Assembly: GCA_017474455.1 (NCBI GenBank)
Contig: JAFVHP010000036.1
Coordinates: forward strand, 1-64,000
Direction of reading: 5' to 3'
Source of the DNA: Lachnospiraceae bacterium
GTDB taxonomy: Bacteria > Bacillota > Clostridia > Lachnospirales > Lachnospiraceae
DNA length: 64,000 nt
The translations under genes were made by a program, and so were the position numbers. The stretch's first letter is position 1; every line of letters begins with the position of its first letter. The notes under the pieces are model-generated. The model had not been told where the DNA came from and searched no databases. It saw nothing but the letters and a program-made list of their open reading frames with translations. Positions 1-64,000 of the stretch are shown piece after piece.

Positions 1-233
1 ATATTGCCTATGGCCGGCGACGCGTCGACGGACATCCTAGGCTTTTTAACGCCGAAATACTTCAGCACGAACCGGGTCTCCTGGTTGATGTGCCCGGCTC
101 TCCTCGCCTCATGTGGCGTATCGCTGATCTGGTTCTTCAGATACGCGTACGCTATGGCTGAGCATATGGAATCCGTATCGGGATTTTTGTGACCGATCAC
201 GCGGACGACCCGCGGTCTCCTGTTCTTGATCAT
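1..233 (-). CDS. ppaC: Manganese-dependent inorganic pyrophosphatase, N-terminal part (runs off window)
   Basis: Only the first 77 codons lie in the window; the gene continues beyond base 1. The reverse-strand reading begins [19 protein letters not shown] and holds the DHH-family start HKNPDTDS, whose His and Asp residues bind the metals of family II pyrophosphatases. It goes on through AYAYLKNQ to [19 protein letters not shown], a stretch I recognise from the CBS-domain-containing subgroup. The enzyme hydrolyses pyrophosphate to phosphate in the cytoplasm; in the CBS subgroup adenine nucleotides tune activity, but the CBS part would lie outside the window. The ATG at 231-233 was chosen because AGAAGAG precedes it at a suitable distance. 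The neighbouring VTC gene points the other way, so 234-383 is a divergent promoter region. Confidence 0.85.
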
Positions 234-326
234 ACTGTTTACTCTTCTTTCTTCATATTGCTGAGAGCAGCTCTGGTTTTATTATCGTATCCTTTTTTCC
301 AAATGTCGATGATAATTCCTGCGGCG

Positions 327-346
327 TTAAGTTTCGTTTTAGGTTA
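327..346 (+). promoter_or_regulatory. Direct-repeat operator candidate upstream of the VTC gene
   Basis: TTAAGTTTC (327-335) and TTTAGGTTA (338-346) are spaced 11 bases start to start. A cleaner pair with the same spacing, TTTAGGTTC twice at 2249-2268, precedes the DUF4956 gene. Direct repeats one helical turn apart are typical of OmpR-family response-regulator sites; assignment to such a regulator is inference. Confidence 0.4.
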
Positions 347-383
347 AGGCAGTATGATCAGAAGCAGTAAAAGGAGGCGCCGC

Positions 384-1157
384 ATGGCACAGTATAATGA
401 CGTTTTCAAAAGAAAAGAGATCAAATTCCTGCTGGATAACGAGCAGTACACCGCTCTGTATGAGAAGCTCTTACAGATCGCGGCCGTGGACGGTTACGGA
501 CTGACGGACATAAACAACATATACTTTGACACAGATGATTTCTCCCTGATCCGGACGTCGCTGGACAAACCGGCCTATAAGGAAAAGCTGCGGCTGCGCA
601 GCTACGGCACGCCAGGCGAGGATACGGACGTCTTCATCGAGATCAAGAAGAAGTATGACGGCATCGTATACAAAAGAAGGATAGCCGTTCCCTACCGGCA
701 GGCTGTCCGATATCTCTATGACAGCGAACCGCTCCCGGAAAATTATCGCTCGCAGATCTTAAGGGAGATCGATTACCTGAGAGCCTGTTACGGTGCTCTG
801 GAGCCGGCCATGCGCATTTCTTACAAAAGGATCGCCATGGCGGGCCTTCAGGATCCGGGCCTCCGGATCACCTTTGATTCCGATATTGTCTGGAGCACGG
901 ATTCCCTTTTGCTGACGGACAGCCCTGCCGTCCGCCGGATCCTTGAACCGGGACAGCGGCTTATGGAACTGAAGATAGCCCGTGCTTATCCTTTGGAAAT
1001 AGCCAGGATGCTCAGCGAACTTGAGATCCGCCCCGTATCCTTTTCCAAGTACGGAAGGGGATATCTGCAGCTTGCATCAGAGAACGGCCGTTATATCAGT
1101 CACTATTCCTATGCGGACAGTGTACCCGCGGCGCAGAAAAAGGTCCGGTATGCATAA
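384..1157 (+). CDS. VTC-domain (polyphosphate polymerase-like) protein
   Basis: Predicted 257-residue cytoplasmic protein of the VTC domain family, relatives of the catalytic tunnel of yeast Vtc4, which makes polyphosphate from ATP. The typical series of charged tunnel strands is visible: FKRKEIKFLL near the start, the INNIYFDT strand, KLRLRSYG, VFIEIKKKYDGIVYKRR, ELKIARAYP and the closing FSKYGRGYLQL. Basic and acidic residues alternate as expected for a triphosphate tunnel. The ATG at 384 was preferred over an upstream ATG because AAGGAGG sits at 371-377. Bacterial VTC genes are usually paired with a DUF4956 membrane gene; here that partner is 1.2 kb downstream with an inverted gene between. 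The bacterial family's polymer product is not firmly established, so the activity is inferred. A pyrophosphatase gene lies next door. Confidence 0.85.
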   Translation: MAQYNDVFKRKEIKFLLDNEQYTALYEKLLQIAAVDGYGLTDINNIYFDTDDFSLIRTSLDKPAYKEKLRLRSYGTPGEDTDVFIEIKKKYDGIVYKRRIAVPYRQAVRYLYDSEPLPENYRSQILREIDYLRACYGALEPAMRISYKRIAMAGLQDPGLRITFDSDIVWSTDSLLLTDSPAVRRILEPGQRLMELKIARAYPLEIARMLSELEIRPVSFSKYGRGYLQLASENGRYISHYSYADSVPAAQKKVRYA

Positions 1158-1175
1158 TCTCCGCATACCGGACCT
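1136..1175 (-). terminator. Intrinsic terminator of the isomerase-like gene
   Basis: A perfect 13-base inverted repeat (1141-1153 with 1163-1175) reads AGGTCCGGTATGC and its complement. On the minus strand the stem is followed by TTTTT (from 1140 downward), so it ends transcription of the gene at 1214-2158. The stop codon of the VTC gene (1155-1157) lies in its loop, so the same hairpin may serve both convergent genes. Confidence 0.7.
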
Positions 1176-1213
1176 GTACTGATCAGACGGACCTGAACTT
1201 TACGGCAGCGGAT

Positions 1214-2158
1214 TTATGACCATTCGATGCCTGTAAGCTTCTTAAATCCTTCCATACTCTTTTTGATACCGTCGATCTGGCTGGGCAGCCTTGTGTAGTC
1301 CTGCTCCAGAATGATGTATTCCGCTTCGGAATACTCGTTTGCCGCGTCGATGATATCCTGGATGTGCATGATGCCGAAACCGATCTCCGTGAAGGAGGAA
1401 TTGCGGATGCGCATCTGCTCCCTGCGTTCGTCGGTCATATTCTGCATCGCGCGGAGATTCCCGTTCTCATCGTACATTGTCTCGCCGTTGGTGCCGACGG
1501 ATTCGCCTTCCTTCATCTCCCATTCTTCGGGAGTAAGTCCGTTTAAGTTGATCGGCTGGAGGCTGTCCCATGCGAAGTCTTTCTGATGGATAAGGCGGAT
1601 CCGCTTCCCGTATTTCTTAATGACTTCGACCGGGTCAAGGCCTGCGCGCATCGTCCAGAAAGTATCAAGTTCCAGGGAGACATAAGCCGGATCGGTATTC
1701 TCCACGATATAATCTTCGATCGCCTTTCCGTTAATGGTCCTGAACTCCTGGTTGTGATTGTGATAAAGCATATGCATGCCTTCGTCAGCCAGGATCCTGC
1801 CCCATTTATTCCAGTCTTCCAGCTGGCTCATCAGATCATCGTAGGTCGAAAACCGGCTGTTGGGATTGACGATATTCGTGTTGCCGAGAACGCGGTTATA
1901 TGCCGCCACTTCCTTAAGGTTCGCCCATTCAATCGGGAAAACATGGGCGGAAACGACCTGTGCGCCGAATTCGTCAAATGACTTCTTCAGATCTTCTGCC
2001 GGAACGCCGAAGCCGCAGCCGTTGTCCTTCTGCGCATTGTGATTGCAGGTCTCGATATACTTGTAGCCGCACTCGCCGACTTTCCTGACGGTCGCATACG
2101 GATCCTTTGCCATCTCTTCACGTACGGAATACAGTATCAGTCCAACTTTTAATGCCAT
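1214..2158 (-). CDS. Sugar phosphate isomerase/epimerase-like TIM-barrel protein
   Basis: Predicted 314-residue cytoplasmic protein of the xylose-isomerase-like TIM-barrel superfamily (AP endonuclease family 2; IolE and many sugar epimerases). Seen: the N-terminal strand VGLILYSVREE, the metal-site region YHNHNQEF, the SLELDTFWTMRAG strand with Glu and Asp ligands, RIRLIHQKD, and a late YIILEQDYT strand carrying the last acidic ligand. These match divalent-metal ligands of the family; the substrate cannot be read from sequence. The start is supported by AAGGAG just upstream of the ATG at 2158. It stands alone on the minus strand between the VTC and DUF4956 genes, which are normally adjacent, so it looks like an insertion into that pair. 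Confidence 0.75.
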   Translation of the reverse strand: MALKVGLILYSVREEMAKDPYATVRKVGECGYKYIETCNHNAQKDNGCGFGVPAEDLKKSFDEFGAQVVSAHVFPIEWANLKEVAAYNRVLGNTNIVNPNSRFSTYDDLMSQLEDWNKWGRILADEGMHMLYHNHNQEFRTINGKAIEDYIVENTDPAYVSLELDTFWTMRAGLDPVEVIKKYGKRIRLIHQKDFAWDSLQPINLNGLTPEEWEMKEGESVGTNGETMYDENGNLRAMQNMTDERREQMRIRNSSFTEIGFGIMHIQDIIDAANEYSEAEYIILEQDYTRLPSQIDGIKKSMEGFKKLTGIEWS

Positions 2159-2208
2159 ATCATACTCCTTTCAGATAATCCGGAATATTGTTTCTGTAAT
2201 AACAATAA

Positions 2209-2241
2209 ACCCTGTTAGCCTAACAGGGTCAATCCTTTTTT
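2209..2241 (+). terminator. Hairpin followed by T tract in VTC/DUF4956 intergenic region
   Basis: CCTGTTA (2211-2217) pairs with TAACAGG (2221-2227), flanked by further complementary bases, and TTTTTT follows at 2235-2241. It could stop plus-strand read-through from the VTC gene before DUF4956, or be an operator for the minus-strand gene starting at 2158. Confidence 0.4.
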
Positions 2242-2248
2242 CGTATTC

Positions 2249-2268
2249 TTTAGGTTCTTTTTAGGTTC
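2249..2268 (+). promoter_or_regulatory. TTTAGGTTC direct repeat, operator candidate for the DUF4956 gene
   Basis: Two identical 9-base copies, TTTAGGTTC at 2249-2257 and 2260-2268, are spaced 11 bases apart. A diverged pair with the same spacing lies before the VTC gene at 327-346, suggesting common control of the two separated genes. Confidence 0.5.
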
Positions 2269-2353
2269 GCGGATTAGAATCGCAGATGACGATAGAAATG
2301 ATCCGGTCACAGAACAGGCCGGTCGGACCAAAGGGTCCGGAAAGGAGTTAAAA

Positions 2354-3031
2354 ATGTCTTCATTATTCACAACGATACTGCCCGAGGGAACGGTCACAGC
2401 GCCTGCTTTCTTCGTTTCGACCATATGCGCCATACTGACAGGCTGCCTGATCGCGTTTGTCTTCTCGAAAGTAAACCGCTGCTCCAGAAGCTTTGCCATT
2501 ACCCTGTGCCTGATGCCGGCCATCGTCGAACTGATCATCATGCTCGTGAACGGCAACATCGGTGCCGGCGTCGCTGTCGCCGGGGCTTTCGGGCTGGTCA
2601 GGTTCAGGTCAGCGGCCGGCAGCGGCGAAGAGATCACCGCCGTTTTCCTGGCCATGGCTGCCGGTCTTGCCTGCGGCATGGGCTACGTGCTGATCGCGGT
2701 GCTTTTTGTACTTATCATGGCTGTCCTTGATATCATACTCAATGCCGCAGCCGGGCTGGGCGTACTGACAGACCGTACACTAAAGATAACTGTCCCCGAA
2801 TCCCTGCATTTCGAAGGTGAATTTGACAGCATACTGAACACATATACCGACAGCAGCGAACTGCTCCAGGTAAGGACGGCGGAAATGGGCAGCGTATATA
2901 AACTTTCTTATCGGATCAGGATGAAAGCCGGCGCGTCCGTGCAGAAAATGATGGACAGTATCCGCGAAAGGAACGGCAATCTTGAAGTCTCCTGCCAGGC
3001 CCTGACCGGACTGAAGGCAGAGGAACTGTAA
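2354..3031 (+). CDS. DUF4956 membrane protein (VTC-associated)
   Basis: Predicted 225-residue integral membrane protein matching the DUF4956 family. About four membrane segments fill residues 10-140 (TVTAPAFFVSTICAILTGC, ITLCLMPAIVELIIML, AGVAVAGAFGLVRFRSA, FLAMAAGLACGMGYVLIAV), followed by a soluble C-terminal domain of about 85 residues (LKITVPESLHFEG onward). The GLVRFRSAAGSGEEI segment is the conserved family signature. AAGGAG precedes the ATG. DUF4956 proteins are typically encoded beside VTC-domain proteins and are thought to be their membrane partner, possibly for polymer transport; no function is proven. The shared direct repeat upstream supports co-regulation with the gene at 384-1157. 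Confidence 0.85.
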   Translation: MSSLFTTILPEGTVTAPAFFVSTICAILTGCLIAFVFSKVNRCSRSFAITLCLMPAIVELIIMLVNGNIGAGVAVAGAFGLVRFRSAAGSGEEITAVFLAMAAGLACGMGYVLIAVLFVLIMAVLDIILNAAAGLGVLTDRTLKITVPESLHFEGEFDSILNTYTDSSELLQVRTAEMGSVYKLSYRIRMKAGASVQKMMDSIRERNGNLEVSCQALTGLKAEEL

Positions 3032-3076
3032 GGGTTCCGGGCTCTCCTGAAACCTGCCCTGCACATGATGAATCAA

Positions 3077-3105
3077 TTGTCCGGGATACGCCCAAATGCT
3101 ATAAT
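3077..3105 (+). promoter_or_regulatory. Sigma-70-type promoter of the acidic coiled-coil gene
   Basis: TTGTCC (3077-3082) and a consensus TATAAT (3100-3105) are separated by 17 bases, upstream of the gene at 3211. Confidence 0.7.
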
Positions 3106-3210
3106 TTTTGTATGAGGCAATAATCCTGCTGACCTGATGAGAACAGCTGCAGGTAAGGCTGCCATACGTTGGCCGTCTGTGTAGATTACTAGTAAAGGAG
3201 AGCATGTGGT

Positions 3211-4266
3211 ATGGGTAAAAAGTCCAAAGCATTTGATCCTTCCGGACCCGCTCCCGAAGAAGTGATTGCCGCTGCCGAGACCGCGGCGGAAGATATTCCG
3301 GAAGTAATTGCCGATACTGTGGCTGAAGCTGCAGAAGACGCTGCCGGTACGGTCAGTGAAGTACTGGATGAAGCTGTAGAAAACATTGAAGAAGCCGCTG
3401 CGGAAACTGTGGATGAAGCAGCTGCCGGATTTGAACTGATCGAAGACACTGCGGACGAAGCAGCCGAAGAGGCTGCCGGCATCATAGAAGACGCGGCCAA
3501 AGACGCCGAAGAGGTCCTTGAAGACGTCACGGGGGATCCCGCGGAAGATGCTGATGAAGATCCTGAGGAAGACGCAGCTGAAGATGCCGCCGGCTCGGCA
3601 CTTGCCGCCGCTGCGGAAGCGGAGCTGGCCGGTGAAGAGAAAAAACCTCTCAGTGACACCGCGAAATGGCTGATCGGGCTCGCTGTCCTCTGCGCGCTGT
3701 TCCTGATCATAATTGCCGCCGTCAAAATTGCCGATAACGGCAGGCTCAGCCGTGCGAACGGGACCGTGATCGACCTTGAGAATGCCGTAAGACAGCTCCA
3801 GACGGAATATAACACTGCGCAGTCTGAACTGGAGGCATCCCGGAACGAACTGGACGCAGTGACAGGCGAACTTGCCGCCGCCAGGGACGATATCTCCGCC
3901 CTGCAGACTGACCTGGAAAACATCGGGGCCGAGCTGACCGCGGCCAAAGCCGAACTGTTCGACACGAAAGAAGCCCTGGCCACCGCGGGTGAAGTCAACG
4001 AAAAACTCCAGCTGACAGTCAATGAACTCACTGCCGCTGCCGAAGAGATCCAGGCTTCCCTGAACGCAGTTAAGGAAAAAGTAGCGGAAGAAGCTGCCCA
4101 GTCGGAAGAGAAAGGCTTTACGGAGAACAGGGATTTCTGGTCCGAAAAGCAGCAGGAAGCGGATGAATCCGTCGACCGCCTGAACAGCCTGCTCGAGGAT
4201 ATAGAAGGCTTTGCCGCCGATGAGGAGGAAACTGTCGTGGAACCTGCCGAGGAACCCGGGGAATAA
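3211..4266 (+). CDS. Acidic Ala/Glu-rich single-pass membrane protein with C-terminal coiled coil
   Basis: No family recognised. The 351-residue product has three parts. Residues 1-148 are strongly acidic and Ala-rich, with irregular repeats of the EAAEDAAGT/DEAAEEAAG kind. Residues about 152-175 (WLIGLAVLCALFLIIIAAV) form a single membrane segment. Residues about 180-330 are a heptad-like coiled coil (LENAVRQLQTEYNTAQSELE and following). There is no signal peptide, so the acidic part is probably cytoplasmic and the coiled coil outside, though the reverse is possible. AAAGGAG precedes the ATG. It has its own promoter and terminator, so it is a monocistron. The UbiB-like protein at 57230-59227 has a similar Ala/Glu-rich amphipathic start. 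It could be a scaffold or envelope-spacing protein; this is a guess from shape only. Confidence 0.7.
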   Translation: MGKKSKAFDPSGPAPEEVIAAAETAAEDIPEVIADTVAEAAEDAAGTVSEVLDEAVENIEEAAAETVDEAAAGFELIEDTADEAAEEAAGIIEDAAKDAEEVLEDVTGDPAEDADEDPEEDAAEDAAGSALAAAAEAELAGEEKKPLSDTAKWLIGLAVLCALFLIIIAAVKIADNGRLSRANGTVIDLENAVRQLQTEYNTAQSELEASRNELDAVTGELAAARDDISALQTDLENIGAELTAAKAELFDTKEALATAGEVNEKLQLTVNELTAAAEEIQASLNAVKEKVAEEAAQSEEKGFTENRDFWSEKQQEADESVDRLNSLLEDIEGFAADEEETVVEPAEEPGE

Positions 4267-4314
4267 CATTCCCACACACAGTTTCCAGCACTGAAAACCA
4301 AACAGATCTTTTCG

Positions 4315-4354
4315 CTGTGCGGATACGGATCACCGTTATCCGCACAGTTTTTTT
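4315..4354 (+). terminator. Intrinsic terminator after the acidic coiled-coil gene
   Basis: CTGTGCGGAT (4315-4324) pairs with ATCCGCACAG (4338-4347), followed by seven T (4348-4354). Confidence 0.85.
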
Positions 4355-4417
4355 ACGCCCGCGGATACAGGTCGTAAAAGGAAAGCTCCCGTAAATGGCG
4401 CCGTCTGTCCGCGGCTG

Positions 4418-4426
4418 TGATATAAT
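4418..4426 (+). promoter_or_regulatory. Extended -10 promoter of the MATE gene
   Basis: TGATATAAT (4418-4426) is an extended -10 element; no convincing -35 is seen. It lies 32 bases before the chosen ATG at 4458, which argues against an upstream in-frame ATG at 4395 that would precede the transcript start. Confidence 0.55.
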
Positions 4427-4457
4427 GGCACCGTCGGACTCAGAAAGGATAATATCC

Positions 4458-5879
4458 ATGGCAGAAACAGCCTCATCGAAAACTTCTCCGGACAGCACCG
4501 ACAAAGGAAAGAAAAATATCGATATGACGACAGGCAGTCCTGTACGGCTGATCCTGCAGTTCATGCTGCCCCTCTTTTTGGGCAATCTTTTCCAGCAGTT
4601 TTACAGTACCGCGGACTCTATGATCGTCTCCCGCGGCCTTGGCGTCGCCGCCTTTGCAGGTGTCAGCGCCACGATGATGTTCAACGGCCTGATCCTTGGC
4701 TTCAACAACGGGATGACGAACGGCCTGGCCATCGCAGTCGCTCAGAAATACGGTGCCAAAGACTATGAGGGCATCCGGAAACAGTATGCGCACAATCTCC
4801 TGCTCTCCGTGATCTGTGCCGTCATCTTAAGCGCCATAGGGCTCCTCTTCGGCGGGGCCGCGCTGCGGCTCCTGCATACACCGGCCGATATATTCGACTA
4901 TGCCCTGCAGTACCAGCAGATCATCTTTCTCGGCATCCTGTGCTCCATGTTCTACAACTTCCTGGCGAACACGCTCCGTGCACTGGGCGACAGCCGGTCG
5001 CCGTTCATTTATCTTCTGATCGCTTCGGGGCTCAATATCGTCATGGATCTTGTATTCGTATTTCTGACGCCCCTGGGTGTCCGCGGCGCGGCACTGGCTA
5101 CCGTGCTCGCGCAGGGGATCTCGGCACTGCTGTGTCACAGGCGTATCCTGAAAAAAATGCCTTTCCTTTCACTGAAGGGATTCCGCTTCGAACCGGACAG
5201 GGAGATGATCCGGCAGAGCCTCGGCCTCGGCCTGCCGATCGGCTTTCAGTCGAGCCTGATCAGTCTGGGCGGCGTAGCGATCCAGTTCGCCATCAACAAT
5301 ATGGGTACCGCGTCCATAGCCGCCTACGCGGCCGCCGGCAAGCTTGAATTCTTCGCGATCGGCCCTATCTCCGCCGTCAGCATGGCAGTAGCGACCTATA
5401 CAGGTCAGAACTTCGGCGCGAAAAAATACCGCCGCATCCTGCAGGGCCTGAACCAGACGCTCGTCCTGTCGCTTTGCCTTTCGGCCGCCCTGGGCGCGGT
5501 CATGTGGTTCGTCGGGAAATACCTGGTCATGCTCGTGATCGGCAGCGGCGCCAGCGCGGAGATACTGGAAAAATCCCAGCTCTTCATGCGGGTCCACGGC
5601 GTTCTCTATCCGATCCTGTCCATCCTTCTTCTGTACAGGCTGGCCCTGCAGGGAATGGGCCATACGATGGTCCCGACGATCGCAGGTTTTATGGAACTGG
5701 GCGCAAGGATCCTGTCCGCCTTTGTCATCATCCCCCGCCTGGAATTCATCGGCGCTTCCATAGAATCACCGCTTTCCTGGATCCTGGCTTCCATCCCGGT
5801 CCTGACCATGTGGTTCATCGTCCGGAAGGACCTGGTGCAAAAAGCCGCGGAAGAAGCCATACGACCAGAAGAACTGTAA
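4458..5879 (+). CDS. MATE family efflux transporter (first of three)
   Basis: Predicted 473-residue inner-membrane antiporter of the MATE family, which exports cationic drugs or metabolites using Na+ or H+. Family features are visible: MTTGSPVRLILQFMLPLFLGNLFQQFYSTADSMIV at residues 24-58, a GLILGFNNGMTNGLAIAVAQKYGA segment, an internal repeat beginning IRQSLGLGLPIGFQSSL, and SMAVATYTGQNFGAKK. About 12 membrane helices are expected, in two six-helix halves. The start at 4458 follows GAAAGGAT at a normal distance. It stands alone between a terminator and the convergent sulfatase maturase gene. The substrate cannot be predicted. Confidence 0.88.
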   Translation: MAETASSKTSPDSTDKGKKNIDMTTGSPVRLILQFMLPLFLGNLFQQFYSTADSMIVSRGLGVAAFAGVSATMMFNGLILGFNNGMTNGLAIAVAQKYGAKDYEGIRKQYAHNLLLSVICAVILSAIGLLFGGAALRLLHTPADIFDYALQYQQIIFLGILCSMFYNFLANTLRALGDSRSPFIYLLIASGLNIVMDLVFVFLTPLGVRGAALATVLAQGISALLCHRRILKKMPFLSLKGFRFEPDREMIRQSLGLGLPIGFQSSLISLGGVAIQFAINNMGTASIAAYAAAGKLEFFAIGPISAVSMAVATYTGQNFGAKKYRRILQGLNQTLVLSLCLSAALGAVMWFVGKYLVMLVIGSGASAEILEKSQLFMRVHGVLYPILSILLLYRLALQGMGHTMVPTIAGFMELGARILSAFVIIPRLEFIGASIESPLSWILASIPVLTMWFIVRKDLVQKAAEEAIRPEEL

Positions 5880-5932
5880 AGAAAAGCTGCCCTTACGGCG
5901 GCTCTGCCTTAAATCTCTGCCGGGCGGCAGCT
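5879..5932 (-). terminator. Terminator of the sulfatase maturase gene
   Basis: On the minus strand, AGCTGCC (5932-5926) pairs with GGCAGCT (5891-5885), followed by TTTTC (5884 downward). The loop is long and contains further GC-rich pairing. Confidence 0.5.
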
Positions 5933-7074
5933 CATCTTCCCCGCGCCATCTCAAAAAGCCGTTCCCCGCAGGCTTCGAAAAACATTTTATAGCTCTCGCA
6001 GAAGTAATTCAGTCCTTCCTCACATGCGGGTCCTGCGGCTTCTTTGGCAGAGTTTACGTCAAATGCCGTATACCGGCATCGCCGGCAGCCTCCGCGGCAG
6101 AGTTCATACCATTCACAGTTGCGGCACATCTCCGGCTTATCCTTAGAAGCCTGCACAAAGCCTATCTGCCTGCGGGCTTCGTCGATCGCCGGGAGCAGAT
6201 CATCATTGAAGTTTCCCAGCCTGTATTCATCCAGCACATAGAAATCGCAGGGATATACGCTCCCGTTCGCTTCCACGACATACTGTATCCCGCAGGTCCC
6301 GATCTGATCGCATGCTTCCGGGGGAAAACCGCGCAGCATCATAAGGTAATTATCGAACTGACGGATATACGGTGCGTTCCGGCGCCGATAATCCGCATAC
6401 CACAGTTCGAACAGATCGATCAGGAAGCGGCCGTACAGCTGCGGCGTCAGCGAATATTCCTTCTGTCCGCGGGGCTCATTTAAGGGATCCAGGCAGGCGA
6501 TGAACTGCATATAGTTCCAGCCGCGTGCCATGTAATCCGCGTAGATCTGCCGGATGTTCTCCGCCGTTTTCCTGTGTACGACGGTGAGGATGTTATAATC
6601 AACGCCATATCTGTCAAAGAGTTCCGCAGTACGCATGATATGCGCATAGCTGTCTCCGCCGTCATTGCCATGCCGGTAAGCGTTGTGGATCGCTGCAGTC
6701 CCGTCGACTGAAACGCCTACCAGAAAACCTTTCTCCTTCAGGAAAGCGGCCCAGGCCTCATCAATGGCGTACCCGTTGGTCTGCAGCGCATAGGATACAC
6801 TGACATTATTCCGGTTGTATTTCTCCACATACCCCGTCATTTCCCGGAAGAAGTCCAGCCCGCAGAGCGTCGGCTCGCCGCCCTGGAAAGCGATGGAATA
6901 ACTTCCTTCCGCCCGCATCAGTGTGCGCTTTATCACATTCTTCAGAGTAGGAAGGGACATCATTCCGTATGAGCTTTGCCCCCGCTTGCGGATTTCATCG
7001 CAGTAGAAGCAGTAATCGCAATGCATATTACAGTTTCCGGATGCAGGTTTTATGAGTACACTGATGGCCGGCAT
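5932..7074 (-). CDS. Anaerobic sulfatase-maturating radical SAM/SPASM enzyme
   Basis: Predicted 380-residue cytoplasmic enzyme that oxidises the active-site Cys or Ser of a sulfatase to formylglycine without oxygen, using S-adenosylmethionine and iron-sulfur clusters. The radical SAM motif CNMHCDYC (Cys15, Cys19, Cys22) follows SVLIKPASGN. FQGGEPTLCG is the SAM-binding GGEP motif. C-terminal SPASM cysteines appear in CGIQYVVEANGSVYPCDFY and CRNCEWYELCRGGCRRC, which bind two auxiliary clusters. Length fits the anSME family. The substrate is very likely the Cys-type sulfatase at 8480-9976, encoded 1.4 kb away across a LacI-type regulator. The SPASM family is broad, but the neighbouring sulfatase makes this assignment firm. 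Confidence 0.9.
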   Translation of the reverse strand: MPAISVLIKPASGNCNMHCDYCFYCDEIRKRGQSSYGMMSLPTLKNVIKRTLMRAEGSYSIAFQGGEPTLCGLDFFREMTGYVEKYNRNNVSVSYALQTNGYAIDEAWAAFLKEKGFLVGVSVDGTAAIHNAYRHGNDGGDSYAHIMRTAELFDRYGVDYNILTVVHRKTAENIRQIYADYMARGWNYMQFIACLDPLNEPRGQKEYSLTPQLYGRFLIDLFELWYADYRRRNAPYIRQFDNYLMMLRGFPPEACDQIGTCGIQYVVEANGSVYPCDFYVLDEYRLGNFNDDLLPAIDEARRQIGFVQASKDKPEMCRNCEWYELCRGGCRRCRYTAFDVNSAKEAAGPACEEGLNYFCESYKMFFEACGERLFEMARGR

Positions 7075-7243
7075 AATATCCTCCTTCCTGTCTCTTGCTG
7101 CGTAAAGCTGACTGTTACTTCGTTTTTACTGCATTTCACTGTCCCCGTCAAATCAAAGACATTGTAAATAATCCACAAATATGCATCCCCGATTTGTTTA
7201 TTATTGCGGATTGTCATTCATGACGTAGTGAAGTAAAATCTTT

Positions 7244-7261
7244 AATGTAAACGTTTACATT
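7244..7261. promoter_or_regulatory. LacI/CcpA-type operator upstream of the LacI-family gene
   Basis: AATGTAAACGTTTACATT is a perfect 18-base palindrome in the divergent region between the maturase (start 7074) and the regulator (start 7337). It fits LacI-family operators with a central CG and also the cre consensus TGWAANCGNTNWCA, so either the local regulator or CcpA may bind. A near copy precedes the sulfatase at 8392-8409. Confidence 0.75.
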
Positions 7262-7336
7262 TTCAGAAGAGTATTACCTCTGGATAATGTAAATAACACA
7301 TGAAAGTGATTCCGGCAAAGGAAACGGTCAGGGCAG

Positions 7337-8371
7337 ATGACACAGATCTCCATCAAAGACATAGCAAAGAGGGCGGATGTTTCGATAGCAACCGTTTCAC
7401 GTGTGCTCAATAACAAGGGCAACGTAAAGCCGGCTACTCTGGTACGCGTCCGAGAAGCGATGGATTTCTATCATTACGAGCCTAACCAGAATGCCAGGGC
7501 GCTCGTCGGCGGGACGACACAGACGATAGGCCTGTTCTACCCGGCCGACAAAGCCGGAAACTACAGCAATCTGTTCTCGGAAGGCTATACTCTGGAGCTG
7601 ATGCGCGGCGTGACGGATCAGCTGAATGGAACAGGTTACAGCCTGTACCTGATCAACGATACCGAAACAGGATCAGCCGGTTCAAAAGCCGGATTTTTGA
7701 AATACGTTGAACAGAACAGGGTCGATGGGCTGATATTTCTGCACGTCAATGGTGATAAAGCTTTTCAGGCAGGGCTGGACAGCCTGCGCTCAGCCAGGTT
7801 TCCGTTTACCTACGCGGGCGAACGGATCAACAGCGGTGATATCAACGTATATGCACACTATACGGAGTACATGCGCAATATCCTTCTGCAGCTGCTGGAA
7901 GCAGGCCATCGGCAGATCCTTTATACCGGGATATCTTCAGATATAAGGCTGTCCGGGATCCTGAAGGAATTAAAAAAACACTACAGCGATATGGAGATCA
8001 CCTTCGCAGACCATGCCGCCTTTACGAGTGACAGCATGTTGAAAGCCAGTATTGAAAAGAATATCCATAAGAACCGCATTACAGCCAGTTTTTCCGATCT
8101 CTATATCAATACTGTCCGCCTCCTGTATTCCTTTGCTTCACTGGGACTTGCTGTACCGGGGGACATTTCGGTTGCAGGAGTCGTTCACAGCCAGGAGCAG
8201 CTTGCATTAACCGCAAATATCAGTTCCGCCCTTGTGCCTTCCAGAGAAATGGGACGTGAACTTGCAAGGCTCCTGCTTGAGCGGATCAAGGATCCGGATT
8301 CAGCACCCAGGCAGGCAGACTTCCATCCGGTCTTCTATGACAGAGGATCGATATCCTCCGTCAAAGTATGA
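7337..8371 (+). CDS. LacI-family transcriptional regulator
   Basis: Predicted 344-residue DNA-binding repressor. Residues 4-50 form the LacI helix-turn-helix and hinge (ISIKDIAKRADVSIATVSRV, then LNNKGNVKPATLVRVREAM). The rest is a periplasmic-binding-protein-like sensor beginning TIGLFYPADK and ending with a degenerate SVAGVVHSQEQLALTANIS region. Such proteins release operator DNA when they bind a sugar-like inducer. A perfect palindrome (7244-7261) lies in its own upstream region and a one-mismatch version before the sulfatase, so it probably controls itself, the sulfatase and perhaps the divergent maturase. The inducer is unknown; the context suggests a sulfated sugar or a breakdown product. 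Confidence 0.88.
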   Translation: MTQISIKDIAKRADVSIATVSRVLNNKGNVKPATLVRVREAMDFYHYEPNQNARALVGGTTQTIGLFYPADKAGNYSNLFSEGYTLELMRGVTDQLNGTGYSLYLINDTETGSAGSKAGFLKYVEQNRVDGLIFLHVNGDKAFQAGLDSLRSARFPFTYAGERINSGDINVYAHYTEYMRNILLQLLEAGHRQILYTGISSDIRLSGILKELKKHYSDMEITFADHAAFTSDSMLKASIEKNIHKNRITASFSDLYINTVRLLYSFASLGLAVPGDISVAGVVHSQEQLALTANISSALVPSREMGRELARLLLERIKDPDSAPRQADFHPVFYDRGSISSVKV

Positions 8372-8391
8372 ACCGTTTTTATTTGCCGCAA

Positions 8392-8409
8392 AATGTAAAC
8401 GTTTTCATT
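8392..8409. promoter_or_regulatory. LacI/CcpA-type operator upstream of the sulfatase
   Basis: AATGTAAACGTTTTCATT differs by one base from the perfect palindrome at 7244-7261. It lies 70 bases before the sulfatase start and also fits the cre consensus. Confidence 0.7.
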
Positions 8410-8479
8410 ATTGAGCCGACGATTGTTCGCTAACAGACTGGCGAATGTTCCGAAACAAAATAACGAAGGAGATAAACAT

Positions 8480-9976
8480 ATGAGAGCGATCATGGTAATG
8501 TACGACTCACTGAATCGGAAATACCTGCAGTCCTATGGCTGTGACTGGACAAAGACGCCGAATTTCCTGCGGGCGGCCAAACGCTGTGTCCAGTTCCAGA
8601 ACTCCTATGTCTGCAGCATGCCCTGTATGCCCGCGAGGCGCGAGCTCCATACAGGCAGGGCCAATTTCCTGCACCGCAGCTGGGGGCCGATCGAGCCTTA
8701 TGACGACTCCATGCCGCAGATCCTGAAGCAGAACGGCATTTATACACATCTCGTCAGCGATCATCAGCATTACTGGGAAGACGGAGGAGCAACCTATCAC
8801 AACCGGTACAATTCCTGGGAGATATCCCGCGGACAGGAAGGCGACCTCTGGAAGGCGGACTTGAAGGTCTCTGCCAACCCGGAGACCATCTTCGAAGGTA
8901 AAAAGAGAATGATCGAAGCCTGGCCGCAGATCCAGCAGTGGTACGCCCATGACGAGCGGAACCGCCGCTATATGGATACGGAAGAAAAAACCTCCCAGGC
9001 CGTTACTTTCTCTGCCGGACTTGAGTTCCTTAGCAATAACCATGATGAAGACAACTGGTTCCTGCAGATCGAGACCTTCGATCCTCATGAGCCCTTCTAC
9101 GTGCTGAAGGAAGACAGAGCATTATATCCCGACAGTTTCACAGGAGATGCCAATGACGACTGGCCGCCCTACAGCCCTGTTGAAGAGAGTGAGGAAACAG
9201 TCAGGCATGTCCGCAGAGTCTATGCTGCCCTGGTATCCAAATGTGACCGCTATCTCGGCATGGTCCTCGACTTCATGGACAGTCATGACATGTGGAAGGA
9301 TACGATGCTCATCATCAATACCGACCACGGCTTCCTGCTTGGCGAGCACGGCTGGTGGGGCAAGACCTCCATGCCGCTGTTCGATGAGATCAGCCACACT
9401 CCCCTGTTCATCTATGATCCCAGGCATCCTGAGCTCGGCGGACAGACGCGGCAGTCCCTGGTCCAGACGATCGATATTGCGCCTACGCTCCTCTCCTTCT
9501 TCGGCCTTAAGATCCCGAAGGATATGCTCGGCCATGATCTGGAACCGGTCCTGACGGATGATCAGCCTGTCAGGGAATACGCTGTCTTCGGCTATCACGG
9601 CAGCCAGATCGATGTAACGGACGGCCGGTATGTATATATGCATGCAGCCGAACATCCGGAAATGCCTGCTTATGAGTACACATTGATGCCCACCCATATG
9701 CGTGCGATCTTCTCTCCCGAAGAACTCCGGGACATCACGCTGGCGGAGCCATTCTCCTTTACCAAAGACTGTCGGCTGATGAAGATCCTGAAGAAAGACA
9801 GTATGGGCGATACGAATTCCTTCGGCAGCAATCTGTATGATCTTGAAAAAGATCCTGATGCATCGGAAGCTATTGCGGATCCCACAGTCATTGCCCGCAT
9901 GAAGGCAGCCATTATTCAATTTCTGGATGAAAACGACGCTCCTGCAGAGCTGTATGAGCGCTACGGTTTCAGATAA
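8480..9976 (+). CDS. Cys-type sulfatase (arylsulfatase family), apparently cytoplasmic
   Basis: Predicted 498-residue sulfatase of the alkaline-phosphatase-like superfamily, hydrolysing sulfate esters. The sulfatase signature CMPARRELHTGR supplies Cys49, the residue converted to formylglycine, in C-x-P-x-R context. NTDHGFLLGEHGWWGK gives metal ligands Asp282 and His283 and Lys295. The N-terminal strand RAIMVMYDSLNRKYLQSYG carries an Asp ligand. No signal peptide is present, so the substrate must enter the cell first. The start at 8480 is set by GAAGGAGAT; an in-frame upstream extension lacks a ribosome-binding site and overlaps the operator. Neighbours are the maturase, a LacI-type regulator and a solute-binding lipoprotein. 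The sulfated substrate (host mucin or plant/algal glycan fragment) is not determinable. Confidence 0.9.
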   Translation: MRAIMVMYDSLNRKYLQSYGCDWTKTPNFLRAAKRCVQFQNSYVCSMPCMPARRELHTGRANFLHRSWGPIEPYDDSMPQILKQNGIYTHLVSDHQHYWEDGGATYHNRYNSWEISRGQEGDLWKADLKVSANPETIFEGKKRMIEAWPQIQQWYAHDERNRRYMDTEEKTSQAVTFSAGLEFLSNNHDEDNWFLQIETFDPHEPFYVLKEDRALYPDSFTGDANDDWPPYSPVEESEETVRHVRRVYAALVSKCDRYLGMVLDFMDSHDMWKDTMLIINTDHGFLLGEHGWWGKTSMPLFDEISHTPLFIYDPRHPELGGQTRQSLVQTIDIAPTLLSFFGLKIPKDMLGHDLEPVLTDDQPVREYAVFGYHGSQIDVTDGRYVYMHAAEHPEMPAYEYTLMPTHMRAIFSPEELRDITLAEPFSFTKDCRLMKILKKDSMGDTNSFGSNLYDLEKDPDASEAIADPTVIARMKAAIIQFLDENDAPAELYERYGFR

Positions 9977-10048
9977 ACGCAGCTGTTAAAAAGAGATTCT
10001 GTAACTGTTATATACAACATGTCACGAACGATCAAAAGGAGGACAGTA

Positions 10049-11650
10049 ATGAAAAGGAAACAGGTGTTAGCAGCAATCATGACAGCGATCCTGGCAGCAT
10101 CCGTATTCGCAGGCTGCGGGGAAACCGCCGCAGAGAGCACACAGGCTCCGGCACAGGAAGCCGCTGCCGCTGTGGAAGAAGCCGCTGAAGAAGCCGTGCC
10201 CGATGAGGAACCTGCAGCGGAAGCAGACGAAACTGGTGCAGAATGGGACGGCGAAGTCGATGAGATCAGCGTAATGCTCCTCGATATGTATGGCAAAGGC
10301 ATGAACGGCCAGAAGGTCATCGACGCGATGAACGAGATCACAGAAAAAAGCTGCGGTGTCAGGATCGGCAATGTGACCTTTGCCGGCGCCGGTGACTACG
10401 GTACAAAGCTCAGCATGGCGATCGCCGGCGGCGAGGCTATTGACGTCTGCAGTGTATTCGTAGCGCCCCCTTCAGACTTTAACACACTTTATTCCAACCA
10501 TCAGCTTCTGGATATCACAGAATACATTGAAAGCGATGCCAGGGAAATGATGGAACTGGTAGGCGACTATATCGGAGCCTTCTCCGTAGGCGGCAGAATC
10601 TACGGCGTCCCCGCATACCGCAACTATGCCAATTCCGCATTTCTTCTGATGAGGGAAGATATCCTGGATGAAATCGGTATGAAGGACTTTGCAAAGAACA
10701 TGACGACTTTCACCGAAGTCGATGAATTAATGGCAAAGATCAAAGAAAACTATGATTTCGCTCCTATCGGTACTTCTTTCACTGTATTCGGAAATCTGTA
10801 CGGTGAAGACGCTTTTGCGGACAGGATCTCCTATGATACCCTCGGCGACAGCTTCAGCGTTGTTTTCACAGATGAATCCGGCAAAGTCTCCAGCCTTCTT
10901 GACAACGAAGCCTGGCTGAAGCATATAGACAGGGTCAGGGACTTTTATAACAAAGACTATATCTACAAGGATGTCCTTACTACGACTGAGACCGGCGACC
11001 AGCTGCTCAAAGCCGGCGTCTGCTTCTCCGATTTCGACTCCGGTGCCATCGGCATCGAAGCGCAGAAGCGCAACAATACCGGCCGCGAACTCGTTGCCCT
11101 TGACCTCGGTATCCTTCCTCTGAACACAGGTCTTGTACAGAGATTCGGTCTTGGCGTCCCGATCACATCCGAAGAACCCGAAGCTGCTGTCCGCTGGCTG
11201 AACGCCCTTTACACGGATCCCGCCCTTTCCAACCTGCTCCTCTGGGGTGTCGAAGGTGAAGACTATGTTGTGGAAAACGGCGAAGCGAAATATCCTGAAG
11301 GCCTGACAGCTGAGAACGTTGAATACCACATGCCCGATTTCCTCTGCGGCAACTACTTCAACGTATATCCCTGGGAAGGTTCCGGCGCTGATTTCAGACA
11401 GGTCGCCTTCGAAGCCCTGAAGGCAGCAGAGGTCTCTCCTTTCCTCGGTTTCTCGGTAGACCAGTCTGAACTCACCAATACAATCGCGGCGATCAGTTCC
11501 GTTAATACCGAATACAGGAACCGCGTTTATGCCGGCGTCGCTACCGTGGAAGAAGTCGATGAATACAAGGCAAAACTGGAGACGGCAGGACTGCAGGATT
11601 ATCTCAATGCCTTCCAGGTCCAGCTTGATGCCTGGAAAACGGCACAGTAA
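10049..11650 (+). CDS. ABC transporter sugar-type substrate-binding lipoprotein
   Basis: Predicted 533-residue extracellular lipoprotein. The N-terminus MKRKQVLAAIMTAILAASV is a signal peptide ending in a FAGC lipobox, followed by an Ala/Glu-rich tether (residues about 25-60). The mature part reads like the larger oligosaccharide-binding proteins of Clostridia whose C-terminus is the DUF3502 type (ISSVNTEYRNRV, then ETAGLQDYLNAFQVQLDAWK). AAAAGGAGG precedes the ATG. The gene begins 72 bases after the sulfatase with no terminator between, so it is probably in the same transcript and delivers the sulfated compound. No permease or ATPase gene is next to it, so the rest of the transporter must be elsewhere. 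A terminator follows. Confidence 0.85.
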   Translation: MKRKQVLAAIMTAILAASVFAGCGETAAESTQAPAQEAAAAVEEAAEEAVPDEEPAAEADETGAEWDGEVDEISVMLLDMYGKGMNGQKVIDAMNEITEKSCGVRIGNVTFAGAGDYGTKLSMAIAGGEAIDVCSVFVAPPSDFNTLYSNHQLLDITEYIESDAREMMELVGDYIGAFSVGGRIYGVPAYRNYANSAFLLMREDILDEIGMKDFAKNMTTFTEVDELMAKIKENYDFAPIGTSFTVFGNLYGEDAFADRISYDTLGDSFSVVFTDESGKVSSLLDNEAWLKHIDRVRDFYNKDYIYKDVLTTTETGDQLLKAGVCFSDFDSGAIGIEAQKRNNTGRELVALDLGILPLNTGLVQRFGLGVPITSEEPEAAVRWLNALYTDPALSNLLLWGVEGEDYVVENGEAKYPEGLTAENVEYHMPDFLCGNYFNVYPWEGSGADFRQVAFEALKAAEVSPFLGFSVDQSELTNTIAAISSVNTEYRNRVYAGVATVEEVDEYKAKLETAGLQDYLNAFQVQLDAWKTAQ

Positions 11651-11682
11651 TATTCCGGACTGCTGATAATACTGATGCAGAC

Positions 11683-11728
11683 ACATTCCGCCGGTCCATC
11701 TGTTTTGGATCCGGCGGAATGTGTTGTA
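11683..11728 (+). terminator. Terminator after the substrate-binding protein gene
   Basis: ACATTCCGCCGG (11683-11694) pairs perfectly with CCGGCGGAATGT (11711-11722). The tail GTTGTATAG is only moderately T-rich. Confidence 0.6.
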
Positions 11729-11769
11729 TAGTTAATCTGCAACACTGTTCAGGGACAGAGGGCTAAACC

Positions 11770-12558
11770 ATGTATATCGTTTTCTTCGCGGTATCTTTTT
11801 TTGCATGTATAATCGGCAGGATCTGCGGAATGGGCGGAGGAGTCATTATCAAACCCGTTCTTGACTCCCTCGGCATTATGAGCGTCGCCACCATTAACTT
11901 TCTTTCCGGATGCACAGTGCTCGGCATGACCTTCTGGTCCATCGGAAAAGGGGCGATTAAAAAAGAATCGCAGGTCGACCTGAAAACGTCGACGCCGCTG
12001 GCGGCCGGTGCCGCAGTCGGAGGCATCATGGGAAAAGCGTGCTTTTCAGCAGCAGAACGCCTTTTTGCCGATCCGGACACGGCAGGAGGCATACAGGCAT
12101 TTCTCCTGCTTCTGGCGACCTTTGCTACTTTTCTTTATACTCTCCGCAAAGACAGGATCAGGAGCATGCATGTCAGCCATCCCGTCCTGATCATACTGAT
12201 CGGCCTGGCACTCGGTATGCTCGGTTCATTTCTCGGTATCGGTGGGGGGCCTTTCAATATGGCGGTCCTGTTCCTCTTCTTCTCCATGCCGACGAAAACA
12301 GCAGCCCAGAACAGCCTTTATATCATTCTGATCAGTCAGCTTGCCTCCCTGCTGCTGCAGCTTTTCACAGGCAATGTCCCGCCCGTTATTCCTGCTGTTC
12401 TGACAGGCATGATCCTCGCCGGTATTCTGGGAAGCGAGACCGGCAGTATGATCAACAAAAGACTGAACGACAAAAGGGCTACCGTTCTCTTCGAAGGCGC
12501 CATGATCCTTGTAATGCTGATCTGCCTCTATAACATAAAACGGTTTACATCGCCCTGA
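11770..12558 (+). CDS. TauE/SafE family sulfite/anion exporter-like membrane protein
   Basis: Predicted 262-residue membrane protein of the TauE/SafE (DUF81) family, with about eight helices in two repeats. The repeated glycine-rich signature occurs as CGMGGGVIIKPVLD near residues 23-36 and as LGIGGGPFNMAVLF near 156-169, the family hallmark. Members move sulfite, sulfoacetate or other small organic anions across the membrane. Following a cytoplasmic sulfatase, an export role for sulfate-derived or sulfonated compounds is attractive but inferred. The last 14 bases overlap the 3' end of the convergent M20 peptidase gene. CAGGGACAGAGGG upstream of the ATG is a weak ribosome-binding site. Confidence 0.85.
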   Translation: MYIVFFAVSFFACIIGRICGMGGGVIIKPVLDSLGIMSVATINFLSGCTVLGMTFWSIGKGAIKKESQVDLKTSTPLAAGAAVGGIMGKACFSAAERLFADPDTAGGIQAFLLLLATFATFLYTLRKDRIRSMHVSHPVLIILIGLALGMLGSFLGIGGGPFNMAVLFLFFSMPTKTAAQNSLYIILISQLASLLLQLFTGNVPPVIPAVLTGMILAGILGSETGSMINKRLNDKRATVLFEGAMILVMLICLYNIKRFTSP

Positions 12559-13990
12559 TCAGATTCTTATAAAAATCCACGCATCCAGGCAGACAGTTGT
12601 ATTCGATATTCTCATTGAGACCGTGCATGCCCTTCATCTGTTCGGGGCCGTAGATGACCGGCGCGAACCGGACGACATTGTCACATATCTTCTGGTAGAA
12701 CCTGGCGTCCGTGGCTCCCGTCATGACATAAGGGCTGCCCGGCAGGCCGGGGAAGGTCTCTCCTATCACCCGCTGCACGAGGCCGAAGGCCTCTCCATGG
12801 ATATCCACGGATTCTGACGGATCGACGGCATGCATGACTTCCATATCCAGGCTGTGCTTGTCCGCCAGTTTCCTGATGACGGCAATGCTCTCTTCCATGC
12901 CCTGATGGGGAATGAACCGCATATTCGCTCCCAGCGTAGCCTCCTGCGGCATAACGTTGTAAGCGTCGGAACCGGACTGCATCGTGAACGCGATCGTGGT
13001 CCTTAGCATGGCGCCCGCCTGGGCGGATATTTTCGGCATGACGATGAGAAGGAGCGGTTTAAACAGCCACATATTGCCGAATACCAGCTTCAGCGGGAAA
13101 GATGCGTACGGAGCCAGCGTTTCGAACATGGACTGCACTTCCGGCAGCATCTTCCTGCGGAAGGGATTCTTCGTTTCGATCTCATTGACAAAGGCGGATA
13201 ACCTGGCAATGGGCGAATGGGCGGAAGGAGCGCTGGCGTGGCCGCCGTTGCTCTTTGCCTTCAGTTTTATGTCGGCCTTGCCCTTTTCAAATACGCCGGC
13301 CATGGCGAAATTGCCTTTGATGCCGCCGACCGGGTCGGTGATGATGCCGCCGCCTTCGTCAACGACGAGCCAGGGCCTTACACCTCTTCTTTCCAGCTCA
13401 TCGACCAGCTTCGGGCAGCCGTCGCCCATCCACTCCTCCGTGCAGGAGGAGGACAGATACACATCCACAGGCGGGACATACCCTTCCGAAAGCAGCTCTT
13501 CCGCCGCCTGGAAAAAGCCCATGACCGAGCATTTGGTATCTGACGCGCCCCGTCCCCAGACTTTCCCGTCCGCGATATCGCCGGAGAAAGGATCATGGAT
13601 CCACTCTCCTTCCGCAGGCACCACGTCCTGATGGCTCATGAGGACCAGAGGCCTGGAATGATCTTTTCCTGCCCAGTAAAAGAGCAGGTTCCCGTCGATC
13701 TGTGTCTTTTCCAGTTCCCGATGTACCAGGGGAAACAGCTCCTCCAGCACTTTATGAAAGGCCAGGAATTTCTCCGTTTCGTGCATGCCGTCATGGGAGA
13801 CTGTCTCGCAGCGGATCATCTCCGACAGCTTCCGCGCGTAGCCCATGGCCCTTTCGTCGGCCTCGGGCGCTTTATAGGATGATACCTTTGAAGGCGTAAG
13901 AAGGGTCCTGACGAGCGCGGCCAGTAAAAGCAGTGCGCAGACGGCCAGGATGATCCCGGCCGCAATGGGCAGAATAAGCAGCAGTTTCAT
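12545..13990 (-). CDS. Membrane-anchored M20 family metallopeptidase
   Basis: Predicted 481-residue peptidase of the M20 family (ArgE/DapE/carboxypeptidase S type), with two Zn2+ in the active site. Residues 4-32 (LLLILPIAAGIILAVCALLLLAALV) form an N-terminal membrane anchor. Metal-site motifs are seen: LMSHQDVVPA (His, Asp), GRGASDTK (Asp), SSSCTEEWMGDG (catalytic Glu with ligand Glu) and a C-terminal GMHGLNENIEY (His). The dimerisation domain starts near GKADIKLKAKSNGGHAS. Length and anchor resemble PM20D1-like carboxypeptidases that cleave or condense N-acyl amino acids. It is the last gene of a minus-strand operon, one base after the preceding stop, behind two small membrane proteins. Substrate unknown: a dipeptide or N-acyl amino acid is most likely. 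Confidence 0.88.
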   Translation of the reverse strand: MKLLLILPIAAGIILAVCALLLLAALVRTLLTPSKVSSYKAPEADERAMGYARKLSEMIRCETVSHDGMHETEKFLAFHKVLEELFPLVHRELEKTQIDGNLLFYWAGKDHSRPLVLMSHQDVVPAEGEWIHDPFSGDIADGKVWGRGASDTKCSVMGFFQAAEELLSEGYVPPVDVYLSSSCTEEWMGDGCPKLVDELERRGVRPWLVVDEGGGIITDPVGGIKGNFAMAGVFEKGKADIKLKAKSNGGHASAPSAHSPIARLSAFVNEIETKNPFRRKMLPEVQSMFETLAPYASFPLKLVFGNMWLFKPLLLIVMPKISAQAGAMLRTTIAFTMQSGSDAYNVMPQEATLGANMRFIPHQGMEESIAVIRKLADKHSLDMEVMHAVDPSESVDIHGEAFGLVQRVIGETFPGLPGSPYVMTGATDARFYQKICDNVVRFAPVIYGPEQMKGMHGLNENIEYNCLPGCVDFYKNLIRAM

Positions 13991-13991
13991 A

Positions 13992-14693
13992 TCATCTCCC
14001 GATATCTTTGGAAAGAATGGTCCCGTGCTTTTTCCAGATCATGTATGCCAGGGCGATCGTCAGCGCGCCGGCCGGTATGATCATTATGCTGGTCTGGGAG
14101 ATCAGGGACGGGACAAGGATGAACAGAACGCTCATGAAAACGAGCGGGAACAGCGCCAGCTTCAGGTTCTTGCGGTAATACATATAGGACATGGCGCCGA
14201 ACAGCGCAGGCACTACGTTTTCGAACGCGGGCTGCAGTACGGGACTCTGCAGCAGCGGCTGCAGCGGTACCAGCAGCAGTACCCCGGCTGCCAGGACGAC
14301 GATCGTCACCAGGGACGACGCCGCGATCGACAGCGTGGAAATGATCTCGTTCTCGGGCGTGCCGGAACTGGTACCCGCGATCTCGCGCGCGTTCATCGCG
14401 CAGGGTATCTTCATGTTGATCAGGTTGCCTGTAATGAAGGCAAGATACCCGCCTCCCGCGCCGAGCATCGGCGTATAGACCAGAAATTCCACGATGCTGG
14501 ATACGGTCCAGACGATCCCGACGGCCAGGAAACCTTTCAATACGGCAGGCATTTCAGGCATGCCGCCGAGATATGTCCCGATCAAGAAGGGCGCGCCGAC
14601 CAGCAGGACGAGGGTGACCACAGAACATATCCGCCCCAGCAGATGCGTACGCGCATTATAGCTTTCGAATTGATCCTGTTTTGATCTTTCCAT
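13992..14693 (-). CDS. Polytopic membrane protein of unknown function, operon partner of DUF5058-like protein
   Basis: No firm family. The 233-residue product has about six or seven membrane segments: CSVVTLVLLVGAPFLIGTYL (23-43), FLAVGIVWTVSSIVEFLVYT (55-75), a glycine-rich GAGGGYLAFITGN region, TLSIAASSLVTIVVLAAGVL (119-140), ALFPLVFMSVLFILVPSL (177-195) and IIPAGALTIALAYMIW (203-219). AAGGGGGC precedes the ATG. It lies between a DUF5058-like membrane protein (upstream) and an M20 peptidase (downstream, one-base gap). I infer the two membrane proteins act together as a small two-subunit transporter feeding or protecting the peptidase; the sequence alone does not prove transport. Confidence 0.7.
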   Translation of the reverse strand: MERSKQDQFESYNARTHLLGRICSVVTLVLLVGAPFLIGTYLGGMPEMPAVLKGFLAVGIVWTVSSIVEFLVYTPMLGAGGGYLAFITGNLINMKIPCAMNAREIAGTSSGTPENEIISTLSIAASSLVTIVVLAAGVLLLVPLQPLLQSPVLQPAFENVVPALFGAMSYMYYRKNLKLALFPLVFMSVLFILVPSLISQTSIMIIPAGALTIALAYMIWKKHGTILSKDIGR

Positions 14694-14717
14694 TACTTTC
14701 AGCCCCCTTATCCCAGC

Positions 14718-15497
14718 TTATCCGAAAAGGATCGCGGCCAGCATCCCTATCAGCATACTGCCGGCGATCGAGAAGCTTTCCAGCCATACCATATGTTTCT
14801 TCTCCGAAAGGTACGTAAAGACTGCCATGACAGCCGCGGCGACGGCGGCTACGATGATCGGCGTAAGATCCCCGCGGAAGGTGAACCGGCCTTTGCCCGA
14901 TACAAATCCGCCGATATAACTGCCGATATACGCGCTGACCAGTCCGATGAACATGGCGATCATGGCAGCGTCCCCGAAGCTCTGCTTCTTTTTGTCTTTT
15001 ACGGTATCCGCTGCTTCACCGGCACCTGTGCCGTCTTTCTTTTTTCCGCTGCCCAGTCTCTTGAGATACGCCTTATTGAACAGGACGGAAAGGATCATTC
15101 CCCACATGATGCAGATGCTCATCAGGAGCGCGATCGTCGTAAAGGCAGACGGTGTCATCTGGGCCGCGGACAGCGACGAAAGGCCTACCTGCTCCGCAGC
15201 GCCCTGGGCTACCTGGGTCTCATAATGCAGCGCGCCGATCACAGACAGGCGCAGCCACGGCCACGGTGTGCCGAGACTGCCGGACAGCGCGATCACGCCG
15301 AGAAGGATACCGACACTGGGAAGGATAGAGAAGGTGACGCTGGAAGTGACCGCCCTTTTCAGCACCTTTTCATCCATACCGATGCTTTTCCCCGCGCGGT
15401 ACGCCCGGATCATAAAGATTATACAGACTGCGGCGACGAACAGGATGATCAGGCCGCAGATAATATACATTGGCAGGCTGTTCAATACTTGTATCAT
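14718..15497 (-). CDS. DUF5058-like membrane protein
   Basis: Predicted 259-residue membrane protein resembling the DUF5058 family as I recall it. About six segments: MYIICGLIILFVAAVCIIFM (10-29), SSVTFSILPSVGILLGVIAL (46-66), TIALLMSICIMWGMILSVLF (113-133), then a charged linker KKKDGTGAGEAADTVKDKKK near 143-162, and AAMIAMFIGLVSAYIGSYIG, IIVAAVAAAVMAVFTYL and FSIAGSMLIGMLAAILF toward the end. The ATG at 15497 overlaps the stop of the upstream MATE gene (ATGA) and follows GGAGGAG, so translation is probably coupled; a longer upstream reading frame would run into the MATE gene. Function unknown; possibly half of a small transporter with the next gene. Confidence 0.75.
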   Translation of the reverse strand: MIQVLNSLPMYIICGLIILFVAAVCIIFMIRAYRAGKSIGMDEKVLKRAVTSSVTFSILPSVGILLGVIALSGSLGTPWPWLRLSVIGALHYETQVAQGAAEQVGLSSLSAAQMTPSAFTTIALLMSICIMWGMILSVLFNKAYLKRLGSGKKKDGTGAGEAADTVKDKKKQSFGDAAMIAMFIGLVSAYIGSYIGGFVSGKGRFTFRGDLTPIIVAAVAAAVMAVFTYLSEKKHMVWLESFSIAGSMLIGMLAAILFG

Positions 15498-16903
15498 GCG
15501 TTCTCCTCCTCCGCTTTTTTCATCTGCATAAGCAGCGGCAACGTCGTCGGGATCGTGATAAGGAACGTGCACAGATCCGAACAGGTCTGGGTCATCTCAA
15601 CACCGAGCAGGCCGAAGAACCTGGGCAGGATCAGGATAAACGGTATAAAGAACAGGCCGGACCGGCACGCCGACTGGAGCGTCGCCCGTACGCCCTTTCC
15701 CATGGACTGGGTCATCATATTGCTGATGATGGTGAATGCGCTCAGCGGGAAAATGCTGCTCTGGAACCGCAGCGCGACCTTGCCGACGGCAATGACGTCA
15801 GGGTCGTTCCTGAAGAAGGCAATGATATGCGGCGCAAAGATGAACGCGGGAACAGAGACACAGAGAAGGATAATAAATCCGAGCCTGACGCAGAACCAGT
15901 AGCCTTCCCGGACACGTTTATAGAGTTTCGCGCCGTAGTTGAAGCCGCAGCTGGGCTGGAAGCCCTGGCCGAATCCCAGGAGGGCCGAGAGCATCAGGAA
16001 CATGATCCTGCCGACGACGGACATGCCCGCTATGGCGGCATCGCCGCCGTATGCGCCGGCCGTGGTGTTCAAAAGGATAGTGGAAACGCTGGCCAGCCCC
16101 TGTCTTGCGAAGGAAGGCGCGCCGCCGTTAAGAATATGCAGCAGATAGTATTTTGTAAAACGGACGTTTTTGAAGTTGATATGGATATTGGGCCCGCGGT
16201 AGCTGCCGATCAGCAGGATCACGAAGGAGACCAGCTGGCTCAGTATCGTAGCCAGCGCGGCACCGGATACGCCCATGCCGAAAATAAAGATGAACAGAGG
16301 GTCCAGCCCTATGTTCAGAAGAGCTCCCGACACAAGTCCTGCCATCGCGTAGACCGCGCTGCCCTGGAAACGCAGCTGGTTATTCACGACCAGCTGGGCC
16401 ATCATGTACGGTGAACCGATCAGGATGATGCGCATATACCTGATCGTATCGTCGATCAGGGTCGGCGTTGCGCCGAGGAACCGTGCTATGGGCCGCATGA
16501 ACGCAAAGCCCAGTATGCTGAAGCAAAAGCCCAGAAGAAGTGCCAGCGTGAAACCCGTCGCGGCCATTTCATTCGCTTCTTTGATCTCACCTGCCCCGAG
16601 CTTTCTGGATACGAACGTTCCCGATCCCTGACCGCAGAAGAACCCGGTCGCCTGTATCAGCGTCATGATCGGGAAAACGATGCCGACGGCTGCCGTCGCC
16701 TGCGTGGATATCCTGCCGACAAAGAAAGTGTCGGCGGTATTGTAAAGCCCTGTGACCATCATACTGATGATGGTCGGCACCGAGAGCTGGAGGATCAGCT
16801 TTTTCATCGGCGTCTGTGTCATGTAAACGTATCTTTTCTGCCTGGCCGCTTCGAGGCGCTCGTCCGCGGTCATCTGTGCCGTACTTTTCGTTGTGTCCGC
16901 CAT
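15494..16903 (-). CDS. MATE family efflux transporter (second), first gene of M20 operon
   Basis: Predicted 469-residue MATE transporter. After a hydrophilic 30-residue start come MKKLILQLSVPTIISMMVTG and LYNTADTFFVGRISTQATAA, the family's first-helix signature, then GFFCGQGSGTFVSRKLGAGE, and in the second half GFGQGFQPSCGFNYGAK with the equivalent motif. About 12 helices. The start at 16903 is supported by GGAG eight bases upstream; the in-frame codon at 16921 is TTG without a site. Four genes follow each other with overlaps or gaps under 25 bases (MATE, DUF5058-like, unknown membrane protein, M20 peptidase), so they are one operon and the substrate may be linked to what the peptidase makes. 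Confidence 0.88.
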   Translation of the reverse strand: MADTTKSTAQMTADERLEAARQKRYVYMTQTPMKKLILQLSVPTIISMMVTGLYNTADTFFVGRISTQATAAVGIVFPIMTLIQATGFFCGQGSGTFVSRKLGAGEIKEANEMAATGFTLALLLGFCFSILGFAFMRPIARFLGATPTLIDDTIRYMRIILIGSPYMMAQLVVNNQLRFQGSAVYAMAGLVSGALLNIGLDPLFIFIFGMGVSGAALATILSQLVSFVILLIGSYRGPNIHINFKNVRFTKYYLLHILNGGAPSFARQGLASVSTILLNTTAGAYGGDAAIAGMSVVGRIMFLMLSALLGFGQGFQPSCGFNYGAKLYKRVREGYWFCVRLGFIILLCVSVPAFIFAPHIIAFFRNDPDVIAVGKVALRFQSSIFPLSAFTIISNMMTQSMGKGVRATLQSACRSGLFFIPFILILPRFFGLLGVEMTQTCSDLCTFLITIPTTLPLLMQMKKAEEENA

Positions 16904-17015
16904 TTTATGATCTCCGTTCAATATCCTGCCGTATCCGGAACAGGTGCCCTGTGCAACGTATTTTAAGGTATCTTACCATTATGCCCCGTTTCTGTCACGC
17001 AATCCGGCACAGATA

Positions 17016-17024
17016 TGTTATGAT
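17016..17024 (+). promoter_or_regulatory. Extended -10 promoter of threonine aldolase
   Basis: TGTTATGAT (17016-17024) is an extended -10 element 49 bases before the ATG; no clear -35. Confidence 0.45.
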
Positions 17025-17072
17025 TACTCCTGTGCAAATTCACAGACTGAATCAGGAGAAAGGACACAGCGA

Positions 17073-18137
17073 ATGAACCAGAATACGAATGACCGGGCAG
17101 AAAACAGCTCCATGCTTTACTTCGCTTCCGATTATATGGAAGGTGCCCATCCGCTGGTACTGAAAGCTCTGCAGGATACCAACCTTATGCACTCTTCCGG
17201 CTACGGGACGGATCCCTTCTGCGAAAGCGCAATGGAAAAGATAAGGACCGCCTGCGGTGTAAAAGATGCCGCTGTCCATTTCCTGGCGGGCGGGACGCAG
17301 GCAAACGCCGTCGTCATCAGTTCCGTACTGCGGCCCTACCAGGGCGTCATTTCCGCTGACAGCGGCCATATCAGCCAGCATGAGGCGGGTGCCATTGAAC
17401 ATACAGGCCACAAAGTCCTTACCGTACCCGGTTATGACGGAAAGCTTTCGGCAGCGGACGTAGACAGTTTCTGCAGCACTTTTTACAACGATGACAACCA
17501 TGACCATATGGTCATGCCCGGCATGGTCTATATCTCCCATCCGACTGAGTCAGGCACTCTGTATACCCTGGCCGAGATGAAGGAACTGCGCGCTGTCTGC
17601 GACAGATATAAAATGCCCCTGTATCTGGACGGGGCACGGCTGGCCTATGCCCTTGCCTGTCCCGCGAACGAACTGACTCTGAAGGATCTCGCCGTGCTGT
17701 GCGATGTATTCTATATCGGCGGCACCAAATGCGGCGCTCTCTACGGGGAAGCCGTCGTCATTCCCGATCCGGGACAGATCCCGCACTTTTTCACCATGAT
17801 CAAGCAGCATGGCGCGCTGATGGCCAAAGGCCGGATCCTCGGGATCCAGTTCGATACGCTCTTTACCGATGACCTGTATCTGCAGATCGGAAGATCCGCG
17901 ATAGAATGCGCGGACATGATCCGGGAAGCGCTCAAAGACAGAGGGTACAGTCTCTGCTTCGCTTCTCCCACCAACCAGGTCTTCCCTGTATTTGACAACA
18001 GAAAACTCGCGCTGCTGCAGGATAAAGTCATGTACAGCTTCTGGGAAAAGTACGATGATGAACATACAGTCATACGCTTTGCCACCAGCTGGGCTACATC
18101 CAAAGAAGATACACAGACACTGATCAGACTGCTTTAA
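17073..18137 (+). CDS. ltaE: Low-specificity L-threonine aldolase (beta-eliminating lyase family)
   Basis: Predicted 354-residue PLP enzyme of the aromatic amino acid beta-eliminating lyase/threonine aldolase family, splitting threonine or allo-threonine to glycine and acetaldehyde. Seen: FASDYMEGAHPLVLKAL at the start, FLAGGTQANAVVISSVL with cofactor phosphate contacts, the glycine-rich region around HISQHEAGAIEHTGHKV, YLDGARLAYAL with the Asp that holds the pyridine nitrogen, and FYIGGTKCGALYGE whose Lys forms the Schiff base. Length fits family I aldolases. AGGAGAAAGG precedes the ATG at 17073; upstream in-frame sequence lies before the promoter. A strong terminator follows, so it is a single-gene unit. 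Some members act on other beta-hydroxy amino acids. Confidence 0.88.
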   Translation: MNQNTNDRAENSSMLYFASDYMEGAHPLVLKALQDTNLMHSSGYGTDPFCESAMEKIRTACGVKDAAVHFLAGGTQANAVVISSVLRPYQGVISADSGHISQHEAGAIEHTGHKVLTVPGYDGKLSAADVDSFCSTFYNDDNHDHMVMPGMVYISHPTESGTLYTLAEMKELRAVCDRYKMPLYLDGARLAYALACPANELTLKDLAVLCDVFYIGGTKCGALYGEAVVIPDPGQIPHFFTMIKQHGALMAKGRILGIQFDTLFTDDLYLQIGRSAIECADMIREALKDRGYSLCFASPTNQVFPVFDNRKLALLQDKVMYSFWEKYDDEHTVIRFATSWATSKEDTQTLIRLL

Positions 18138-18143
18138 AGATAT

Positions 18144-18178
18144 ACGGCTGCCTCATCCTGAGATGGGCAGCCGTTTTT
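18144..18178 (+). terminator. Intrinsic terminator after threonine aldolase
   Basis: ACGGCTGCC (18144-18152) pairs with GGCAGCCGT (18166-18174), ending in a run of five T (18174-18178). Confidence 0.8.
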
Positions 18179-18204
18179 CTGATGATCTATAGATATACAG
18201 GGCC

Positions 18205-20181
18205 TTAATCTTTTTTCTTCCCTTTTCCTTTGTCCTTTTCCTTGTTTTTCTCTTTATCCTTGTTCTTGTCTTTCTGCTTATCCTTATCTTTATTCTTTGC
18301 CTTTTTGGTCTCTTTATCCTTATTCGTTTCAACAGCCAGGGCTTCCGCTTCCGCCTGGGCCTGCGCGATGGCCTCCGACCTCTGTTCCAGCATGCCGAAA
18401 TACTTGTCATGCGCGGCGTTGAAGACATTCATGAAGGCTTCTTCACCGCTGGTCTGAAGGCTCTCGTAATAAAGATGCTCATGGTCGGCCAGTTCCGGCC
18501 TTACCCTGATGACAGTGGCGATACCGATGTTGGAACAGATATCCGCGATCCGCTTGAATTCCATCAGCAGGTTGGAAAAACTCGCGTCGGCAAACAGGCT
18601 GCAGATCCCTCTGCTCATTCTCTTTAAGTGATTCTTCTTCATCTGTTCGATGAGCTCGCTGCAGGAACGTACGAGCGGTTCGATATCCGTCGCTGCCTGG
18701 ACATCCCTTTTTCTGAAGGCGAGGTCCGATTTATCCAGTATCTCCCCGATATGCTCCTCCAGGACTGACAGTTCGAATTCGGCATCGGCTGAAAACCTCG
18801 TATTGTTGTTGGCCATGCCTTCCGCTATATCCGCGATATTGACGGCGTGGTCGCCGAGACGCTCGAACTCCGAATTGACCTTATAATACTGATTCAGGAC
18901 CGATACATGATAGTCGCTCTTTAAGTTCGGCAAGAGTTCGACCAGGTACCTGCCGCAGGCATCCGTCATCCCGTCGATGGCGTCTTCTCCCGCCTCGATC
19001 TTTTTCATATCCTCTTCACTGAACTGGACCAGCATCCGGAAAGAACTGTCCAGATTGGACCTGGCCTGAGTGAGCATCTTCAAAAGGACGTCATAGAGAC
19101 TGCCCAGGGCAAGCGCCGGCGTATTGAAGAAGACGCGGTTGAGTTCCGCGACCTCCGGAACGGCAGCCGTCACCGCGTCCGCAGAGTTCTCGTCCTTCAC
19201 GATCCTGCGGCTGAGTTTTTCATATGTGTTAAGGAAAGGGAAAAGACAGAGGGCGCAGCCCAGATTGAATATGGTATTGGTATTCGCGATGATACCGGAA
19301 TTGACCGTCCTGTCCCATAACCCGTCGATCAGCCCAAGCTTGTGAATGACCGTCACCGCGATCAGGACGAGGGCGGATTTGCACAGATTGTACAGTATAT
19401 TGACGATACCGACACGCCTGGCTTCCGGTTTCGCGCCGATGGAACAGACGATAGCCGTCGTGACGCAGTCACCGAGATAAACGCCGACGATCAGCGCGTA
19501 GATCGCCTTGAAGGTTAGAAGGCCCGTCGCGGAAAAGGCCTGCAGGATACCGATCGTCGCGGAAGAACTCTGCAGGGCGAAGGCTACGCCGGCACCGGTC
19601 AGGTAGCCGATCAGAGGGTTGTTCCCGAGTCCTGAAAACAGCCTCTCGACCAGGCCCGACTGCGACAGCACCGCCACTGCACTCGTCATGTTCAGAAGTC
19701 CGGAAAAAAGAACGCCGAACCCGATGGCGATATTGCCGACAGACTGTGCGTTCTTGAGTTTCTTCCCGCCCATGATCAGGAACATGCCGATGATCAGCGC
19801 CAGGGGCGCCAGTGTGGACGGCTGGAAAAGTTTGAGCCATGATGCCGCACCGCCCGTATCCAGGTCCAGCAGACGGATGATCTGGCCGGTGATCGTCGTA
19901 CCGACGTTCGCGCCGATAATAATGCCCAATGACTGATGAAGCGTCAGGATCCCCGCACCTACAAGGCCGGAAGTGATGACGATCGTTGCCGTGGATGACT
20001 GGATGACCGCCGTGATCAGCATACCGGTAAGAAATGCCACCCAGGGATTATTCGTCACTTTCTCCATCGCAGCCTTCAGAGCCCCGGAAGAATTCTCTTT
20101 CAGAGAGTCTCCCATCAGCCTCATTCCGTACAGGAACATGGCCAGGCCGCCCAACAGGGAAAGGACATTAAATATGCTCAT
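18205..20181 (-). CDS. Na+/phosphate cotransporter with PhoU-like domain and Lys-rich tail
   Basis: Predicted 658-residue membrane protein of the Na/Pi cotransporter (NptA/YjbB-like) family. Residues 1-310 hold the transport core with two inverted QSS repeats: ITAVIQSSTATIVITSGLVG near 57-76 and VAFALQSSSATIGILQAFS near 204-222. Residues about 340-560 form a PhoU-like helical domain (EELNRVFFNTPALALGSLYD and following). The last 40 or so residues are an unusual run of Lys, Asp, Glu and Asn in KDK/KEK-type repeats, encoded by low-complexity DNA at 18205-18310. It may import phosphate, or export it as some relatives do. A palindrome-covered promoter at 20239-20277 suggests regulation. Confidence 0.88.
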   Translation of the reverse strand: MSIFNVLSLLGGLAMFLYGMRLMGDSLKENSSGALKAAMEKVTNNPWVAFLTGMLITAVIQSSTATIVITSGLVGAGILTLHQSLGIIIGANVGTTITGQIIRLLDLDTGGAASWLKLFQPSTLAPLALIIGMFLIMGGKKLKNAQSVGNIAIGFGVLFSGLLNMTSAVAVLSQSGLVERLFSGLGNNPLIGYLTGAGVAFALQSSSATIGILQAFSATGLLTFKAIYALIVGVYLGDCVTTAIVCSIGAKPEARRVGIVNILYNLCKSALVLIAVTVIHKLGLIDGLWDRTVNSGIIANTNTIFNLGCALCLFPFLNTYEKLSRRIVKDENSADAVTAAVPEVAELNRVFFNTPALALGSLYDVLLKMLTQARSNLDSSFRMLVQFSEEDMKKIEAGEDAIDGMTDACGRYLVELLPNLKSDYHVSVLNQYYKVNSEFERLGDHAVNIADIAEGMANNNTRFSADAEFELSVLEEHIGEILDKSDLAFRKRDVQAATDIEPLVRSCSELIEQMKKNHLKRMSRGICSLFADASFSNLLMEFKRIADICSNIGIATVIRVRPELADHEHLYYESLQTSGEEAFMNVFNAAHDKYFGMLEQRSEAIAQAQAEAEALAVETNKDKETKKAKNKDKDKQKDKNKDKEKNKEKDKGKGKKKD

Positions 20182-20248
20182 TTATCTAAGCTCCGTTATA
20201 GAAATTATATATATTTAAACGAAATACCCGCAGTTTTCGGTAAGTATA

Positions 20249-20277
20249 ATTATACTTTGACGGCTTACTTACCGCAA
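20249..20277 (-). promoter_or_regulatory. Promoter of the Na/Pi cotransporter gene inside an inverted repeat
   Basis: On the minus strand TTGCGG (20277-20272) and TATAAT (20254-20249) are 17 bases apart. The -10 lies in a perfect 16-base palindrome AAGTATAATTATACTT (20242-20257), and a wider repeat GGTAAGT (from 20239) / ACTTACC (to 20273) encloses most of the promoter, so a repressor site is likely. Confidence 0.6.
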
Positions 20278-20374
20278 CTTCATGTCCCTGCTTTCCTGTG
20301 ACAACTATGATAAAATAAAGCTATTCTATAATGTATCGTTCTCTGAATCGTATTCAGAGGGAAAAGGGGATTGA

Positions 20375-21373
20375 ATGAGCGAAAAAAGAAAAAAAGTTGT
20401 TGCTTTTACAGCCGGCAGGAGGGGCGGCAATACAGAGATCTATGTCAAGATCGCACTGGAAGCGATCGCTAAAATGGGCATAGACTGCGAACTGATCCGC
20501 CTGCACGAATGCGACCTGCGTCCCTGCAAGGACTGCCTCCGCGGACCCTGCTATGTGAAAGGCCCTGAAGCCTGTATCTTAAAGGACGACGGACCGTGGC
20601 TTGCAGAGAAGTTCCTGGACAGTGACGGATATATCCTCGGCGCTCCCGTATGGTCACTCTCACCCTGCGGCGTCGTGACCGACTTCCGCGACCGCGTCTT
20701 CGGACCCAAGATGGATCTCGCCATGTGGGAACAGGGCGGTATCCCGGACTGGGCAAAAGGCCGTGTCAAACAGCGTCCGGGCGGACTGATCTCCGTTGGC
20801 GGCGCCCTTACCGAGAACTGGACATCCCTCGGACTGGCTACCCTTTACACCACAACTTTCTCGGCACAGACCAATGTCGTCGATAACCTGAACGTCTACC
20901 AGGTCGCCGATCCCGGCGAAGCGCTTATGCGTGAAGATTACATGATCCGCGCGAAGTTCCTCGGCGAAAACGTCGGCCATGCTGTTCTGAACCCCCAGAA
21001 AGACTGGGAGAACAAGTGGCTCGGCGAAATGGATGACGGCGAAGCCTGCCCCGGCTGCCACCAGAGCCTCATGATCGCAAAGCCCGGCAGGGATTACGTC
21101 GAGTGCGCGATCTGCGGCCGAATCGGCAAAGTGTCCTTCGACAAGGACGGCAAACTCACCTATGTATGGCCTGAAGACAACAAGAACCGCCTGACCATGA
21201 TGGGCAAGTTCGCCCACGCAAGGGAGATCGAGCTGCATACACAGCAGCGCTTCCTGCCTCATGAAGCGGAGATCCAGGACGAACTGAAGCGTTACCGCAC
21301 AATGGAAGACTTCACGGTGAACGCCCCGTCCAAGACGGCAAAGGCATCGAAGGCGAAGGCGCAGAAGGCGTGA
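20375..21373 (+). CDS. Flavodoxin-fold NAD(P)H-dependent oxidoreductase with C-terminal zinc ribbon
   Basis: Predicted 332-residue cytoplasmic flavoprotein of the NADPH-dependent FMN reductase type. Residues 6-30 (KVVAFTAGRRGGNTEIYVKI) form the FMN phosphate-binding strand and loop; DLRPCKDCLRGPCYVKGPEAC is a cysteine-containing CxxC region typical of these iron-sulfur or disulfide flavodoxins; LGAPVWSLSPCGVVTDFRDR contacts the flavin. The C-terminal domain carries CPGCHQS and CAICG, a four-cysteine zinc-ribbon-like module (near 226-249), and the protein ends in a Lys/Ala tail. A paralogue with the same layout is encoded, frameshifted, at 27969-28930. Electron acceptor unknown. Downstream the structured element at 21377-21595 provides a terminator. 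Confidence 0.8.
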   Translation: MSEKRKKVVAFTAGRRGGNTEIYVKIALEAIAKMGIDCELIRLHECDLRPCKDCLRGPCYVKGPEACILKDDGPWLAEKFLDSDGYILGAPVWSLSPCGVVTDFRDRVFGPKMDLAMWEQGGIPDWAKGRVKQRPGGLISVGGALTENWTSLGLATLYTTTFSAQTNVVDNLNVYQVADPGEALMREDYMIRAKFLGENVGHAVLNPQKDWENKWLGEMDDGEACPGCHQSLMIAKPGRDYVECAICGRIGKVSFDKDGKLTYVWPEDNKNRLTMMGKFAHAREIELHTQQRFLPHEAEIQDELKRYRTMEDFTVNAPSKTAKASKAKAQKA

Positions 21374-21376
21374 GGT

Positions 21377-21595
21377 AATTGCCGTTACCGCAGCAGCAGG
21401 CATGCAGACGTCCCTGGCACGCTTGCGCTATACCTCGCTGGCAGCGGTACTAAAGCACCAATCACAAAAAAGGCCGCCATTCATCACAATACAGTTGATG
21501 AATGGTGGCCTTTTTTGCTCTTTACGGTGCTTAAGTACCGGCCGCTCGCTAATGCGCAGGGACTGTCTGCATGCCTGCTGCAGCGTACAGCAATT
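21377..21595 (+). repeat. Structured palindromic element, copy A (about 219 bp)
   Basis: The whole stretch is one large imperfect inverted repeat. Outer arms: GCAGCAGGCATGCAGAC (from 21394) is matched by GTCTGCATGCCTGCTGC (to 21582), and weaker pairing extends to AATTGC (21377) and GCAATT (21595). The middle arms GGTACTAAAGCACC and GGTGCTTAAGTACC pair but for one base. At the centre GGCC-CCATTCATCA (21472-21486) pairs with 21496-21510 between A6 and T6 tracts, a bidirectional intrinsic terminator. A second copy in inverted orientation lies at 22687-22916. The core of about 150 bases is nearly identical between copies, while the outer arms differ in sequence but keep their pairing. No transposase and no target-site duplication seen. 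Confidence 0.8.
21466..21516. terminator. Bidirectional terminator hairpin at the centre of element copy A
   Basis: A 15-base stem with one G-T pair (21472-21486 with 21496-21510) flanked by AAAAAA (21466-21471) and TTTTTT (21511-21516). It terminates the flavoprotein gene at 20375-21373. Confidence 0.8.
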
Positions 21596-21631
21596 AATGA
21601 GCGAGACGGAAGCATCCGATAATCTGCCGCA

Positions 21632-21640
21632 TGCTATAAT
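21632..21640 (+). promoter_or_regulatory. Extended -10 promoter of the secreted nuclease gene
   Basis: TGCTATAAT (21632-21640) lies 20 bases before the ATG at 21661; AGAGAGG is the ribosome-binding site. Confidence 0.6.
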
Positions 21641-21660
21641 TTCAGCAGAGAGGTGACGAT

Positions 21661-22674
21661 ATGAAAAGAATATCTTCCATCATTTTAGCTGTACTGCTTC
21701 CATTGCTGCTGTTATCCGTGCTGTCAGTTCCTGGTACGAAGGTTTATGCTGCAGGGGAAACGTCTGTGACCTACGGCGGTGAAGAAGTTGCCGTATTCGA
21801 TCCGGGAACTGTTCCGGAGTATGACGGCCAGCCTTACTGTGAGATCAATGGCAACATGCCTTTCTTCGGCCCCGAGACCATAGTCACGGCCAAAGGGGAA
21901 TTCTATTCCGAACTGGATGAACTGGGCCGCTGCGGCGTATGTATGGCGCTGGTCGGCAAAGAAACGATGCCTCCAGGCGAGCGCGGAATGATCGGCAGCG
22001 TCCGGCCTTCCGGCTGGGATATCGTCAAATATGATGTGATCGACGGCAACTATCTTTATAACCGCTGCCATCTTATCGCATGGCAGCTGGCAGGTGAAAA
22101 TGACAATGAGCGCAACCTGATCACAGGTACCGGTTTCCTCAATACGGAAGGGATGCTGCCCTTCGAATCACAGATCGCCAGTTATGTCAGCGGTACCGGC
22201 AATCATGTTCTTTACCGCGTTACACCAGTCTTTTATGATGATGAGCTTGTCGCACAGGGCGTGCTGCTGGAAGCATATTCCGTGGAGGATAACGGCAGTT
22301 CTGTCTGCTTTAATGTCTTCTGCTATAACGTCCAGCCAGGAATATCCATAGACTATAAGACCGGATCCTCTGCACTGGCTGAAAGTATACCGCAAGAGGG
22401 CTCCGGTGATAAAGGTTTCATCACTCTGTCTGATACAGAACCGGAGGACGGCGAAGCCGCAGATATTGTCCGATCGGCGACGGAAGAGGCGGCGTCTGTG
22501 CCTGCTGTGACCGCTGTCTACATCGGCAACAAGAACACTATGAAGTTCCATTACGACTGGTGCAGTTCCGTGAACCAGATGAAGGAAAAGAACAAAGTCT
22601 ACTTTGAACCGGGTACGACTTCCGAAGAGATCAGAAGCCGCGGCTACTCACCCTGCGGCAACTGCCATCCGTAA
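21661..22674 (+). CDS. Secreted DNA/RNA non-specific endonuclease with C-terminal zinc-finger-like domain
   Basis: Predicted 337-residue exported nuclease. Residues 1-31 are a signal peptide with a VYA-AG cleavage site. The catalytic region holds YNRCHLIAWQLAGENDNERN (about residues 135-154), equivalent to the DRGH motif of the EndA/NucA beta-beta-alpha-metal nucleases, with catalytic His and the metal-binding Asn of the following NERN segment. Residues 285-336 form a small domain, YIGNKNTMKFHYDWCSS followed by SPCGNCHP, resembling Ada-type zinc-binding domains often attached to clostridial secreted nucleases and thermonucleases. A low-complexity linker (about 240-280) joins them. Likely roles are nutrient scavenging from extracellular DNA or DNA processing. 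The gene sits exactly between two inverted copies of a structured element. Confidence 0.88.
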   Translation: MKRISSIILAVLLPLLLLSVLSVPGTKVYAAGETSVTYGGEEVAVFDPGTVPEYDGQPYCEINGNMPFFGPETIVTAKGEFYSELDELGRCGVCMALVGKETMPPGERGMIGSVRPSGWDIVKYDVIDGNYLYNRCHLIAWQLAGENDNERNLITGTGFLNTEGMLPFESQIASYVSGTGNHVLYRVTPVFYDDELVAQGVLLEAYSVEDNGSSVCFNVFCYNVQPGISIDYKTGSSALAESIPQEGSGDKGFITLSDTEPEDGEAADIVRSATEEAASVPAVTAVYIGNKNTMKFHYDWCSSVNQMKEKNKVYFEPGTTSEEIRSRGYSPCGNCHP

Positions 22675-22686
22675 CATTTCCCGGGG

Positions 22687-22916
22687 TGATCTCCTTACTG
22701 CGCCCGCACCCCGTGCATAAAATATCCCGGCGCATTAGCGAGCGGCCGGTACTTAAGCACCGTAAAGAGCAAAAGGGACCGCCATTCATCAAAATGGAGT
22801 TGATGAATGGCGGTCCTTTTTGTGATTGGTGCTTTAGTACCGCTGCCAGCGAGGTATAGCGCAAGCGTGCCCGGGATGTTTATGCACGGGGTGCGGGCGG
22901 TATGATAAGGAGATCA
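22687..22916 (-). repeat. Structured palindromic element, copy B (about 230 bp, inverted)
   Basis: Same element as at 21377-21595 in opposite orientation. The outer arms pair as CCCGCACCCCGTGCATAA (22703-22720) with TTATGCACGGGGTGCGGG (22880-22897), and pairing reaches TGATCTCCTTA (22687-22697) with TAAGGAGATCA (22906-22916). The arm sequence is unrelated to copy A although the pairing is kept. The core from about 22725 to 22875 is nearly identical to copy A. The right edge includes the stop codon of the aminotransferase gene (22914-22916), so the palindrome is continuous with local sequence. Confidence 0.8.
22771..22821. terminator. Bidirectional terminator hairpin at the centre of element copy B
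   Basis: A perfect 16-base stem (22776-22791 with 22801-22816) between AAAA (22771-22774) and TTTTT (22817-22821). It can end both the nuclease gene and the convergent aminotransferase gene. Compared with copy A the stem base GGCC/GGCC is GGACC/GGTCC, a paired change. Confidence 0.8.
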
Positions 22917-24101
22917 TTTCCCGCTCATGATGTCGTTCAGGCACCTCTCTATCCGGTTCAGCCCTTCTTCCAGCAGTTCATGGCTGGTCGCCAGACAGAT
23001 CCTGACGTGGCCTTCGGAGCCGGGGCCGAAGAATCTTTCCCCGCCCGGAACGATGTATACTTTGTATTTATCCCGCAGAAGTTCTACTAGCTCGACGGGT
23101 TCCATGCCTGTTTCGGAAATATCCGGGAAGAGCACGAATGTCGCCTGCGGTCTGTGGCAGCGGATCCCGGGCATTTTGGCGATCCGCTCCAGCGCGTAAT
23201 CCCGGTTCTCTGTGATGTTCTGCACGAACAGGTCCAGTCTGTACAGGGATCTTTCGATCGCGGCCGTGCCGGCTACCTGGCTCAGGACATTGACGCCGCC
23301 GATCGTCGTATCAACGTAGGAGGCTTCCGCGAGCTTTTCGTAATTCTCGCTGTTCATTGCCCAGATGGCACCTACGCGCAGGCCGGCGATGCCGAAGCTT
23401 TTTGAAAAGCCGTAAACGGTCAGTGTCCGCCTGTTGCGTTCGGGGCCGAAAGAATTGAGGCTGATGAACTGATTGCCCGGATAAACGATATCCGACCAGA
23501 TCTCGTCGTTCATGATATAGAAGCCGTATTTTTCCGACAGGTCCAGGAGGTACTCCAGTTCTTCCCTCTTATAGAGCATGCCCATGGGATTGTGGGGATT
23601 GCAGAAGCCGATCATCTTCGTCTTCGGGGTAATATAGTCTTCGAGGCCTTCGAGGCTTATACCATCTTCTGTAAGCTTTGTCGGGAACAGTTTTATGACT
23701 GCGCCGGCGTTGCCCATGCTGGTGCGGAACAGGAAATCCACCGGGTCAAAGACGATGACTTCGTCTCCGGGCTTCAAAAACGCCCTGGCGATCGTCATCA
23801 TGCCCGAAGCGGCCGAATCGATGGGAAGGATGAGTTCGGGACTGACGATCTCATTTTTGCGTTCCTTCAGCATTTTTGATATGGCCTGTCTGAATTCTTT
23901 CATGCCGCGGTTCGGCACATAGGGGAAGTAACCGTCTTTGATGTAGTCCTGCAGTGCTTCCACGATCTCGGGCGCGACGGGAAAATCGCTGTCCGCTGCC
24001 GTCAGCGGGATGACGCCGTCTTCCACTTCCGCCCAGCGCAGGTTGAACGCGCGCTTTTTCAGCACTTCAAAATTGATCTCTTTATTCGTAAAACCTTCCA
24101 T
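22914..24101 (-). CDS. MalY/PatB-type PLP-dependent aminotransferase or C-S lyase
   Basis: Predicted 395-residue fold-type I PLP enzyme. Seen: the N-terminal WAEVEDGVIPLTAADSDFPV (the MalY/PatB start), PYVPNRGMKEFRQAI, IDSAASGMMTIARAFLKPGD, FCNPHNPMGMLY with the cofactor Asn, MNDEIWSDIVYPG with Asp and Tyr, and TVYGFSKSFGIAGLRVGAIW whose first Lys binds PLP. The family includes cystathionine beta-lyases releasing thiols from cysteine conjugates as well as aromatic or aspartate-like transaminases, and sequence reading cannot separate these. The start follows a GGAG-containing leader. Its stop codon lies in the arm of structured element copy B. It is separated from the upstream symporter gene by a terminator, so it has its own promoter. 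Confidence 0.82.
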   Translation of the reverse strand: MEGFTNKEINFEVLKKRAFNLRWAEVEDGVIPLTAADSDFPVAPEIVEALQDYIKDGYFPYVPNRGMKEFRQAISKMLKERKNEIVSPELILPIDSAASGMMTIARAFLKPGDEVIVFDPVDFLFRTSMGNAGAVIKLFPTKLTEDGISLEGLEDYITPKTKMIGFCNPHNPMGMLYKREELEYLLDLSEKYGFYIMNDEIWSDIVYPGNQFISLNSFGPERNRRTLTVYGFSKSFGIAGLRVGAIWAMNSENYEKLAEASYVDTTIGGVNVLSQVAGTAAIERSLYRLDLFVQNITENRDYALERIAKMPGIRCHRPQATFVLFPDISETGMEPVELVELLRDKYKVYIVPGGERFFGPGSEGHVRICLATSHELLEEGLNRIERCLNDIMSGK

Positions 24102-24218
24102 GTCTGTGATCTCCCTGGAGTATCTGTATCATTACGACTAATAGAATATGGCAGCCTGCGCAGCAGTGTCAATTCACACTTTCTCCCGGTGTGTCCCATA
24201 CCGCCGGCCGGCAGGCAC

Positions 24219-24265
24219 AAAAAAGCCGGAAGCGGAACAGGCTGCTGCCCGGACCGCTTTCCGGC
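24219..24265 (-). terminator. Terminator of the first AGCS symporter gene
   Basis: On the minus strand GCCGGAAAGCGG (24265-24254) pairs with CCGCTTCCGGC (24235-24225) with one bulged base, followed by TTTTTT (24224-24219). Confidence 0.75.
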
Positions 24266-24293
24266 ATATCAGATCTTATGAACGAGGATATCC

Positions 24294-25655
24294 TCAGCCT
24301 TTGATCTTCTTCATATACTCCCTGAAGTAGGTGATGAACTTCGGGCTCAGAAGGAGCAGGGCGATCATGTTGGGAATAACGATGAAGCCGACTGCCATAT
24401 CTGCCAGATCCCAGACCTGTTCAACTGCCAGGGTGACAGAGAGGACAGGAAGGATGAAGAACAGCCATTTGAGATATTTGACCGATTTCTCACCGAACAG
24501 ATACTCGATGCATGTACGGAATTCGACGAAGAATCCGAGGTAGCTGGAGTATGTGAACAGGACGACGGCAATGCAGAGTACGATAATGCCTACGCGGCCC
24601 CATACGCTCCTGAAAGCATCGAACGTAAGGACTACGCCTGTGTCGCCGTTGCTCCATACGCCGCTGCAGAGGATGGCCAGGGCGGTCAGTGTGCAGATGA
24701 TGATGGTATCGATGAAGACTTCCAGGATACCGTACATACCCTGGTGGGCGGGCGCGTCTGTCTGCGCGGTCGCGTGAACGGTGGTCGCAGTACCCATACC
24801 GGCTTCATTCGAGAAGATACCGCGGGCTGCGCCTCTGCCCATGGCAAGCGAGATCGTGGAACCCGCAAAGCCGCCGATGGCGGGAGCCGGGGCGAATGCG
24901 TATTTGAAGATCATGCCGAAGGCTGCCGGGATCTCTTTGATATTCAGAAGTACAACTGCCAGAGCCGCGATGATGTAAACAATGATCATCGGAGGTACCA
25001 GTTTGCCGCAGAAATCACCGATCCTGCGGACACCGCCGGTAAGGATGACGATCGCTGCCGTGACGGCGACGATGATACCGCTTATGATCAGGGGCAGGCC
25101 GAATACGTCGTTGACGCAGGTCGCCAGTGTATTGGGCTGGATAAAGCAGGCGTCCGTAAGGACTTCGATAAACAGGGCTACAGCGTAGAATCCGGCGAGG
25201 ACCTTACCTGCTTTGCCGAGACCGTCCTTCATGTAGTGCATGGGGCCGCCGTAGTATTCGCCGCTCTCACTCTTTTTGCGGAACGCGACTGCCATCGTGA
25301 CCTCTGCCATCTTGGTCATCATGCCGACGATGGCGATGACCCACATCCAGAATACGGCGCCCGGTCCGCCGATGGCGATCGCTGCCGCCACGCCGGCGAT
25401 ATTGCCGCTGCCGACCGTACCGGCCAGGACTGTGCTAAGGGCCTGGAAAGGCTTCAGTTCGCCTTCGCCGGCTCCGCCTTCTTTGGCGTCCTTTTTGCTG
25501 AACACTTCACCAAGCGTATGCTTGAACCATGTCCTGATCCCGGTGATCTGGAAAAATCCTGTCCTGACGGACAGATACAGGCCCACGCCTACCATAAGGA
25601 TCATCAGCGGTGTGCCCCAGAGAAAATCTGTTAAGTTATATAGTGCTTCCCACAT
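24294..25655 (-). CDS. Alanine/glycine:cation symporter (AGCS family), linked to diaminopropionate ammonia-lyase
   Basis: Predicted 453-residue membrane protein of the AGCS family, importing small amino acids with Na+ or H+. Typical segments: FLWGTPLMILMVGVGLYLSV at the start, TVLAGTVGSGNIAGVAAAIA, the signature GGPGAVFWMWVIAIVGMMTK, ARGIFSNEAGMGTATTVHA and AVVLFTYSSYLGFFVEFRTC. About ten or eleven helices. It begins 55 bases after the diaminopropionate ammonia-lyase gene on the same strand with no terminator between, so the two are co-transcribed and the substrate may be 2,3-diaminopropionate, serine or a similar amino acid (inference). A strong terminator follows at 24219-24265. A paralogue is at 33735-35234. 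Confidence 0.88.
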   Translation of the reverse strand: MWEALYNLTDFLWGTPLMILMVGVGLYLSVRTGFFQITGIRTWFKHTLGEVFSKKDAKEGGAGEGELKPFQALSTVLAGTVGSGNIAGVAAAIAIGGPGAVFWMWVIAIVGMMTKMAEVTMAVAFRKKSESGEYYGGPMHYMKDGLGKAGKVLAGFYAVALFIEVLTDACFIQPNTLATCVNDVFGLPLIISGIIVAVTAAIVILTGGVRRIGDFCGKLVPPMIIVYIIAALAVVLLNIKEIPAAFGMIFKYAFAPAPAIGGFAGSTISLAMGRGAARGIFSNEAGMGTATTVHATAQTDAPAHQGMYGILEVFIDTIIICTLTALAILCSGVWSNGDTGVVLTFDAFRSVWGRVGIIVLCIAVVLFTYSSYLGFFVEFRTCIEYLFGEKSVKYLKWLFFILPVLSVTLAVEQVWDLADMAVGFIVIPNMIALLLLSPKFITYFREYMKKIKG

Positions 25656-25710
25656 TTTATTTCCCCTCTTTTAAGAAATAATCAAACAGAATCTATTGTT
25701 GACCGCATCT

Positions 25711-26973
25711 TCAGATGCTCGGATACAGGCCGTCCCAGACTATCCTGCGATAGTTTTCGCGGTCTGTGTCGCCCTCTGTCGAGAAACAGAGTATGCGTGA
25801 ATCCGCATCCAGTTTCAGTTTATCTTTGAGCCATGACAGTTCAGGCGTCCTGAGGACATGGGACACAAAGCCCATCGTCGCCGCGCCGCTCTCGCCGGAG
25901 ATGACCCTGGGGTCGTCTCCCAGCGGATTGCCAAGGACCCTCATGCCCTCCGCAGCGATATAATCCGGCATGGAAATAAAGTTCTCCGCGTAATCATGCA
26001 GAACGTTCCATCCGATTGTGCAGGGTTCCCCGCATGCCAGTCCGGCCATGATCGTATCCATATCGCCTTTGACAAAATGAAGCTGTCCGTCATCCGCTTC
26101 AGCAGTACGGAAGATGCAGTCCGCCTTATCCGGTTCAACAATAGTGATCACCGGCATCTCTTCCGGTCTGTATATGCCGGAGTTAAGGAACCGATCCGCA
26201 AAGAAGCCTGTCACGCCGCCGCTCATGGCACCGACACCCGCCTGCAGGAAGATGTGTGTAGGCTTCTCATCTTTAAGCTGCTGTACAGCTTCATAAGCCA
26301 TGGTCGTATAGCCCTGCATGATCCATTCAGGAATGACTTCGTAGCCTTCCCATGCCGTATCCTGGACCATGACCCAGCCGTATTTTTCCGCGTTGCTGTT
26401 CGCCAGCCTGACCGCGTCGTCATAATTGAGGTCCGTAATGGACGCGTCGGAACCGAGCGCAAGGATGTTGTCAAGTCTCTCCTGGGCACTGCCCTTCGGC
26501 ATATACACGACGCTCTTCTGGCCGAGACGGTTCGCCGTCCAGGCGACACCCCTGCCGTGGTTGCCGTCGGTAGCGGTAACGAAAGTCACCTCTCCGAGCT
26601 GTTTTTTCACTTCGTCGCTGCTGATCACGGAAAACGGCAGTTCACTGATGTCTTTGCCGAGTTTCCCTGCGATATAGTTGCCCAGCGCGTAACTGCCTCC
26701 AAGCACTTTGAACGCATTGAGTCCGAAGCGGTAGCTTTCATCCTTCACATGGATCGAAGCCACGCCGAGACTGGCTGCCAGATTCTTAAGGTCTGCCAGC
26801 GGGGTCACGCTGTACTCCGGATAGCTCGCGTGATAGGCACAGACTTTCTTTGCGTTCTCAGGGCCGAATTTCTTTACAGGATACGCTCCGTAACCATGGC
26901 TCCTGTCATAATGGACCAGCTTGATGGCAGATCCGGCAGAGCCCGCGCTTCCTGTATTCACTTCTGCTGCCAT
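25711..26973 (-). CDS. dpaL: Diaminopropionate ammonia-lyase
   Basis: Predicted 420-residue fold-type II PLP enzyme converting 2,3-diaminopropionate to pyruvate and two ammonia. Diagnostic features are the KDESYRFGLNAFKVLGGSYA segment (about 78-97), whose second Lys binds PLP, FVTATDGNHGRGVAWTANRL with Asp and Asn of the active site, QDTAWEGYEVIPEWIMQGY, and the cofactor phosphate loop QAGVGAMSGGVTGF. These match the ygeX/dpaL family rather than threonine deaminase. The first 18 residues (MAAEVNTGSAGSAGSAIK) are a Gly/Ala/Ser-rich extension. AGGAGG precedes the ATG. A GntR/FCD regulator is divergent and a perfect palindrome lies in the shared region, so the gene is probably repressed until its substrate appears. 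The product pyruvate enters central metabolism. Confidence 0.9.
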   Translation of the reverse strand: MAAEVNTGSAGSAGSAIKLVHYDRSHGYGAYPVKKFGPENAKKVCAYHASYPEYSVTPLADLKNLAASLGVASIHVKDESYRFGLNAFKVLGGSYALGNYIAGKLGKDISELPFSVISSDEVKKQLGEVTFVTATDGNHGRGVAWTANRLGQKSVVYMPKGSAQERLDNILALGSDASITDLNYDDAVRLANSNAEKYGWVMVQDTAWEGYEVIPEWIMQGYTTMAYEAVQQLKDEKPTHIFLQAGVGAMSGGVTGFFADRFLNSGIYRPEEMPVITIVEPDKADCIFRTAEADDGQLHFVKGDMDTIMAGLACGEPCTIGWNVLHDYAENFISMPDYIAAEGMRVLGNPLGDDPRVISGESGAATMGFVSHVLRTPELSWLKDKLKLDADSRILCFSTEGDTDRENYRRIVWDGLYPSI

Positions 26974-26996
26974 GATATCCTCCTTTCACAATATAC

Positions 26997-27018
26997 GATA
27001 TGCAATATATTGCATATC
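26997..27018. promoter_or_regulatory. GntR operator 1 in front of dpaL
   Basis: A perfect 22-base palindrome: core TGCAATATATTGCA (27001-27014) extended by GATA and TATC. It lies 24 bases from the dpaL start. An identical 14-base core recurs at 27115-27128. Confidence 0.8.
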
Positions 27019-27097
27019 TTAACGCAATATTCTCACATCACCGCCAAGTTAGTCAATAGCTTTTATCCAAATATATGCGCATTTTGCTGATCTGCTG

Positions 27098-27130
27098 TAT
27101 AATATTAGCCACAGTGCAATATATTGCACT
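27098..27130. promoter_or_regulatory. GntR gene -10 box and operator 2
   Basis: TATAAT (27098-27103) is followed at 27113-27130 by the perfect 18-base palindrome AGTGCAATATATTGCACT, placed over the probable transcript start. This fits autorepression by the GntR-family product. Confidence 0.75.
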
Positions 27131-27195
27131 ACCGGTTTGTATTCCCCTGTGTTTACGGACCGCCCAATTTGAATGAAAGGATCATTCCGCATAAG

Positions 27196-27873
27196 ATGCC
27201 GATACCTAAAAAAAGTTCACCGGAACCGCCGAAATCAGCAAAGATGAGGGTATATGAAGTCTTAAGGGACTGGATCATAGACGGGACCCTCCAGCCGGGA
27301 GAAAAGATCCTGGACAGTGAGATATCCGAGTATTTCAATATCAGCAGGACTCCGGTCAGGGAAGCCATGCAGATGCTTTCCGACCGCAAGCTGATCGAGG
27401 TATTTCCAGGAAAAGGCAGCATCGTCACCAGTCCGGGTGCGATCAATATCGGGCAGATCTACCGGATCCTGGCGGAAATGCACTGCCTGGCGCTGGAATT
27501 TGCCTGGCCGTCCATCGACGCGTCCGCAGTCAGTGAATTAAAACAGCTCAACGGGCGGCTTAAGGACAGCGCACAGAAGCAGGATCACAAAGACTGCCGC
27601 CTGGCCGACTATCAGTTCCACAATGTGTTCGTCAGACTGGCGGGCAACGCTTTCATCAACGACATTACGGACGTCCTTTCGAGCCATGTGGCGCGTCTTG
27701 AAAATATCTATTTCGGATCCAGACCGGACGTTACTGAATCCGCCCGGATCCATGATGAGATCATTGCCGCTCTGGAAAGTAAAGATCCCGAAACGGCCCG
27801 GCAGAAGATGCATCTCAACTGGATGCATACCGTCGACGTATTAAAGAATACGGTCCCCGGCCTGCTGTCCTGA
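27196..27873 (+). CDS. GntR-family (FCD-type) regulator of the dpaL unit
   Basis: Predicted 225-residue repressor. Residues 15-75 form the winged helix of the GntR family: AKMRVYEVLRDWIIDGTLQP, GEKILDSEISEYFNISRTPV, REAMQMLSDRKLIEVFPGKG. Residues about 90-220 are the helical FCD effector domain, with metal-binding candidates in the segments LADYQFHNVFVRLAG and HDEIIAALESKD. The ATG at 27196 was chosen because the -10 and operator (27098-27130) lie upstream; the longer reading frame starts inside the operator. AAAGGAT is a somewhat distant ribosome-binding site. Divergent orientation and twin operators point to control of itself and of dpaL-AGCS. The effector is likely the amino acid consumed by DpaL (inference). 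Confidence 0.88.
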   Translation: MPIPKKSSPEPPKSAKMRVYEVLRDWIIDGTLQPGEKILDSEISEYFNISRTPVREAMQMLSDRKLIEVFPGKGSIVTSPGAINIGQIYRILAEMHCLALEFAWPSIDASAVSELKQLNGRLKDSAQKQDHKDCRLADYQFHNVFVRLAGNAFINDITDVLSSHVARLENIYFGSRPDVTESARIHDEIIAALESKDPETARQKMHLNWMHTVDVLKNTVPGLLS

Positions 27874-27897
27874 TACAGGCATCTGCACCCATAATAC

Positions 27898-27936
27898 TAA
27901 AAAGACCCGGCAGATGATCCCTGCCGGGTCTTCTTG
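27898..27936. terminator. Bidirectional terminator between GntR gene and flavoprotein gene
   Basis: AAGACCCGGCAG (27902-27913) pairs perfectly with CTGCCGGGTCTT (27921-27932), with A-rich and T-rich flanks. Confidence 0.75.
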
Positions 27937-27968
27937 ATATCATATGGACCTGTTAGAACCTGCGGGCA

Positions 27969-28930
27969 TTATTCCCCGATGTGCAGATAAGGCTTTTTAA
28001 GCTCGGCGAGGCCTTCCACTTTCTTCTGGGTCATCGCGCCGTTCGCGATCTCATTGCGGTGCTCGAGCTTCCCGGCGTATTTCATACGGCTTCTGGCCTG
28101 TTCTTTTTCCGAGAAGATGTAACGGATCTTGCCGTCTTCCACCTTAACTTCACCGTCGATGCCGCAGATCGCGCACTCTACCCTGGCAGCGCCCTGGTGG
28201 ACTTTGAACATGCTCTGGTGGCATACCGGGCATGCGCCGTCGTCTTCACCGCGCCATTTGGTGCGCTCTTCATCATTATCCCCGGCCGCGAGGGCATCGA
28301 TGATGTTCTGCGCCATCCTGTCCATTCGTTCCATCTGTTCCGGTACGCCCAGGACGTGCTGTACGTTCATCGCTCCGTAATACACATGCGTATCGATCAC
28401 GTCGACACCGGTGGACATCATGCACTCATACATGACCGGAATCGTCATGATCGTCCAGTTCTCCGTACGGGCGCCGCCGACAGCCAGAAGGCAGCCGACG
28501 CGGGGCTTGAATACTCTCTCATCGGGAAGGAGAGCCTTGTCGCCGTCGCGCTCTATCCTTTCTTTCTTCGCTTCCGTCAGGAAGGCCAGATCGTGGGAAG
28601 GGCCGAGACGGTCGCAGAATGTCTTGAACGTGCCGGTGGGCGACGTTTCATAGACCGGAGATCCGATTATCAGCGCATCCGCGGAATAGAAGGCATCCTC
28701 TACGATATGGAAATATCATTCGGATGGACGGCGCATTCGCCGTTGTTCCTGCCGCTCATTATGCCGACCACGCAGGCCGTGCAGCCGGTGCAGGTGCCGA
28801 TATTGAGATCATCGGGTCTTACGAACTGTATCTCATGTCCCGCTTCTTCGCATTTTTTCAGTACTTCCTTCAGCATGACGTCTGTGTTGGACATCTTGCG
28901 GCCGAAGGAGATTGCAACTACCTTTGCCAT
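27969..28930 (-). pseudogene. Frameshifted flavodoxin-fold oxidoreductase with zinc ribbon (paralogue of 20375-21373)
   Basis: The 5' part (28930 down to about 28710) reads MAKVVAISFGRKMSNTDVML and reaches HPNDIS before a stop at 28700-28702. The remainder stays open in the next frame: IVEDAFYSADALIIGSPVYE, TSPTGTFKTFCDRLGPSHDL, then VGGARTENWTIMTIPVMYE to the end. Joining them needs one extra base near 28706-28714, for example one more T in the ATTTCC run, giving a 320-residue product. The C-terminal CPVCHQS and CAICG cysteines match the intact paralogue at 20375-21373. The start is three bases after the GH2 stop, so it ends the MBOAT/SGNH/GH2 operon. No classical slippery heptamer is present. 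It is either a real mutation or an assembly error; all conserved motifs are otherwise kept, favouring a recent or artefactual event. Confidence 0.75.
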
Positions 28931-28933
28931 TTT

Positions 28934-30643
28934 TTAACCCCCGTTATTTTTCTGTTGTTCCGTGTTTATCCTGCCGTACAGCTCCCTTATACTGTCCGCG
29001 ATCCGCAGCATCCTCTCCCTGTCGGCTTTCAGGACCTTCCGGTCAGATGTATAAAGCCCGTTGATCTCATTCTCCACATCCGCGATCTGTGTATAGATGC
29101 AGCCGCAGAGTCCGTCCGGGATCGACTCTCTGACCATAGTGCTGTACATCAGTTCTATTTTATCCGTTAATTCGTCGGTTGAACAGAGCTTTCCGTATCC
29201 GTAATGCCTGCCGCTGTTTTCGGCAAAATTGTGTCCCGGGATGCTGCAGGCAAAGCCGCCGCATTCGGACAGCAGAAGGAACGATCCCTGCTTTTGCGAA
29301 CGCATCGGATCCGCCTTCAGGCGCCTGTTCCTGAAATAGACATGTTCGCTCTGCACGTCGCTCTTTTCCTGCGCGAACCACCCTGAGGTGCTGTCATAGA
29401 AACGGGTCGGGTCATGTTTCCTGGCCGCTTCATATAGCCTGTCGGAATCGAACTGCCCCCAGCCTTCATTGAAGATCGTATACCCGATAATGCAGGGATG
29501 GTTGTATAAAAGATCCTGCGTTTCCGGCATCAGCTCTTCAAACAGTTCTCTACGGTACTCTTCCCGTTTTCCTCCGGCGTATCTGCGCCTTGTATCCCTG
29601 CTGCGCTTTGTGAGGACGGTCGGCATCACCGTATCGTGCATATATCTGTATCTTCCCGAATTCACCATATCCTGCATCACAAGGATCCCCTGTGTGTCGC
29701 AGTAGTAATAGAAAACGTCGGGCTCGATCTTGATATGCTTGCGGATCGTGTTAAATCCCAGCTCTTTGACCAGCAGGTTATGCTCTTCGTACTCACCGGG
29801 CGTCCGCGGCAGATAGATCCCGGCATCAAAATAGCCCTGGTCCAGGACGCCGTGAAGAAAGACGGGCTCCCCGTTCAGGCAGAACCGGTTATACTGACCT
29901 CTTTTTTCGACAGAGACCGTCCTTAATGCAAAATAGCTCTCTATCCGGTCTGTCCCTGTTTCCAGTTCCAGGCCGTAGAGATGCGGATCCTCCGGTGTCC
30001 ACAGGTGCGGATCCTGAACGTTGATCCGGATCTTTTTTTGTCCGGTAACGAACTGATCCAGTATGTCCCGCCCGTCCCGCACAGTGATCCGTACTTCGGC
30101 GGCATCCGTTTCGATACCGAGACTGATCCCCGAAAGGTCCGGCGTGATCCTGATGCTTTTCACCGCATCTTTTGCCGGTACAGCTTCGATCCAGACGGGC
30201 TGCCAGATGCCGGATACCGGCGTATACCACATCCCGTGCGGCTTTCTGCACTGTTTGCCGTATGGATAGACGTCCGAGAGCGTATCCGTTACTTCAACAC
30301 GGAGTTCATTGTCGTTGGCCCGGCACATATCCGTGATATCGAACGTAAAGGGCAGATACCCGCCCTCATGGCTGCCGGCCAAAGTCCCGTTGACATACAC
30401 GCTGCACACCTGGTCGACGGCGCCGAAATGCAGGATGGTCCTCACATCCTCGTTGAACAGCGCCTGCGGCAGGTCAAAGACATGCTCATAGACGAGATGC
30501 TCCGTGTCCGTCTTATGATCCCACGGCGGCAGATCAAGGGCCGTCCCGTTTACTGTCCAGTTCTCATATTCGATCCTGCGCCGGTCCGCGTCCCGCGAAA
30601 ACTGCGGCCGCAGATCATAGTCCTTCCAGCTCTTACCACTCAT
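28934..30643 (-). CDS. Glycoside hydrolase family 2 enzyme
   Basis: Predicted 569-residue intracellular glycosidase of family GH2 (beta-galactosidase/glucuronidase/mannosidase fold). A jelly-roll sugar-binding domain covers about 20-155 (VYVNGTLAGSHEGGYLPFTF, WYTPVSGIWQPVWIEAV), an immunoglobulin-like domain about 160-245, and the TIM barrel from about 255 (NGEPVFLHGVLDQGYF, LGFNTIRKHIKIEPD). IFNEGWGQFD gives the acid/base Glu393 and LLSECGG the nucleophile Glu460. No signal peptide. The protein is short for the family, lacking extra C-terminal domains. Its first 11 bases overlap the end of the SGNH gene, so it is translated from the MBOAT-SGNH-GH2 transcript. Substrate specificity cannot be read; a beta-galactoside or beta-glucuronide is possible. 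Confidence 0.88.
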   Translation of the reverse strand: MSGKSWKDYDLRPQFSRDADRRRIEYENWTVNGTALDLPPWDHKTDTEHLVYEHVFDLPQALFNEDVRTILHFGAVDQVCSVYVNGTLAGSHEGGYLPFTFDITDMCRANDNELRVEVTDTLSDVYPYGKQCRKPHGMWYTPVSGIWQPVWIEAVPAKDAVKSIRITPDLSGISLGIETDAAEVRITVRDGRDILDQFVTGQKKIRINVQDPHLWTPEDPHLYGLELETGTDRIESYFALRTVSVEKRGQYNRFCLNGEPVFLHGVLDQGYFDAGIYLPRTPGEYEEHNLLVKELGFNTIRKHIKIEPDVFYYYCDTQGILVMQDMVNSGRYRYMHDTVMPTVLTKRSRDTRRRYAGGKREEYRRELFEELMPETQDLLYNHPCIIGYTIFNEGWGQFDSDRLYEAARKHDPTRFYDSTSGWFAQEKSDVQSEHVYFRNRRLKADPMRSQKQGSFLLLSECGGFACSIPGHNFAENSGRHYGYGKLCSTDELTDKIELMYSTMVRESIPDGLCGCIYTQIADVENEINGLYTSDRKVLKADRERMLRIADSIRELYGRINTEQQKNNGG

Positions 30644-32123
30644 TTCCCGTCAGTATGATCCTCCCTTTATCGTCGCCGCATATATTGACGGAAGTGACGA
30701 AAGTCCTCACTTCCATATCGTAGACTGCGATATTGAGCCCTTTCCGGTCAGGGGAATACTCCGTATCCGCTATACAGATGCTGCTGACAGAGTCAGGGTC
30801 GCTGCGGGCGCCCCGGACACTGTACCTGATACTGCCCCCGCGGATGGTACCTGAGAGCTTCGGCCAAGGATCGAACAGTTCCGTGACACCCTCCTCACTT
30901 TTTACCGCAGCATAGCCGCCGGCAGCCATGATCTTTTCAGGATCAGTATCAAATCCCATCCCGGAAAGCAGTTCCCTGACCGGGACCGGAACATCTTCTT
31001 CTGTCAGCCATTTGGAAGAGATAAAAACGGCGTAGCGCGGCCTGTCCGCCGCCGCAAGGAACGCGGCCGGATCCTTTTCATTGCGCAGGCCGTCGTTCTG
31101 AACGATCTTCTGATAATAGACGTCTGTCGCCTCGTACTGTTCATCCCGGACGGAAGGGATACCGTATTCGTTCTGCAGGAGCGCGCCGAGATAAACAGAG
31201 AATCTCATCGCGCCCCTTAAGTTGGAATGTGTCGATATGGTCTCTTCAGGATACCTGGCGCCGATGGCGTTTACGACCTGCGTCTCGCAGAAATTGATAT
31301 AATCAGCTCCTCTTTCAGCCGCGTACTCTGTCAGCAGCCTGTCATACGCGTCGTTCATGTTGTTGCCGGCAAGGGATACCAGTACGAACCGTATTCCCTT
31401 TTCATTGCAGAGGCTGATCATCCTGTCCAGATAACCGGCCGACACTTCATGCACGGGATCACAGACACTGTCCGGGGATGCGCCCCTGTCGTAGCTGTCA
31501 TAGTGATCGAGCCGGTCTGTCCCCGGTGAATAGCCCAGAAGGTTCATTTCCTCCACATGTTTCCGGTCCAGCGTATCTTCATTGATATCCTTCCATCTTT
31601 CATGGTACCGGATATGGGGCAGATAGAACTGCGTCAGATCCAGGGACGGATCCAGCTCACCGATCTCCCTGACCGCCCTAAGCCTGGAAGGGGAAAAACG
31701 GATGTAATCGAATGCGTCGTGGACAGATCCGTCATCCGCGTTGAGCACATGGTCCGCATGCTGCGGGAACAGGAACCGGCTGTCGCACATCACGACCTTC
31801 GGCGTCTGGTATTTCAGCGCTTCCTCCAGCCAGTAGTAACTGACAGCCAGGGACTGCTGGACAGAGGACAGGTTGTAGCTCCTGATCCCGTACAGATCAT
31901 ACAGCTCCTGGGGATCGAACGCGTTCACGCCCATACTGCTGCCGAAGAAAAGGACATCAACAGTATCTTTGTCCATGCGGTAGAAATTGACGAACCTGTC
32001 GCTCCCCCATTCCTGCCCGCGGCTGACTTCCGGGCGCATCATCATGGAATATAAAAGGGACAGAAGCGCCGCTGCGAGCGCAATGAATATGACCGGCCGG
32101 ATCACTTTTTCCGCGCTCTTCAT
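30633..32123 (-). CDS. Membrane-anchored SGNH/AlgJ-like O-acylation partner protein
   Basis: Predicted 496-residue protein with one N-terminal membrane segment (VIRPVIFIALAAALLSLLYS, residues 7-26) and an extracellular SGNH-hydrolase-like domain. VLFFGSSMGVNAFDPQELYD is the GDS-like block with the Ser of the triad; FVLVSLAGNNMNDAYDRLL supplies an Asn block; THSNLRGAMRFSVYLGALL near the end of the barrel carries the late His. The ATG at 32123 overlaps the MBOAT stop (TGATG), so the two are coupled. An MBOAT plus an SGNH/AlgJ or DltD-like partner is the known arrangement for O-acetylation or D-alanylation of surface polymers: the MBOAT moves the acyl group across the membrane and the SGNH protein transfers it. 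The acceptor polymer is unknown. Confidence 0.8.
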   Translation of the reverse strand: MKSAEKVIRPVIFIALAAALLSLLYSMMMRPEVSRGQEWGSDRFVNFYRMDKDTVDVLFFGSSMGVNAFDPQELYDLYGIRSYNLSSVQQSLAVSYYWLEEALKYQTPKVVMCDSRFLFPQHADHVLNADDGSVHDAFDYIRFSPSRLRAVREIGELDPSLDLTQFYLPHIRYHERWKDINEDTLDRKHVEEMNLLGYSPGTDRLDHYDSYDRGASPDSVCDPVHEVSAGYLDRMISLCNEKGIRFVLVSLAGNNMNDAYDRLLTEYAAERGADYINFCETQVVNAIGARYPEETISTHSNLRGAMRFSVYLGALLQNEYGIPSVRDEQYEATDVYYQKIVQNDGLRNEKDPAAFLAAADRPRYAVFISSKWLTEEDVPVPVRELLSGMGFDTDPEKIMAAGGYAAVKSEEGVTELFDPWPKLSGTIRGGSIRYSVRGARSDPDSVSSICIADTEYSPDRKGLNIAVYDMEVRTFVTSVNICGDDKGRIILTGNEW

Positions 32124-33556
32124 CAGAACCCCCCGTATATGAAATTCTGGGCGGCATAGCCCGCGCCGTAAGTACCGAAGACATAGATCACAGCGATCCC
32201 CAGGATAAATACGCCCCATCTGACCACCAGGCTCTGCCGGGATACGGCTTCGTTCAGGTCAAGCTTTTCCTGCGTCCTGCTGACAAAATAAAGTACCGCC
32301 AGTGAAAGGATAAGCACTCGCCAGTCGCTCCGGTCCATACCGATCTCAAGATACCCTGGATCCAGGATCACCCAGGGATTAAAGTACCGGAAAAGACCGC
32401 GCAGTATGGCATACGACTGTGTAAGGCTCCCGGCCCGGAAAGGGATCCATGCCAGGGAGACCAGTATGAACGTCCCCGTCCTTTTCAGGGCCCTGTATAC
32501 GAGGGAACCGTTCCTGATGCCGATCAGCTTAAGAAACGCCTCCCGGACTTTCATCGTCAGGTCCCCCGCGATCTGGTAAAGGGCATGCATAAGTCCCCAC
32601 AGGATAAACTTAAGGCTTCCGCCGTGCCAGAGCCCGCTGACGATGAAGGTGATGATGATGTTCAGATATTTCCTGCCCTTCCCCCTGCGGCTGCCGCCCA
32701 GCGGGATATATATGTAATCCTTCAGCCAGCCGGACAGGCTCATATGCCATCTCCTCCAGAATTCCTTAACGGAAAGCGAGAAGAAAGGATGATCGAAGTT
32801 ATCGATAAGCCTGATCCCGAACAGGAAAGCGGCGCCCTGTGACAGCGTCGTGCAGGAAAGGAAATCGGCGTACAGCTGGATACTGTAAAGGGCCAGCGCG
32901 GCGGCAGTATAAAAGCCGGGGTAACTGTCGGAAGAAGCGAACACGGCATCCACATAGAGCGCCGCCTTATCGGCGATCATCAGTTTTAAAAAGAAGCCCC
33001 ACAGGATGAGCCGGGCACCGCGTACGATATTTTCCTCTTTATAACCGTGTCCTTCGACAAGCTGGCTGAAGATCTCCGAATGCCTGTGGATGGGGCCCTG
33101 GATGATATAGGGAAAGAACAGTATGAACAGGGCGTACTGTCCGGCATTCCGGACAGGATCCGTTTTTCCCCTGTACACTTCGGCCAGGTAGCTGACAATC
33201 TGGAGTGTATAAAAGGACAGTCCCACCGGCACGATCCACCGGAACCTAATAGTTCCAAGGATCGGCCCGCTGAAAAGATCCAGGAGCCGGATCATGAGGA
33301 GCGGCGCAGCGGACAGAAGGATACCTGCCGCAAGCACAGCCCTGCTCTTTTTCGTCTGCAGGATCCGGCCGGCCGCGTAACTGATGCAGACCGTAAGGCC
33401 AAGAAGCAGCCAGGCTTTCGGATCCGAGATCACAGAAATATAGAACAGAATGCTGGCAGCCAGAAGGACGACCCATCTTCTGTTCTTCGGAACGATGTAA
33501 TATACGGGGACAGCTGCAGCCAGAAGCAGATAGTATGGAAAAGTGATATAGGACAT
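32123..33556 (-). CDS. MBOAT family membrane O-acyltransferase (AlgI/DltB/PatA-like)
   Basis: Predicted 477-residue membrane protein with about ten helices. Its start MSYITFPYYLLLAAAVPVYY matches the usual MBOAT N-terminus. Conserved pieces are FFPYIIQGPIHRHSEI, KEFWRRWHMSLSGWLKDYIY followed by IPLGGSRRGK, and FIVSGLWHGGSLKFILWGLM with the catalytic-region His and the second conserved residue pair. The ATG at 33556 was preferred because AGGAC lies seven bases upstream; an in-frame ATG at 33583 would add nine residues. It is the first gene of the MBOAT-SGNH-GH2-flavoprotein operon. It probably feeds acyl groups to the SGNH protein for cell-surface glycan modification. Confidence 0.87.
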   Translation of the reverse strand: MSYITFPYYLLLAAAVPVYYIVPKNRRWVVLLAASILFYISVISDPKAWLLLGLTVCISYAAGRILQTKKSRAVLAAGILLSAAPLLMIRLLDLFSGPILGTIRFRWIVPVGLSFYTLQIVSYLAEVYRGKTDPVRNAGQYALFILFFPYIIQGPIHRHSEIFSQLVEGHGYKEENIVRGARLILWGFFLKLMIADKAALYVDAVFASSDSYPGFYTAAALALYSIQLYADFLSCTTLSQGAAFLFGIRLIDNFDHPFFSLSVKEFWRRWHMSLSGWLKDYIYIPLGGSRRGKGRKYLNIIITFIVSGLWHGGSLKFILWGLMHALYQIAGDLTMKVREAFLKLIGIRNGSLVYRALKRTGTFILVSLAWIPFRAGSLTQSYAILRGLFRYFNPWVILDPGYLEIGMDRSDWRVLILSLAVLYFVSRTQEKLDLNEAVSRQSLVVRWGVFILGIAVIYVFGTYGAGYAAQNFIYGGF

Positions 33557-33655
33557 GCCGAATGTCCTGAACATGTGTATCATTTGGACCGGTATACTCC
33601 GCAGCGGATCATATGTTTATGGCGATATGTCTATTATCGCACAAAACGGCATATG

Positions 33656-33689
33656 AAAACACCGGCGTCCCTGTGAAAGGGCGCCGGTG
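33656..33689 (-). terminator. Terminator of the second AGCS symporter gene
   Basis: CACCGGCG..CCCT (33660-33672) pairs with AGGGCGCCGGTG (33678-33689) with one bulge; on the minus strand TTTT follows the stem. Confidence 0.75.
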
Positions 33690-33734
33690 CGGTGAAAGCC
33701 AGAAAGCTGCAATACAGATCAGAACGGGATACTG

Positions 33735-35234
33735 TTATTCTTCTTCCTCAATGCCCTTTTCCTGCATGGCCTGGATATCCGGGAACATGGAGAGCATGGG
33801 CTTGATCTTTTCATTGTGCATTCTGCGTTTGATATAGTTCACGGTACATTCTTTGACCTGGGGTGAGAGCACCAGTACACCGATCAGGTTGGGGATCATC
33901 ATAAGACCGTTGAAGGTATCGGAAATATCCCAGGCCAGCTTTGCCGTCATCACGGAACCGGCCAGTACGATCGCCACAAATATGATCCTGTACACTTTGA
34001 CCGACTTCGTACCGAACAGGTACTCACAGGCGGTGGCGCCGTAATGGCTCCAGCCGAGTACTGTCGAATAGGCGAACATAAGGATGGCGATGGCGATGAA
34101 CATGGCGCCCGCCCTGCCGAATGACTGTTCAAACGCGTAGCTCATAAGGGCGCTGGACCCGACACCGGAGGCCGCTTCCGAGAGCTGTCCGGTCGCGAGG
34201 TCGACGGTCCCGCAGGAAAGAAGCGTCAGGGCTGTCAGCGTGCAGACGATGATCGTATCCGCAAACACTTCGAATATGCCCCACATACCCTGTCTGACAG
34301 GCTCTTTTACATTGGAGCTGGAATGGACCATGACGGAGGAACCAAGGCCGGCTTCGTTGGAGAAGACGCCTCTCTTCATACCCATCTGCATGGCCAGCGC
34401 GATACCCGAACCTACGATTCCGCCTGCCGCGCTCTTAACGGCAAACGCGCCTTTGAAGATGGAAACGAAGACCGCGGGGATCTGCCCGATATGCATGATA
34501 ATGATGATCAGTGTGCCGATCAGGTAAAGGATGACCATGAAAGGAACGATCCTCTCGGTCATCGCTGCGATACGCTTTAAGCCGCCGATAACGACAAGGC
34601 CTACGGCGAGCACGAGGAAGATGCCGGTAGCGATCGTAGGGATACCGAACGCGTGCTGCACATTGCCGACCATGGAATTGACCTGGCTCATGTTGCCGAT
34701 ACCGAAAGAAGCCAGAAGGCAGAAACATGAGAACAAGATGGCCAGGCAGGCACCGATCTGCTTACAGCCTTTCTTGGCGCCGAGGCCGTCCCTTAAATAG
34801 TACATGGCGCCGCCGTGCCATTCCCCGGCATCGTTCTTGCGGCGGTAAAGGATACCCAGGACGTTCTCGGAATAGTTGGTCATCATTCCGAAGAAAGCGA
34901 TCAGCCACATCCAGAAAACGGCTCCCGGCCCGCCTACCGCGATAGCGCCGGCCACGCCGACGATATTACCGGTGCCGACCGTTGCCGCCAGGGCAGTGCA
35001 GAGAGACTGGAACTGTGAGATCGACTTGTCTGTCGTGTGCGTCGTGACATGCTTCTCGCCAAAGATCGCACCGATCGTATGCTTCATCCAGTACCGGATA
35101 TGGGTCAGCTGGAAACACCCGGTCAGTACTGTCATCAGGAAGCCGACAAGTCCGAGCAGGATCAGCGCGGGCCACCCCCACACAAATCCGTTCACAGCAT
35201 CATTTACAGCAGTAATCGTTTTTATCATATTCAA
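33735..35234 (-). CDS. Alanine/glycine:cation symporter (AGCS family), second paralogue
   Basis: Predicted 499-residue membrane symporter. It has WGWPALILLGLVGFLMTVLT at the start, TALAATVGTGNIVGVAGAIA, the signature GGPGAVFWMWLIAFFGMMTN, KRGVFSNEAGLGSSVMVHSS and AILMFAYSTVLGWSHYGATA. The C-terminal 30 residues are charged (NEKIKPMLSMFPDIQAMQEK). It is longer than the copy at 24294-25655 and differs in many loops, so substrates may differ. It is a single gene bounded by its own terminator (33656-33689) and by a hairpin upstream (35373-35407). I looked for a glycine riboswitch in 35235-35372, as some AGCS genes have one, and saw none. Confidence 0.88.
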   Translation of the reverse strand: MNMIKTITAVNDAVNGFVWGWPALILLGLVGFLMTVLTGCFQLTHIRYWMKHTIGAIFGEKHVTTHTTDKSISQFQSLCTALAATVGTGNIVGVAGAIAVGGPGAVFWMWLIAFFGMMTNYSENVLGILYRRKNDAGEWHGGAMYYLRDGLGAKKGCKQIGACLAILFSCFCLLASFGIGNMSQVNSMVGNVQHAFGIPTIATGIFLVLAVGLVVIGGLKRIAAMTERIVPFMVILYLIGTLIIIIMHIGQIPAVFVSIFKGAFAVKSAAGGIVGSGIALAMQMGMKRGVFSNEAGLGSSVMVHSSSNVKEPVRQGMWGIFEVFADTIIVCTLTALTLLSCGTVDLATGQLSEAASGVGSSALMSYAFEQSFGRAGAMFIAIAILMFAYSTVLGWSHYGATACEYLFGTKSVKVYRIIFVAIVLAGSVMTAKLAWDISDTFNGLMMIPNLIGVLVLSPQVKECTVNYIKRRMHNEKIKPMLSMFPDIQAMQEKGIEEEE

Positions 35235-35372
35235 GTCCTCCCAATGCTGCAGCGCGATTTGAATACAGGCCGCATTTTCTGAATATTTTACGGCAATACA
35301 TCCGATTTGTCATGATAAAAATGAATAAATATCCGTTCACGCTGCGTATTTTGCAAGACAGATATGAAATAA

Positions 35373-35407
35373 GGCGCGCACGAAAGGATATCCTTTTCGG
35401 GCGCGCC
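35373..35407 (-). terminator. Strong hairpin after the tautomerase gene
   Basis: GGCGCGC (35373-35379) and CGAAA..GGAT pair with ATCC..TTTTCG and GCGCGCC (to 35407), nearly the whole 35 bases. The minus-strand tail TTATTTC is only partly T-rich. It separates the tautomerase from the AGCS gene. Confidence 0.6.
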
Positions 35408-35446
35408 CTGAAATTACCTGCGTCTTTATCCGATGATCACTCAGTT

Positions 35447-35674
35447 TCAGAACTGTTTCTTACCTGATAAATATTTCATTTTATCCAGTTTCTTTTCGAT
35501 CTCGGGCTTTACCACGGTTTCCTGCCAGTCTTCCGGCTTCACTTCTTCCATGGAAATGGAGATCGCCTCCGGCGGGCAGCCCCAGTACTCCAGAAAGATC
35601 TTGTTGATCTCTTCCGCGACTTTATTCTTTGTCTCTTCGTCTTTCGGAAAACTCCTGATCGCAATATACGGCAT
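35447..35674 (-). CDS. 4-oxalocrotonate tautomerase-family protein
   Basis: Predicted 75-residue small enzyme of the tautomerase superfamily. After removal of Met the protein begins with Pro (MPYIAIRSFPKDEETKNKVA), the catalytic N-terminal proline that acts as base in keto-enol tautomerisation. CPPEAISISMEEVKPEDW is the usual second strand and loop region. Length fits the 4-OT group (60-80 residues); these assemble as hexamers. GGAGGAAAGG upstream gives a good ribosome-binding site. It follows the pseudouridine synthase and GNAT genes on the same strand and ends in a strong hairpin. The substrate is unknown. Confidence 0.82.
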   Translation of the reverse strand: MPYIAIRSFPKDEETKNKVAEEINKIFLEYWGCPPEAISISMEEVKPEDWQETVVKPEIEKKLDKMKYLSGKKQF

Positions 35675-35729
35675 GTCCTTTCCTCCTTTTTCCGTGAAAA
35701 ACTAACCCTTCCTGCTGCTGTATAAAACT

Positions 35730-36239
35730 TTATGCCAATTCCTTTAAGAAAAACCTGTTCATCGTACTGTGGACGACGGATGCCGGCCTCTCTATCTCAT
35801 TATAACCGCACCTTTTATAAAGATGGATCGCGATATCCAGGTTATCGTGTGTTTCCAGATAGATCCTTTTATACCCCCGTTCCCGTGCAGCCCTTTCCGC
35901 TTCTTCCATCAGGACGTAACCGAGTCTGCGGCCCTTATATCCATCGTCCAGGTAGAGCTTCTGCAGTTCGGCACAGTCAGTTGTGCCCTCTGATACCCCG
36001 AGGACAGAGCATTCTGCGATCCCGACTCCTCCGGCCAGCGTCCCGGCATCATCGACCAGGATCCGGTATACCCGTTTATCCGGCTCCTGACTGTAAAAAT
36101 CACTGAGGTGGTAAAGGTTCTCGTCAAAATAAGCTGTCCCCGGGATATCCAGTTTCCTCGCCTTTAAGTTCCTGCGTATGAGTTCCGCCAGTTCCCGGTC
36201 CCGGTCCGGGCTTAAGTTCCTGTACTCCATGCTGTTCAT
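35730..36239 (-). CDS. GNAT family N-acetyltransferase
   Basis: Predicted 169-residue acetyl-CoA-dependent acetyltransferase. VYRILVDDAGTLAGGVGIAE (strands 2-3), CAELQKLYLDDGYKGRRLGY with the acetyl-CoA pyrophosphate-binding R/Q-x-x-G-x-G/A-like loop KGRRLG, and GYKRIYLETHDNLDIAIHLY then KRCGYNEIER are standard family blocks. It starts seven bases after the end of the upstream pseudouridine synthase gene, so they share a transcript. Target unknown; members acetylate small amines, ribosomal proteins or antibiotics. Confidence 0.83.
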   Translation of the reverse strand: MNSMEYRNLSPDRDRELAELIRRNLKARKLDIPGTAYFDENLYHLSDFYSQEPDKRVYRILVDDAGTLAGGVGIAECSVLGVSEGTTDCAELQKLYLDDGYKGRRLGYVLMEEAERAARERGYKRIYLETHDNLDIAIHLYKRCGYNEIERPASVVHSTMNRFFLKELA

Positions 36240-36246
36240 TATCCTG

Positions 36247-36996
36247 TCATATTTCCCTTAATGCTTCTGTCTCTTCGGCGGTCAGCAGGCGCCACTGTCC
36301 CGGCTCCAGCGTTTCATCCAGCTCCAGCGGGCCCATCGAGACTCTTCTCAGGAAAAGGACCGTATTGCCCCTCTGGGCGAACATCCTCTTCACCTGATGG
36401 TACTTTCCTTCCCGGATCGTCAGGAAGACTTCCTTCCGGTCTTCCATCAGCTTTAGTTCCGCGGGCATCGCTGTAAACGGGTCTTCGTCAGTGATCTCAA
36501 GTCCCGCCGCAAATGCCCCGGCGTCACTTTCATCCGCCGGTCTTTCAAGGACCGCATAGTATACTTTGTCCACATGCCTTTTCGGCGACAGGAGGCGGTG
36601 GGAAAGATCGCCGTCGTTCGTCAGGAGGATGAGCCCTTCCGTATCCTTATCCAAGCGCCCGACGGGAGCAATATCCCTGCGGGATGCGGCTGCCGCTGCT
36701 TCCTCTTCAGTGTCTGTCCCGGCATAGCGGTCCATTTCCAGCAGGTCTTTCACAGTCACATCCCTGCTGTCGCTGGTCGCTGTGATAACGTCCTGCGGTT
36801 TATTCATCATCATATATACGAACCTCTGATAGCACACCGGCATGCCGTCCAGGACCACATCCGCGTCTTCCCCGACCTGGAAGCCGGGATCCTTAACAGT
36901 CTGTCCTCCGACCTTCACGAGGCCTTTACGTATGACCTTTTTCAGTTCGGAGCGCGTGCCGCAGCCCATATCAGACAGAAACTTATCCAGCCGCAT
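36247..36996 (-). CDS. RsuA/RluB-family rRNA pseudouridine synthase
   Basis: Predicted 249-residue enzyme converting a uridine in rRNA to pseudouridine. Residues 1-60 are an S4 RNA-binding domain (MRLDKFLSDMGCGTRSELKK, VKVGGQTVKDPGFQVG). The catalytic domain holds MNKPQDVITATSDSRDVTVK and the conserved VGRLDKDTEGLILLTNDGDL segment, whose Asp is the catalytic nucleophile. HQVKRMFAQRGNTVLFLRRV is the family's C-terminal signature. The layout resembles RsuA (16S site) as much as RluB (23S site), so no symbol is given. An acidic insertion DTEEEAAAAASRR sits before the catalytic motif. It leads a minus-strand group with GNAT and tautomerase genes. Confidence 0.87.
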   Translation of the reverse strand: MRLDKFLSDMGCGTRSELKKVIRKGLVKVGGQTVKDPGFQVGEDADVVLDGMPVCYQRFVYMMMNKPQDVITATSDSRDVTVKDLLEMDRYAGTDTEEEAAAAASRRDIAPVGRLDKDTEGLILLTNDGDLSHRLLSPKRHVDKVYYAVLERPADESDAGAFAAGLEITDEDPFTAMPAELKLMEDRKEVFLTIREGKYHQVKRMFAQRGNTVLFLRRVSMGPLELDETLEPGQWRLLTAEETEALREI

Positions 36997-37128
36997 ACTG
37001 TCCTCCCCTTCTTACAGTAATATTGTTTCTATTATAAACCGGTTTCGATTATTTCTTCTCTTTTTCCGCAGAAGAGCCCTTTTTTGCTGTAGAATAGGAA
37101 GTAATATTGAAACACTTAGGGGGATGAC

Positions 37129-38532
37129 ATGACTGGCAGTCTGAATTTCTGGGATACACAGATCTGGTCTCTTGTACTGACACTGGCGGCACTGTTCGGC
37201 GCCATGCTCCTGGCAAACACGCTTCGCAGGAAGATCGGCCCGCTGAAGAATTTTCTGCTTCCGGGCTCGGTCCTGGCGGGCTTCATAGCACTCTTTGCCG
37301 ACTTCATAGTCCGGCAGGTGACAGGACAGGCCATATTCGACCGGACCGTCCTGGAGATCCTGACCTACCACGGTCTCGGACTCGGTTTTATCGCGCTCGC
37401 GTGGCGTCATCTTGACGGCGTCCGCGGCAAAAAGGCGCGCAGGGACGTTTTCTTTACTTCCACGGTCACGGTCGGCGGCTACCTGCTGCAGGCTGTTATC
37501 GGTATTGCCATAACCGTTGTCCTCTTCTATCTGATCGGCAGTTACGCGGCCGGCGGGATCCTTCTTCCGATGGGCTACGGCCAGGGACCGGGGCAGGCGT
37601 TCAACTGGGGATCGACCTATGAGAGCAGTTACGGCTTTACCTACGGTGCCAGCTATGGCCTGACGATCGCCGCCATGGGCTTTGTCAGCGCCAGTATTGG
37701 CGGCGTGTTTTTCCTCAACAGGAAGGAAACACGGGCGAAATATAAGCACATCGGCAGTGAAGTAAAAGATGATCTCACGCTCAGTGACTATGCAGGCGAC
37801 GACGAGATCCCTGTTTCGGAATCCCTGGACAAGCTGACCATACAGTTCGCTCTCGTCTTTTTGACCTACGCGGCGGCATGGCTCCTGATGTGGGCCTTGT
37901 ACCGTTTCGTGCTGCTGCCTGCCGGCGGCTTTGCAATGAACACGATCAATCCCCTGATCTGGGGCTTCCATTTCCTGATCGGCACCGCGGTGGCGATCCT
38001 CTTCAAAAGCTTCTGCAACTGGCTCAGGAAAAAGCAGCTCATGCATCGGGAATACACGAACAATTTCATGCTCAACCGCATCAGCGGCCTGATGTTCGAC
38101 ATCATGGTCGCCGCTTCGATCGCGTCGATCGACCTGTCCGCATTCGCCCACAGGCAGTTCTGGATCCCCATCGTCCTGATCTGTACGGCCGGCGCCGTCT
38201 GCACCTACTGGTATACGAAGATCACCTGCAGGTATCTGTTTCCTTCCTACGCGGATGAAATGTTCCTGACACAGTACGGTATGCTGACGGGCACCGCTTC
38301 CACCGGTGTGATCCTTCTGCGCGAGATAGACCCGCTGTTTTCCACGCCCGCTTCCCACAACCTGATCTACCAGAATCTCTGGTCGATCCTCCTGGGAGCG
38401 CCGATGCTGCTGCTGCTGGGCGTTGCCCCGCGCAGCATGAAGCACCTGCTGATCTGCCTGGGTGTTTTCATCGTCCTTTTCGGTCTGATTTTCCTCCTGC
38501 AGTATCTGGCCTGCCGCAGACAGAAAAAATAA
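37129..38532 (+). CDS. gltS: Sodium/glutamate symporter (GltS-like)
   Basis: Predicted 467-residue membrane protein of the ESS/GltS family, taking up glutamate with Na+. Family signatures: RKIGPLKNFLLPGSVLAGFI near residues 31-50, LEILTYHGLGLGFIALAWR, and the strongly conserved LPMGYGQGPGQAFNWGSTYE (residues about 144-163) of the first re-entrant loop. The second half has LMFDIMVAASIASIDLSAF and TQYGMLTGTASTGVILLREI, the matching re-entrant loop. About ten helices with two inverted repeats. A hydrophilic loop of about 45 residues (RKETRAKYKHIGSEVKDDLT) separates halves. AGGGGGATGAC precedes the ATG. The acyltransferase gene follows by four bases. Confidence 0.85.
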   Translation: MTGSLNFWDTQIWSLVLTLAALFGAMLLANTLRRKIGPLKNFLLPGSVLAGFIALFADFIVRQVTGQAIFDRTVLEILTYHGLGLGFIALAWRHLDGVRGKKARRDVFFTSTVTVGGYLLQAVIGIAITVVLFYLIGSYAAGGILLPMGYGQGPGQAFNWGSTYESSYGFTYGASYGLTIAAMGFVSASIGGVFFLNRKETRAKYKHIGSEVKDDLTLSDYAGDDEIPVSESLDKLTIQFALVFLTYAAAWLLMWALYRFVLLPAGGFAMNTINPLIWGFHFLIGTAVAILFKSFCNWLRKKQLMHREYTNNFMLNRISGLMFDIMVAASIASIDLSAFAHRQFWIPIVLICTAGAVCTYWYTKITCRYLFPSYADEMFLTQYGMLTGTASTGVILLREIDPLFSTPASHNLIYQNLWSILLGAPMLLLLGVAPRSMKHLLICLGVFIVLFGLIFLLQYLACRRQKK

Positions 38533-38536
38533 AAAC

Positions 38537-39718
38537 ATGGCAAAACGCTCCTCTGAAAACGACAGTTTCAGGCTCTATGACCGGCTCTACCGCATCTGCA
38601 AAAGGATAGTCTGTCCGGCCATATGCCGTTTTCTGCGCTTTCACGGTGAACCGCTGCCTAAGGCGGACGGGCCTGCGCTGATCATGTGCAACCACAACAC
38701 GGATCTTGATTTTTTGCTCCTCATCTCTGCCTATCCCGGCATCATGGATTTCGTAGCCACGGAAAACGTTGCCAGAATGGGGCTCTTCGGCAGTTTTGCC
38801 GCAAAGCACCTCCATCCCATCCTTCACGACAAAGGCTCTGTCGGCCTGGGGACGGTGCGTTCGATCGTGAGCCGTATAAAGGCCGGACGAAGCGTACTTC
38901 TGTTCCCGGAAGGAAACCGGTCTTTTGACGGGCTGACCTGCCCTGTCCCGAAAGCTACAGGGGGACTGGCCAGGGTCACGGGCTGCACGCTCATACTCTA
39001 TAAGCTGACCGGCGGATATCTCACTTCGCCCCGCTGGGGAAAAGGCTTCCGGAAAGGCAGGATGGAAGGACATGTTGCAGGAATATTCACTCCCGAAGAA
39101 TTAAAGGCCATGACTTCAGAAGAGGTACAGACAGAGATCGAAAAAGCGCTGCAGACAGACGCCTATGAAGAGCAGGCAGAAAGCCCCGTCCCGTTCCGCA
39201 GCCGCCATGGCGCCGAATTTCTTGAATCTGTCCTGTTCATGTGCCCTGCATGCGGGCGGACTAATACCCTGCACTCTCATGCAAACGTCCTGTCCTGCAT
39301 AGAATGCGGACATAAAATGACGTATATGCCATACGGATGCCTGCTCTCACCGGACGGGAGTGAAAGCACGGTCACCGGGCTTCTGCGCGAACAGGAAAAA
39401 CAGCTGGCCGGCATGATCGGCATGTCTTCCTCCCCTCTCTTTTCCGACACTCTCACCTGCCGCAGGATAGGCACTTCCCACGACATACTGGACTGTAAGG
39501 AGGTCTCTCTGACAGCTTACGCGGACCGCCTCTGCCTGGGGGACGAGGTCCTTCCCGCCAGCCTGATCAGCAGCGTTACCATTGTCCAGAGGAACAGACT
39601 CAGCATCCACCCGAAGAACAGCAAAGAGCATTATGAGCTGCTCGGGCCAGACACTTTCAACGCCCTGAAATACCGCCTGTGGAAAGAGCTCACAACCGCA
39701 GGTGATATGGTATACTGA
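38537..39718 (+). CDS. PlsC-type lysophospholipid acyltransferase with C-terminal zinc ribbon
   Basis: Predicted 393-residue protein. Residues 40-215 are a 1-acylglycerol-3-phosphate acyltransferase domain: CNHNTDLDF holds the H-x4-D catalytic motif, LLFPEGNRSFDG is the phosphate-binding FPEG motif, and ILYKLTGGYLTSPRWG is a later block. Residues about 235-265 contain CPACGRTNTLHSHANVLSCI and ECGHKMTY, four cysteines in CxxC-x-CxxC spacing like a zinc ribbon, which standard PlsC lacks. The last 120 residues have an unrecognised fold with a strand-rich end. It begins four bases after gltS and is co-transcribed. The acyl acceptor is probably a glycerophospholipid; the zinc ribbon suggests a regulatory or binding role. 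Confidence 0.8.
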   Translation: MAKRSSENDSFRLYDRLYRICKRIVCPAICRFLRFHGEPLPKADGPALIMCNHNTDLDFLLLISAYPGIMDFVATENVARMGLFGSFAAKHLHPILHDKGSVGLGTVRSIVSRIKAGRSVLLFPEGNRSFDGLTCPVPKATGGLARVTGCTLILYKLTGGYLTSPRWGKGFRKGRMEGHVAGIFTPEELKAMTSEEVQTEIEKALQTDAYEEQAESPVPFRSRHGAEFLESVLFMCPACGRTNTLHSHANVLSCIECGHKMTYMPYGCLLSPDGSESTVTGLLREQEKQLAGMIGMSSSPLFSDTLTCRRIGTSHDILDCKEVSLTAYADRLCLGDEVLPASLISSVTIVQRNRLSIHPKNSKEHYELLGPDTFNALKYRLWKELTTAGDMVY

Positions 39719-39800
39719 ACGCAGCAGGAGTTCCCGGAGATCCGAAACACCGGGACGGCATCAAAACGCTCTAATCATCTGAACATAAGGAGGCCGGCTG

Positions 39801-41888
39801 ATGAAACACACTAAACAGAAAAGAAACCTTGCAAAGCTGCTGTCCGCTGTCCTGATGTCTGTGCTCTTTCTGTCGCTGCCTTTGACTGCCCTTCACGCGA
39901 GGGATGCCGGCGGCATCGAAAGCAAAAATCTTCTGGACAATCCCGGCGGTGAAGACGGGGACCTGTCCGGATGGACAGATGCTGCGGAAGAAGAAACCGG
40001 GGACGGGACCTTCTCCGCTGTCCCGGAATACGTCTGGGGAAGCAGTATTATCGAACCTTTTGAAGGCGGTTATTTCTTTTTTGCCGGCGCTACGCCGGGA
40101 AACCGTATATACCAGGATGTCGACATCTCTGATTATCCCGCCGGGAGCAGGTTCACCCTGTCAGGTTATATGAACGGCTGGGAGACCGATCACGGCGACA
40201 ACTCTTATCTGGAAATGGATTTCCGCGACCGCAGGGGCCGCAGCCTTGCCGCGGACAGCGTATGCGAACCCAGCATCGCCGGATGGGAGCTTTATAAGCT
40301 CGTAATGGAAAAGCCGGAAGGCGCCGAAACAGTCAGGGTCTCCCTGATCGCGGAAAGAAACACCGGCTCAGACTGCGACAGCTATTTTGACGGTATCTCC
40401 CTGACCGCGGAAGTGCCTGAGGAGGACGCAGAAGAAAAAGAAGAGCGCCCGGCAGGCAATGACAAAAAGACTCCGGAAGAAGAAGTATTGTGGACGAACT
40501 TTAATACGGACGCCGTCCATAACGGCGCGCCGGTGTCCATAACCATAAATGTGGAAGATGAAGTCAGGATCACTTCGATCACGACCTATCACTGGAATGA
40601 CGGTAAAGGCGATACGCCCGGTTCGATAAGTATCTGGACAGGCGGGGAACAGCTGGGATCCTGGGATGCCGAAGCCCGTTCAGGCTCCGGCGCCGACAAT
40701 GTCCTCTGGGACATCGCGCCGGACATCGTCCTGAAAGCAGGCAAGGCGTATGACTTCGTGGATTCTTCCCCGGCGACCTGGAGCTGCAACTCCGGATCGG
40801 ATAATGAAGGATTCCTGGAGATCCGCGGCTGGTTCACTTCTGACGAAGAGACGGGCGCCTATTATGTCGGTGAGCCCAACTATGAGCTCAGCTACGGCAC
40901 CGGGACCTCCCCGACTTCCTATATCAATCCTGTCTATATCTCCTGTGATGTTGAAAACGGGGAACTGCTGATCGCCTATACGAACGAAAAAGACCATTTC
41001 GGCAGCCTTGACAGTGAAGACCCGGAGGAATATGACCGGCTCCAGAAGACTGCCCTGTATGAAAAGACGAGGTCCGGACGCTGGAGGAAGCTTGGCCGCG
41101 TGTCCACGAAGATCACCGGCGCCTACAACGCGAGGAACGATGAAGGCGATTACGGCACGATACGGCTGGCGTTCTGCAGCCGTGACAAGGCGTTTTCCTT
41201 TACCGGGAATGAATATGCCGTCAGTTTCGATATTTATACCAACGGGCACCATATGACACCGGAAGACGCGGACCTTTTCCTGATCGAAGACGCGCCTGAG
41301 ATCATGCCGGCGGACATAGAGACGGATGATGGAGAGGAAGACGGATCAGACCGTTCCGGTGAAAGCGCCGGAGGACCGGCAGCATATGCCGTGACAGGCG
41401 GCCGTTTTGAGATCCTGCAGTCCGGCGAAAAGGTCTATCACAAAGCGGACGGAAGCGATGCCGTGAATGAATGGGTCGAAGAAGACGGAAAATACTTTTT
41501 CCTGGACCACAGCGGCTGCCTGATGAAGGACTGTTACAGTTCCGACGGTTACTGGGTAGCCGGCGACGGCAGCTGGATGGAAAGCGTGCCCCAGCGCACG
41601 GATGATCCCGAGCCTCTTGCCGATACTGAATATGCCGATGAGACCGGCACCGTCTGGACATTTGATTTTATCCGCTACGCGGATGGAAAGCACTACTGCA
41701 TCGCGACGAAATCATACAGTTTCGGGTATGAAGAGACCTTTGACATGACTCCGATCGGCCACGGCGGCTATCTTCTGGAAGATGAAGAGAACCCCGGCAT
41801 GTACTGCCAGCTTTCCGTTTCTTCCGATCAGAAAAGCATCATCGTGAGCGGCTCGGGCAGTTCAGACGATTATCAGGCTCAGGACTGA
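39801..41888 (+). CDS. Large secreted wall-associated multidomain protein
   Basis: Predicted 695-residue exported protein without recognised enzyme domain. Residues 1-33 are a signal peptide (LLSAVLMSVLFLSLPLTAL, cleavage near HA). Residues about 40-200 look like a carbohydrate-binding jelly roll (NLLDNPGGEDGDLSGWTDAA, GGYFFFAGATPGNRIYQDVD). An acidic linker follows. Residues about 232-345 form a second beta domain (SITTYHWNDGKGDTPGSISI). A third beta region reaches about 505. Residues about 550-600 contain KVYHKADGSDAVNEWVEEDG and KYFFLDHSGCLMKDCYSSDG, aromatic/Gly repeats like putative cell-wall-binding repeats. A final 85-residue domain follows. AAGGAGG precedes the ATG. The last ten bases overlap the convergent YczE-like gene. 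Adhesion or glycan binding is a reasonable guess. Confidence 0.78.
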   Translation: MKHTKQKRNLAKLLSAVLMSVLFLSLPLTALHARDAGGIESKNLLDNPGGEDGDLSGWTDAAEEETGDGTFSAVPEYVWGSSIIEPFEGGYFFFAGATPGNRIYQDVDISDYPAGSRFTLSGYMNGWETDHGDNSYLEMDFRDRRGRSLAADSVCEPSIAGWELYKLVMEKPEGAETVRVSLIAERNTGSDCDSYFDGISLTAEVPEEDAEEKEERPAGNDKKTPEEEVLWTNFNTDAVHNGAPVSITINVEDEVRITSITTYHWNDGKGDTPGSISIWTGGEQLGSWDAEARSGSGADNVLWDIAPDIVLKAGKAYDFVDSSPATWSCNSGSDNEGFLEIRGWFTSDEETGAYYVGEPNYELSYGTGTSPTSYINPVYISCDVENGELLIAYTNEKDHFGSLDSEDPEEYDRLQKTALYEKTRSGRWRKLGRVSTKITGAYNARNDEGDYGTIRLAFCSRDKAFSFTGNEYAVSFDIYTNGHHMTPEDADLFLIEDAPEIMPADIETDDGEEDGSDRSGESAGGPAAYAVTGGRFEILQSGEKVYHKADGSDAVNEWVEEDGKYFFLDHSGCLMKDCYSSDGYWVAGDGSWMESVPQRTDDPEPLADTEYADETGTVWTFDFIRYADGKHYCIATKSYSFGYEETFDMTPIGHGGYLLEDEENPGMYCQLSVSSDQKSIIVSGSGSSDDYQAQD

Positions 41889-42556
41889 AACTTACCGACG
41901 ATCCTGCTGACGGTCCTTTCGTTGACAGGAAGGAATATCCCTGCCACAGGACCCACCAGCGCGACGCAGATCAGGGTGCCGATGCCGGCTGTCCCGCCCA
42001 TCAGGAAACCGGCCAGTGTGAACAGCGCGTCCACCACCAGCCTTGTTATGCTGAATTTCAGTTTCAGCTTGTCCGAGAGGGCCACCGCCACCAGGTCATT
42101 GGGCCCGGTGCCCGCATCTGATTTGATCACTATGGTCATCCCGTAAGAGAGGATGACACAGCCCAGCGCCACCATGACGATCCGTGCCGCCAGAGAACCG
42201 GACCCGGAGACTACAGGCCCCAGCATCCATGTGAAAGCATCGATGATGGGGCCTCCGCACAGCATGCAGAGTATCGTCCCGATCTTCACATAACTCCTGT
42301 CCACGACGATAAGCACGAGCATGATCAGCACGCATATGCCCATATGCACCCCTCCGTGGGTGACAAAGGACAGTCCGAAGCTTTCCGTAAGCCTGCCGGT
42401 TATCCCCTGGACCAGGACATTGAACGGGTCCGATCCCAGGTCAGAGAGAAGGAACAGCGTAACGCCGAAATGGGCAATAATAAGGCCGGCCATCAAAATG
42501 GCCGACCTTATGATCCACTCTTTTACTGTCCTGTTCCCGATCTTCGCGCTCAGCAT
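41879..42556 (-). CDS. YczE/YitT-like integral membrane protein, last gene of the T-box operon
   Basis: Predicted 225-residue membrane protein resembling the YczE/YyaS/YitT group. About five segments, with IIRSAILMAGLIIAHFGVTL, FLLSDLGSDPFNVLVQGITG (the conserved DLGSDP loop), GVHMGICVLIMLVLIVVDRS, VIKSDAGTGPNDLVAVALSD (a second conserved polar loop, DAGTGPND) and TLAGFLMGGTAGIGTLICVA. The ATG at 42556 overlaps the last codons of the gamma-subunit gene by seven bases, so it is translated as part of the oxidoreductase operon; a longer frame upstream lacks a ribosome-binding site. Function unknown. Position suggests it may move the organic acid substrate or product, which is inference. Confidence 0.78.
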   Translation of the reverse strand: MLSAKIGNRTVKEWIIRSAILMAGLIIAHFGVTLFLLSDLGSDPFNVLVQGITGRLTESFGLSFVTHGGVHMGICVLIMLVLIVVDRSYVKIGTILCMLCGGPIIDAFTWMLGPVVSGSGSLAARIVMVALGCVILSYGMTIVIKSDAGTGPNDLVAVALSDKLKLKFSITRLVVDALFTLAGFLMGGTAGIGTLICVALVGPVAGIFLPVNERTVSRIVGKFQS

Positions 42557-43086
42557 TCGTATGCGGCGCCGATATCCATCGCCTTGAGGTTCAGGTCGTA
42601 CAGGTTCTGGTGACGCGCCGAGACGCACTTGTGAAGGGCGTCCTCCAAAAAGTCCCTGGAGATCTCCGGGACGACACTCATCAGTTTGCCTGTCATGACC
42701 ATGTTGGCAAGGGTCGGGGCTCCCATTTCGTTGGCAAGCATCGTGGCAGGGATCTCATAGACCTCGACGTCGGTCCTTTTCACATGCCTGGTGATCAGGG
42801 TGGAATCTATGAAGATCTTTCCGCCGGGCTTTACCGCGTCTTCATATTTATCCAGTGAAGGCAGATTCATCGCGATCAGGATATCCGGCTTTGTAATGAT
42901 CGGAGATCCGATCGGAGTATCGGAGATGGTCACCGAGCAGTTCGCCGTACCGCCGCGCATCTCGGGGCCGTAAGACGGCAGCCATGATACCTGCCTGTCT
43001 TCCAGCAGCGCTTTGTACGCAAGAAGTTTTCCTGAGAACAGGATCCCCTGTCCGCCGAATCCGGCAAATAAGATTTCCAGTGTCAT
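42550..43086 (-). CDS. 2-oxoacid:ferredoxin oxidoreductase, gamma subunit
   Basis: Predicted 178-residue gamma subunit of the pyruvate/ketoisovalerate oxidoreductase family. [20 protein letters not shown] is the N-terminal signature of the gamma domain, followed by [20 protein letters not shown] with the conserved GPEMRGG. It helps bind coenzyme A and completes the active site with the alpha and beta subunits. It starts two bases after the beta-subunit stop. Gamma, beta, alpha and delta are all present as separate genes, the four-subunit archaeal/clostridial VOR/KOR arrangement. Substrate is discussed under the alpha subunit. Confidence 0.9.
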
Positions 43087-43088
43087 AC

Positions 43089-43847
43089 TTAAGCCTCCTT
43101 TGCAGCAGCTGCTGTCCTGTCCTTGTAAACGCCCAGCGGATAATAAGGGATCATCTTATCATCGATCCACTTCAGCGCTTCCTGGGGAGACAAGCCCCAG
43201 TTGGTCGGGCAGGCCGAGACGACTTCGATCAATGAAAAGCCTTTGCCTTCCACCTGGTTGCGGAAAGCCTTTTCAATCGCGCGCTTGGCGTTGTTGATAT
43301 TCTTCACGCTGTTGACGGCGACTCTTTCAATATACTCGGGGCCGTCAAGCGTAGCGAGCATTTCGCACACTCTTACGGGATAACCTGCCGTTTTGACGTC
43401 ACGCCCGTAAGGGGAGGTCTGTGTGACCTGTCCCGGAAGGGACGTGGGAGCCATCTGTCCGCCTGTCATTCCGTAGATCGCGTTATTGACGAAGATGACC
43501 GTGATATTCTCACCGCGGGTAGCCGCGTGTACGGTTTCCGCCATACCGATCGAAGCAAGGTCGCCGTCGCCCTGATAAGTGAACACGATACGGTCCGGAA
43601 GGGATCTTTTGATGCCTGTCGCCATGGCCGGGGCACGGCCGTGGGCGGCTTCCGCCATATCACAGTTGAAATAGTCATATGCCATGACCGCACAGCCTAC
43701 CGGTGCGACGCCGATCGTGATGCCTTCTATATCAAGGGCATCGATGGCCTGCGCGACGAGCTTGTGGATGATACCGTGCGTGCAGCCCGGGCAGTAATGC
43801 AGTTCCAGGTCTGAGAGTGCGTGCGGTTTTTCGTAAACGATTGCCAT
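43089..43847 (-). CDS. 2-oxoacid:ferredoxin oxidoreductase, beta subunit (TPP-binding)
   Basis: Predicted 252-residue thiamine pyrophosphate-binding subunit. HYCPGCTHGIIHKLVAQAID has the conserved CPGC-H cluster- and TPP-site motif; FTYQGDGDLASIGMAETVHA is the GDG motif with the downstream FVNNAIYGMTGGQMAPTSLP that together bind Mg-TPP. CPTNWGLSPQEALKWIDDKM is the C-terminal block shared with 2-oxoglutarate and branched-chain oxidoreductases. The start overlaps the alpha-subunit stop by one base. The complex catalyses 2-oxoacid + CoA + oxidised ferredoxin to acyl-CoA + CO2 + reduced ferredoxin, a reaction that can run in reverse when reduced ferredoxin is plentiful. Confidence 0.9.
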   Translation of the reverse strand: MAIVYEKPHALSDLELHYCPGCTHGIIHKLVAQAIDALDIEGITIGVAPVGCAVMAYDYFNCDMAEAAHGRAPAMATGIKRSLPDRIVFTYQGDGDLASIGMAETVHAATRGENITVIFVNNAIYGMTGGQMAPTSLPGQVTQTSPYGRDVKTAGYPVRVCEMLATLDGPEYIERVAVNSVKNINNAKRAIEKAFRNQVEGKGFSLIEVVSACPTNWGLSPQEALKWIDDKMIPYYPLGVYKDRTAAAAKEA

Positions 43848-44908
43848 CAGTCCATCCCTCCTTCCAGATTCTTAACGGTCTCAATGATCTGCTCCGGTGT
43901 GGGGATCATCCCGCCTACGCGGCTGCAGAGCACGACGGGCTTCTTGCTGTTTTCCGCAAGCTTGATGTCTTCGATCATCTGTCCCATCGAAAGTTCGACG
44001 GAAACGAAGGCTTTTACCTTATCGGAAGCTTCAAGGACCGCCTTCTTCGGGAAAGGCCACAGCGTGACAGGGCGGATAAGGCCAGCCTTTATCCCTTCGG
44101 CACGGAGGGCAGTTACCGCGTTTTTCGCGACACGCGCGGCTATGCCGTACGCCACAAGGCCGATCTCGGCATCGTCCATCATGAAGGACTCGAAGCGGAC
44201 TTCGTTCTCTTCCACCGTCTTATAACGTTCGAAGCGCTCAAGGTTCTTCTTTTCGAGCATTTCGGGATTGAGATAAAGCGAATTGATGATATTGTGCTTC
44301 CTCTTTCCCTCCGTGCCCGTGATGGCCCAGGGCTTTTCGACCGGTTTGTATTCGATATTCTCAAGGGTGACCGGCTCCATCATCTGGCCGATCGTGCCGT
44401 CCGCAAGGATCATGGCCGGCATACGGTATTTATCGGCCAGGTCGAAGGCGAGCGCAGTAAGGTCAGCCATCTCCTGTACGGAAGCGGGTGCCAGTACGAT
44501 CAGGTGGTAATCACCGTGTCCGCCGCCTTTTGTCGCCTGGAAATAATCCGACTGTGAAGGCTGGATACCGCCCAGGCCCGGGCCGCCGCGCTGTACGTTG
44601 ATGATCAGTGCGGGCAGGTCTGACCCTGCGATATAGGAGATACCCTCCTGCTTTAAGGAAACACCCGGGGAACTGGAAGAAGTCATGACGCGCTTGCCGG
44701 TGCCGGCAACGCCGTATACCATATTGATGGCGGCGATCTCAGACTCTGCCTGCAGGAACGTTCCGCCGATCTTGGGCATCATTTTGGCCATATAGGCCGC
44801 CAGCTCCGTCTGCGGTGTTATCGGATAGCCGAAATAATGGCGGCAGCCTGACCTGATAGCCGCCTCGGCGATCGCTTCATTACCTTTCATTAGTACTTTT
44901 TCTGCCAT
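43847..44908 (-). CDS. vorB: 2-oxoacid (3-methyl-2-oxobutanoate-type):ferredoxin oxidoreductase, alpha subunit VorB
   Basis: Predicted 353-residue alpha subunit. It reads like proteins annotated VorB: KVLMKGNEAIAEAAIRSGCR, HYFGYPITPQTELAAYMAKM, FLQAESEIAAINMVYGVAGT, TSSSSPGVSLKQEGISYIAG and VQRGGPGLGGIQPSQSDYFQ. These form the pyrimidine-binding TPP domain. The VOR group prefers branched-chain 2-oxoacids from valine, leucine and isoleucine; relatives act on 2-oxoglutarate, so sequence alone is suggestive. The Ile-type T-box leader of this operon and the acyl-CoA synthetases upstream strengthen the branched-chain assignment. The ferredoxin-like delta gene lies nine bases upstream. Confidence 0.88.
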   Translation of the reverse strand: MAEKVLMKGNEAIAEAAIRSGCRHYFGYPITPQTELAAYMAKMMPKIGGTFLQAESEIAAINMVYGVAGTGKRVMTSSSSPGVSLKQEGISYIAGSDLPALIINVQRGGPGLGGIQPSQSDYFQATKGGGHGDYHLIVLAPASVQEMADLTALAFDLADKYRMPAMILADGTIGQMMEPVTLENIEYKPVEKPWAITGTEGKRKHNIINSLYLNPEMLEKKNLERFERYKTVEENEVRFESFMMDDAEIGLVAYGIAARVAKNAVTALRAEGIKAGLIRPVTLWPFPKKAVLEASDKVKAFVSVELSMGQMIEDIKLAENSKKPVVLCSRVGGMIPTPEQIIETVKNLEGGMD

Positions 44909-44917
44909 GCCGTCACC

Positions 44918-45124
44918 TTACCTTTCCACCGTTATGACCGAATCCGGGCACATGATAGCGCAAGAAGCGCAGCCCACGCATTTCTCGGGATACAGGATGA
45001 CAGCCGGCGAATACCCTTTCCGGTTGATCTCTTCCTTATCCAGGGCAAGAAGATCCAGCGGGCAGGCTTCAACGCACAGACCGCAGCCCTTGCAGATGTC
45101 CTTGTTGAATGTAACTTTTGCCAT
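44918..45124 (-). CDS. 2-oxoacid:ferredoxin oxidoreductase, delta subunit (two [4Fe-4S] ferredoxin)
   Basis: Predicted 68-residue electron-transfer subunit with two cluster motifs: CKGCGLCVEACP and CVGCASCAIMCP, each CxxCxxCxxxCP, binding two [4Fe-4S] clusters. It accepts electrons from TPP-linked chemistry in the beta subunit and passes them to free ferredoxin, or the reverse. The ATG at 45124 follows AGGAGGCATACGA; an in-frame ATG seven codons upstream lacks a site. It lies between the P-loop ATPase and alpha-subunit genes, in the usual delta-alpha-beta-gamma order. Confidence 0.92.
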   Translation of the reverse strand: MAKVTFNKDICKGCGLCVEACPLDLLALDKEEINRKGYSPAVILYPEKCVGCASCAIMCPDSVITVER

Positions 45125-45153
45125 TCGTATGCCTCCTGAAAACAATGATATTG

Positions 45154-45846
45154 TCAGTACTTTTTCTGCAGCTTCAGTGTGAACACATCCGGTATGCTCT
45201 TTGCGGCTTCCTCAGAGATCTTTTCATATACTGTCGTCATGACCAGCGGGAGCCCGGCAAGATCTGCCAGCACTTTTGACTTCTCATATCCCGACTGGAC
45301 CGTACCGACCAAAGTCTCTTCCGCCAGGTTCGTATTGTTGACGATCCCGGTAAACGGGATACGGCATGCTTCCTCGATCTCCATGAGCACTTCCATGGCC
45401 TCTTCCGGTTCCCGGGTAAGGGGCCTCATGAAGTTGGCTACGAACAGCATCTCGAAGTTCTGTTCCTCGAGGATATACTGCCTGTAGCGGCCCAGCGCGT
45501 ACGCCCCGCGGTCGTCGCCGCCGATATCGAGAACGGCGTAGCGGCTCTGGTCCTGCACCAGCCTGTATGCCTCGGCAGGGAGCGAGGGCAGGTCTACGGA
45601 TGAATTCGCGAAGGGAAGGCTGATGACCTCGATGCCTGCCGCCCTCAGTTCATCCTCCGAATCCTTGGTCCTGAAATAGGGGTTCACCACATCCAGGTCG
45701 CCGATGGAAACGGGCAGGCCGCGGCGGCTCAGGTATTCCGCATAGTTGACCGCGATGTTGGTCTTGCCGCTGCCGTAATGCCCCGCCAGGAGCGTTACTC
45801 TGCGCGGATCCGGAGAAAGCGGCCCGGATACGGGTGCCGTACCCAT
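45154..45846 (-). CDS. P-loop ATPase of the MinD/ParA-like type inside the oxidoreductase operon
   Basis: Predicted 230-residue soluble ATP-binding protein. VTLLAGHYGSGKTNIAVNYA contains the Walker A loop GHYGSGKT; SIGDLDVVNPYFRTKDSEDE resembles the switch region of deviant-Walker ATPases (DxDVVNP), and YAVLDIGGDDRGAYALGRYR looks like Walker B. It ends in KLQKKY. The gene overlaps the upstream synthetase stop by one base and precedes the ferredoxin subunit, so it is certainly co-expressed. Comparable ATPases beside 2-oxoacid oxidoreductases are found in Clostridia as I recall, but their job is not established; cluster loading or complex assembly is a plausible inference. Confidence 0.78.
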   Translation of the reverse strand: MGTAPVSGPLSPDPRRVTLLAGHYGSGKTNIAVNYAEYLSRRGLPVSIGDLDVVNPYFRTKDSEDELRAAGIEVISLPFANSSVDLPSLPAEAYRLVQDQSRYAVLDIGGDDRGAYALGRYRQYILEEQNFEMLFVANFMRPLTREPEEAMEVLMEIEEACRIPFTGIVNNTNLAEETLVGTVQSGYEKSKVLADLAGLPLVMTTVYEKISEEAAKSIPDVFTLKLQKKY

Positions 45847-48134
45847 TACAGATCGTGGCGGATGATCTTGCCGGATACTGTCTTCGGAAGCTCATCCCTG
45901 AATACGACCAGTCTGGGATACTTGTACGGAGCCGTATGGGTCTTGACGTAATCCTGGATCTCCTTTTTCAGCTCTTCCGTAGGCTCGGTCCCCTTTGTAA
46001 GGACGACGGAAGCCTTTACGATCTGTCCCCTGACCTCGTCCGGGGCAGCGGAAACGCCGCACTCCAGGACATAGGGAAGTTCCATGATCACGCTCTCTAT
46101 CTCGAAAGGCCCGATACGGTAGCCGGAAGACTTGATCATATCGTCTACGCGGCCGACGTACCAGTAATAACCGTCCTCATCACGCCACGCGGTATCGCCC
46201 GTATGGTAGAATCCGTCGTGCCAGACTGCTTTTGTGCCTTCTTCGTTGTGATAATATCCGGTGAACAGGCCGTTGGGCTTGCCCTTGCTGACGTCGATGA
46301 CGATCTCGCCGACTTCACCGTCAGGCACAGGATTGCCTTCGGCATCCACCAGGGAAACATCGTAGATCGGGGCGGGCTTGCCCATGGAGCCGATCTTGTG
46401 CGCAGCGCCCACAAGGTTGCCGATGATCATCGTGGATTCCGACTGGCCGAAACCTTCTATGATCTGGAGCCCGGTCAGCTTTTCGAACTGCCTGTACACT
46501 TCGGGGTTCAGCGCTTCGCCCGCGGTCGTCATCCGCTGTACGGAGCTGAAATCGTATTTGGAGATATCCTCCTTGATCATCATGCGCAGCATGGTCGGCG
46601 GCGCGCAGAATGTGGTGATCTGGTATTTCGCGAACATGGGCATGATCTTCGCGGCGTCGAATCTGTCAAAGTCATATACGAAGGTCGCGGATTCGTTCAG
46701 CCACTGGCCGTACAGCTTGCCCCACATGGCCTTCGCCCAGCCCGTATCGGAGATCGTAAAGTGGAGTCCGTCCGGATCTGTCCCGTGCCAGTATTTCGCC
46801 GTATGGAAATGACCCAGCGCGTATTTGTGGTTGTGGACCGCGATCTTGGGATAGCCCGACGTTCCAGACGTAAAGAACATGATCATCGGGTCGTCGCCGC
46901 AGGGTGAATCCTCGGTACGCACGATATGTGAGCTGAAAAGCACATATTCATCATCGAAGGAACGCCATCCTTCGCGCCTGCCGTTGACGATCAGGAGGTT
47001 CTTCACCTGAGGCGCGCTCTTTAAGGCCTCTTCGACGCTTTCCGCCGTGTTGCCGTCCGCCGTGCAGATGATGGTCTTCACGTCGGCAGCCTTGATGCGG
47101 TATTCGATGTCATGGGCCAGGAGCTGCGCGGTCGCCGGGATTGCGACGGCGCCGATCTTGTTGAGCCCCAGCATCGCGAACCAGAACTGGTAATGGCGCT
47201 TAAGGATGAGCATGACCTTGTCGCCCTTTTTGATGCCGAGGGATTTGAAGTAGTTGGCGCACTTGCAGGACGCGTGGCGCATATCAGTGAATGTGAAGCG
47301 CTTTTCGTTCCCGTCCCTGTCCACGTACAGCATGGCCAGCTTTTCGGGTTCCTTATAGGAAAGCGCATCGACAAGGTCGAAAGCGAAGTTGAATTTATCG
47401 GTATTCTTGAACTTGATCGAAGTAGGAGTACCCTTTTCATTCTCTTCAACATCGATGTACTGCTGCCAGATACGTTCTTTTGTATCTTTCTTGACAACGC
47501 TTCTGGGTTCCTCCATGGGAACGTGCAGCAGATTCTGTATCGGCGCGCCGGTAGGGTTCAGGACGATGGCATAGAACTCACAGTCTTCGCCGTTGACGGC
47601 GACCATCCCGTGGGGCGTGGAAGAATCAAGATAGATCGAGTCCCCGGGGTTCAGCGTGGTCTTGTGCCCGCCGATCTGCACCATCAGGTGTCCCGAGATC
47701 ACGATATCCAGCTCCTGCCCTTCATGGGTGGTCAGCTCGATGTCGCGCTGCTCCGCGCCGTTAATATAGTTGCTCCTGACGAACAGCGGCTCCGCAATCC
47801 TGTTGATGAAGGTATTCGCGAGGTTATAATATGTCATTCCGTGCGCGTTCGCGATCTCCTGGCCTTCGTTCGCCCGGGTCACCATAAAGGATTTAAGGGT
47901 CGGGCTGTGGCCTTCGATGATATCCGTCGCATCGACGCCCAGGGCCAGCGCGCACCTGTAGATAAAGGCAAATGTCAGGTCCGCCTCACCTGATTCGCAG
48001 GCTACATACTCTTCCTGCGTGACGTCGGTCTTGGCAGCCATCTCATACGTCGTCAGGCCCAGGATCTCCCTCAGCTCTTTAATTCGTTCCGCCATTTCTC
48101 GGATCTTGAAATCAAGTCCGGTCATCTGTGCCAT
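45846..48134 (-). CDS. XRE-HTH/cupin/acyl-CoA synthetase fusion (second copy)
   Basis: Predicted 762-residue three-domain protein. Residues about 12-68 are an XRE-type helix-turn-helix (RIKELREILGLTTYEMAAKT, DVTQEEYVACESGEADLTFA). Residues about 120-195 are a cupin barrel (ELTTHEGQELDIVISGHLMV, LNPGDSIYLDSSTPHGM). From about 245 onward it is an AMP-forming acyl-CoA synthetase of the medium/short-chain type: A3 loop FFTSGTSGYPK (420-430), GEALNPEVYRQFEKLTGLQI then EGFGQSEST, YVGRVDDMIKSSGYRIGPFE and the C-terminal LPKTVSGKIIRHDL with the adenylation Lys. The synthetase part activates a carboxylic acid to its CoA ester. HTH-cupin pairs are normally free-standing regulators, so the fusion is unusual. 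AAAGGAG precedes the ATG. Paralogue at 48164-50443. Confidence 0.87.
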   Translation of the reverse strand: MAQMTGLDFKIREMAERIKELREILGLTTYEMAAKTDVTQEEYVACESGEADLTFAFIYRCALALGVDATDIIEGHSPTLKSFMVTRANEGQEIANAHGMTYYNLANTFINRIAEPLFVRSNYINGAEQRDIELTTHEGQELDIVISGHLMVQIGGHKTTLNPGDSIYLDSSTPHGMVAVNGEDCEFYAIVLNPTGAPIQNLLHVPMEEPRSVVKKDTKERIWQQYIDVEENEKGTPTSIKFKNTDKFNFAFDLVDALSYKEPEKLAMLYVDRDGNEKRFTFTDMRHASCKCANYFKSLGIKKGDKVMLILKRHYQFWFAMLGLNKIGAVAIPATAQLLAHDIEYRIKAADVKTIICTADGNTAESVEEALKSAPQVKNLLIVNGRREGWRSFDDEYVLFSSHIVRTEDSPCGDDPMIMFFTSGTSGYPKIAVHNHKYALGHFHTAKYWHGTDPDGLHFTISDTGWAKAMWGKLYGQWLNESATFVYDFDRFDAAKIMPMFAKYQITTFCAPPTMLRMMIKEDISKYDFSSVQRMTTAGEALNPEVYRQFEKLTGLQIIEGFGQSESTMIIGNLVGAAHKIGSMGKPAPIYDVSLVDAEGNPVPDGEVGEIVIDVSKGKPNGLFTGYYHNEEGTKAVWHDGFYHTGDTAWRDEDGYYWYVGRVDDMIKSSGYRIGPFEIESVIMELPYVLECGVSAAPDEVRGQIVKASVVLTKGTEPTEELKKEIQDYVKTHTAPYKYPRLVVFRDELPKTVSGKIIRHDL

Positions 48135-48163
48135 AAGCGCACTCCTTTATTTCAGCTAGCTGT

Positions 48164-50443
48164 TTACAGTTTATTTCTCTGTATTTTTCCCGATATTGTT
48201 TTGGGAAGCTCATCACAGAATACCACAAGCCTCGGGTATTTGTAAGGCGCAGTATGCTCTTTTACGTAATTCTGTATCTCTTTTGCAAGCTCTTCGCTGG
48301 GTTCGTTCCCCTTCGTGAGCACGATGGAAGCCTTGACGATCTGGCCCCTGAGCTCGTCCGGAGCTGCCGAAACCCCGCATTCCAGGACGTACGGGAGTTC
48401 CATGATGACGCTTTCGATCTCGAACGGCCCGATACGGTAGCCGGAGGACTTGATGATATCATCTGCGCGGCCGACATAGAAGAAATAGCCGTCCTCATCG
48501 CGCCATGCGGTATCGCCGGTATGATAGAGGCCGTCCCTCATGCACTGCGCCGTCAGTTCCTCATCCTTATAATATTCGGAGAACAGACCGACCGGCGATC
48601 CCTCTTCTATATGGATCACGATCTCGCCGATCTCGCCGTTCGCTACGGGGTTGCCGTCGGGATCCACGATATCCACGCCGTACTGCGGGGATGCCTTGCC
48701 CATCGAACCGGTCTTGACAGCCGCGCCCTGGAAGTTGGCGACCGTAAGCGTCGTTTCGGTCTGACCGAAACCTTCCATGATCTCAAGCCCCGTGGCTTCG
48801 CGGAATATCTTCGCCACTTCGGGGTTCAGCGCCTCGCCGGCCGTGGTCATGTTGCGGATGGAGCTGAAATCATATTTCGTAAGATCCTCGCGGATCATCA
48901 TTCTGAGCATCGTAGGCGGCGCGCAGAACGTGGTGATCTTGTACTCGGCGAACAGAGGCAGGATGTCTTCCGCATGGAAGCGGTCAAAGTCATATACGAA
49001 GACCGCGCCTTCGCACATCCACTGTCCGTAGAGCTTGCCCCAGAGCGATTTTCCCCAGCCGGTATCGGAGATCGTGAAATGAAGCCCATCAGGCTGGCAG
49101 CCGTGCCAGTACCTGGCCGTAGCGAAATGCCCGAGCGAATAAGTATGTTTGTGCCTGACCATCTTCGGGTTGCCGGACGTGCCGGAGCTGAAGAACATAA
49201 GCGCCGTATCGTCGCCGCACGGTGTCTCGTCCGTCCTGGCATATACACTGGAGTAGACCTTGTACTCGCGGTCAAAATCATGCCACCCTTCCTTTTTCCC
49301 GCCGACCAGGAGCCTTAACCGGACAGAGGGGCATTCGGGCAGCACACGGTCCACGATATCCGCCGTATCGCCGTCCGCAGTACAGATGATCGCCTTGATC
49401 TGTGCGGAATTGAAACGATAGACAAAATCATGTTCCTTGAGCTGATATGTTGCAGGCACCGCGATCGCGCCGAGCTTGTGCAGGCCGATCATGGCGGGCC
49501 AGAACTCCCAGTGACGCTTTAAGACCAGCATGACCATGTCGCCGGGGCCGATGCCAAGAGTGCTGAAGTAATTGGCGCAGCGGTTCGATTCTTTCTTTAT
49601 CTCCTTAAAGGTGAACCTACGTTCTTTCTTGTTCTTGTCAAGATGGATCATGGCCAGCTTGTCGGGATACTTTTCGGCAATCGCGTCCACCACATCGAAG
49701 CCGAAGTTGAAGGTCTCCGTATTCTTGAACCGGATGTCCTTAAGGATGCCCTGGCTGTCCTCTTCCGTCTCCACGAATTTCTCCACGAGAAGATGCGTAG
49801 AAGGACGGGCGGCCGCCACCGTCTGGCGGATCACGGATTCCTGCGTCTCTTCCTCAGGAAGGACAACAGCCAGAAAAACACAGTCTTCCCCTCCGGTCGC
49901 TATCATTCCGTGCGGTGTCGAACTGTTGTAGTAAATGCTGTCGCCCGCGTAGAGTATCTCCTTATTGCTGCCCACCTGGACGATCATCGTACCTTCGAGA
50001 ACATAGTCGAATTCCTGTCCCGAATGGCGCGTCAGATGGATCGGCTGGTGCTGCAGGGCTTCCGAATACTCATAACGGACGAAATAAGGTTCGGAAAGCT
50101 TGTTCTTGAACGCAGGGGCAAGGTTCCGGATATCGATACCTTCTTCCTTGGCTGTCTGGTGTCCTTCTCCCTCACGGGTGACCGTATAGGAAGTAAGGCG
50201 GGCATTGGAACCTTCCAGCAGTTCGGTAAGCTCGATGTTAAAGACCAGGGCGCACTTATGGATAAATGTAAAGGGGAGGTCCTTTTCACAGTGCTCGTAG
50301 GCGATGTAGTCTTCCAGAGATACTTCTGTCAGTTTCGCCATGTCCTCCTCGGTATACCCGAGGATCTCCCGCATTTCCACGATACGCCTGGATATATCTT
50401 CCAGCTGTGTCATTGAGCTTTGTTCCTTAGCATGAAAATCCAT
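48164..50443 (-). CDS. XRE-HTH/cupin/acyl-CoA synthetase fusion (first copy, directly behind the T-box)
   Basis: Predicted 759-residue paralogue of the next gene with the same order: XRE helix-turn-helix (ISRRIVEMREILGYTEEDMA, residues about 15-70), cupin (LTRHSGQEFDYVLEGTMIVQ, LYAGDSIYYNSSTPHGMIA), then AMP-forming acyl-CoA synthetase with FFSSGTSGNPK, GEALNPEVAKIFREATGLEI, EGFGQTETT, YVGRADDIIKSSGYRIGPFE and LPKTISGKIQRNKL. The ATG at 50443 follows AGGAGGATTCCGGT; the open frame upstream runs back through the T-box terminator and is not coding. The T-box leader (50460-50757) lies directly before it, making transcription of the whole operon depend on tRNA charging. Two full-length copies suggest different acid substrates, for example 2-methylbutyrate and isobutyrate or isovalerate (inference). 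Confidence 0.87.
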   Translation of the reverse strand: MDFHAKEQSSMTQLEDISRRIVEMREILGYTEEDMAKLTEVSLEDYIAYEHCEKDLPFTFIHKCALVFNIELTELLEGSNARLTSYTVTREGEGHQTAKEEGIDIRNLAPAFKNKLSEPYFVRYEYSEALQHQPIHLTRHSGQEFDYVLEGTMIVQVGSNKEILYAGDSIYYNSSTPHGMIATGGEDCVFLAVVLPEEETQESVIRQTVAAARPSTHLLVEKFVETEEDSQGILKDIRFKNTETFNFGFDVVDAIAEKYPDKLAMIHLDKNKKERRFTFKEIKKESNRCANYFSTLGIGPGDMVMLVLKRHWEFWPAMIGLHKLGAIAVPATYQLKEHDFVYRFNSAQIKAIICTADGDTADIVDRVLPECPSVRLRLLVGGKKEGWHDFDREYKVYSSVYARTDETPCGDDTALMFFSSGTSGNPKMVRHKHTYSLGHFATARYWHGCQPDGLHFTISDTGWGKSLWGKLYGQWMCEGAVFVYDFDRFHAEDILPLFAEYKITTFCAPPTMLRMMIREDLTKYDFSSIRNMTTAGEALNPEVAKIFREATGLEIMEGFGQTETTLTVANFQGAAVKTGSMGKASPQYGVDIVDPDGNPVANGEIGEIVIHIEEGSPVGLFSEYYKDEELTAQCMRDGLYHTGDTAWRDEDGYFFYVGRADDIIKSSGYRIGPFEIESVIMELPYVLECGVSAAPDELRGQIVKASIVLTKGNEPSEELAKEIQNYVKEHTAPYKYPRLVVFCDELPKTISGKIQRNKL

Positions 50444-50459
50444 ACCGGAATCCTCCTGT

Positions 50460-50503
50460 AAAAAAAGACCCGTCCCAAAGATAATATATCCTTGAGACGA
50501 GTC
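50460..50503 (-). terminator. T-box-controlled intrinsic terminator
   Basis: GACTCGTCTCAAGGATA (from 50503) pairs with TCTTTGGGACGGGTC through Watson-Crick and G-U pairs, followed by seven T ending at 50460. It ends 17 bases before the synthetase start. Confidence 0.85.
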
Positions 50504-50757
50504 CGAATCCTCTTCGATACCCGCGGTACCACTCAAATTGCCGCAATAAAGCGACCGCTCTTCGAAGTCCAACAACTTCTATGCACTGACGCAGCATACG
50601 CGTAAGACCCTACGCAGGCCGGGCGGCCTTTCAGATCTTCGGCTCGGAAGTGATGGGACATCTGTTTCACACTGCCGGGATCCCAGCTACCCCGGCTCTC
50701 TGGAAGTGCTTCCAAACAGCGCCGTCTTCGTCACAGCCTTTAAAAAGTATTAAATTG
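50460..50757 (-). ncRNA. T-box leader, isoleucine-type specifier (tRNA-Ile)
   Basis: The minus-strand leader has all T-box parts. Stem I base: GGCT with AGCC around a GTGA/CGA kink motif. Upper helix CTGTTT (50719-50714) pairs with AAACAG (50667-50662), GAAG (50729-50726) with CTTC (50650-50647). Between them the 3' strand of the specifier loop ends in ATC (50654-50652) followed by A, an Ile codon. AGAGAG is the AG bulge motif. The T-box sequence TGAGTGGTACCGCGG covers 50536-50521; its bulge TGGT (50531-50528) would pair with the ACCA end of a tRNA having A73, as tRNA-Ile does. The terminator is at 50503-50460. Uncharged tRNA favours the antiterminator and read-through. The specifier assignment is my manual fold. 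Confidence 0.88.
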
Positions 50758-50763
50758 TTGTAC

Positions 50764-50792
50764 ATTATTCCACTTTAAACCGGAAAAGTCAA
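50764..50792 (-). promoter_or_regulatory. Promoter of the T-box/acyl-CoA synthetase/VOR operon
   Basis: On the minus strand TTGACT (50792-50787) and AATAAT (50769-50764) are 17 bases apart, placing the transcript start near 50757 at the beginning of the T-box fold. Confidence 0.7.
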
Positions 50793-50924
50793 TTTCAAAT
50801 ACTGAACAAATTTAAATGCAATCCGCCTGTTTTCATGTGATAAATGTACAGAGCCGGTCCGCGCTATCCTGTATAATATACTTATGCTTCCAATGACACC
50901 GGCATACAGGAGAAAAACAATACT

Positions 50925-52076
50925 ATGAAAAAACGGCTTCGCTACGGCCTTGTAGGCGCAGGGCTCACATCTTTTATCGGATCTGTCCACCGGATCAGCG
51001 CGTCCTTCGACGGGCTTACCGACCTTGCGGCAGGGTGCTTCAGCCGTGACAGCACAAAGAACCGCGAATGCGGGGATTTCCTCCGGCTGGATCCTGACCG
51101 TGTATATGACAGTTTTGAAGAAATGGCGCAAAAGGAAAGCCTGCGTGAAGACGGGATCGATTTCGTCACCATCGCTGCCCCGAACGACGTTCATTATGCC
51201 GCTGCGAAGGCATTCCTTATGCACGGGATCCATATCCTGTGCGAAAAGCCCCTGTGCTATACCGTTGAAGAGGCGGAAGAACTCAAGGCGCTGGCTGCGG
51301 AGCACCACTGTCTGTTCTGCGTCAATTATTCCTACTCCGGCAACGCCATGGTCAAAGAAGCCAGGGAGCTGGTCAGGCAGGGGGCTCTGGGCGAGATCAT
51401 CGACGTCAAGGCCGAATACCTGCAGGAGTATCTTGCGGACGATATAGGGCAGACCTCCAAGACCATGAACGCGATGTCGGCCTGGCGCAAGGATCCCTCT
51501 GTAGCGGGCGTCTCCAACTGCGTAGGGGACATAGGCAGCCATATAGAAAACACCGTAGCCTGCATTACGGGGCTCAGGATAAAGAGACTGGCGGCGAAAC
51601 TTGATTATTTCGGCCAGCCGCTGGACCTCAATGCCAACATCCTTATCGAACTGGAAAACGGCGCCCACGGTGTTTTCAGCTCTTCCCAGGTCTGCATCGG
51701 GCACAGGAACGGTTTTGTCGTCAGAATTTTCGGAACGGAGGGCTCCCTGGAATGGCATGAGGAGAACCCGGGACAGCTGATCGTCGCGAAAAAAGGCCAG
51801 CCCCTGCAGATCTACGACAAAGGCATGACCTATATATCTCCCGTTGCCGCCGGCATGGTCCGCATCCCGGCCGGGCACCCGGAGGGATATTATGAAGCTT
51901 TCGCCAATATGTACAAAACATGGGTAAACGCCGTCCTGAAATACGAAAACGGCGAAGAACTGACCGCGCAGGATCTGGACTTTCCGGATATAGATGAGGG
52001 GATCCGCGGCATCCGGTTCATTCACGCCTGCGTAAAGAGCAGCCGGGAAGACGCCGCATGGGTGGACGTTATTTAG
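50925..52076 (+). CDS. Gfo/Idh/MocA family oxidoreductase
   Basis: Predicted 383-residue NAD(P)-dependent sugar dehydrogenase-like protein. The Rossmann start RYGLVGAGLTSFIGSVHRIS holds the G-x-G-x-x loop. DFVTIAAPNDVHYAAAKAFL and HILCEKPLCYTVEEAEELKA are the hallmark blocks, with the EKP catalytic-region Lys. The C-terminal alpha/beta domain includes GDIGSHIENTVACITGLRIK, where the conserved D-x-G-x-H histidine lies. Substrates in this family are sugars, inositols or amino-sugar derivatives; the exact one is not readable. CAGGAG precedes the ATG, and a TATAAT (50872-50877) lies 47 bases upstream. It is divergent from the T-box operon and overlaps the convergent HD gene by eight bases. Confidence 0.88.
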   Translation: MKKRLRYGLVGAGLTSFIGSVHRISASFDGLTDLAAGCFSRDSTKNRECGDFLRLDPDRVYDSFEEMAQKESLREDGIDFVTIAAPNDVHYAAAKAFLMHGIHILCEKPLCYTVEEAEELKALAAEHHCLFCVNYSYSGNAMVKEARELVRQGALGEIIDVKAEYLQEYLADDIGQTSKTMNAMSAWRKDPSVAGVSNCVGDIGSHIENTVACITGLRIKRLAAKLDYFGQPLDLNANILIELENGAHGVFSSSQVCIGHRNGFVVRIFGTEGSLEWHEENPGQLIVAKKGQPLQIYDKGMTYISPVAAGMVRIPAGHPEGYYEAFANMYKTWVNAVLKYENGEELTAQDLDFPDIDEGIRGIRFIHACVKSSREDAAWVDVI

Positions 52077-52704
52077 GGTCGCGCCTGCCGGCGTGCTTAT
52101 CGGCATGCCTATCGGCATGCTTACCGTACCTGCCCGGCAGGATCTTCTTCTTCAGGTCTTCCTTATAGGTACTGTCAGTCATAAGGAAGGCCCAGTCTGT
52201 CAGGCTGGCGTATTTATCCGCGATCGAAAGGATGATCTCTTCCCGCGTCGCAGGGCGCGACGTTTTACCTACCGGCCACATGTGGGAAAGGATCATTTCC
52301 TCTGTCCTGGGGTCAAGGTCAGGAACGATGGACTTCGCGATACGGACCGATTCTTTTGCGTGGGACTTCCACGCATCCAGGTTTCCTTCGAATTTGTCCT
52401 TTCGTCCGAGCATGCCCAGGTCATGCAGAAGAGCGGCCTGCACCAGGTCCTTTTCATCGATGCGGATGCCCAGTTTTTTCAGGAGACGGCTGATCTGAAC
52501 ACTGGCTATGCATACGCTGAGGGAATGGTCCGCGACCGAGCTTTTCAGATGATGCCTTTCGTCAAAAGCATAATGGAATGCATCCGCGTCGAGGACGTCG
52601 CGGCCGTACTGCCGGATATCACGGCAGAGTGCTTTTTCCTCTTTTTCTTTATTCTGCCTTAACGCAGACACGATATTGCTCTTCATTGATTTGGAAAGTA
52701 TCAT
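52069..52704 (-). CDS. HD-domain phosphohydrolase with His-rich tail
   Basis: Predicted 211-residue protein of the HD superfamily, metal-dependent phosphohydrolases. Metal-binding residues are in VADHSLSVCIASVQISRLLK (His), ALLHDLGMLGRKDKFEGNLD (the HD pair), and WKSHAKESVRIAKSI with SHMWPVG (later His residues). IADKYASLTDWAF supplies the final Asp. The C-terminal tail GKHADRHADKHAGRRDPK is His/Asp-rich and encoded by a 12-base tandem repeat. Two ATGs (52704, 52686) are possible and neither has a convincing ribosome-binding site. The substrate is unknown; nucleotides or small phosphorylated molecules are typical. It is divergent from the cardiolipin synthase gene. Confidence 0.82.
   Translation of the reverse strand: MILSKSMKSNIVSALRQNKEKEEKALCRDIRQYGRDVLDADAFHYAFDERHHLKSSVADHSLSVCIASVQISRLLKKLGIRIDEKDLVQAALLHDLGMLGRKDKFEGNLDAWKSHAKESVRIAKSIVPDLDPRTEEMILSHMWPVGKTSRPATREEIILSIADKYASLTDWAFLMTDSTYKEDLKKKILPGRYGKHADRHADKHAGRRDPK
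52092..52126 (-). repeat. 12-base tandem repeat in the 3' end of the HD gene
   Basis: The plus strand shows TATCGGCATGCC then TATCGGCATGCT with diverged flanking units, encoding repeated His-Ala-Asp-Lys/Arg residues in the tail of the HD protein. Confidence 0.6.
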
Positions 52705-52742
52705 AACACTGGAAGATTGTCAAAAGCCAAAGAGGAGATGTC

Positions 52743-54307
52743 ATGAACGAAGAGATTTTCCGCCTCGCAAAACCCAGAAGAAAAGGCATATTGGGCCTGA
52801 TATTCAGCCGCTTCCTGCTGATAGCCGTACTGCTGGCCCTGCAGATCGCATTTTACGTCGGTCTGTTCTTCACATTTAAACAATACTCGACACACCTGAC
52901 CACGATCGTATTTCTTCTGACTCTCGTCATGGTGATCTATCTGTTCGTCAGTCCGATCGACGCCTCCGCTAAGCTCACCTGGCTGCTGGTCATCTTTGCC
53001 GTGCCTGTCGTCGGTGTCTTCCTGTTCCTGTTCACCGAGACGAACATAGGCCACAGGACCCTGAAAAAACGTTCGCAGGCAACGATCGACGCGACCAGGC
53101 AGGCGATCCGTCAGCCGGAGGGCGTACTGGAAGAACTGAAAAAAGACGGCGGGGACGTGGACGACCTGGTGCATTATCTTAACCGTACAGGCTGTTTTCC
53201 CGCTTATAAGAATACGGAAGTGACCTTCTTTCCCCTGGGCGAGTTCAAATTCGAAGCCATGCTGGAAGAACTGAAAAAGGCCGAGCGCTTTATCTTCATG
53301 GAGTATTTCATCATTGAAGAAGGATATATGTGGGGAAAGACACTGGAGATCCTGGTGGAAAAGGCGGCACAGGGCGTGGACGTCCGCGTCATGTATGACG
53401 GCATGTGCGAAATGTCGACGCTGCCGTCGGATTACTGGAAGCTCCTTCAGAAAAGGGGGATAAAAGCAAAGGCATTCGCCCCGATCATCCCCGTCCTTTC
53501 CTCCCATTACAATTACAGGGATCACCGCAAGATCCTGGTGATCGACGGGAAAGTCGCTTTCAACGGCGGCGTTAACCTGGCGGACGAATACATCAACCGC
53601 ATTGAGCGTTCGGCCACTGGAAGGATACGGCCGTCATGCTCAAAGGCGACGCTGTAAAGACCTTTACCCTGCTCTTTTTGCAGATGTGGAATATCGATGA
53701 AAAAGAGCCTGTTTACGATCCTTTCCTTACCGATACCGGATATATCCCCGGACACAGCAGCGGCTATGTCATCCCTTACGGCGACTGCCCTCTGGACAAC
53801 GATAAGGTCGGGGAGACTGTATATATGGATATCCTGAACCGGGCCGGCGAATATGTTCATATCATGACGCCGTACCTGATCCTGGACGGGGAACTGGAGG
53901 CATCCCTGAAATACGCGGCGGAGCGCGGTATCGACATCAAGCTCATCCTGCCCGGCATCCCGGATAAAGTTGCCGCCTACTCGCTGGCCAAATCCCATTT
54001 CCATGAACTGACGCAGGCAGGCGTAAAGATCTATGTTTATGAGCCGGGCTTCGTACACGCGAAGGTCGTCACCTGCGACAATGAAAGAGCGGTCGTCGGT
54101 ACGATCAACATGGATTACCGCAGCCTGTACCACCATTTCGAGTGCGCAACATACATGTACAGGACCGACTGCATCGCGGATATCGAGAAAGATTTCCAGG
54201 AGACACTGGCAAAGTGCCGCCAGGTCACGGAAGAGAGTATCCGGAAGGAAAAGATCGGCTATAAAGCGCTCGGAGCCATTATGAAATTCATCGCCCCGCT
54301 CATGTGA
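52743..54307 (+). pseudogene. cls: Cardiolipin synthase interrupted by a one-base frameshift
   Basis: The joined product would be about 521 residues, normal for bacterial cardiolipin synthases, which make cardiolipin from phosphatidylglycerol. Two N-terminal membrane segments (LIFSRFLLIAVLLALQIAFY, TTIVFLLTLVMVIYLFVSPI) precede a domain with the first HKD motif HRKILVIDGKVAFNGG (near 53524-53571) and the second HAKVVTCDNERAVVGT (near 54056). At about 53609-53611 the frame breaks: the first part ends wrongly in SATGRIRPSC, while inserting one T (CGTTCGG to CGTTTCGG) restores RFGHWKDTAVMLKGDAVKTF and the rest. Both catalytic halves are intact. It is probably an assembly error or a very recent mutation. 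AAAGAGGAG precedes the ATG. Confidence 0.85.
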
Positions 54308-54311
54308 TACA

Positions 54312-55052
54312 ATGGTCGTTCTTACGGCTGTCCGCTGCCTTATCACAGGCAATTACGAAAGCGTCGCCACCTGTGTCCTGGTCCTCTTGCTTTTCCTTAT
54401 CCCGGCATTTCTGCAGGATAAGATGGATCTTAAGATACCCGCCGTCTTCCAGGCGATCATCTTTGCCTTTATCTTCGCTGCGGAGATACTGGGCGAAGTC
54501 AATCACTACTACGTGCGGATACCGGGCTGGGACACCATGCTCCATACGATCAACGGCTTTTTGTTCGCGGCTGTCGGCTTTTCGCTCATCTACCTGCTGA
54601 ACCGCGGCAGCAAGGATTTCAATCTGTCGCCCTTCTATCTGACTGTCGTCGCTTTCTGTTTTTCCATGACGATCGGTGTCATCTGGGAATTCTTTGAATG
54701 CAGCATGGACCTCTTCTTCGGGATGGATATGCAGAAGGATTTCATAATACAGAAATTTTCTTCCGTAACGCTGGACCCTCAGCAGGCAGGGGCGCTCATC
54801 CGTCTGAAAAATATCGTTGAGACTGTTATCAGCACGGGAAGCGGCGAGACATGGACGATCAACGGCGGATACCTGGACATCGGGATCCTGGATACGATGA
54901 AGGACCTTCTGGTCAATCTGATCGGAGCCGTCGTCTTCTCCGTCATCGGTTATGTCACATTAAAGACCTCTAAGACCAGTAAGATCGCGGAAAACCTGAT
55001 GATAAGGCCGAACGAGCATCCGGAGAAAAAAGCACCGGAACAGGAAGACTAA
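54312..55052 (+). CDS. YjdF/DUF2238-like membrane protein
   Basis: Predicted 246-residue membrane protein resembling the YjdF/DUF2238 group. About six segments: VLVLLLFLIPAFLQDKMDLK region, AVFQAIIFAFIFAAEILGEV, the conserved block PGWDTMLHTINGFLFAAVGF near residues 71-90, LTVVAFCFSMTIGVIWEFFE near 109-128 and DLLVNLIGAVVFSVIGYVTL. The H-x-x-N and WEFFE motifs are family hallmarks with unknown function. The ATG lies four bases after the cardiolipin synthase stop, so the two are co-transcribed, suggesting an envelope role. The last 30 residues are charged. A strong bidirectional terminator begins at its stop codon. Confidence 0.78.
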   Translation: MVVLTAVRCLITGNYESVATCVLVLLLFLIPAFLQDKMDLKIPAVFQAIIFAFIFAAEILGEVNHYYVRIPGWDTMLHTINGFLFAAVGFSLIYLLNRGSKDFNLSPFYLTVVAFCFSMTIGVIWEFFECSMDLFFGMDMQKDFIIQKFSSVTLDPQQAGALIRLKNIVETVISTGSGETWTINGGYLDIGILDTMKDLLVNLIGAVVFSVIGYVTLKTSKTSKIAENLMIRPNEHPEKKAPEQED

Positions 55053-55089
55053 AAAAACAGGCAGCGTCCGCTGCCTGTTTTCTTTTTTT
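55051..55089. terminator. Bidirectional terminator between YjdF-like and third MATE genes
   Basis: AAAACAGGCAGCG (55054-55066) pairs perfectly with CGCTGCCTGTTTT (55069-55081), followed on the plus strand by further T (55083-55089). Confidence 0.85.
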
Positions 55090-55102
55090 GAACTATGATC
55101 CA

Positions 55103-56533
55103 TTATTCCGCTTCTTCCGCGGGCTGCCGTACATGTACGACCGCTTTGTCCTGCCATTTGCCGCTCAGATACCGTATGCCGGCGATAATGGTCGCCGTTG
55201 TCCATCCGATGGCAGTTCCCCACCAGATCATCTTCGGACCGTAGATGGGTGAAAGCACCACCGCCATTATCACACGGATGGCAAAATTCATCATATTGGC
55301 GCACAGGAAGAACCACATATCCCCTGCTCCCCTCAGCATCGCCATCAGCAGCATGAAGATACCGAAAATGATCGCAAAGCACGCGATGACCCGGACATAC
55401 TGTGTTCCGATCGAGACCATCTCGGCAAAATTCGGATCCTCATGATCTACGAAGATCCCGATCAGTTTTGCCGCGAACAGCTGCAGGACCACAAAGAGGA
55501 CCGCGCCGACGCCGACGATCATGATGACCGCGCTGCGCATCCCGCTCTTGATGCGGTCGATCCGTCCGGCGCCGATATTCTGTCCGGCATAGGTGCCGAA
55601 GCTGTTGCCCAGCGTCATAAGGGGCATGGTCGCCAGAGAATCCACCCTGGCCGCCGCAGAGATACCCGCCATGACCGCAGGCCCGAACACATTGATCGCG
55701 CTCTGGATGATGACCAGGCTGAAGGAGATGACGATCTGCTGGACAGCGTTGGGCAGCGCGATCTTCATCGTCGTCCTGAGCACGTCCGGATCGAACAGTT
55801 TTACCGGCCCGTCCAGCGGCTCGCCTGTTCTCGGATCCACCGGGATCTCGTCCGGTACTTTAAGCTGCTCCAGCTTCCTCCTCATATTGAAGAAACTGAG
55901 CGTCGCCGCAGCAGCCTGCGAGATCGCCGTGGCGGCGGCAGCGCCTGCCACGCCCCATTGGAACGTGATAACGAATAAAAGGTCCAGCGCGACGTTCAGA
56001 AGCGAGCTGAAGATCAGGAAATACAGCGGCGTCATGGAATTGCCCAGCGCGTTGTAACTCGAATTCAGCGCATTGTACAGGAACAGGAAGACCGTCCCCA
56101 GAAAATAGATCCTTAAGTATGTTTCCGCCGACGGCAGGATCTCCTCCGGGCAGTTCATCAGGTGAAGCACCGGCCGGCTCAGCAGTATCCCGACGATCAT
56201 CAGGATAATACCTGCCGCGACGGAAAATGTAAGCAGCGTATTGATCGTGGTTTTCGCATTGCCAATCTGCCGTGCCCCGAAATACTGGCTGATGACGACC
56301 GCGCCGCCGACGCTGATGCCCATTGCCGCCGCCAGGAAAAGGTTCGCGACCGGCGTGGACGTTGAGATCGCGGCCAGCGCCGACGAACCTATATTATTAC
56401 CGACGACCAGCATGTCCACGATATTGTAGAACTGCTGGAAGAGGCTCGACAGCATCATCGGCAGCGCGAACATGATCAGCAGGCGCATCGGATTGCCCGT
56501 GGTCATATCAACCGCAACGGATCTTTTGCCCAT
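55103..56533 (-). CDS. MATE family efflux transporter (third)
   Basis: Predicted 476-residue MATE antiporter. MTTGNPMRLLIMFALPMMLS and SLFQQFYNIVDMLVVGNNIG open the first half; GISVGGAVVISQYFGARQIG is the usual third segment; the second half has TMPLMTLGNSFGTYAGQNIG and AGRIDRIKSGMRSAVIMIVG. About 12 helices with a hydrophilic central loop (KVPDEIPVDPRTGEPLDGPV). GAAGGAG precedes the ATG at 56533. It is more like the copy at 4458-5879 (shared MTTG-P-RL start) than the one at 15494-16903. Substrate unknown. It follows the DUF1269 gene by 36 bases on the same strand and may be part of that transcript. Confidence 0.88.
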   Translation of the reverse strand: MGKRSVAVDMTTGNPMRLLIMFALPMMLSSLFQQFYNIVDMLVVGNNIGSSALAAISTSTPVANLFLAAAMGISVGGAVVISQYFGARQIGNAKTTINTLLTFSVAAGIILMIVGILLSRPVLHLMNCPEEILPSAETYLRIYFLGTVFLFLYNALNSSYNALGNSMTPLYFLIFSSLLNVALDLLFVITFQWGVAGAAAATAISQAAAATLSFFNMRRKLEQLKVPDEIPVDPRTGEPLDGPVKLFDPDVLRTTMKIALPNAVQQIVISFSLVIIQSAINVFGPAVMAGISAAARVDSLATMPLMTLGNSFGTYAGQNIGAGRIDRIKSGMRSAVIMIVGVGAVLFVVLQLFAAKLIGIFVDHEDPNFAEMVSIGTQYVRVIACFAIIFGIFMLLMAMLRGAGDMWFFLCANMMNFAIRVIMAVVLSPIYGPKMIWWGTAIGWTTATIIAGIRYLSGKWQDKAVVHVRQPAEEAE

Positions 56534-56569
56534 GGATGTCTCCTTCAGATGTCAACTATGCAGCCGGGA

Positions 56570-57187
56570 TCAGTCTTTTTTCTTTCCCAGAGATCTGAAC
56601 TGTTCTTTGATCTTATCCCTCTGCGCTTCTACCTTAGCCTTGAATTCTTCGTTCTTCTCTTTGCGAAGGGCGACCCTGGCCTGCCTTTCCATTTCCTGCT
56701 GCACTTCACGGGCAGTTTCCACTTCTTCTGCCACGACGGCTGCGTCGAATCTCGCGATGACCGCATTCAGTCCCGCAAGCCTGCCGTCGATGACCGATTC
56801 GTCCTCTTCATCCGCAAGAACGATCAGTGCGACCTGTCCGTCCTGCAGTTTCCCGGCGATCTGTTCCAGGAGCGACGCGTTGTCTATGGCGTCGATCACA
56901 TCCAGATTGGCACCGGTCATATATCCGATGCTCCCTCCGAGCAGCATTCCGATGGGGCCGCCGAGGATACCGACTGCCGTGCCGATCAGGCCGCCTTTAA
57001 GGGTGTCATTGAGCGTTTCCGCACCGGTATCGAATCCGTCGAGCGACTTGATCGCGCCGTCTTCCTTTTTCACGAGGACCGCCTGGGAGATCATGGATTT
57101 TTCCTCACCCGGAAACTGTCTGAGTGTTGTGATCGCCTGGTATCCTTCGCTTTCAACTTCGAATGACGCTACGATAATGTTCTGCAT
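56570..57187 (-). CDS. DUF1269-like protein with Gly-zipper hairpin
   Basis: Predicted 205-residue protein resembling the DUF1269 group. The N-terminal ferredoxin-like half reads IIVASFEVESEGYQAITTLR. The centre, LKGGLIGTAVGILGGPIGML and LGGSIGYMTGA, is a glycine-zipper hydrophobic hairpin that may insert into membranes. LLEQIAGKLQDGQVALIVLA follows. The last 60 residues are a highly charged helix (VETAREVQQEMERQARVALR). The ATG at 57187 was preferred because AAAGG lies nine bases upstream; an ATG three codons earlier directly abuts it. It is third in the HdeD-like/UbiB-like operon. Members are often stress-related, but no function is established. Confidence 0.75.
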   Translation of the reverse strand: MQNIIVASFEVESEGYQAITTLRQFPGEEKSMISQAVLVKKEDGAIKSLDGFDTGAETLNDTLKGGLIGTAVGILGGPIGMLLGGSIGYMTGANLDVIDAIDNASLLEQIAGKLQDGQVALIVLADEEDESVIDGRLAGLNAVIARFDAAVVAEEVETAREVQQEMERQARVALRKEKNEEFKAKVEAQRDKIKEQFRSLGKKKD

Positions 57188-57229
57188 ATCTTTCATCCTT
57201 TACTGTTAAGACGATGTTGTTATGTTATG

Positions 57230-59227
57230 TTATTTCTTTCTTGTCAGTTTCCTGACGGTATAAATGGCGAGGGCGATCGCGAACAGGATCCCCACTTCTG
57301 CCGCAAGGGGTATACCGTTGGCTGTTTTCGGCTGAAGATCCGTCAGGCATAACAGGCAGCACCCGAAAAACAGTACACAGGAGAAGACTGCAAGAATGAT
57401 ATTTTTAACAGTATCCGAGAGCTGTTCCATAAGAGGCTGGTACCCGGTCAGCTCGAAATTGATCTTTGATCTTCCCTTTGCAAGAGAATTGAGCACATCC
57501 GCGGCCAGGACAGGGACCCGGGCCGCTTTCTTGCCGAACGCCAGGACATCCTTGCCGGCGCCCAGGATAGCCTGCTGCAGGTCGAAGCTCTGTTTCGCAC
57601 GCTCAAGGAGCTTATTGGAGATCATCTCAAAAAGATTGAACGTCGGGCAGAGTTCTTCCATCACGCCCTCGATCGTCGCGAGCGCACGGACCAGCATCGT
57701 ATACTCGCCGGGGACCTTGATATGATGTTCTGCCATGATATCTGAAAGGTCACCCATAAGTACGGCTGTGTCCAGTTCATCCAGATTGGTGACGGACATA
57801 TACTTGCTGATCAGCGCATCGGCATCCTCCGTCAGCTTTGCTCTGTCGGTCTTGCCTGTGGAGACGCCCATGGACAGGGCTGTATCGACAAGCGCTTCCG
57901 TATCCTGCTGCACCAGGGCAAGGACCAGGTTCTGGATCAGATTGATCTGAGCCGGGGTCAGACGCCCGATCATGCCGAAGTCGATCCAGTAGGGGATACC
58001 GTGGGAGACCATGATATTGCCCTGATGGGGATCCGCGTGGAAGTTGCCGACGTCCAGCACCTGATGGATAAAGTTCTCGACTATGACTTCGCCGATCGCA
58101 TTCGGATCATATCCGTCTTCAGTCAGCCTGTCCAGTTTGGAGATGGAATAGCCGTCGACCAGGGTCATGGTCATCATACGCTCTGTCGTCAGTTCGGGAT
58201 AAACGTCGGGACAGTTGATCTTTGTCGGGTCTTCGATACAGTTTTCCTTAAAGAAAATGGTGTTTTCGGCTTCTACCCGGAAATCCAGTTCTTCATCGGT
58301 GACCTTCTCCAGTTCTTCGATCACGGACATAAGGTCGACCTGCTCGGTATCTTCTTCCTTGCCTTCACTGATGGTATTGATCAGTCCGGCAGCTTTTTTC
58401 AGAAGGGCATAATCCTGCCGCATCATATCCGCGATCAGGGGACGCTGGACCTTAACGACGACCTTGGTCCCGTCCAGGAGAGTGGCGCGGTGCGCCTGGC
58501 CTATCGAGGCCGAGCCCAGCGGCTTATCCTCAAACTCGCTGAAGATCTCTTCGATCTTCTTTCCGGTCTCCTGTTCAACGACTGCCCTTGCGACCTCGGG
58601 ATCCAGCTGCTTTACACGGGAACGGAGCTTGCCGAGTTCGTTGCAGTAGCTCTCCGGCAGCAGATCGACACGGCTGGACATGATCTGTCCAATCTTGACG
58701 TAGGTCGGGCCCAGGTCTTCCAGAGTCGAACGCATCTCTTCGGGAGTAAAGCCGCCTGCGTAGAAATTGTGCTTTGCAAAGATCGCAAGGATCTCCGCCC
58801 CGCGGGTCTTTTCCCTGTGCTCCATGGAAACGATATCAGGGTGAAGGAGCTGCTTAAGGTCATTGCTCAGCTCTTTCGCACTGTTCCGGAAGTTTACCCT
58901 TTTTTCCTTAACGTTGTTCACCAGTTCGGCGCGCCTTTGTTTCGCCTCCATCTGGTACATCTTCCGGACAGCTTTCCTCCGGCTCTTCATCTCCAGCTTT
59001 TCAGCCTTGAGCTCCGCTGACAGCTGTTCTCTTTCTTCTTTGATCTCGGAAGCCAGCTTTTCCTTTTCGCCCTTTATCTTTGTGGCCCTGGCCGCCGTTT
59101 TCTCCTTTATATCGGCGGCTGCCTCTTCCACAGCTTCGGAAGCCTGCTCCGCAGCTGCTTCCGCAGCTGTGGCAATGACTCCTTTTGTTTCCTCTATATC
59201 ATTCATTCCGTTAATTTTCTCAGCCAT
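57230..59227 (-). CDS. AarF/UbiB (ABC1)-family atypical kinase with coiled-coil N-terminus and C-terminal membrane anchor
   Basis: Predicted 665-residue protein. Residues 10-130 are Ala/Glu/Lys-rich helices (AAEAAAEQASEAVEEAAADI and following), an extension not found in standard UbiB. Residues about 155-480 are the ABC1 kinase: LEDLGPTYVKIGQIMSSRVD (KxGQ motif), DKPLGSASIGQAHRATLLDG (the Ala-rich nucleotide loop), KVVVKVQRP (Lys), NFHADPHQGNIMVSHGIPYW (catalytic Asp/Asn) and IDFGMIGRLTPAQIN (DFG). Residues about 610-655 hold two membrane segments. UbiB-type proteins act as ATPases affecting membrane lipids or quinones; this organism shows no quinone genes here, so a lipid or envelope role is more likely (inference). 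GGAGGGC precedes the ATG. Confidence 0.86.
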   Translation of the reverse strand: MAEKINGMNDIEETKGVIATAAEAAAEQASEAVEEAAADIKEKTAARATKIKGEKEKLASEIKEEREQLSAELKAEKLEMKSRRKAVRKMYQMEAKQRRAELVNNVKEKRVNFRNSAKELSNDLKQLLHPDIVSMEHREKTRGAEILAIFAKHNFYAGGFTPEEMRSTLEDLGPTYVKIGQIMSSRVDLLPESYCNELGKLRSRVKQLDPEVARAVVEQETGKKIEEIFSEFEDKPLGSASIGQAHRATLLDGTKVVVKVQRPLIADMMRQDYALLKKAAGLINTISEGKEEDTEQVDLMSVIEELEKVTDEELDFRVEAENTIFFKENCIEDPTKINCPDVYPELTTERMMTMTLVDGYSISKLDRLTEDGYDPNAIGEVIVENFIHQVLDVGNFHADPHQGNIMVSHGIPYWIDFGMIGRLTPAQINLIQNLVLALVQQDTEALVDTALSMGVSTGKTDRAKLTEDADALISKYMSVTNLDELDTAVLMGDLSDIMAEHHIKVPGEYTMLVRALATIEGVMEELCPTFNLFEMISNKLLERAKQSFDLQQAILGAGKDVLAFGKKAARVPVLAADVLNSLAKGRSKINFELTGYQPLMEQLSDTVKNIILAVFSCVLFFGCCLLCLTDLQPKTANGIPLAAEVGILFAIALAIYTVRKLTRKK

Positions 59228-59245
59228 CTCTTTGCCCTCCTTTGC

Positions 59246-59791
59246 TCACTCTTTGATAGGCCAAATCCAGATAAGGCGCAGGATACTGACCAGAGACGAG
59301 AACAGCACCATTACACCAACGGTCTTGAACAGCCTGGTAAATGAGTGCATCCAGGGATTGATGAAGACGATGATGCCGAAAACGATCAGGGCGCAGCCCA
59401 GGACGATCAGGGTCTGCCAGCCCCTTCTCCCGGACCTTTTCGCGTAAACATAGGCATTGACTATATTCGCTATGCCGCTGATGATAAGGAAAATTCCGAA
59501 CAGCCAGCTGACCACATAGAGGGAATTGATCTCGAACAGCAGGACTACGGTGCCCGCGATCCCGAGAAGGAGCCAGCCTGTCAGCAGCACATAGTTCATG
59601 AGGGATTTTTTGCTGTCCAGGTAATCGAAGACGCCTATTATGGCGATCACCAGCATGACAGCACCGGCGGTGCCGATCATGCTCGGGATATAATCCGCAG
59701 GACAGATCAGCATCAGGATACCCGCTACGATGAGAACGATCGAATTCATGATCGTCCTCTGTTTGAATTTGTTCAGTGTCTGGAAAATCAT
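59246..59791 (-). CDS. HdeD/DUF308-like membrane protein, first gene of the UbiB operon
   Basis: Predicted 181-residue integral membrane protein with six short helices in pairs: TIMNSIVLIVAGILMLICPA, SMIGTAGAVMLVIAIIGVFD, NYVLLTGWLLLGIAGTVVLL, YVVSWLFGIFLIISGIANIV, QTLIVLGCALIVFGIIVFIN and FKTVGVMVLFSSLVSILRLI. The repeated pattern of small hydrophobic pairs matches the HdeD/DUF308 family, named for acid resistance in E. coli but of unknown mechanism. GGGAGG precedes the ATG. It leads the operon with the UbiB-like and DUF1269-like genes; its promoter overlaps a palindrome at 59832-59855. Confidence 0.8.
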   Translation of the reverse strand: MIFQTLNKFKQRTIMNSIVLIVAGILMLICPADYIPSMIGTAGAVMLVIAIIGVFDYLDSKKSLMNYVLLTGWLLLGIAGTVVLLFEINSLYVVSWLFGIFLIISGIANIVNAYVYAKRSGRRGWQTLIVLGCALIVFGIIVFINPWMHSFTRLFKTVGVMVLFSSLVSILRLIWIWPIKE

Positions 59792-59831
59792 TGCACTGTA
59801 CCTCCCGTTTCAGTTGTTCATTGATTTCTGC

Positions 59832-59859
59832 ATTTTACATACAGTTATGTAAAATTATA
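59832..59859 (-). promoter_or_regulatory. Promoter -10 and palindromic operator of the HdeD-like/UbiB operon
   Basis: On the minus strand TATAAT occupies 59859-59854. It overlaps a palindrome with 10-base arms, ATTTTACATA (59832-59841) and TATGTAAAAT (59846-59855), loop CAGT. A TTGTGA-like -35 lies at 59880-59875, at short spacing (15). A site over and just after the -10 fits repression. Regulator unknown. Confidence 0.6.
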
Positions 59860-59937
59860 GCACCTGGCAGGCCTTCACAAAAGAAAGCCCGGGAAAACAA
59901 GAAGATCTCCCGATTGAAAATCCCTGAAAAATATAAC

Positions 59938-59966
59938 TTGTACATATGCTGTAAATGGTGTTAAAT
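59938..59966 (+). promoter_or_regulatory. Probable adhE promoter
   Basis: TTGTAC (59938-59943) and TTAAAT (59961-59966) are 17 bases apart; the -10 is imperfect. Confidence 0.45.
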
Positions 59967-59982
59967 AATTATCAGACACCAA

Positions 59983-60000
59983 TTGTTAATTTTTTAACGA
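59983..60000. promoter_or_regulatory. Rex-type operator upstream of adhE
   Basis: TTGTTAATTTTTTAACGA matches the Rex consensus TTGTTAA-N4-TTAACAA with one mismatch. It lies downstream of the likely -10, between it and the AGGAGG site, where a bound repressor would block transcription. Rex releases DNA at high NADH/NAD+, and adhE is its best-known target in Clostridia. Confidence 0.8.
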
Positions 60001-60014
60001 TTTAGGAGGTACTC

Positions 60015-62657
60015 ATGCAAGAAGATAAGACAATACATACGGCTGAGTCGACCGTCGATACGATCGAAGCACTCACTGAAAAGACTCTCAGGATGAGGAA
60101 GGCCCAGGCGTGCTTTGCTTCCTATGATCAGGAAGCGGTCGACAGGATCTTTTACGCCGCCGCCATGGCAGCCAACAAGGCAAGGATCCCTCTTGCGAAG
60201 CTAGCTGTCGAAGAGACCGGCATGGGCATTGTCGAGGACAAAGTAATCAAAAACCACTTTGCTTCAGAATATATCTACAACCAGTACAGAAGCCTTAAGA
60301 CATGCGGGGTCCTGGAAGAAGACTCCGTAAACGGCATCATGAAAATAGCTGACCCGGTCGGCCTTATCGCCGCTGTCATTCCGACGACCAACCCGACCTC
60401 CACGGCTATTTTCAAGATCCTGATCTGCCTGAAAACGAGAAATGCCATCATCCTCAGCCCCCATCCGAGGGCAAAGCAAAGCACCATAGCAGCGGCAAAG
60501 CTTATGCTTGAAGCCGCAGTAAGCGCCGGTGCGCCGGATGAGATCATCGGCTGGATCGATACTCCGAGCCTTGAGCTCACAAACCTCGTCATGAAGGAGA
60601 GCGACCTGATCCTCGCCACCGGCGGTCCGGGCATGGTGCGTGCCGCCTACTCCTCCGGTAAGCCGGCTCTGGGCGTAGGTGCGGGAAATGTCCCCGTGAT
60701 CATAGACTCTACGGCAGATGTACGTATGGCTGTCAACTCGATCATCCACTCGAAGACCTTCGACAACGGCATGATCTGCGCATCTGAACAGTCGGTGACC
60801 GCGTTAAACGATGTCTACGATGAAGTAAAGGCTGAATTCAGCCGCCGCGGATGCTATTTCCTCTCCCCTGACGAGACCCGTAAAGTAGGGGCGGCCATGA
60901 TCATCAACGGTTCTGTGAACGCGAAGATCGTCGGCCAGTCCGCGTATAAGATCGCCTCCATCGCAGGCGTCAGCGTTCCCGAGAAGACTAAGATCCTGAT
61001 CGGAGAGGTGACAGATACCAGTATCGCAGAGCCCTTCGCCCATGAGAAACTCTCTCCCGTCCTGGCGATGTACAGGGCAGAGACCTTCGACGATGCGCTC
61101 GACATTTCCGACGCCCTCGTCCTCGAAGGAGGGCCCGGCCACACTGCTTCCCTCTTCATAGATCCCGCGGAAAAAGAGAAGATCAAAAAGCATGCCGAGC
61201 GCATGCACGCCTGCCGGATCGTCATCAATATGCCCTCTGCCCAGGGCGGCATCGGCGATATCTACAACTTTAAACTCATACCCTCCCTCACCCTTGGGTG
61301 CGGCTCCTGGGGCGGCAACTCGGTCTCACACAACGTAGGCCCGATGGACCTGCTCAATATAAAGACCGTAGCAGAAAGGAGAGAAAACATGCTTTGGTTC
61401 CGCACACCGGACAAGATCTATTTCAAACGCGGCTGCATGCCAGTCGCTCTCGATGAGCTGGGCACGGTGATGCACAAGAAGCGCTGCTTTATCGTCACCG
61501 ACTCCTTCCTCTACCTCAACGGTTATGTACGCCCGATCGAAGAGAAGCTCGACTCCATGGGCATCGCTCATACCTGCTTCTACGACGTGGCTCCCGATCC
61601 GACGCTCGCCTGTGCCCTTACAGGGACAAAGGCCATGGCTTCCTTTGGCCCGGACTGCATCATCGCACTCGGCGGAGGCTCCGCCATGGACGCCGCGAAG
61701 ATCATGTGGGTGATGTATGAACATCCCGAAGTAAACTTCGAAGACATGGCAATGAACTTCATGGACATCCGCAAACGCATCTATACCTATCCGGAGATGG
61801 GCAAAAAGGCCTATTTCGTCGCCATCCCCACCTCCAGCGGCACAGGTTCCGAGGTGACGCCGTTCGCGGTGATCACAGACGATAAGACCGGCACCAAATA
61901 TCCTCTGGCCGATTATGAACTGATGCCCGATATGGCGATCGTCGACACGGACAATATGATGAGCCAGCCCAAAGGCCTGACCAGCGCATCAGGCATCGAC
62001 GTCATGACCCACGCGATCGAAGCCTATGTCTCCGTGATGGCATCCGATATGACTGACGGCATCGCGCTGAAGGCTACGAAGCTCGTCTTCGACAATCTGC
62101 CCGCTGCCTACGAAAAGGGAGCAAAAGATCCTGCTGCCAGGGAGCACATGGCATTAGCTTCCACCCTCGCCGGTGAAGCCTTCGCCAACGCTTTCCTGGG
62201 CATCAACCACTCACTGGCCCATAAACTCGGCGCTTACCACCATATCCCTCATGGTGTCGCCAATGCCCTGGTCCTCTCCTATGTGATCTGGTACAACGCC
62301 AGTGAAGTCCCGGCAAAGATGGGTACCTTCCCGCAGTATGAATACCCTCACGCAAGAAAACGCTACTGCGATATTGCCCGTTACAACGGCATCGCCGGCA
62401 AAGATGATGAAGAAACACTGGCGCTCTTCATCGCAAAGCTTGAGGATCTTAAGCGTACGATCGGCATACCCGCTTCGATCAGGGAATTTGGTATAAAAGA
62501 GGAAGATTTCCTCGCCACGCTCGATGAAATGACGGAAAAAGCCTTCGACGACCAGTGCACCGGTGCCAACCCCAGGTACCCGCTGATCAGTGAGATGAAG
62601 GAACTGTATCTGATGGCTTATTACGGCAAAGATCCGAAGGAAGCCGCTTCGCTGTAA
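60015..62657 (+). CDS. adhE: Bifunctional acetaldehyde-CoA/alcohol dehydrogenase AdhE
   Basis: Predicted 880-residue cytoplasmic enzyme reducing acetyl-CoA to acetaldehyde and then ethanol with NADH. Residues about 15-440 are the aldehyde dehydrogenase half: [40 protein letters not shown], and [13 protein letters not shown] with the catalytic Cys. Residues about 460-870 are the iron-type alcohol dehydrogenase half: [20 protein letters not shown] (NAD binding), [20 protein letters not shown], and the Fe ligands in [15 protein letters not shown] and [20 protein letters not shown]. Length is typical and the protein forms long filaments (spirosomes) in related species. TTTAGGAGG precedes the ATG. 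A Rex-type operator and probable promoter are upstream, so expression should follow redox state. Confidence 0.95.
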
Positions 62658-62673
62658 GAGGAGGAAACATACA

Positions 62674-63426
62674 ATGGCAGAACGAATCATTCTGGAAGAA
62701 AAATCCTACAAGACTGTCTGCAGGGAGGGCAATATTCTCATCAAATCTTTCGTCCCCTCTCATCCGAAGTCGAATGTCTATAACGAAGCTTACATCCACT
62801 CCTGTGTGGAGGAAGCCGGCATCCCCGTCCCGAAGATCATCAGCGTTACGCCTTCGGAAGACGGAGGCTTTGCCATCGCGATGGAATTCATCGAAGGAAA
62901 AACACTGCAGCAGATGATGGCAGAAACGCCTGAGAAAACGGACGAATACCTTGAGCGCTTTGTCGACATCCAGCTTGAGGTCGGCGCCCACCGCACACCC
63001 AAGCTCCGCAATACCCGCTACAAAATGATCGATATCATCAACGGTCTCACGGAAATCGATGCCTCCACCCGGTACGAGCTGCTGCAGCGCATCCATGGCA
63101 TGAAACGCCACACAAAACTCTGCCACGGCGATTTTGTCCCTTCCAACGTCATCATCCGCGATGACGGCAGTTACTGCGTCATTGACTGGGCGCACGCAAC
63201 AAGCGGCAATGCCGGCGCAGACGCCGCGATCACATACCTGCGCTTTACGCTGGAAGATCCTGAACTGGCCGATAAGTATCTCCGCCTCTTCTGCCGCAAG
63301 GCAGATATGGCGATCCAGTACATCCAGACCTGGATGCCGATCGTCGCAGCGGCGGAGCTCCCCCGCTATAAAGGAGCGGAACGCGAACTTCTCGAACAAT
63401 GGATCAGCGTGGCTGAGTATCAGTAA
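62674..63426 (+). CDS. Aminoglycoside phosphotransferase/choline kinase-like protein, co-transcribed with adhE
   Basis: Predicted 250-residue small-molecule kinase of the APH-like fold. IAMEFIEGKTLQQMMAETPE is the hinge region, LCHGDFVPSNVIIRDDGSYC holds the Brenner motif (His, catalytic Asp, Asn), and VIDWAHATSGNAGADAAITY is the Mg-binding DFG equivalent. The N-lobe is short (NILIKSFVPSHPKSNVYNEA supplies the Lys and Glu). Substrates in this fold include choline, homoserine, fructosamines and aminoglycosides; none can be assigned. GAGGAGG lies just before the ATG and only 16 bases separate it from adhE, so both sit on one Rex-controlled transcript, which is not an arrangement I know. A strong terminator follows. 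Confidence 0.8.
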   Translation: MAERIILEEKSYKTVCREGNILIKSFVPSHPKSNVYNEAYIHSCVEEAGIPVPKIISVTPSEDGGFAIAMEFIEGKTLQQMMAETPEKTDEYLERFVDIQLEVGAHRTPKLRNTRYKMIDIINGLTEIDASTRYELLQRIHGMKRHTKLCHGDFVPSNVIIRDDGSYCVIDWAHATSGNAGADAAITYLRFTLEDPELADKYLRLFCRKADMAIQYIQTWMPIVAAAELPRYKGAERELLEQWISVAEYQ

Positions 63427-63458
63427 AAGCAGTCTGTCACAACTGTACACAATAAATG

Positions 63459-63490
63459 AAACGGAAGGGGATATCCCCTTCCGTTTTTTA
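63459..63490 (+). terminator. Terminator of the adhE/kinase transcript
   Basis: AACGGAAGGGGAT (63460-63472) pairs perfectly with ATCCCCTTCCGTT (63473-63485), with T6 at 63484-63489. The A-rich left flank may let it serve the convergent GNAT gene too. Confidence 0.85.
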
Positions 63491-63514
63491 CTTCGCCTTC
63501 CGAAAGTATCGGCC

Positions 63515-64000
63515 CTAGCCCCGCTGCAGCAGTCTCTCACACAGGAAAAAGCTGTGCCCGAACCTGTCAGCTTCCCCGCGGATCGCAAAACCCGTTTTTG
63601 CATAGAGTTTCTGTGCCGGGATGTTTTCTTTCGCGACGGCAATATGTATGGCATCGGCCTGCAGCTTTTGAAGCTCCTCTATGATCCCTTCGACCAAAAG
63701 GCGGGACAGCCCTTTATGCTGATGATCCGGCCTGATGACCACCCTTGCAAACTCGCGGGCATTTTCCCTGACCGTCCAGCAGTCGAAGGCATCCCATTCA
63801 TTTTCCGGAATGACAGAGATCGCGCCGATCAGCTCCTCATTATCTGCCAGAACATAGAGCGACTCCGCCGAAAGGTCGTCCCGGATCTCCTCTTCACCCG
63901 GGTATGATCCGTCCCATGTGCAGAACGGTGTTCCGATAACCGACTGATAAAGCGCCATTATTGCTTTTTCTTCACTTTTGCATGCTTTTCTGAAGATCAT
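63515..64000 (-). CDS. GNAT family N-acetyltransferase at window edge
   Basis: Predicted 161-residue acetyltransferase. LYVLADNEELIGAISVIPEN covers strands 2-3, FARVVIRPDHQHKGLSRLLV holds the acetyl-CoA loop (RPDHQHKGLS, Q/R-x-x-G type), and IHIAVAKENIPAQKLYAKTG then FAIRGE is the usual C-terminal block. Its ATG is the last three bases of the window, so upstream sequence, ribosome-binding site and a possible longer start cannot be seen. Length is normal for the family. Target unknown. Confidence 0.82.
   Translation of the reverse strand: MIFRKACKSEEKAIMALYQSVIGTPFCTWDGSYPGEEEIRDDLSAESLYVLADNEELIGAISVIPENEWDAFDCWTVRENAREFARVVIRPDHQHKGLSRLLVEGIIEELQKLQADAIHIAVAKENIPAQKLYAKTGFAIRGEADRFGHSFFLCERLLQRG

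Follow-up and report, generated by a model that had tools for sequence, protein, structure and literature searches.

An isoleucine T-box leader precedes an acyl-CoA synthetase and VOR-type oxidoreductase operon predicted to convert branched short-chain acids into isoleucine and valine

Introduction

What does an isoleucine T-box control when the genes behind it encode acyl-CoA synthetases and a VOR-type oxidoreductase? The question is raised by an operon on contig JAFVHP010000036.1 of a Lachnospiraceae bacterium (GCA_017474455.1), of which a stretch of 64,000 nucleotides, here called the window, was analysed. It has been known from feeding experiments for decades that rumen anaerobes synthesize branched-chain amino acids from branched acids. 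Conversion of 2-methylbutyrate to isoleucine and of isobutyrate to valine is on record for these organisms (PMC7356843, citing Allison and Peel 1971, Robinson and Allison), and a reductive carboxylation route from branched acids is described for Methanobrevibacter (PMC2812497). As far as this literature was accessible, the reports consist of activities, growth needs or genome-based pathway guesses, and in its accessible parts we found no gene set linked to the branched-acid route together with control of such genes. At the locus described here, in contrast, a gene set can be connected both with RNA control specific to an amino acid and with loss of the standard route.

According to the T-box database TBDB, AUC is the specifier in 99% of isoleucine T-boxes and CUC in 74% of leucine ones (PMC7778990), and T-boxes upstream of leuA have already been published, for example in Geobacter (PMC2700814). 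The main text of TBDB makes no mention of ferredoxin, acyl-CoA or oxidoreductase (PMC7778990), and no T-box on acyl-CoA synthetase/VOR genes was found in the available parts of the T-box literature searched. A table for Geobacter lists, under tryptophan, a conserved sequence before iorAB-paaK, which encodes an oxoacid oxidoreductase and an acyl-CoA ligase (PMC2700814). These genes are assigned to aromatic, not branched compounds, and in the part of that paper available to us only the sequence before leuA is termed a T-box.

Results

The original prediction described a complete T-box with the isoleucine specifier ATC and a TGGT bulge, and each of these elements was recovered. An E-value search of positions 50300-51000 matched the T-box riboswitch model RF00230 over its full length (model positions 1-219) at 50490..50743 on the minus strand, where all features of the operon lie (80 bits, E 1.2e-17). 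The score is below the RF00230 gathering score of 93, which is a curation threshold, and cmscan at Rfam gathering thresholds gave no hit in the window. In relatives, two leucine leaders exceed the gathering score (126.5 and 122.7 bits) and six isoleucine or valine leaders are below it (74.1 to 90.9 bits). The leader has in common with known T-boxes a Stem I with specifier loop, an AGAGAG motif, a UGGU bulge and mutually exclusive antiterminator and terminator structures; it differs in the genes under control, here acyl-CoA synthetases and VOR. The specifier codon ATC lies in the Stem I loop (50652..50654, read from 50654 to 50652). The antiterminator (50491..50537), defined by the covariance model match and by pairing, carries a 7-nt UGGUACC bulge, with TGGT at 50531-50528 providing the UGGN element. 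It is followed by an intrinsic terminator hairpin and a T run (50466..50504; fold -25.6 kcal/mol, z -8.5). Both structures use the 3' arm of the antiterminator and are mutually exclusive by pairing. The energy of the antiterminator alone is no better than that of shuffled sequences (z -0.39).

Twenty leaders were aligned, the one of the window plus 19 of the 63 AUC leaders found in relatives; the specifier is invariant among them, and at least one compensatory change occurs in 29 of 58 predicted pairs. The isoleucine, valine and leucine codons of relatives' leaders share one register. Other reading frames were rejected: shifted one base upstream, the codons of the three kinds of leader would mostly specify His or Tyr, Cys and Ser, and one base downstream Ser, a stop and Ser. 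RF00230 finds two T-boxes in the window genome; judged by eye, the second has the specifier TGG and precedes a trpB-like gene. A motif scan placed a promoter-like site, TTGACT-N17-AATAAT with TG ahead of the second hexamer, at 50764..50792. A similar site (score <=3) precedes 62 of 63 AUC leaders of relatives, compared to 15/63 in shuffled sequences. The leader region as a whole showed no excess of promoter-like sites (6 versus 6.2 in shuffles).

Eight genes had been predicted to follow with gaps under 35 bases or overlaps. All eight were confirmed; the spacers between them measure 29, 29, 9 and 2 bases, and the other junctions are short overlaps. ACS1 (48164..50443), a predicted 2-methylbutyryl-CoA synthetase based on profile matches, matches to a structural relative and pocket residues, is followed after 29 bases by ACS2 (45846..48134), a predicted isobutyryl-CoA synthetase. 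The third gene encodes a P-loop ATPase (45154..45846; CbiA domain 22.8 bits, under the cut-off of 25.4); an ATPase homologue passing length and identity filters is present in 57 of 80 related loci. Profile and Pfam matches identify the next genes as a delta subunit with two 4Fe-4S motifs (44918..45124), the alpha subunit VorB (43847..44908), a beta subunit with a TPP domain (43089..43847) and a gamma subunit (42550..43086). The alpha subunit meets the VorB subfamily cut-off (NF005507, 556.1 bits, cut-off 399). For beta, gamma and delta, Pfam domains are over their cut-offs and the pyruvate/2-ketoisovalerate family cut-offs are missed (111.7/261.9, 71.4/81.1 and 45.4/60.05 bits, respectively), and these subunits are therefore named VOR-type rather than VOR. 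The last gene encodes a YczE-like membrane protein (41879..42556; 85.5 bits, cut-off 205), for which a search at E 1e-8 found no match in any of the 80 related loci. Should the ATG at 42556 be its start, it overlaps the gamma gene by a few bases.

A Pfam domain search places the two synthetases in the AMP-forming family, and both carry an N-terminal HTH and cupin part, the HTH match of ACS1 being under the Pfam cut-off. This N-terminal part, like the further T-boxes in relatives, had escaped the first reading of the sequence. The best NCBIfam match of ACS1 and ACS2 is MbcS (NF047394; 437.4 and 443 bits), at about half the cut-off of 850, and they were not filed as MbcS. The best solved relative is PDB 3ETC, titled AMP-binding protein (E 1.3e-188 for ACS1, 7.6e-180 for ACS2). 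We take 3ETC to be the acyl-CoA synthetase of Methanosarcina acetivorans that prefers 2-methylbutyrate, and its acyl pocket to be formed, presumably, by W237, W254, K256, W259, C298 and G351. All six residues are identical in ACS1 (P0001) and ACS2 (P0002) of the window. All 82 ACS1 rows keep them without exception, as do the 52 ACS2 rows wherever a residue is present, there being 1 to 3 gaps among ACS2 rows at five of the six sites. The match to 3ETC is confined to the catalytic part of the two synthetases and leaves out HTH-cupin. At site 464, beside the six residues, ACS1 and ACS2 diverge between Gly and Ala. Ala also occupies this site in 3 of 4 rows of a third, distant type of synthetase that lacks a T-box, and is thus not peculiar to the valine type. 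Most residues separating ACS1 from ACS2 fall in the HTH-cupin part.

That the leader is peculiar to the window genome can be rejected: an AUC leader precedes 75 of 82 ACS1 genes (window included; three of them, L025, L035 and L055, read by eye as ATC) and all five single synthetases of the window's family. Its occurrence beyond this genome, on which the biosynthetic reading of the original prediction depended, is thereby established. For 4 of the 82 ACS1 genes no T-box motif was present within 650 b upstream. A separate GUA (valine) leader precedes 51 of 54 ACS2 genes (window included), with the specifier of L087 taken as GTA (one reading gave GAG) and the undecodable leader before ACS2 in L042 counted as not found. 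Sorted by the next gene, AUC leaders lead to ACS1 (63/63), GUA leaders to ACS2 (49/50) and leaders with leucine codons to leuA-like genes (11/11); two mispicked codons are omitted from this tally. CAG as specifier in L066 was discarded, as this codon sits within the gamma gene. On the ACS tree, specifiers, available for 73 of 143 rows, sort with the synthetases and require one change by parsimony. ACS2 of most relatives is preceded by a separate promoter-like site and valine T-box; in the window that leader is missing, and a single isoleucine T-box heads the operon. An own T-box for ACS2 was rejected here, since the gap to ACS1 is just 29 bases. The window is best read, from sequence comparison, as having lost the valine switch.

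Genes of the standard isoleucine route, the presence of which was to be checked according to the original prediction, are missing from the window genome in profile searches: ilvC and ilvD gave no match and ilvA was under its cut-off, while ilvE was above. Among 150 genomes sampled from the family, seven have a full-length ACS (the window genome and six others). None of these has ilvC over the cut-off (no match in six, a trace at 3e-4 in G146), and none has a match to ilvD. In the other family genomes, ilvC was none or trace in 5/143 and nothing over cut-off in 8/143 (Fisher 2.7e-9 and 2.2e-8, respectively, uncorrected for kinship, many genomes being incomplete assemblies). In 5 of the 7 carriers no VOR adjoins the ACS in the DNA examined, and VOR elsewhere was seen only in G089. 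Overall, the genomes found to carry these genes were for the most part assembled from rumen and gut samples. Citramalate synthase (TIGR00977) was over cut-off in 0 of 20 genomes, ilvC-bearing family controls included, which makes this search uninformative. An ilvE-like gene is present in 40 of 50 loci holding ACS1, ATPase and gamma, and the single one that was tested scores above the cut-off for ilvE; leuA-like genes with a leucine T-box lie near the cluster in relatives.

When 50 carriers were tested, ACS2 was present in 0 of 9 ilvC-positive and 33 of 41 ilvC-negative genomes (p 9.7e-6, again ignoring kinship). Six of the 41 have a single ACS and two more just a distant second one. The idea that the nine ilvC-positive carriers lack ilvA is true of only four; in the five with ilvA over the cut-off, the proposed route is not the sole one. 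These nine carriers speak for a salvage or redox device, running beside uptake or, in some relatives, the standard pathway, and mainly disposing of reduced ferredoxin. We regard this as unlikely, as none of the seven family carriers, the window genome among them, has ilvC over cut-off or an ilvD match.

Discussion

From leader, specifier, gene order, families, gene absences, co-distribution and pocket residues, all read from the sequence, we infer substrates, direction and tRNA response: with high probability, the operon serves to convert external branched short-chain acids into isoleucine and valine, under isoleucine T-box control. ACS1 would activate 2-methylbutyrate and ACS2 isobutyrate, the latter assigned because of the valine T-box in relatives. 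The VOR-type enzyme would then add CO2 to both acyl-CoAs at the expense of reduced ferredoxin, and the resulting 2-oxoacids would be turned into isoleucine and valine by a branched-chain transaminase. Leucine would probably be derived from 2-oxoisovalerate via a LeuA-like enzyme. Uncharged tRNA-Ile is expected to pair with the leader AUC, its free acceptor end stabilising the antiterminator, so that the genes would be read when isoleucine is short. The original prediction had 2-methylbutyrate, and perhaps isobutyrate or isovalerate, activated and carboxylated. The isoleucine specifier and the missing ilvC and ilvD support the predicted use of 2-methylbutyrate, and isobutyrate can be given to ACS2; isovalerate is an unlikely substrate of either synthetase.

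A role mainly in branched-chain fatty acid synthesis, with VOR as a side function, would follow the nearest named family. MbcS of Staphylococcus aureus takes 2-methylbutyrate and isobutyrate, hardly isovalerate, and in the accessible text its described role is fatty acid priming (PMC10026030). The match to it is limited to the catalytic part of the two synthetases. Amino acids are indicated instead by the isoleucine and valine specifiers, by the VOR and ilvE-like genes clustered with the synthetases, and by the lack of ACS2 in genomes that retain ilvC. This renders the fatty acid role improbable; a double role, in amino acids and fatty acids, is possible.

AMP-forming synthetases spend ATP to activate acids, which argues against breakdown. 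Fermentation of isoleucine, valine and leucine by the operon, with the VOR acting as an oxidase of branched 2-oxoacids, is very improbable, even though VOR enzymes of many anaerobes run oxidatively and the same gene families are found in degraders, because the synthetases would cost rather than yield ATP, a T-box opening at isoleucine shortage would act at the wrong moment, the family-sample carriers lack ilvC over cut-off and ilvD, and ilvE-like and leucine T-box-bearing leuA-like genes lie nearby in relatives. The original argument that a T-box on these genes indicates synthesis thus gains support from the isoleucine specifier, the absent ilvC and ilvD, the retained ilvE and the AMP-forming synthetases.

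More tentatively, and with rather less than even confidence, a three-switch system may be proposed for rumen and gut Clostridia without the standard pathway, in which the leader codon names the amino acid and hence the acid of the next enzyme: an isoleucine T-box with a 2-methylbutyrate synthetase, a valine T-box with an isobutyrate synthetase and a leucine T-box with a LeuA-like enzyme. The isobutyrate synthetase may derive from the 2-methylbutyrate synthetase through duplication, accompanied by a change of specifier and the replacement of Gly by Ala in the acyl pocket; the fused HTH-cupin may form a second, ligand-sensing layer, and the system could underlie genetically the long-known requirement of rumen bacteria for branched volatile acids. 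With ilvC and ilvD lost, it is clear why branched acids would be needed. The leader codons point directly, and in a way that can be checked, to the substrate of each synthetase, which would be a case of an RNA specifier annotating enzyme specificity, and would allow growth needs for isobutyrate and 2-methylbutyrate, relevant to ruminant feeding, to be read from genomes.

An isoleucine T-box leader precedes the synthetase/oxidoreductase operon

Eight genes, preceded by a promoter-like site and then a T-box leader, make up the operon, which occupies positions 41879-50792 on the minus strand as read from the window sequence. A T-box in front of this gene set had been predicted from sequence, and a search of 50300-51000 bore this out: the Rfam T-box model RF00230 matched over its full length (50490-50743, minus strand; 80 bits, E 1.2e-17), though below the gathering score of 93. 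An Rfam scan of the window at gathering scores gave no match. The predicted isoleucine specifier ATC was read in the leader (50654-50652, minus strand), as was the TGGT bulge (50531-50528, same strand), and all eight genes proposed to follow the leader are present on that strand. When the window leader was aligned with 19 of the 63 AUC leaders, ATC proved invariant, and compensatory change was observed at 29 of the 58 predicted pairs. The terminator fold has a free energy of -25.6 kcal/mol (z -8.5, folding against shuffles). The antiterminator uses the 5' arm of this hairpin as its own 3' arm and carries the usual 7-nt bulge; by energy alone it folds no better than shuffled sequences (z -0.39). 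Two T-boxes were found in the window genome at E <= 0.001; the second (L001, G000:C15:4373-4632) has, by eye, a TGG specifier and a trpB-like next gene.

ACS1 and ACS2 share 59% identity and both combine HTH, cupin and AMP-forming synthetase domains by Pfam, with the HTH match of ACS1 below the cut-off. The top NCBIfam match for both is MbcS (437 and 443 bits; cut-off 850). The VOR alpha subunit exceeds the VorB cut-off (556 vs 399 bits); the beta, gamma and delta subunits score below the cut-offs of the pyruvate/2-ketoisovalerate models, and their Pfam domains are present. Profile searches gave no clear family for the P-loop ATPase (45154-45846). Its homologues pass the filters in 57 of the 80 related loci (best 80 of 578), typically just 5' of the VOR genes, and it may have a role in oxidoreductase assembly or activation. 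The membrane protein at the operon end (41879-42556) is YczE-like at a score below cut-off, is perhaps a transporter, and has no tblastn match at E 1e-8 in these 80 loci.

Leader codons correspond to the gene that follows

Related loci were the best 80 of 578 from a scan of genome contigs with ACS1 and ACS2 as queries; these are mostly Clostridia assemblies by title, many from rumen or gut. Leaders were counted in the 80 loci, ten further loci (two from genomes already among the 80) and the window. The isoleucine leader recurs in other genomes: ATC precedes 75 of 82 ACS1 genes, window included (72 scored by script, the remaining three, L025, L035 and L055, read by eye). Four ACS1 genes lack a T-box motif in 650 bases upstream (L010, L030, L047, L048), and three have too little upstream DNA. 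An ATC leader also stands before each of the five single synthetases in the window's family. A GTA leader precedes 51 of 54 ACS2 genes; two have no T-box motif (L077 and the window), and in L042 the leader is present with a specifier that could not be decoded. No T-box was found among four distant third-type synthetase genes, one of them with too little DNA.

In script counts, which exclude two mispicked codons, the next gene was ACS1 after 63 of 63 ATC leaders, ACS2 after 49 of 50 GTA leaders and leuA-like after 11 of 11 CTC or CTG leaders. The single exception is an ilvE-like gene behind a valine T-box (L048:12642) at a locus where ACS2 is absent; this T-box is perhaps the remnant of a lost ACS2. 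With cmscan, RF00230 is matched (E 3e-14 to 9e-28) by the leaders for Ile, Val and Leu in both L013 and L083 and by those for Ile and Val in L154, the gathering score being reached only by the Leu leaders of L013 and L083. Each leader class has a promoter-like site of its own, found at score <= 3 before 62 of the 63 Ile leaders, all 50 Val leaders and all 10 Leu leaders, compared to 15, 9 and 2 in shuffled controls.

Several further elements were seen in the related loci. Leucine T-boxes (CTC, once CTG) stand before LeuA-like genes at L013:13793-15187 onward, L050:18909-22265, L030:4384-8210 and L087:512-4392, and after the LeuA-like gene there is often one that encodes a xylose-isomerase-like TIM barrel fused to an acyl-CoA synthetase (Pfam, L030 only). 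Two tandem Clostridiales-1 RNAs (RF01699) lie between ACS1 and the valine T-box at L154:10209-10526. Six loci (L014, L042, L070, L073, L075, L087) have a carbon-nitrogen hydrolase gene shortly 3' of the synthetases, and five (L023, L026, L029, L047, L053) have a gene for an ACT and metallo-beta-lactamase-fold protein directly after ACS1; Pfam was run on one example of each (L087:14910-15698 and L053:12320-13756, respectively). The third, more distant HTH-cupin synthetase is present in L157, L161, L162 and L149 (41-44% identity) and adjoins VOR genes in L157 and L161.

The two synthetases form separate clades

A quick tree was built from 73 of 143 ACS rows (even-numbered loci, the further loci and the window). 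Genes with Val leaders and the window ACS2 form one clade (support 100), ACS1 genes with Ile leaders and the window ACS1 another (support 99). Five single family synthetases, all ATC, branch outside both. Counting only rows with a decoded specifier, the specifier requires one change on the tree. Duplication with a specifier switch would be the simplest history and, since the window ACS2 falls within the valine clade, its leader would then have been lost.

The best solved relative of both proteins is 3ETC, which we take to be a Methanosarcina acetivorans enzyme preferring 2-methylbutyrate. The six residues that we assume to line its acyl pocket can be placed on 3ETC by a single, uniform offset; both window proteins retain all six, and so, wherever a residue is present, do all ACS1 and ACS2 rows. 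Within catalytic positions 230-759, column 464, which sits between two pocket residues, is the sole column with a differing residue at >=85% of each group: Gly in 81 of 82 ACS1, all five single Ile-type synthetases and 3ETC, and Ala in 51 of 52 ACS2 (the remaining row has a gap). In the distant third type, three of four rows carry Ala and one Leu. Ranked by divergence, the catalytic columns are led by 467 and 464, which both fall within the pocket segment. The bigger side chain at 464 might suit the smaller isobutyrate. Strongly divergent columns between positions 19 and 759 number 34, and 29 of them fall in the HTH, cupin and linker regions; the fused, sensor-like part is thus where the paralogues are least alike. 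This HTH-cupin part (ACS1 residues 1-225, window 50443-49769), which diverges far more than the catalytic part, may sense a ligand.

Loss of standard branched-chain genes often accompanies the synthetases

As a check of the biosynthetic reading, the standard pathway genes ilvC, ilvD and ilvA were sought in the window genome (96.6% complete), and the expected gap was found. There was no match to ilvC, which matched in 14 of 14 control genomes. No ilvD match was obtained in the window genome or six other family carriers; all six family controls scored above its cut-off. Scores for ilvA were below cut-off in the window genome, G125, G012, G030 and G020; all six controls and 5 of 9 ilvC-positive carriers exceeded it. 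None of 20 genomes reached the cut-off for citramalate synthase, a result that is uninformative. The window genome has an ilvE over cut-off. It also encodes a LeuA-like protein that contains a LeuA_dimer domain and scores below the leuA cut-offs. Directly 3' of this ilvE on contig C30 (L164:7879-10744) lies a gene that matches POR_N weakly and by eye resembles an indolepyruvate oxidoreductase alpha subunit. In relatives, an ilvE-like gene is found in 40 of 50 loci with ACS1, ATPase and gamma (26 after gamma, 14 before); the one checked was over the ilvE cut-off.

Co-distribution was analyzed in two samples. The first comprised 50 of the genomes behind the 80 related loci (the best 80 of 578), namely L008-L048 plus nine later loci. 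Nine of these carriers had ilvC over cut-off, and 12 more had a weak match. ACS2 was present in 0 of 9 ilvC-positive carriers vs 33 of 41 others, or 35 with two distant genes (Fisher 9.7e-6 and 2.0e-6, respectively, kinship ignored). The second comprised 150 genomes of the window's family, window genome included, of which 135 had ilvC over cut-off. A full-length HTH-cupin synthetase (match from residue 14 or earlier, E below 1e-280) occurred in seven, each with an ATC leader before it. None of the seven had ilvC over cut-off: six gave no match and G146 a trace at 3e-4. Among the other 143, ilvC was none or trace in five and nothing was over cut-off in eight (Fisher 2.7e-9 and 2.2e-8, respectively, kinship ignored). 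Of the twenty matches without the HTH-cupin part, five were inspected (L131-L134, L143), none of which has an ATC leader.

Probable synthesis from branched acids

AMP-forming activation, VOR-type genes, a transaminase, leader codons and loss of standard genes agree in pointing, at the sequence level, to synthesis of branched-chain amino acids from branched acids. Leucine formation is best explained via LeuA from 2-oxoisovalerate. That branched acids are converted to amino acids is long known physiology (PMC7356843, PMC2812497). As far as one open literature library tells, the novelty relative to print lies in the gene set together with its codon-labelled control.
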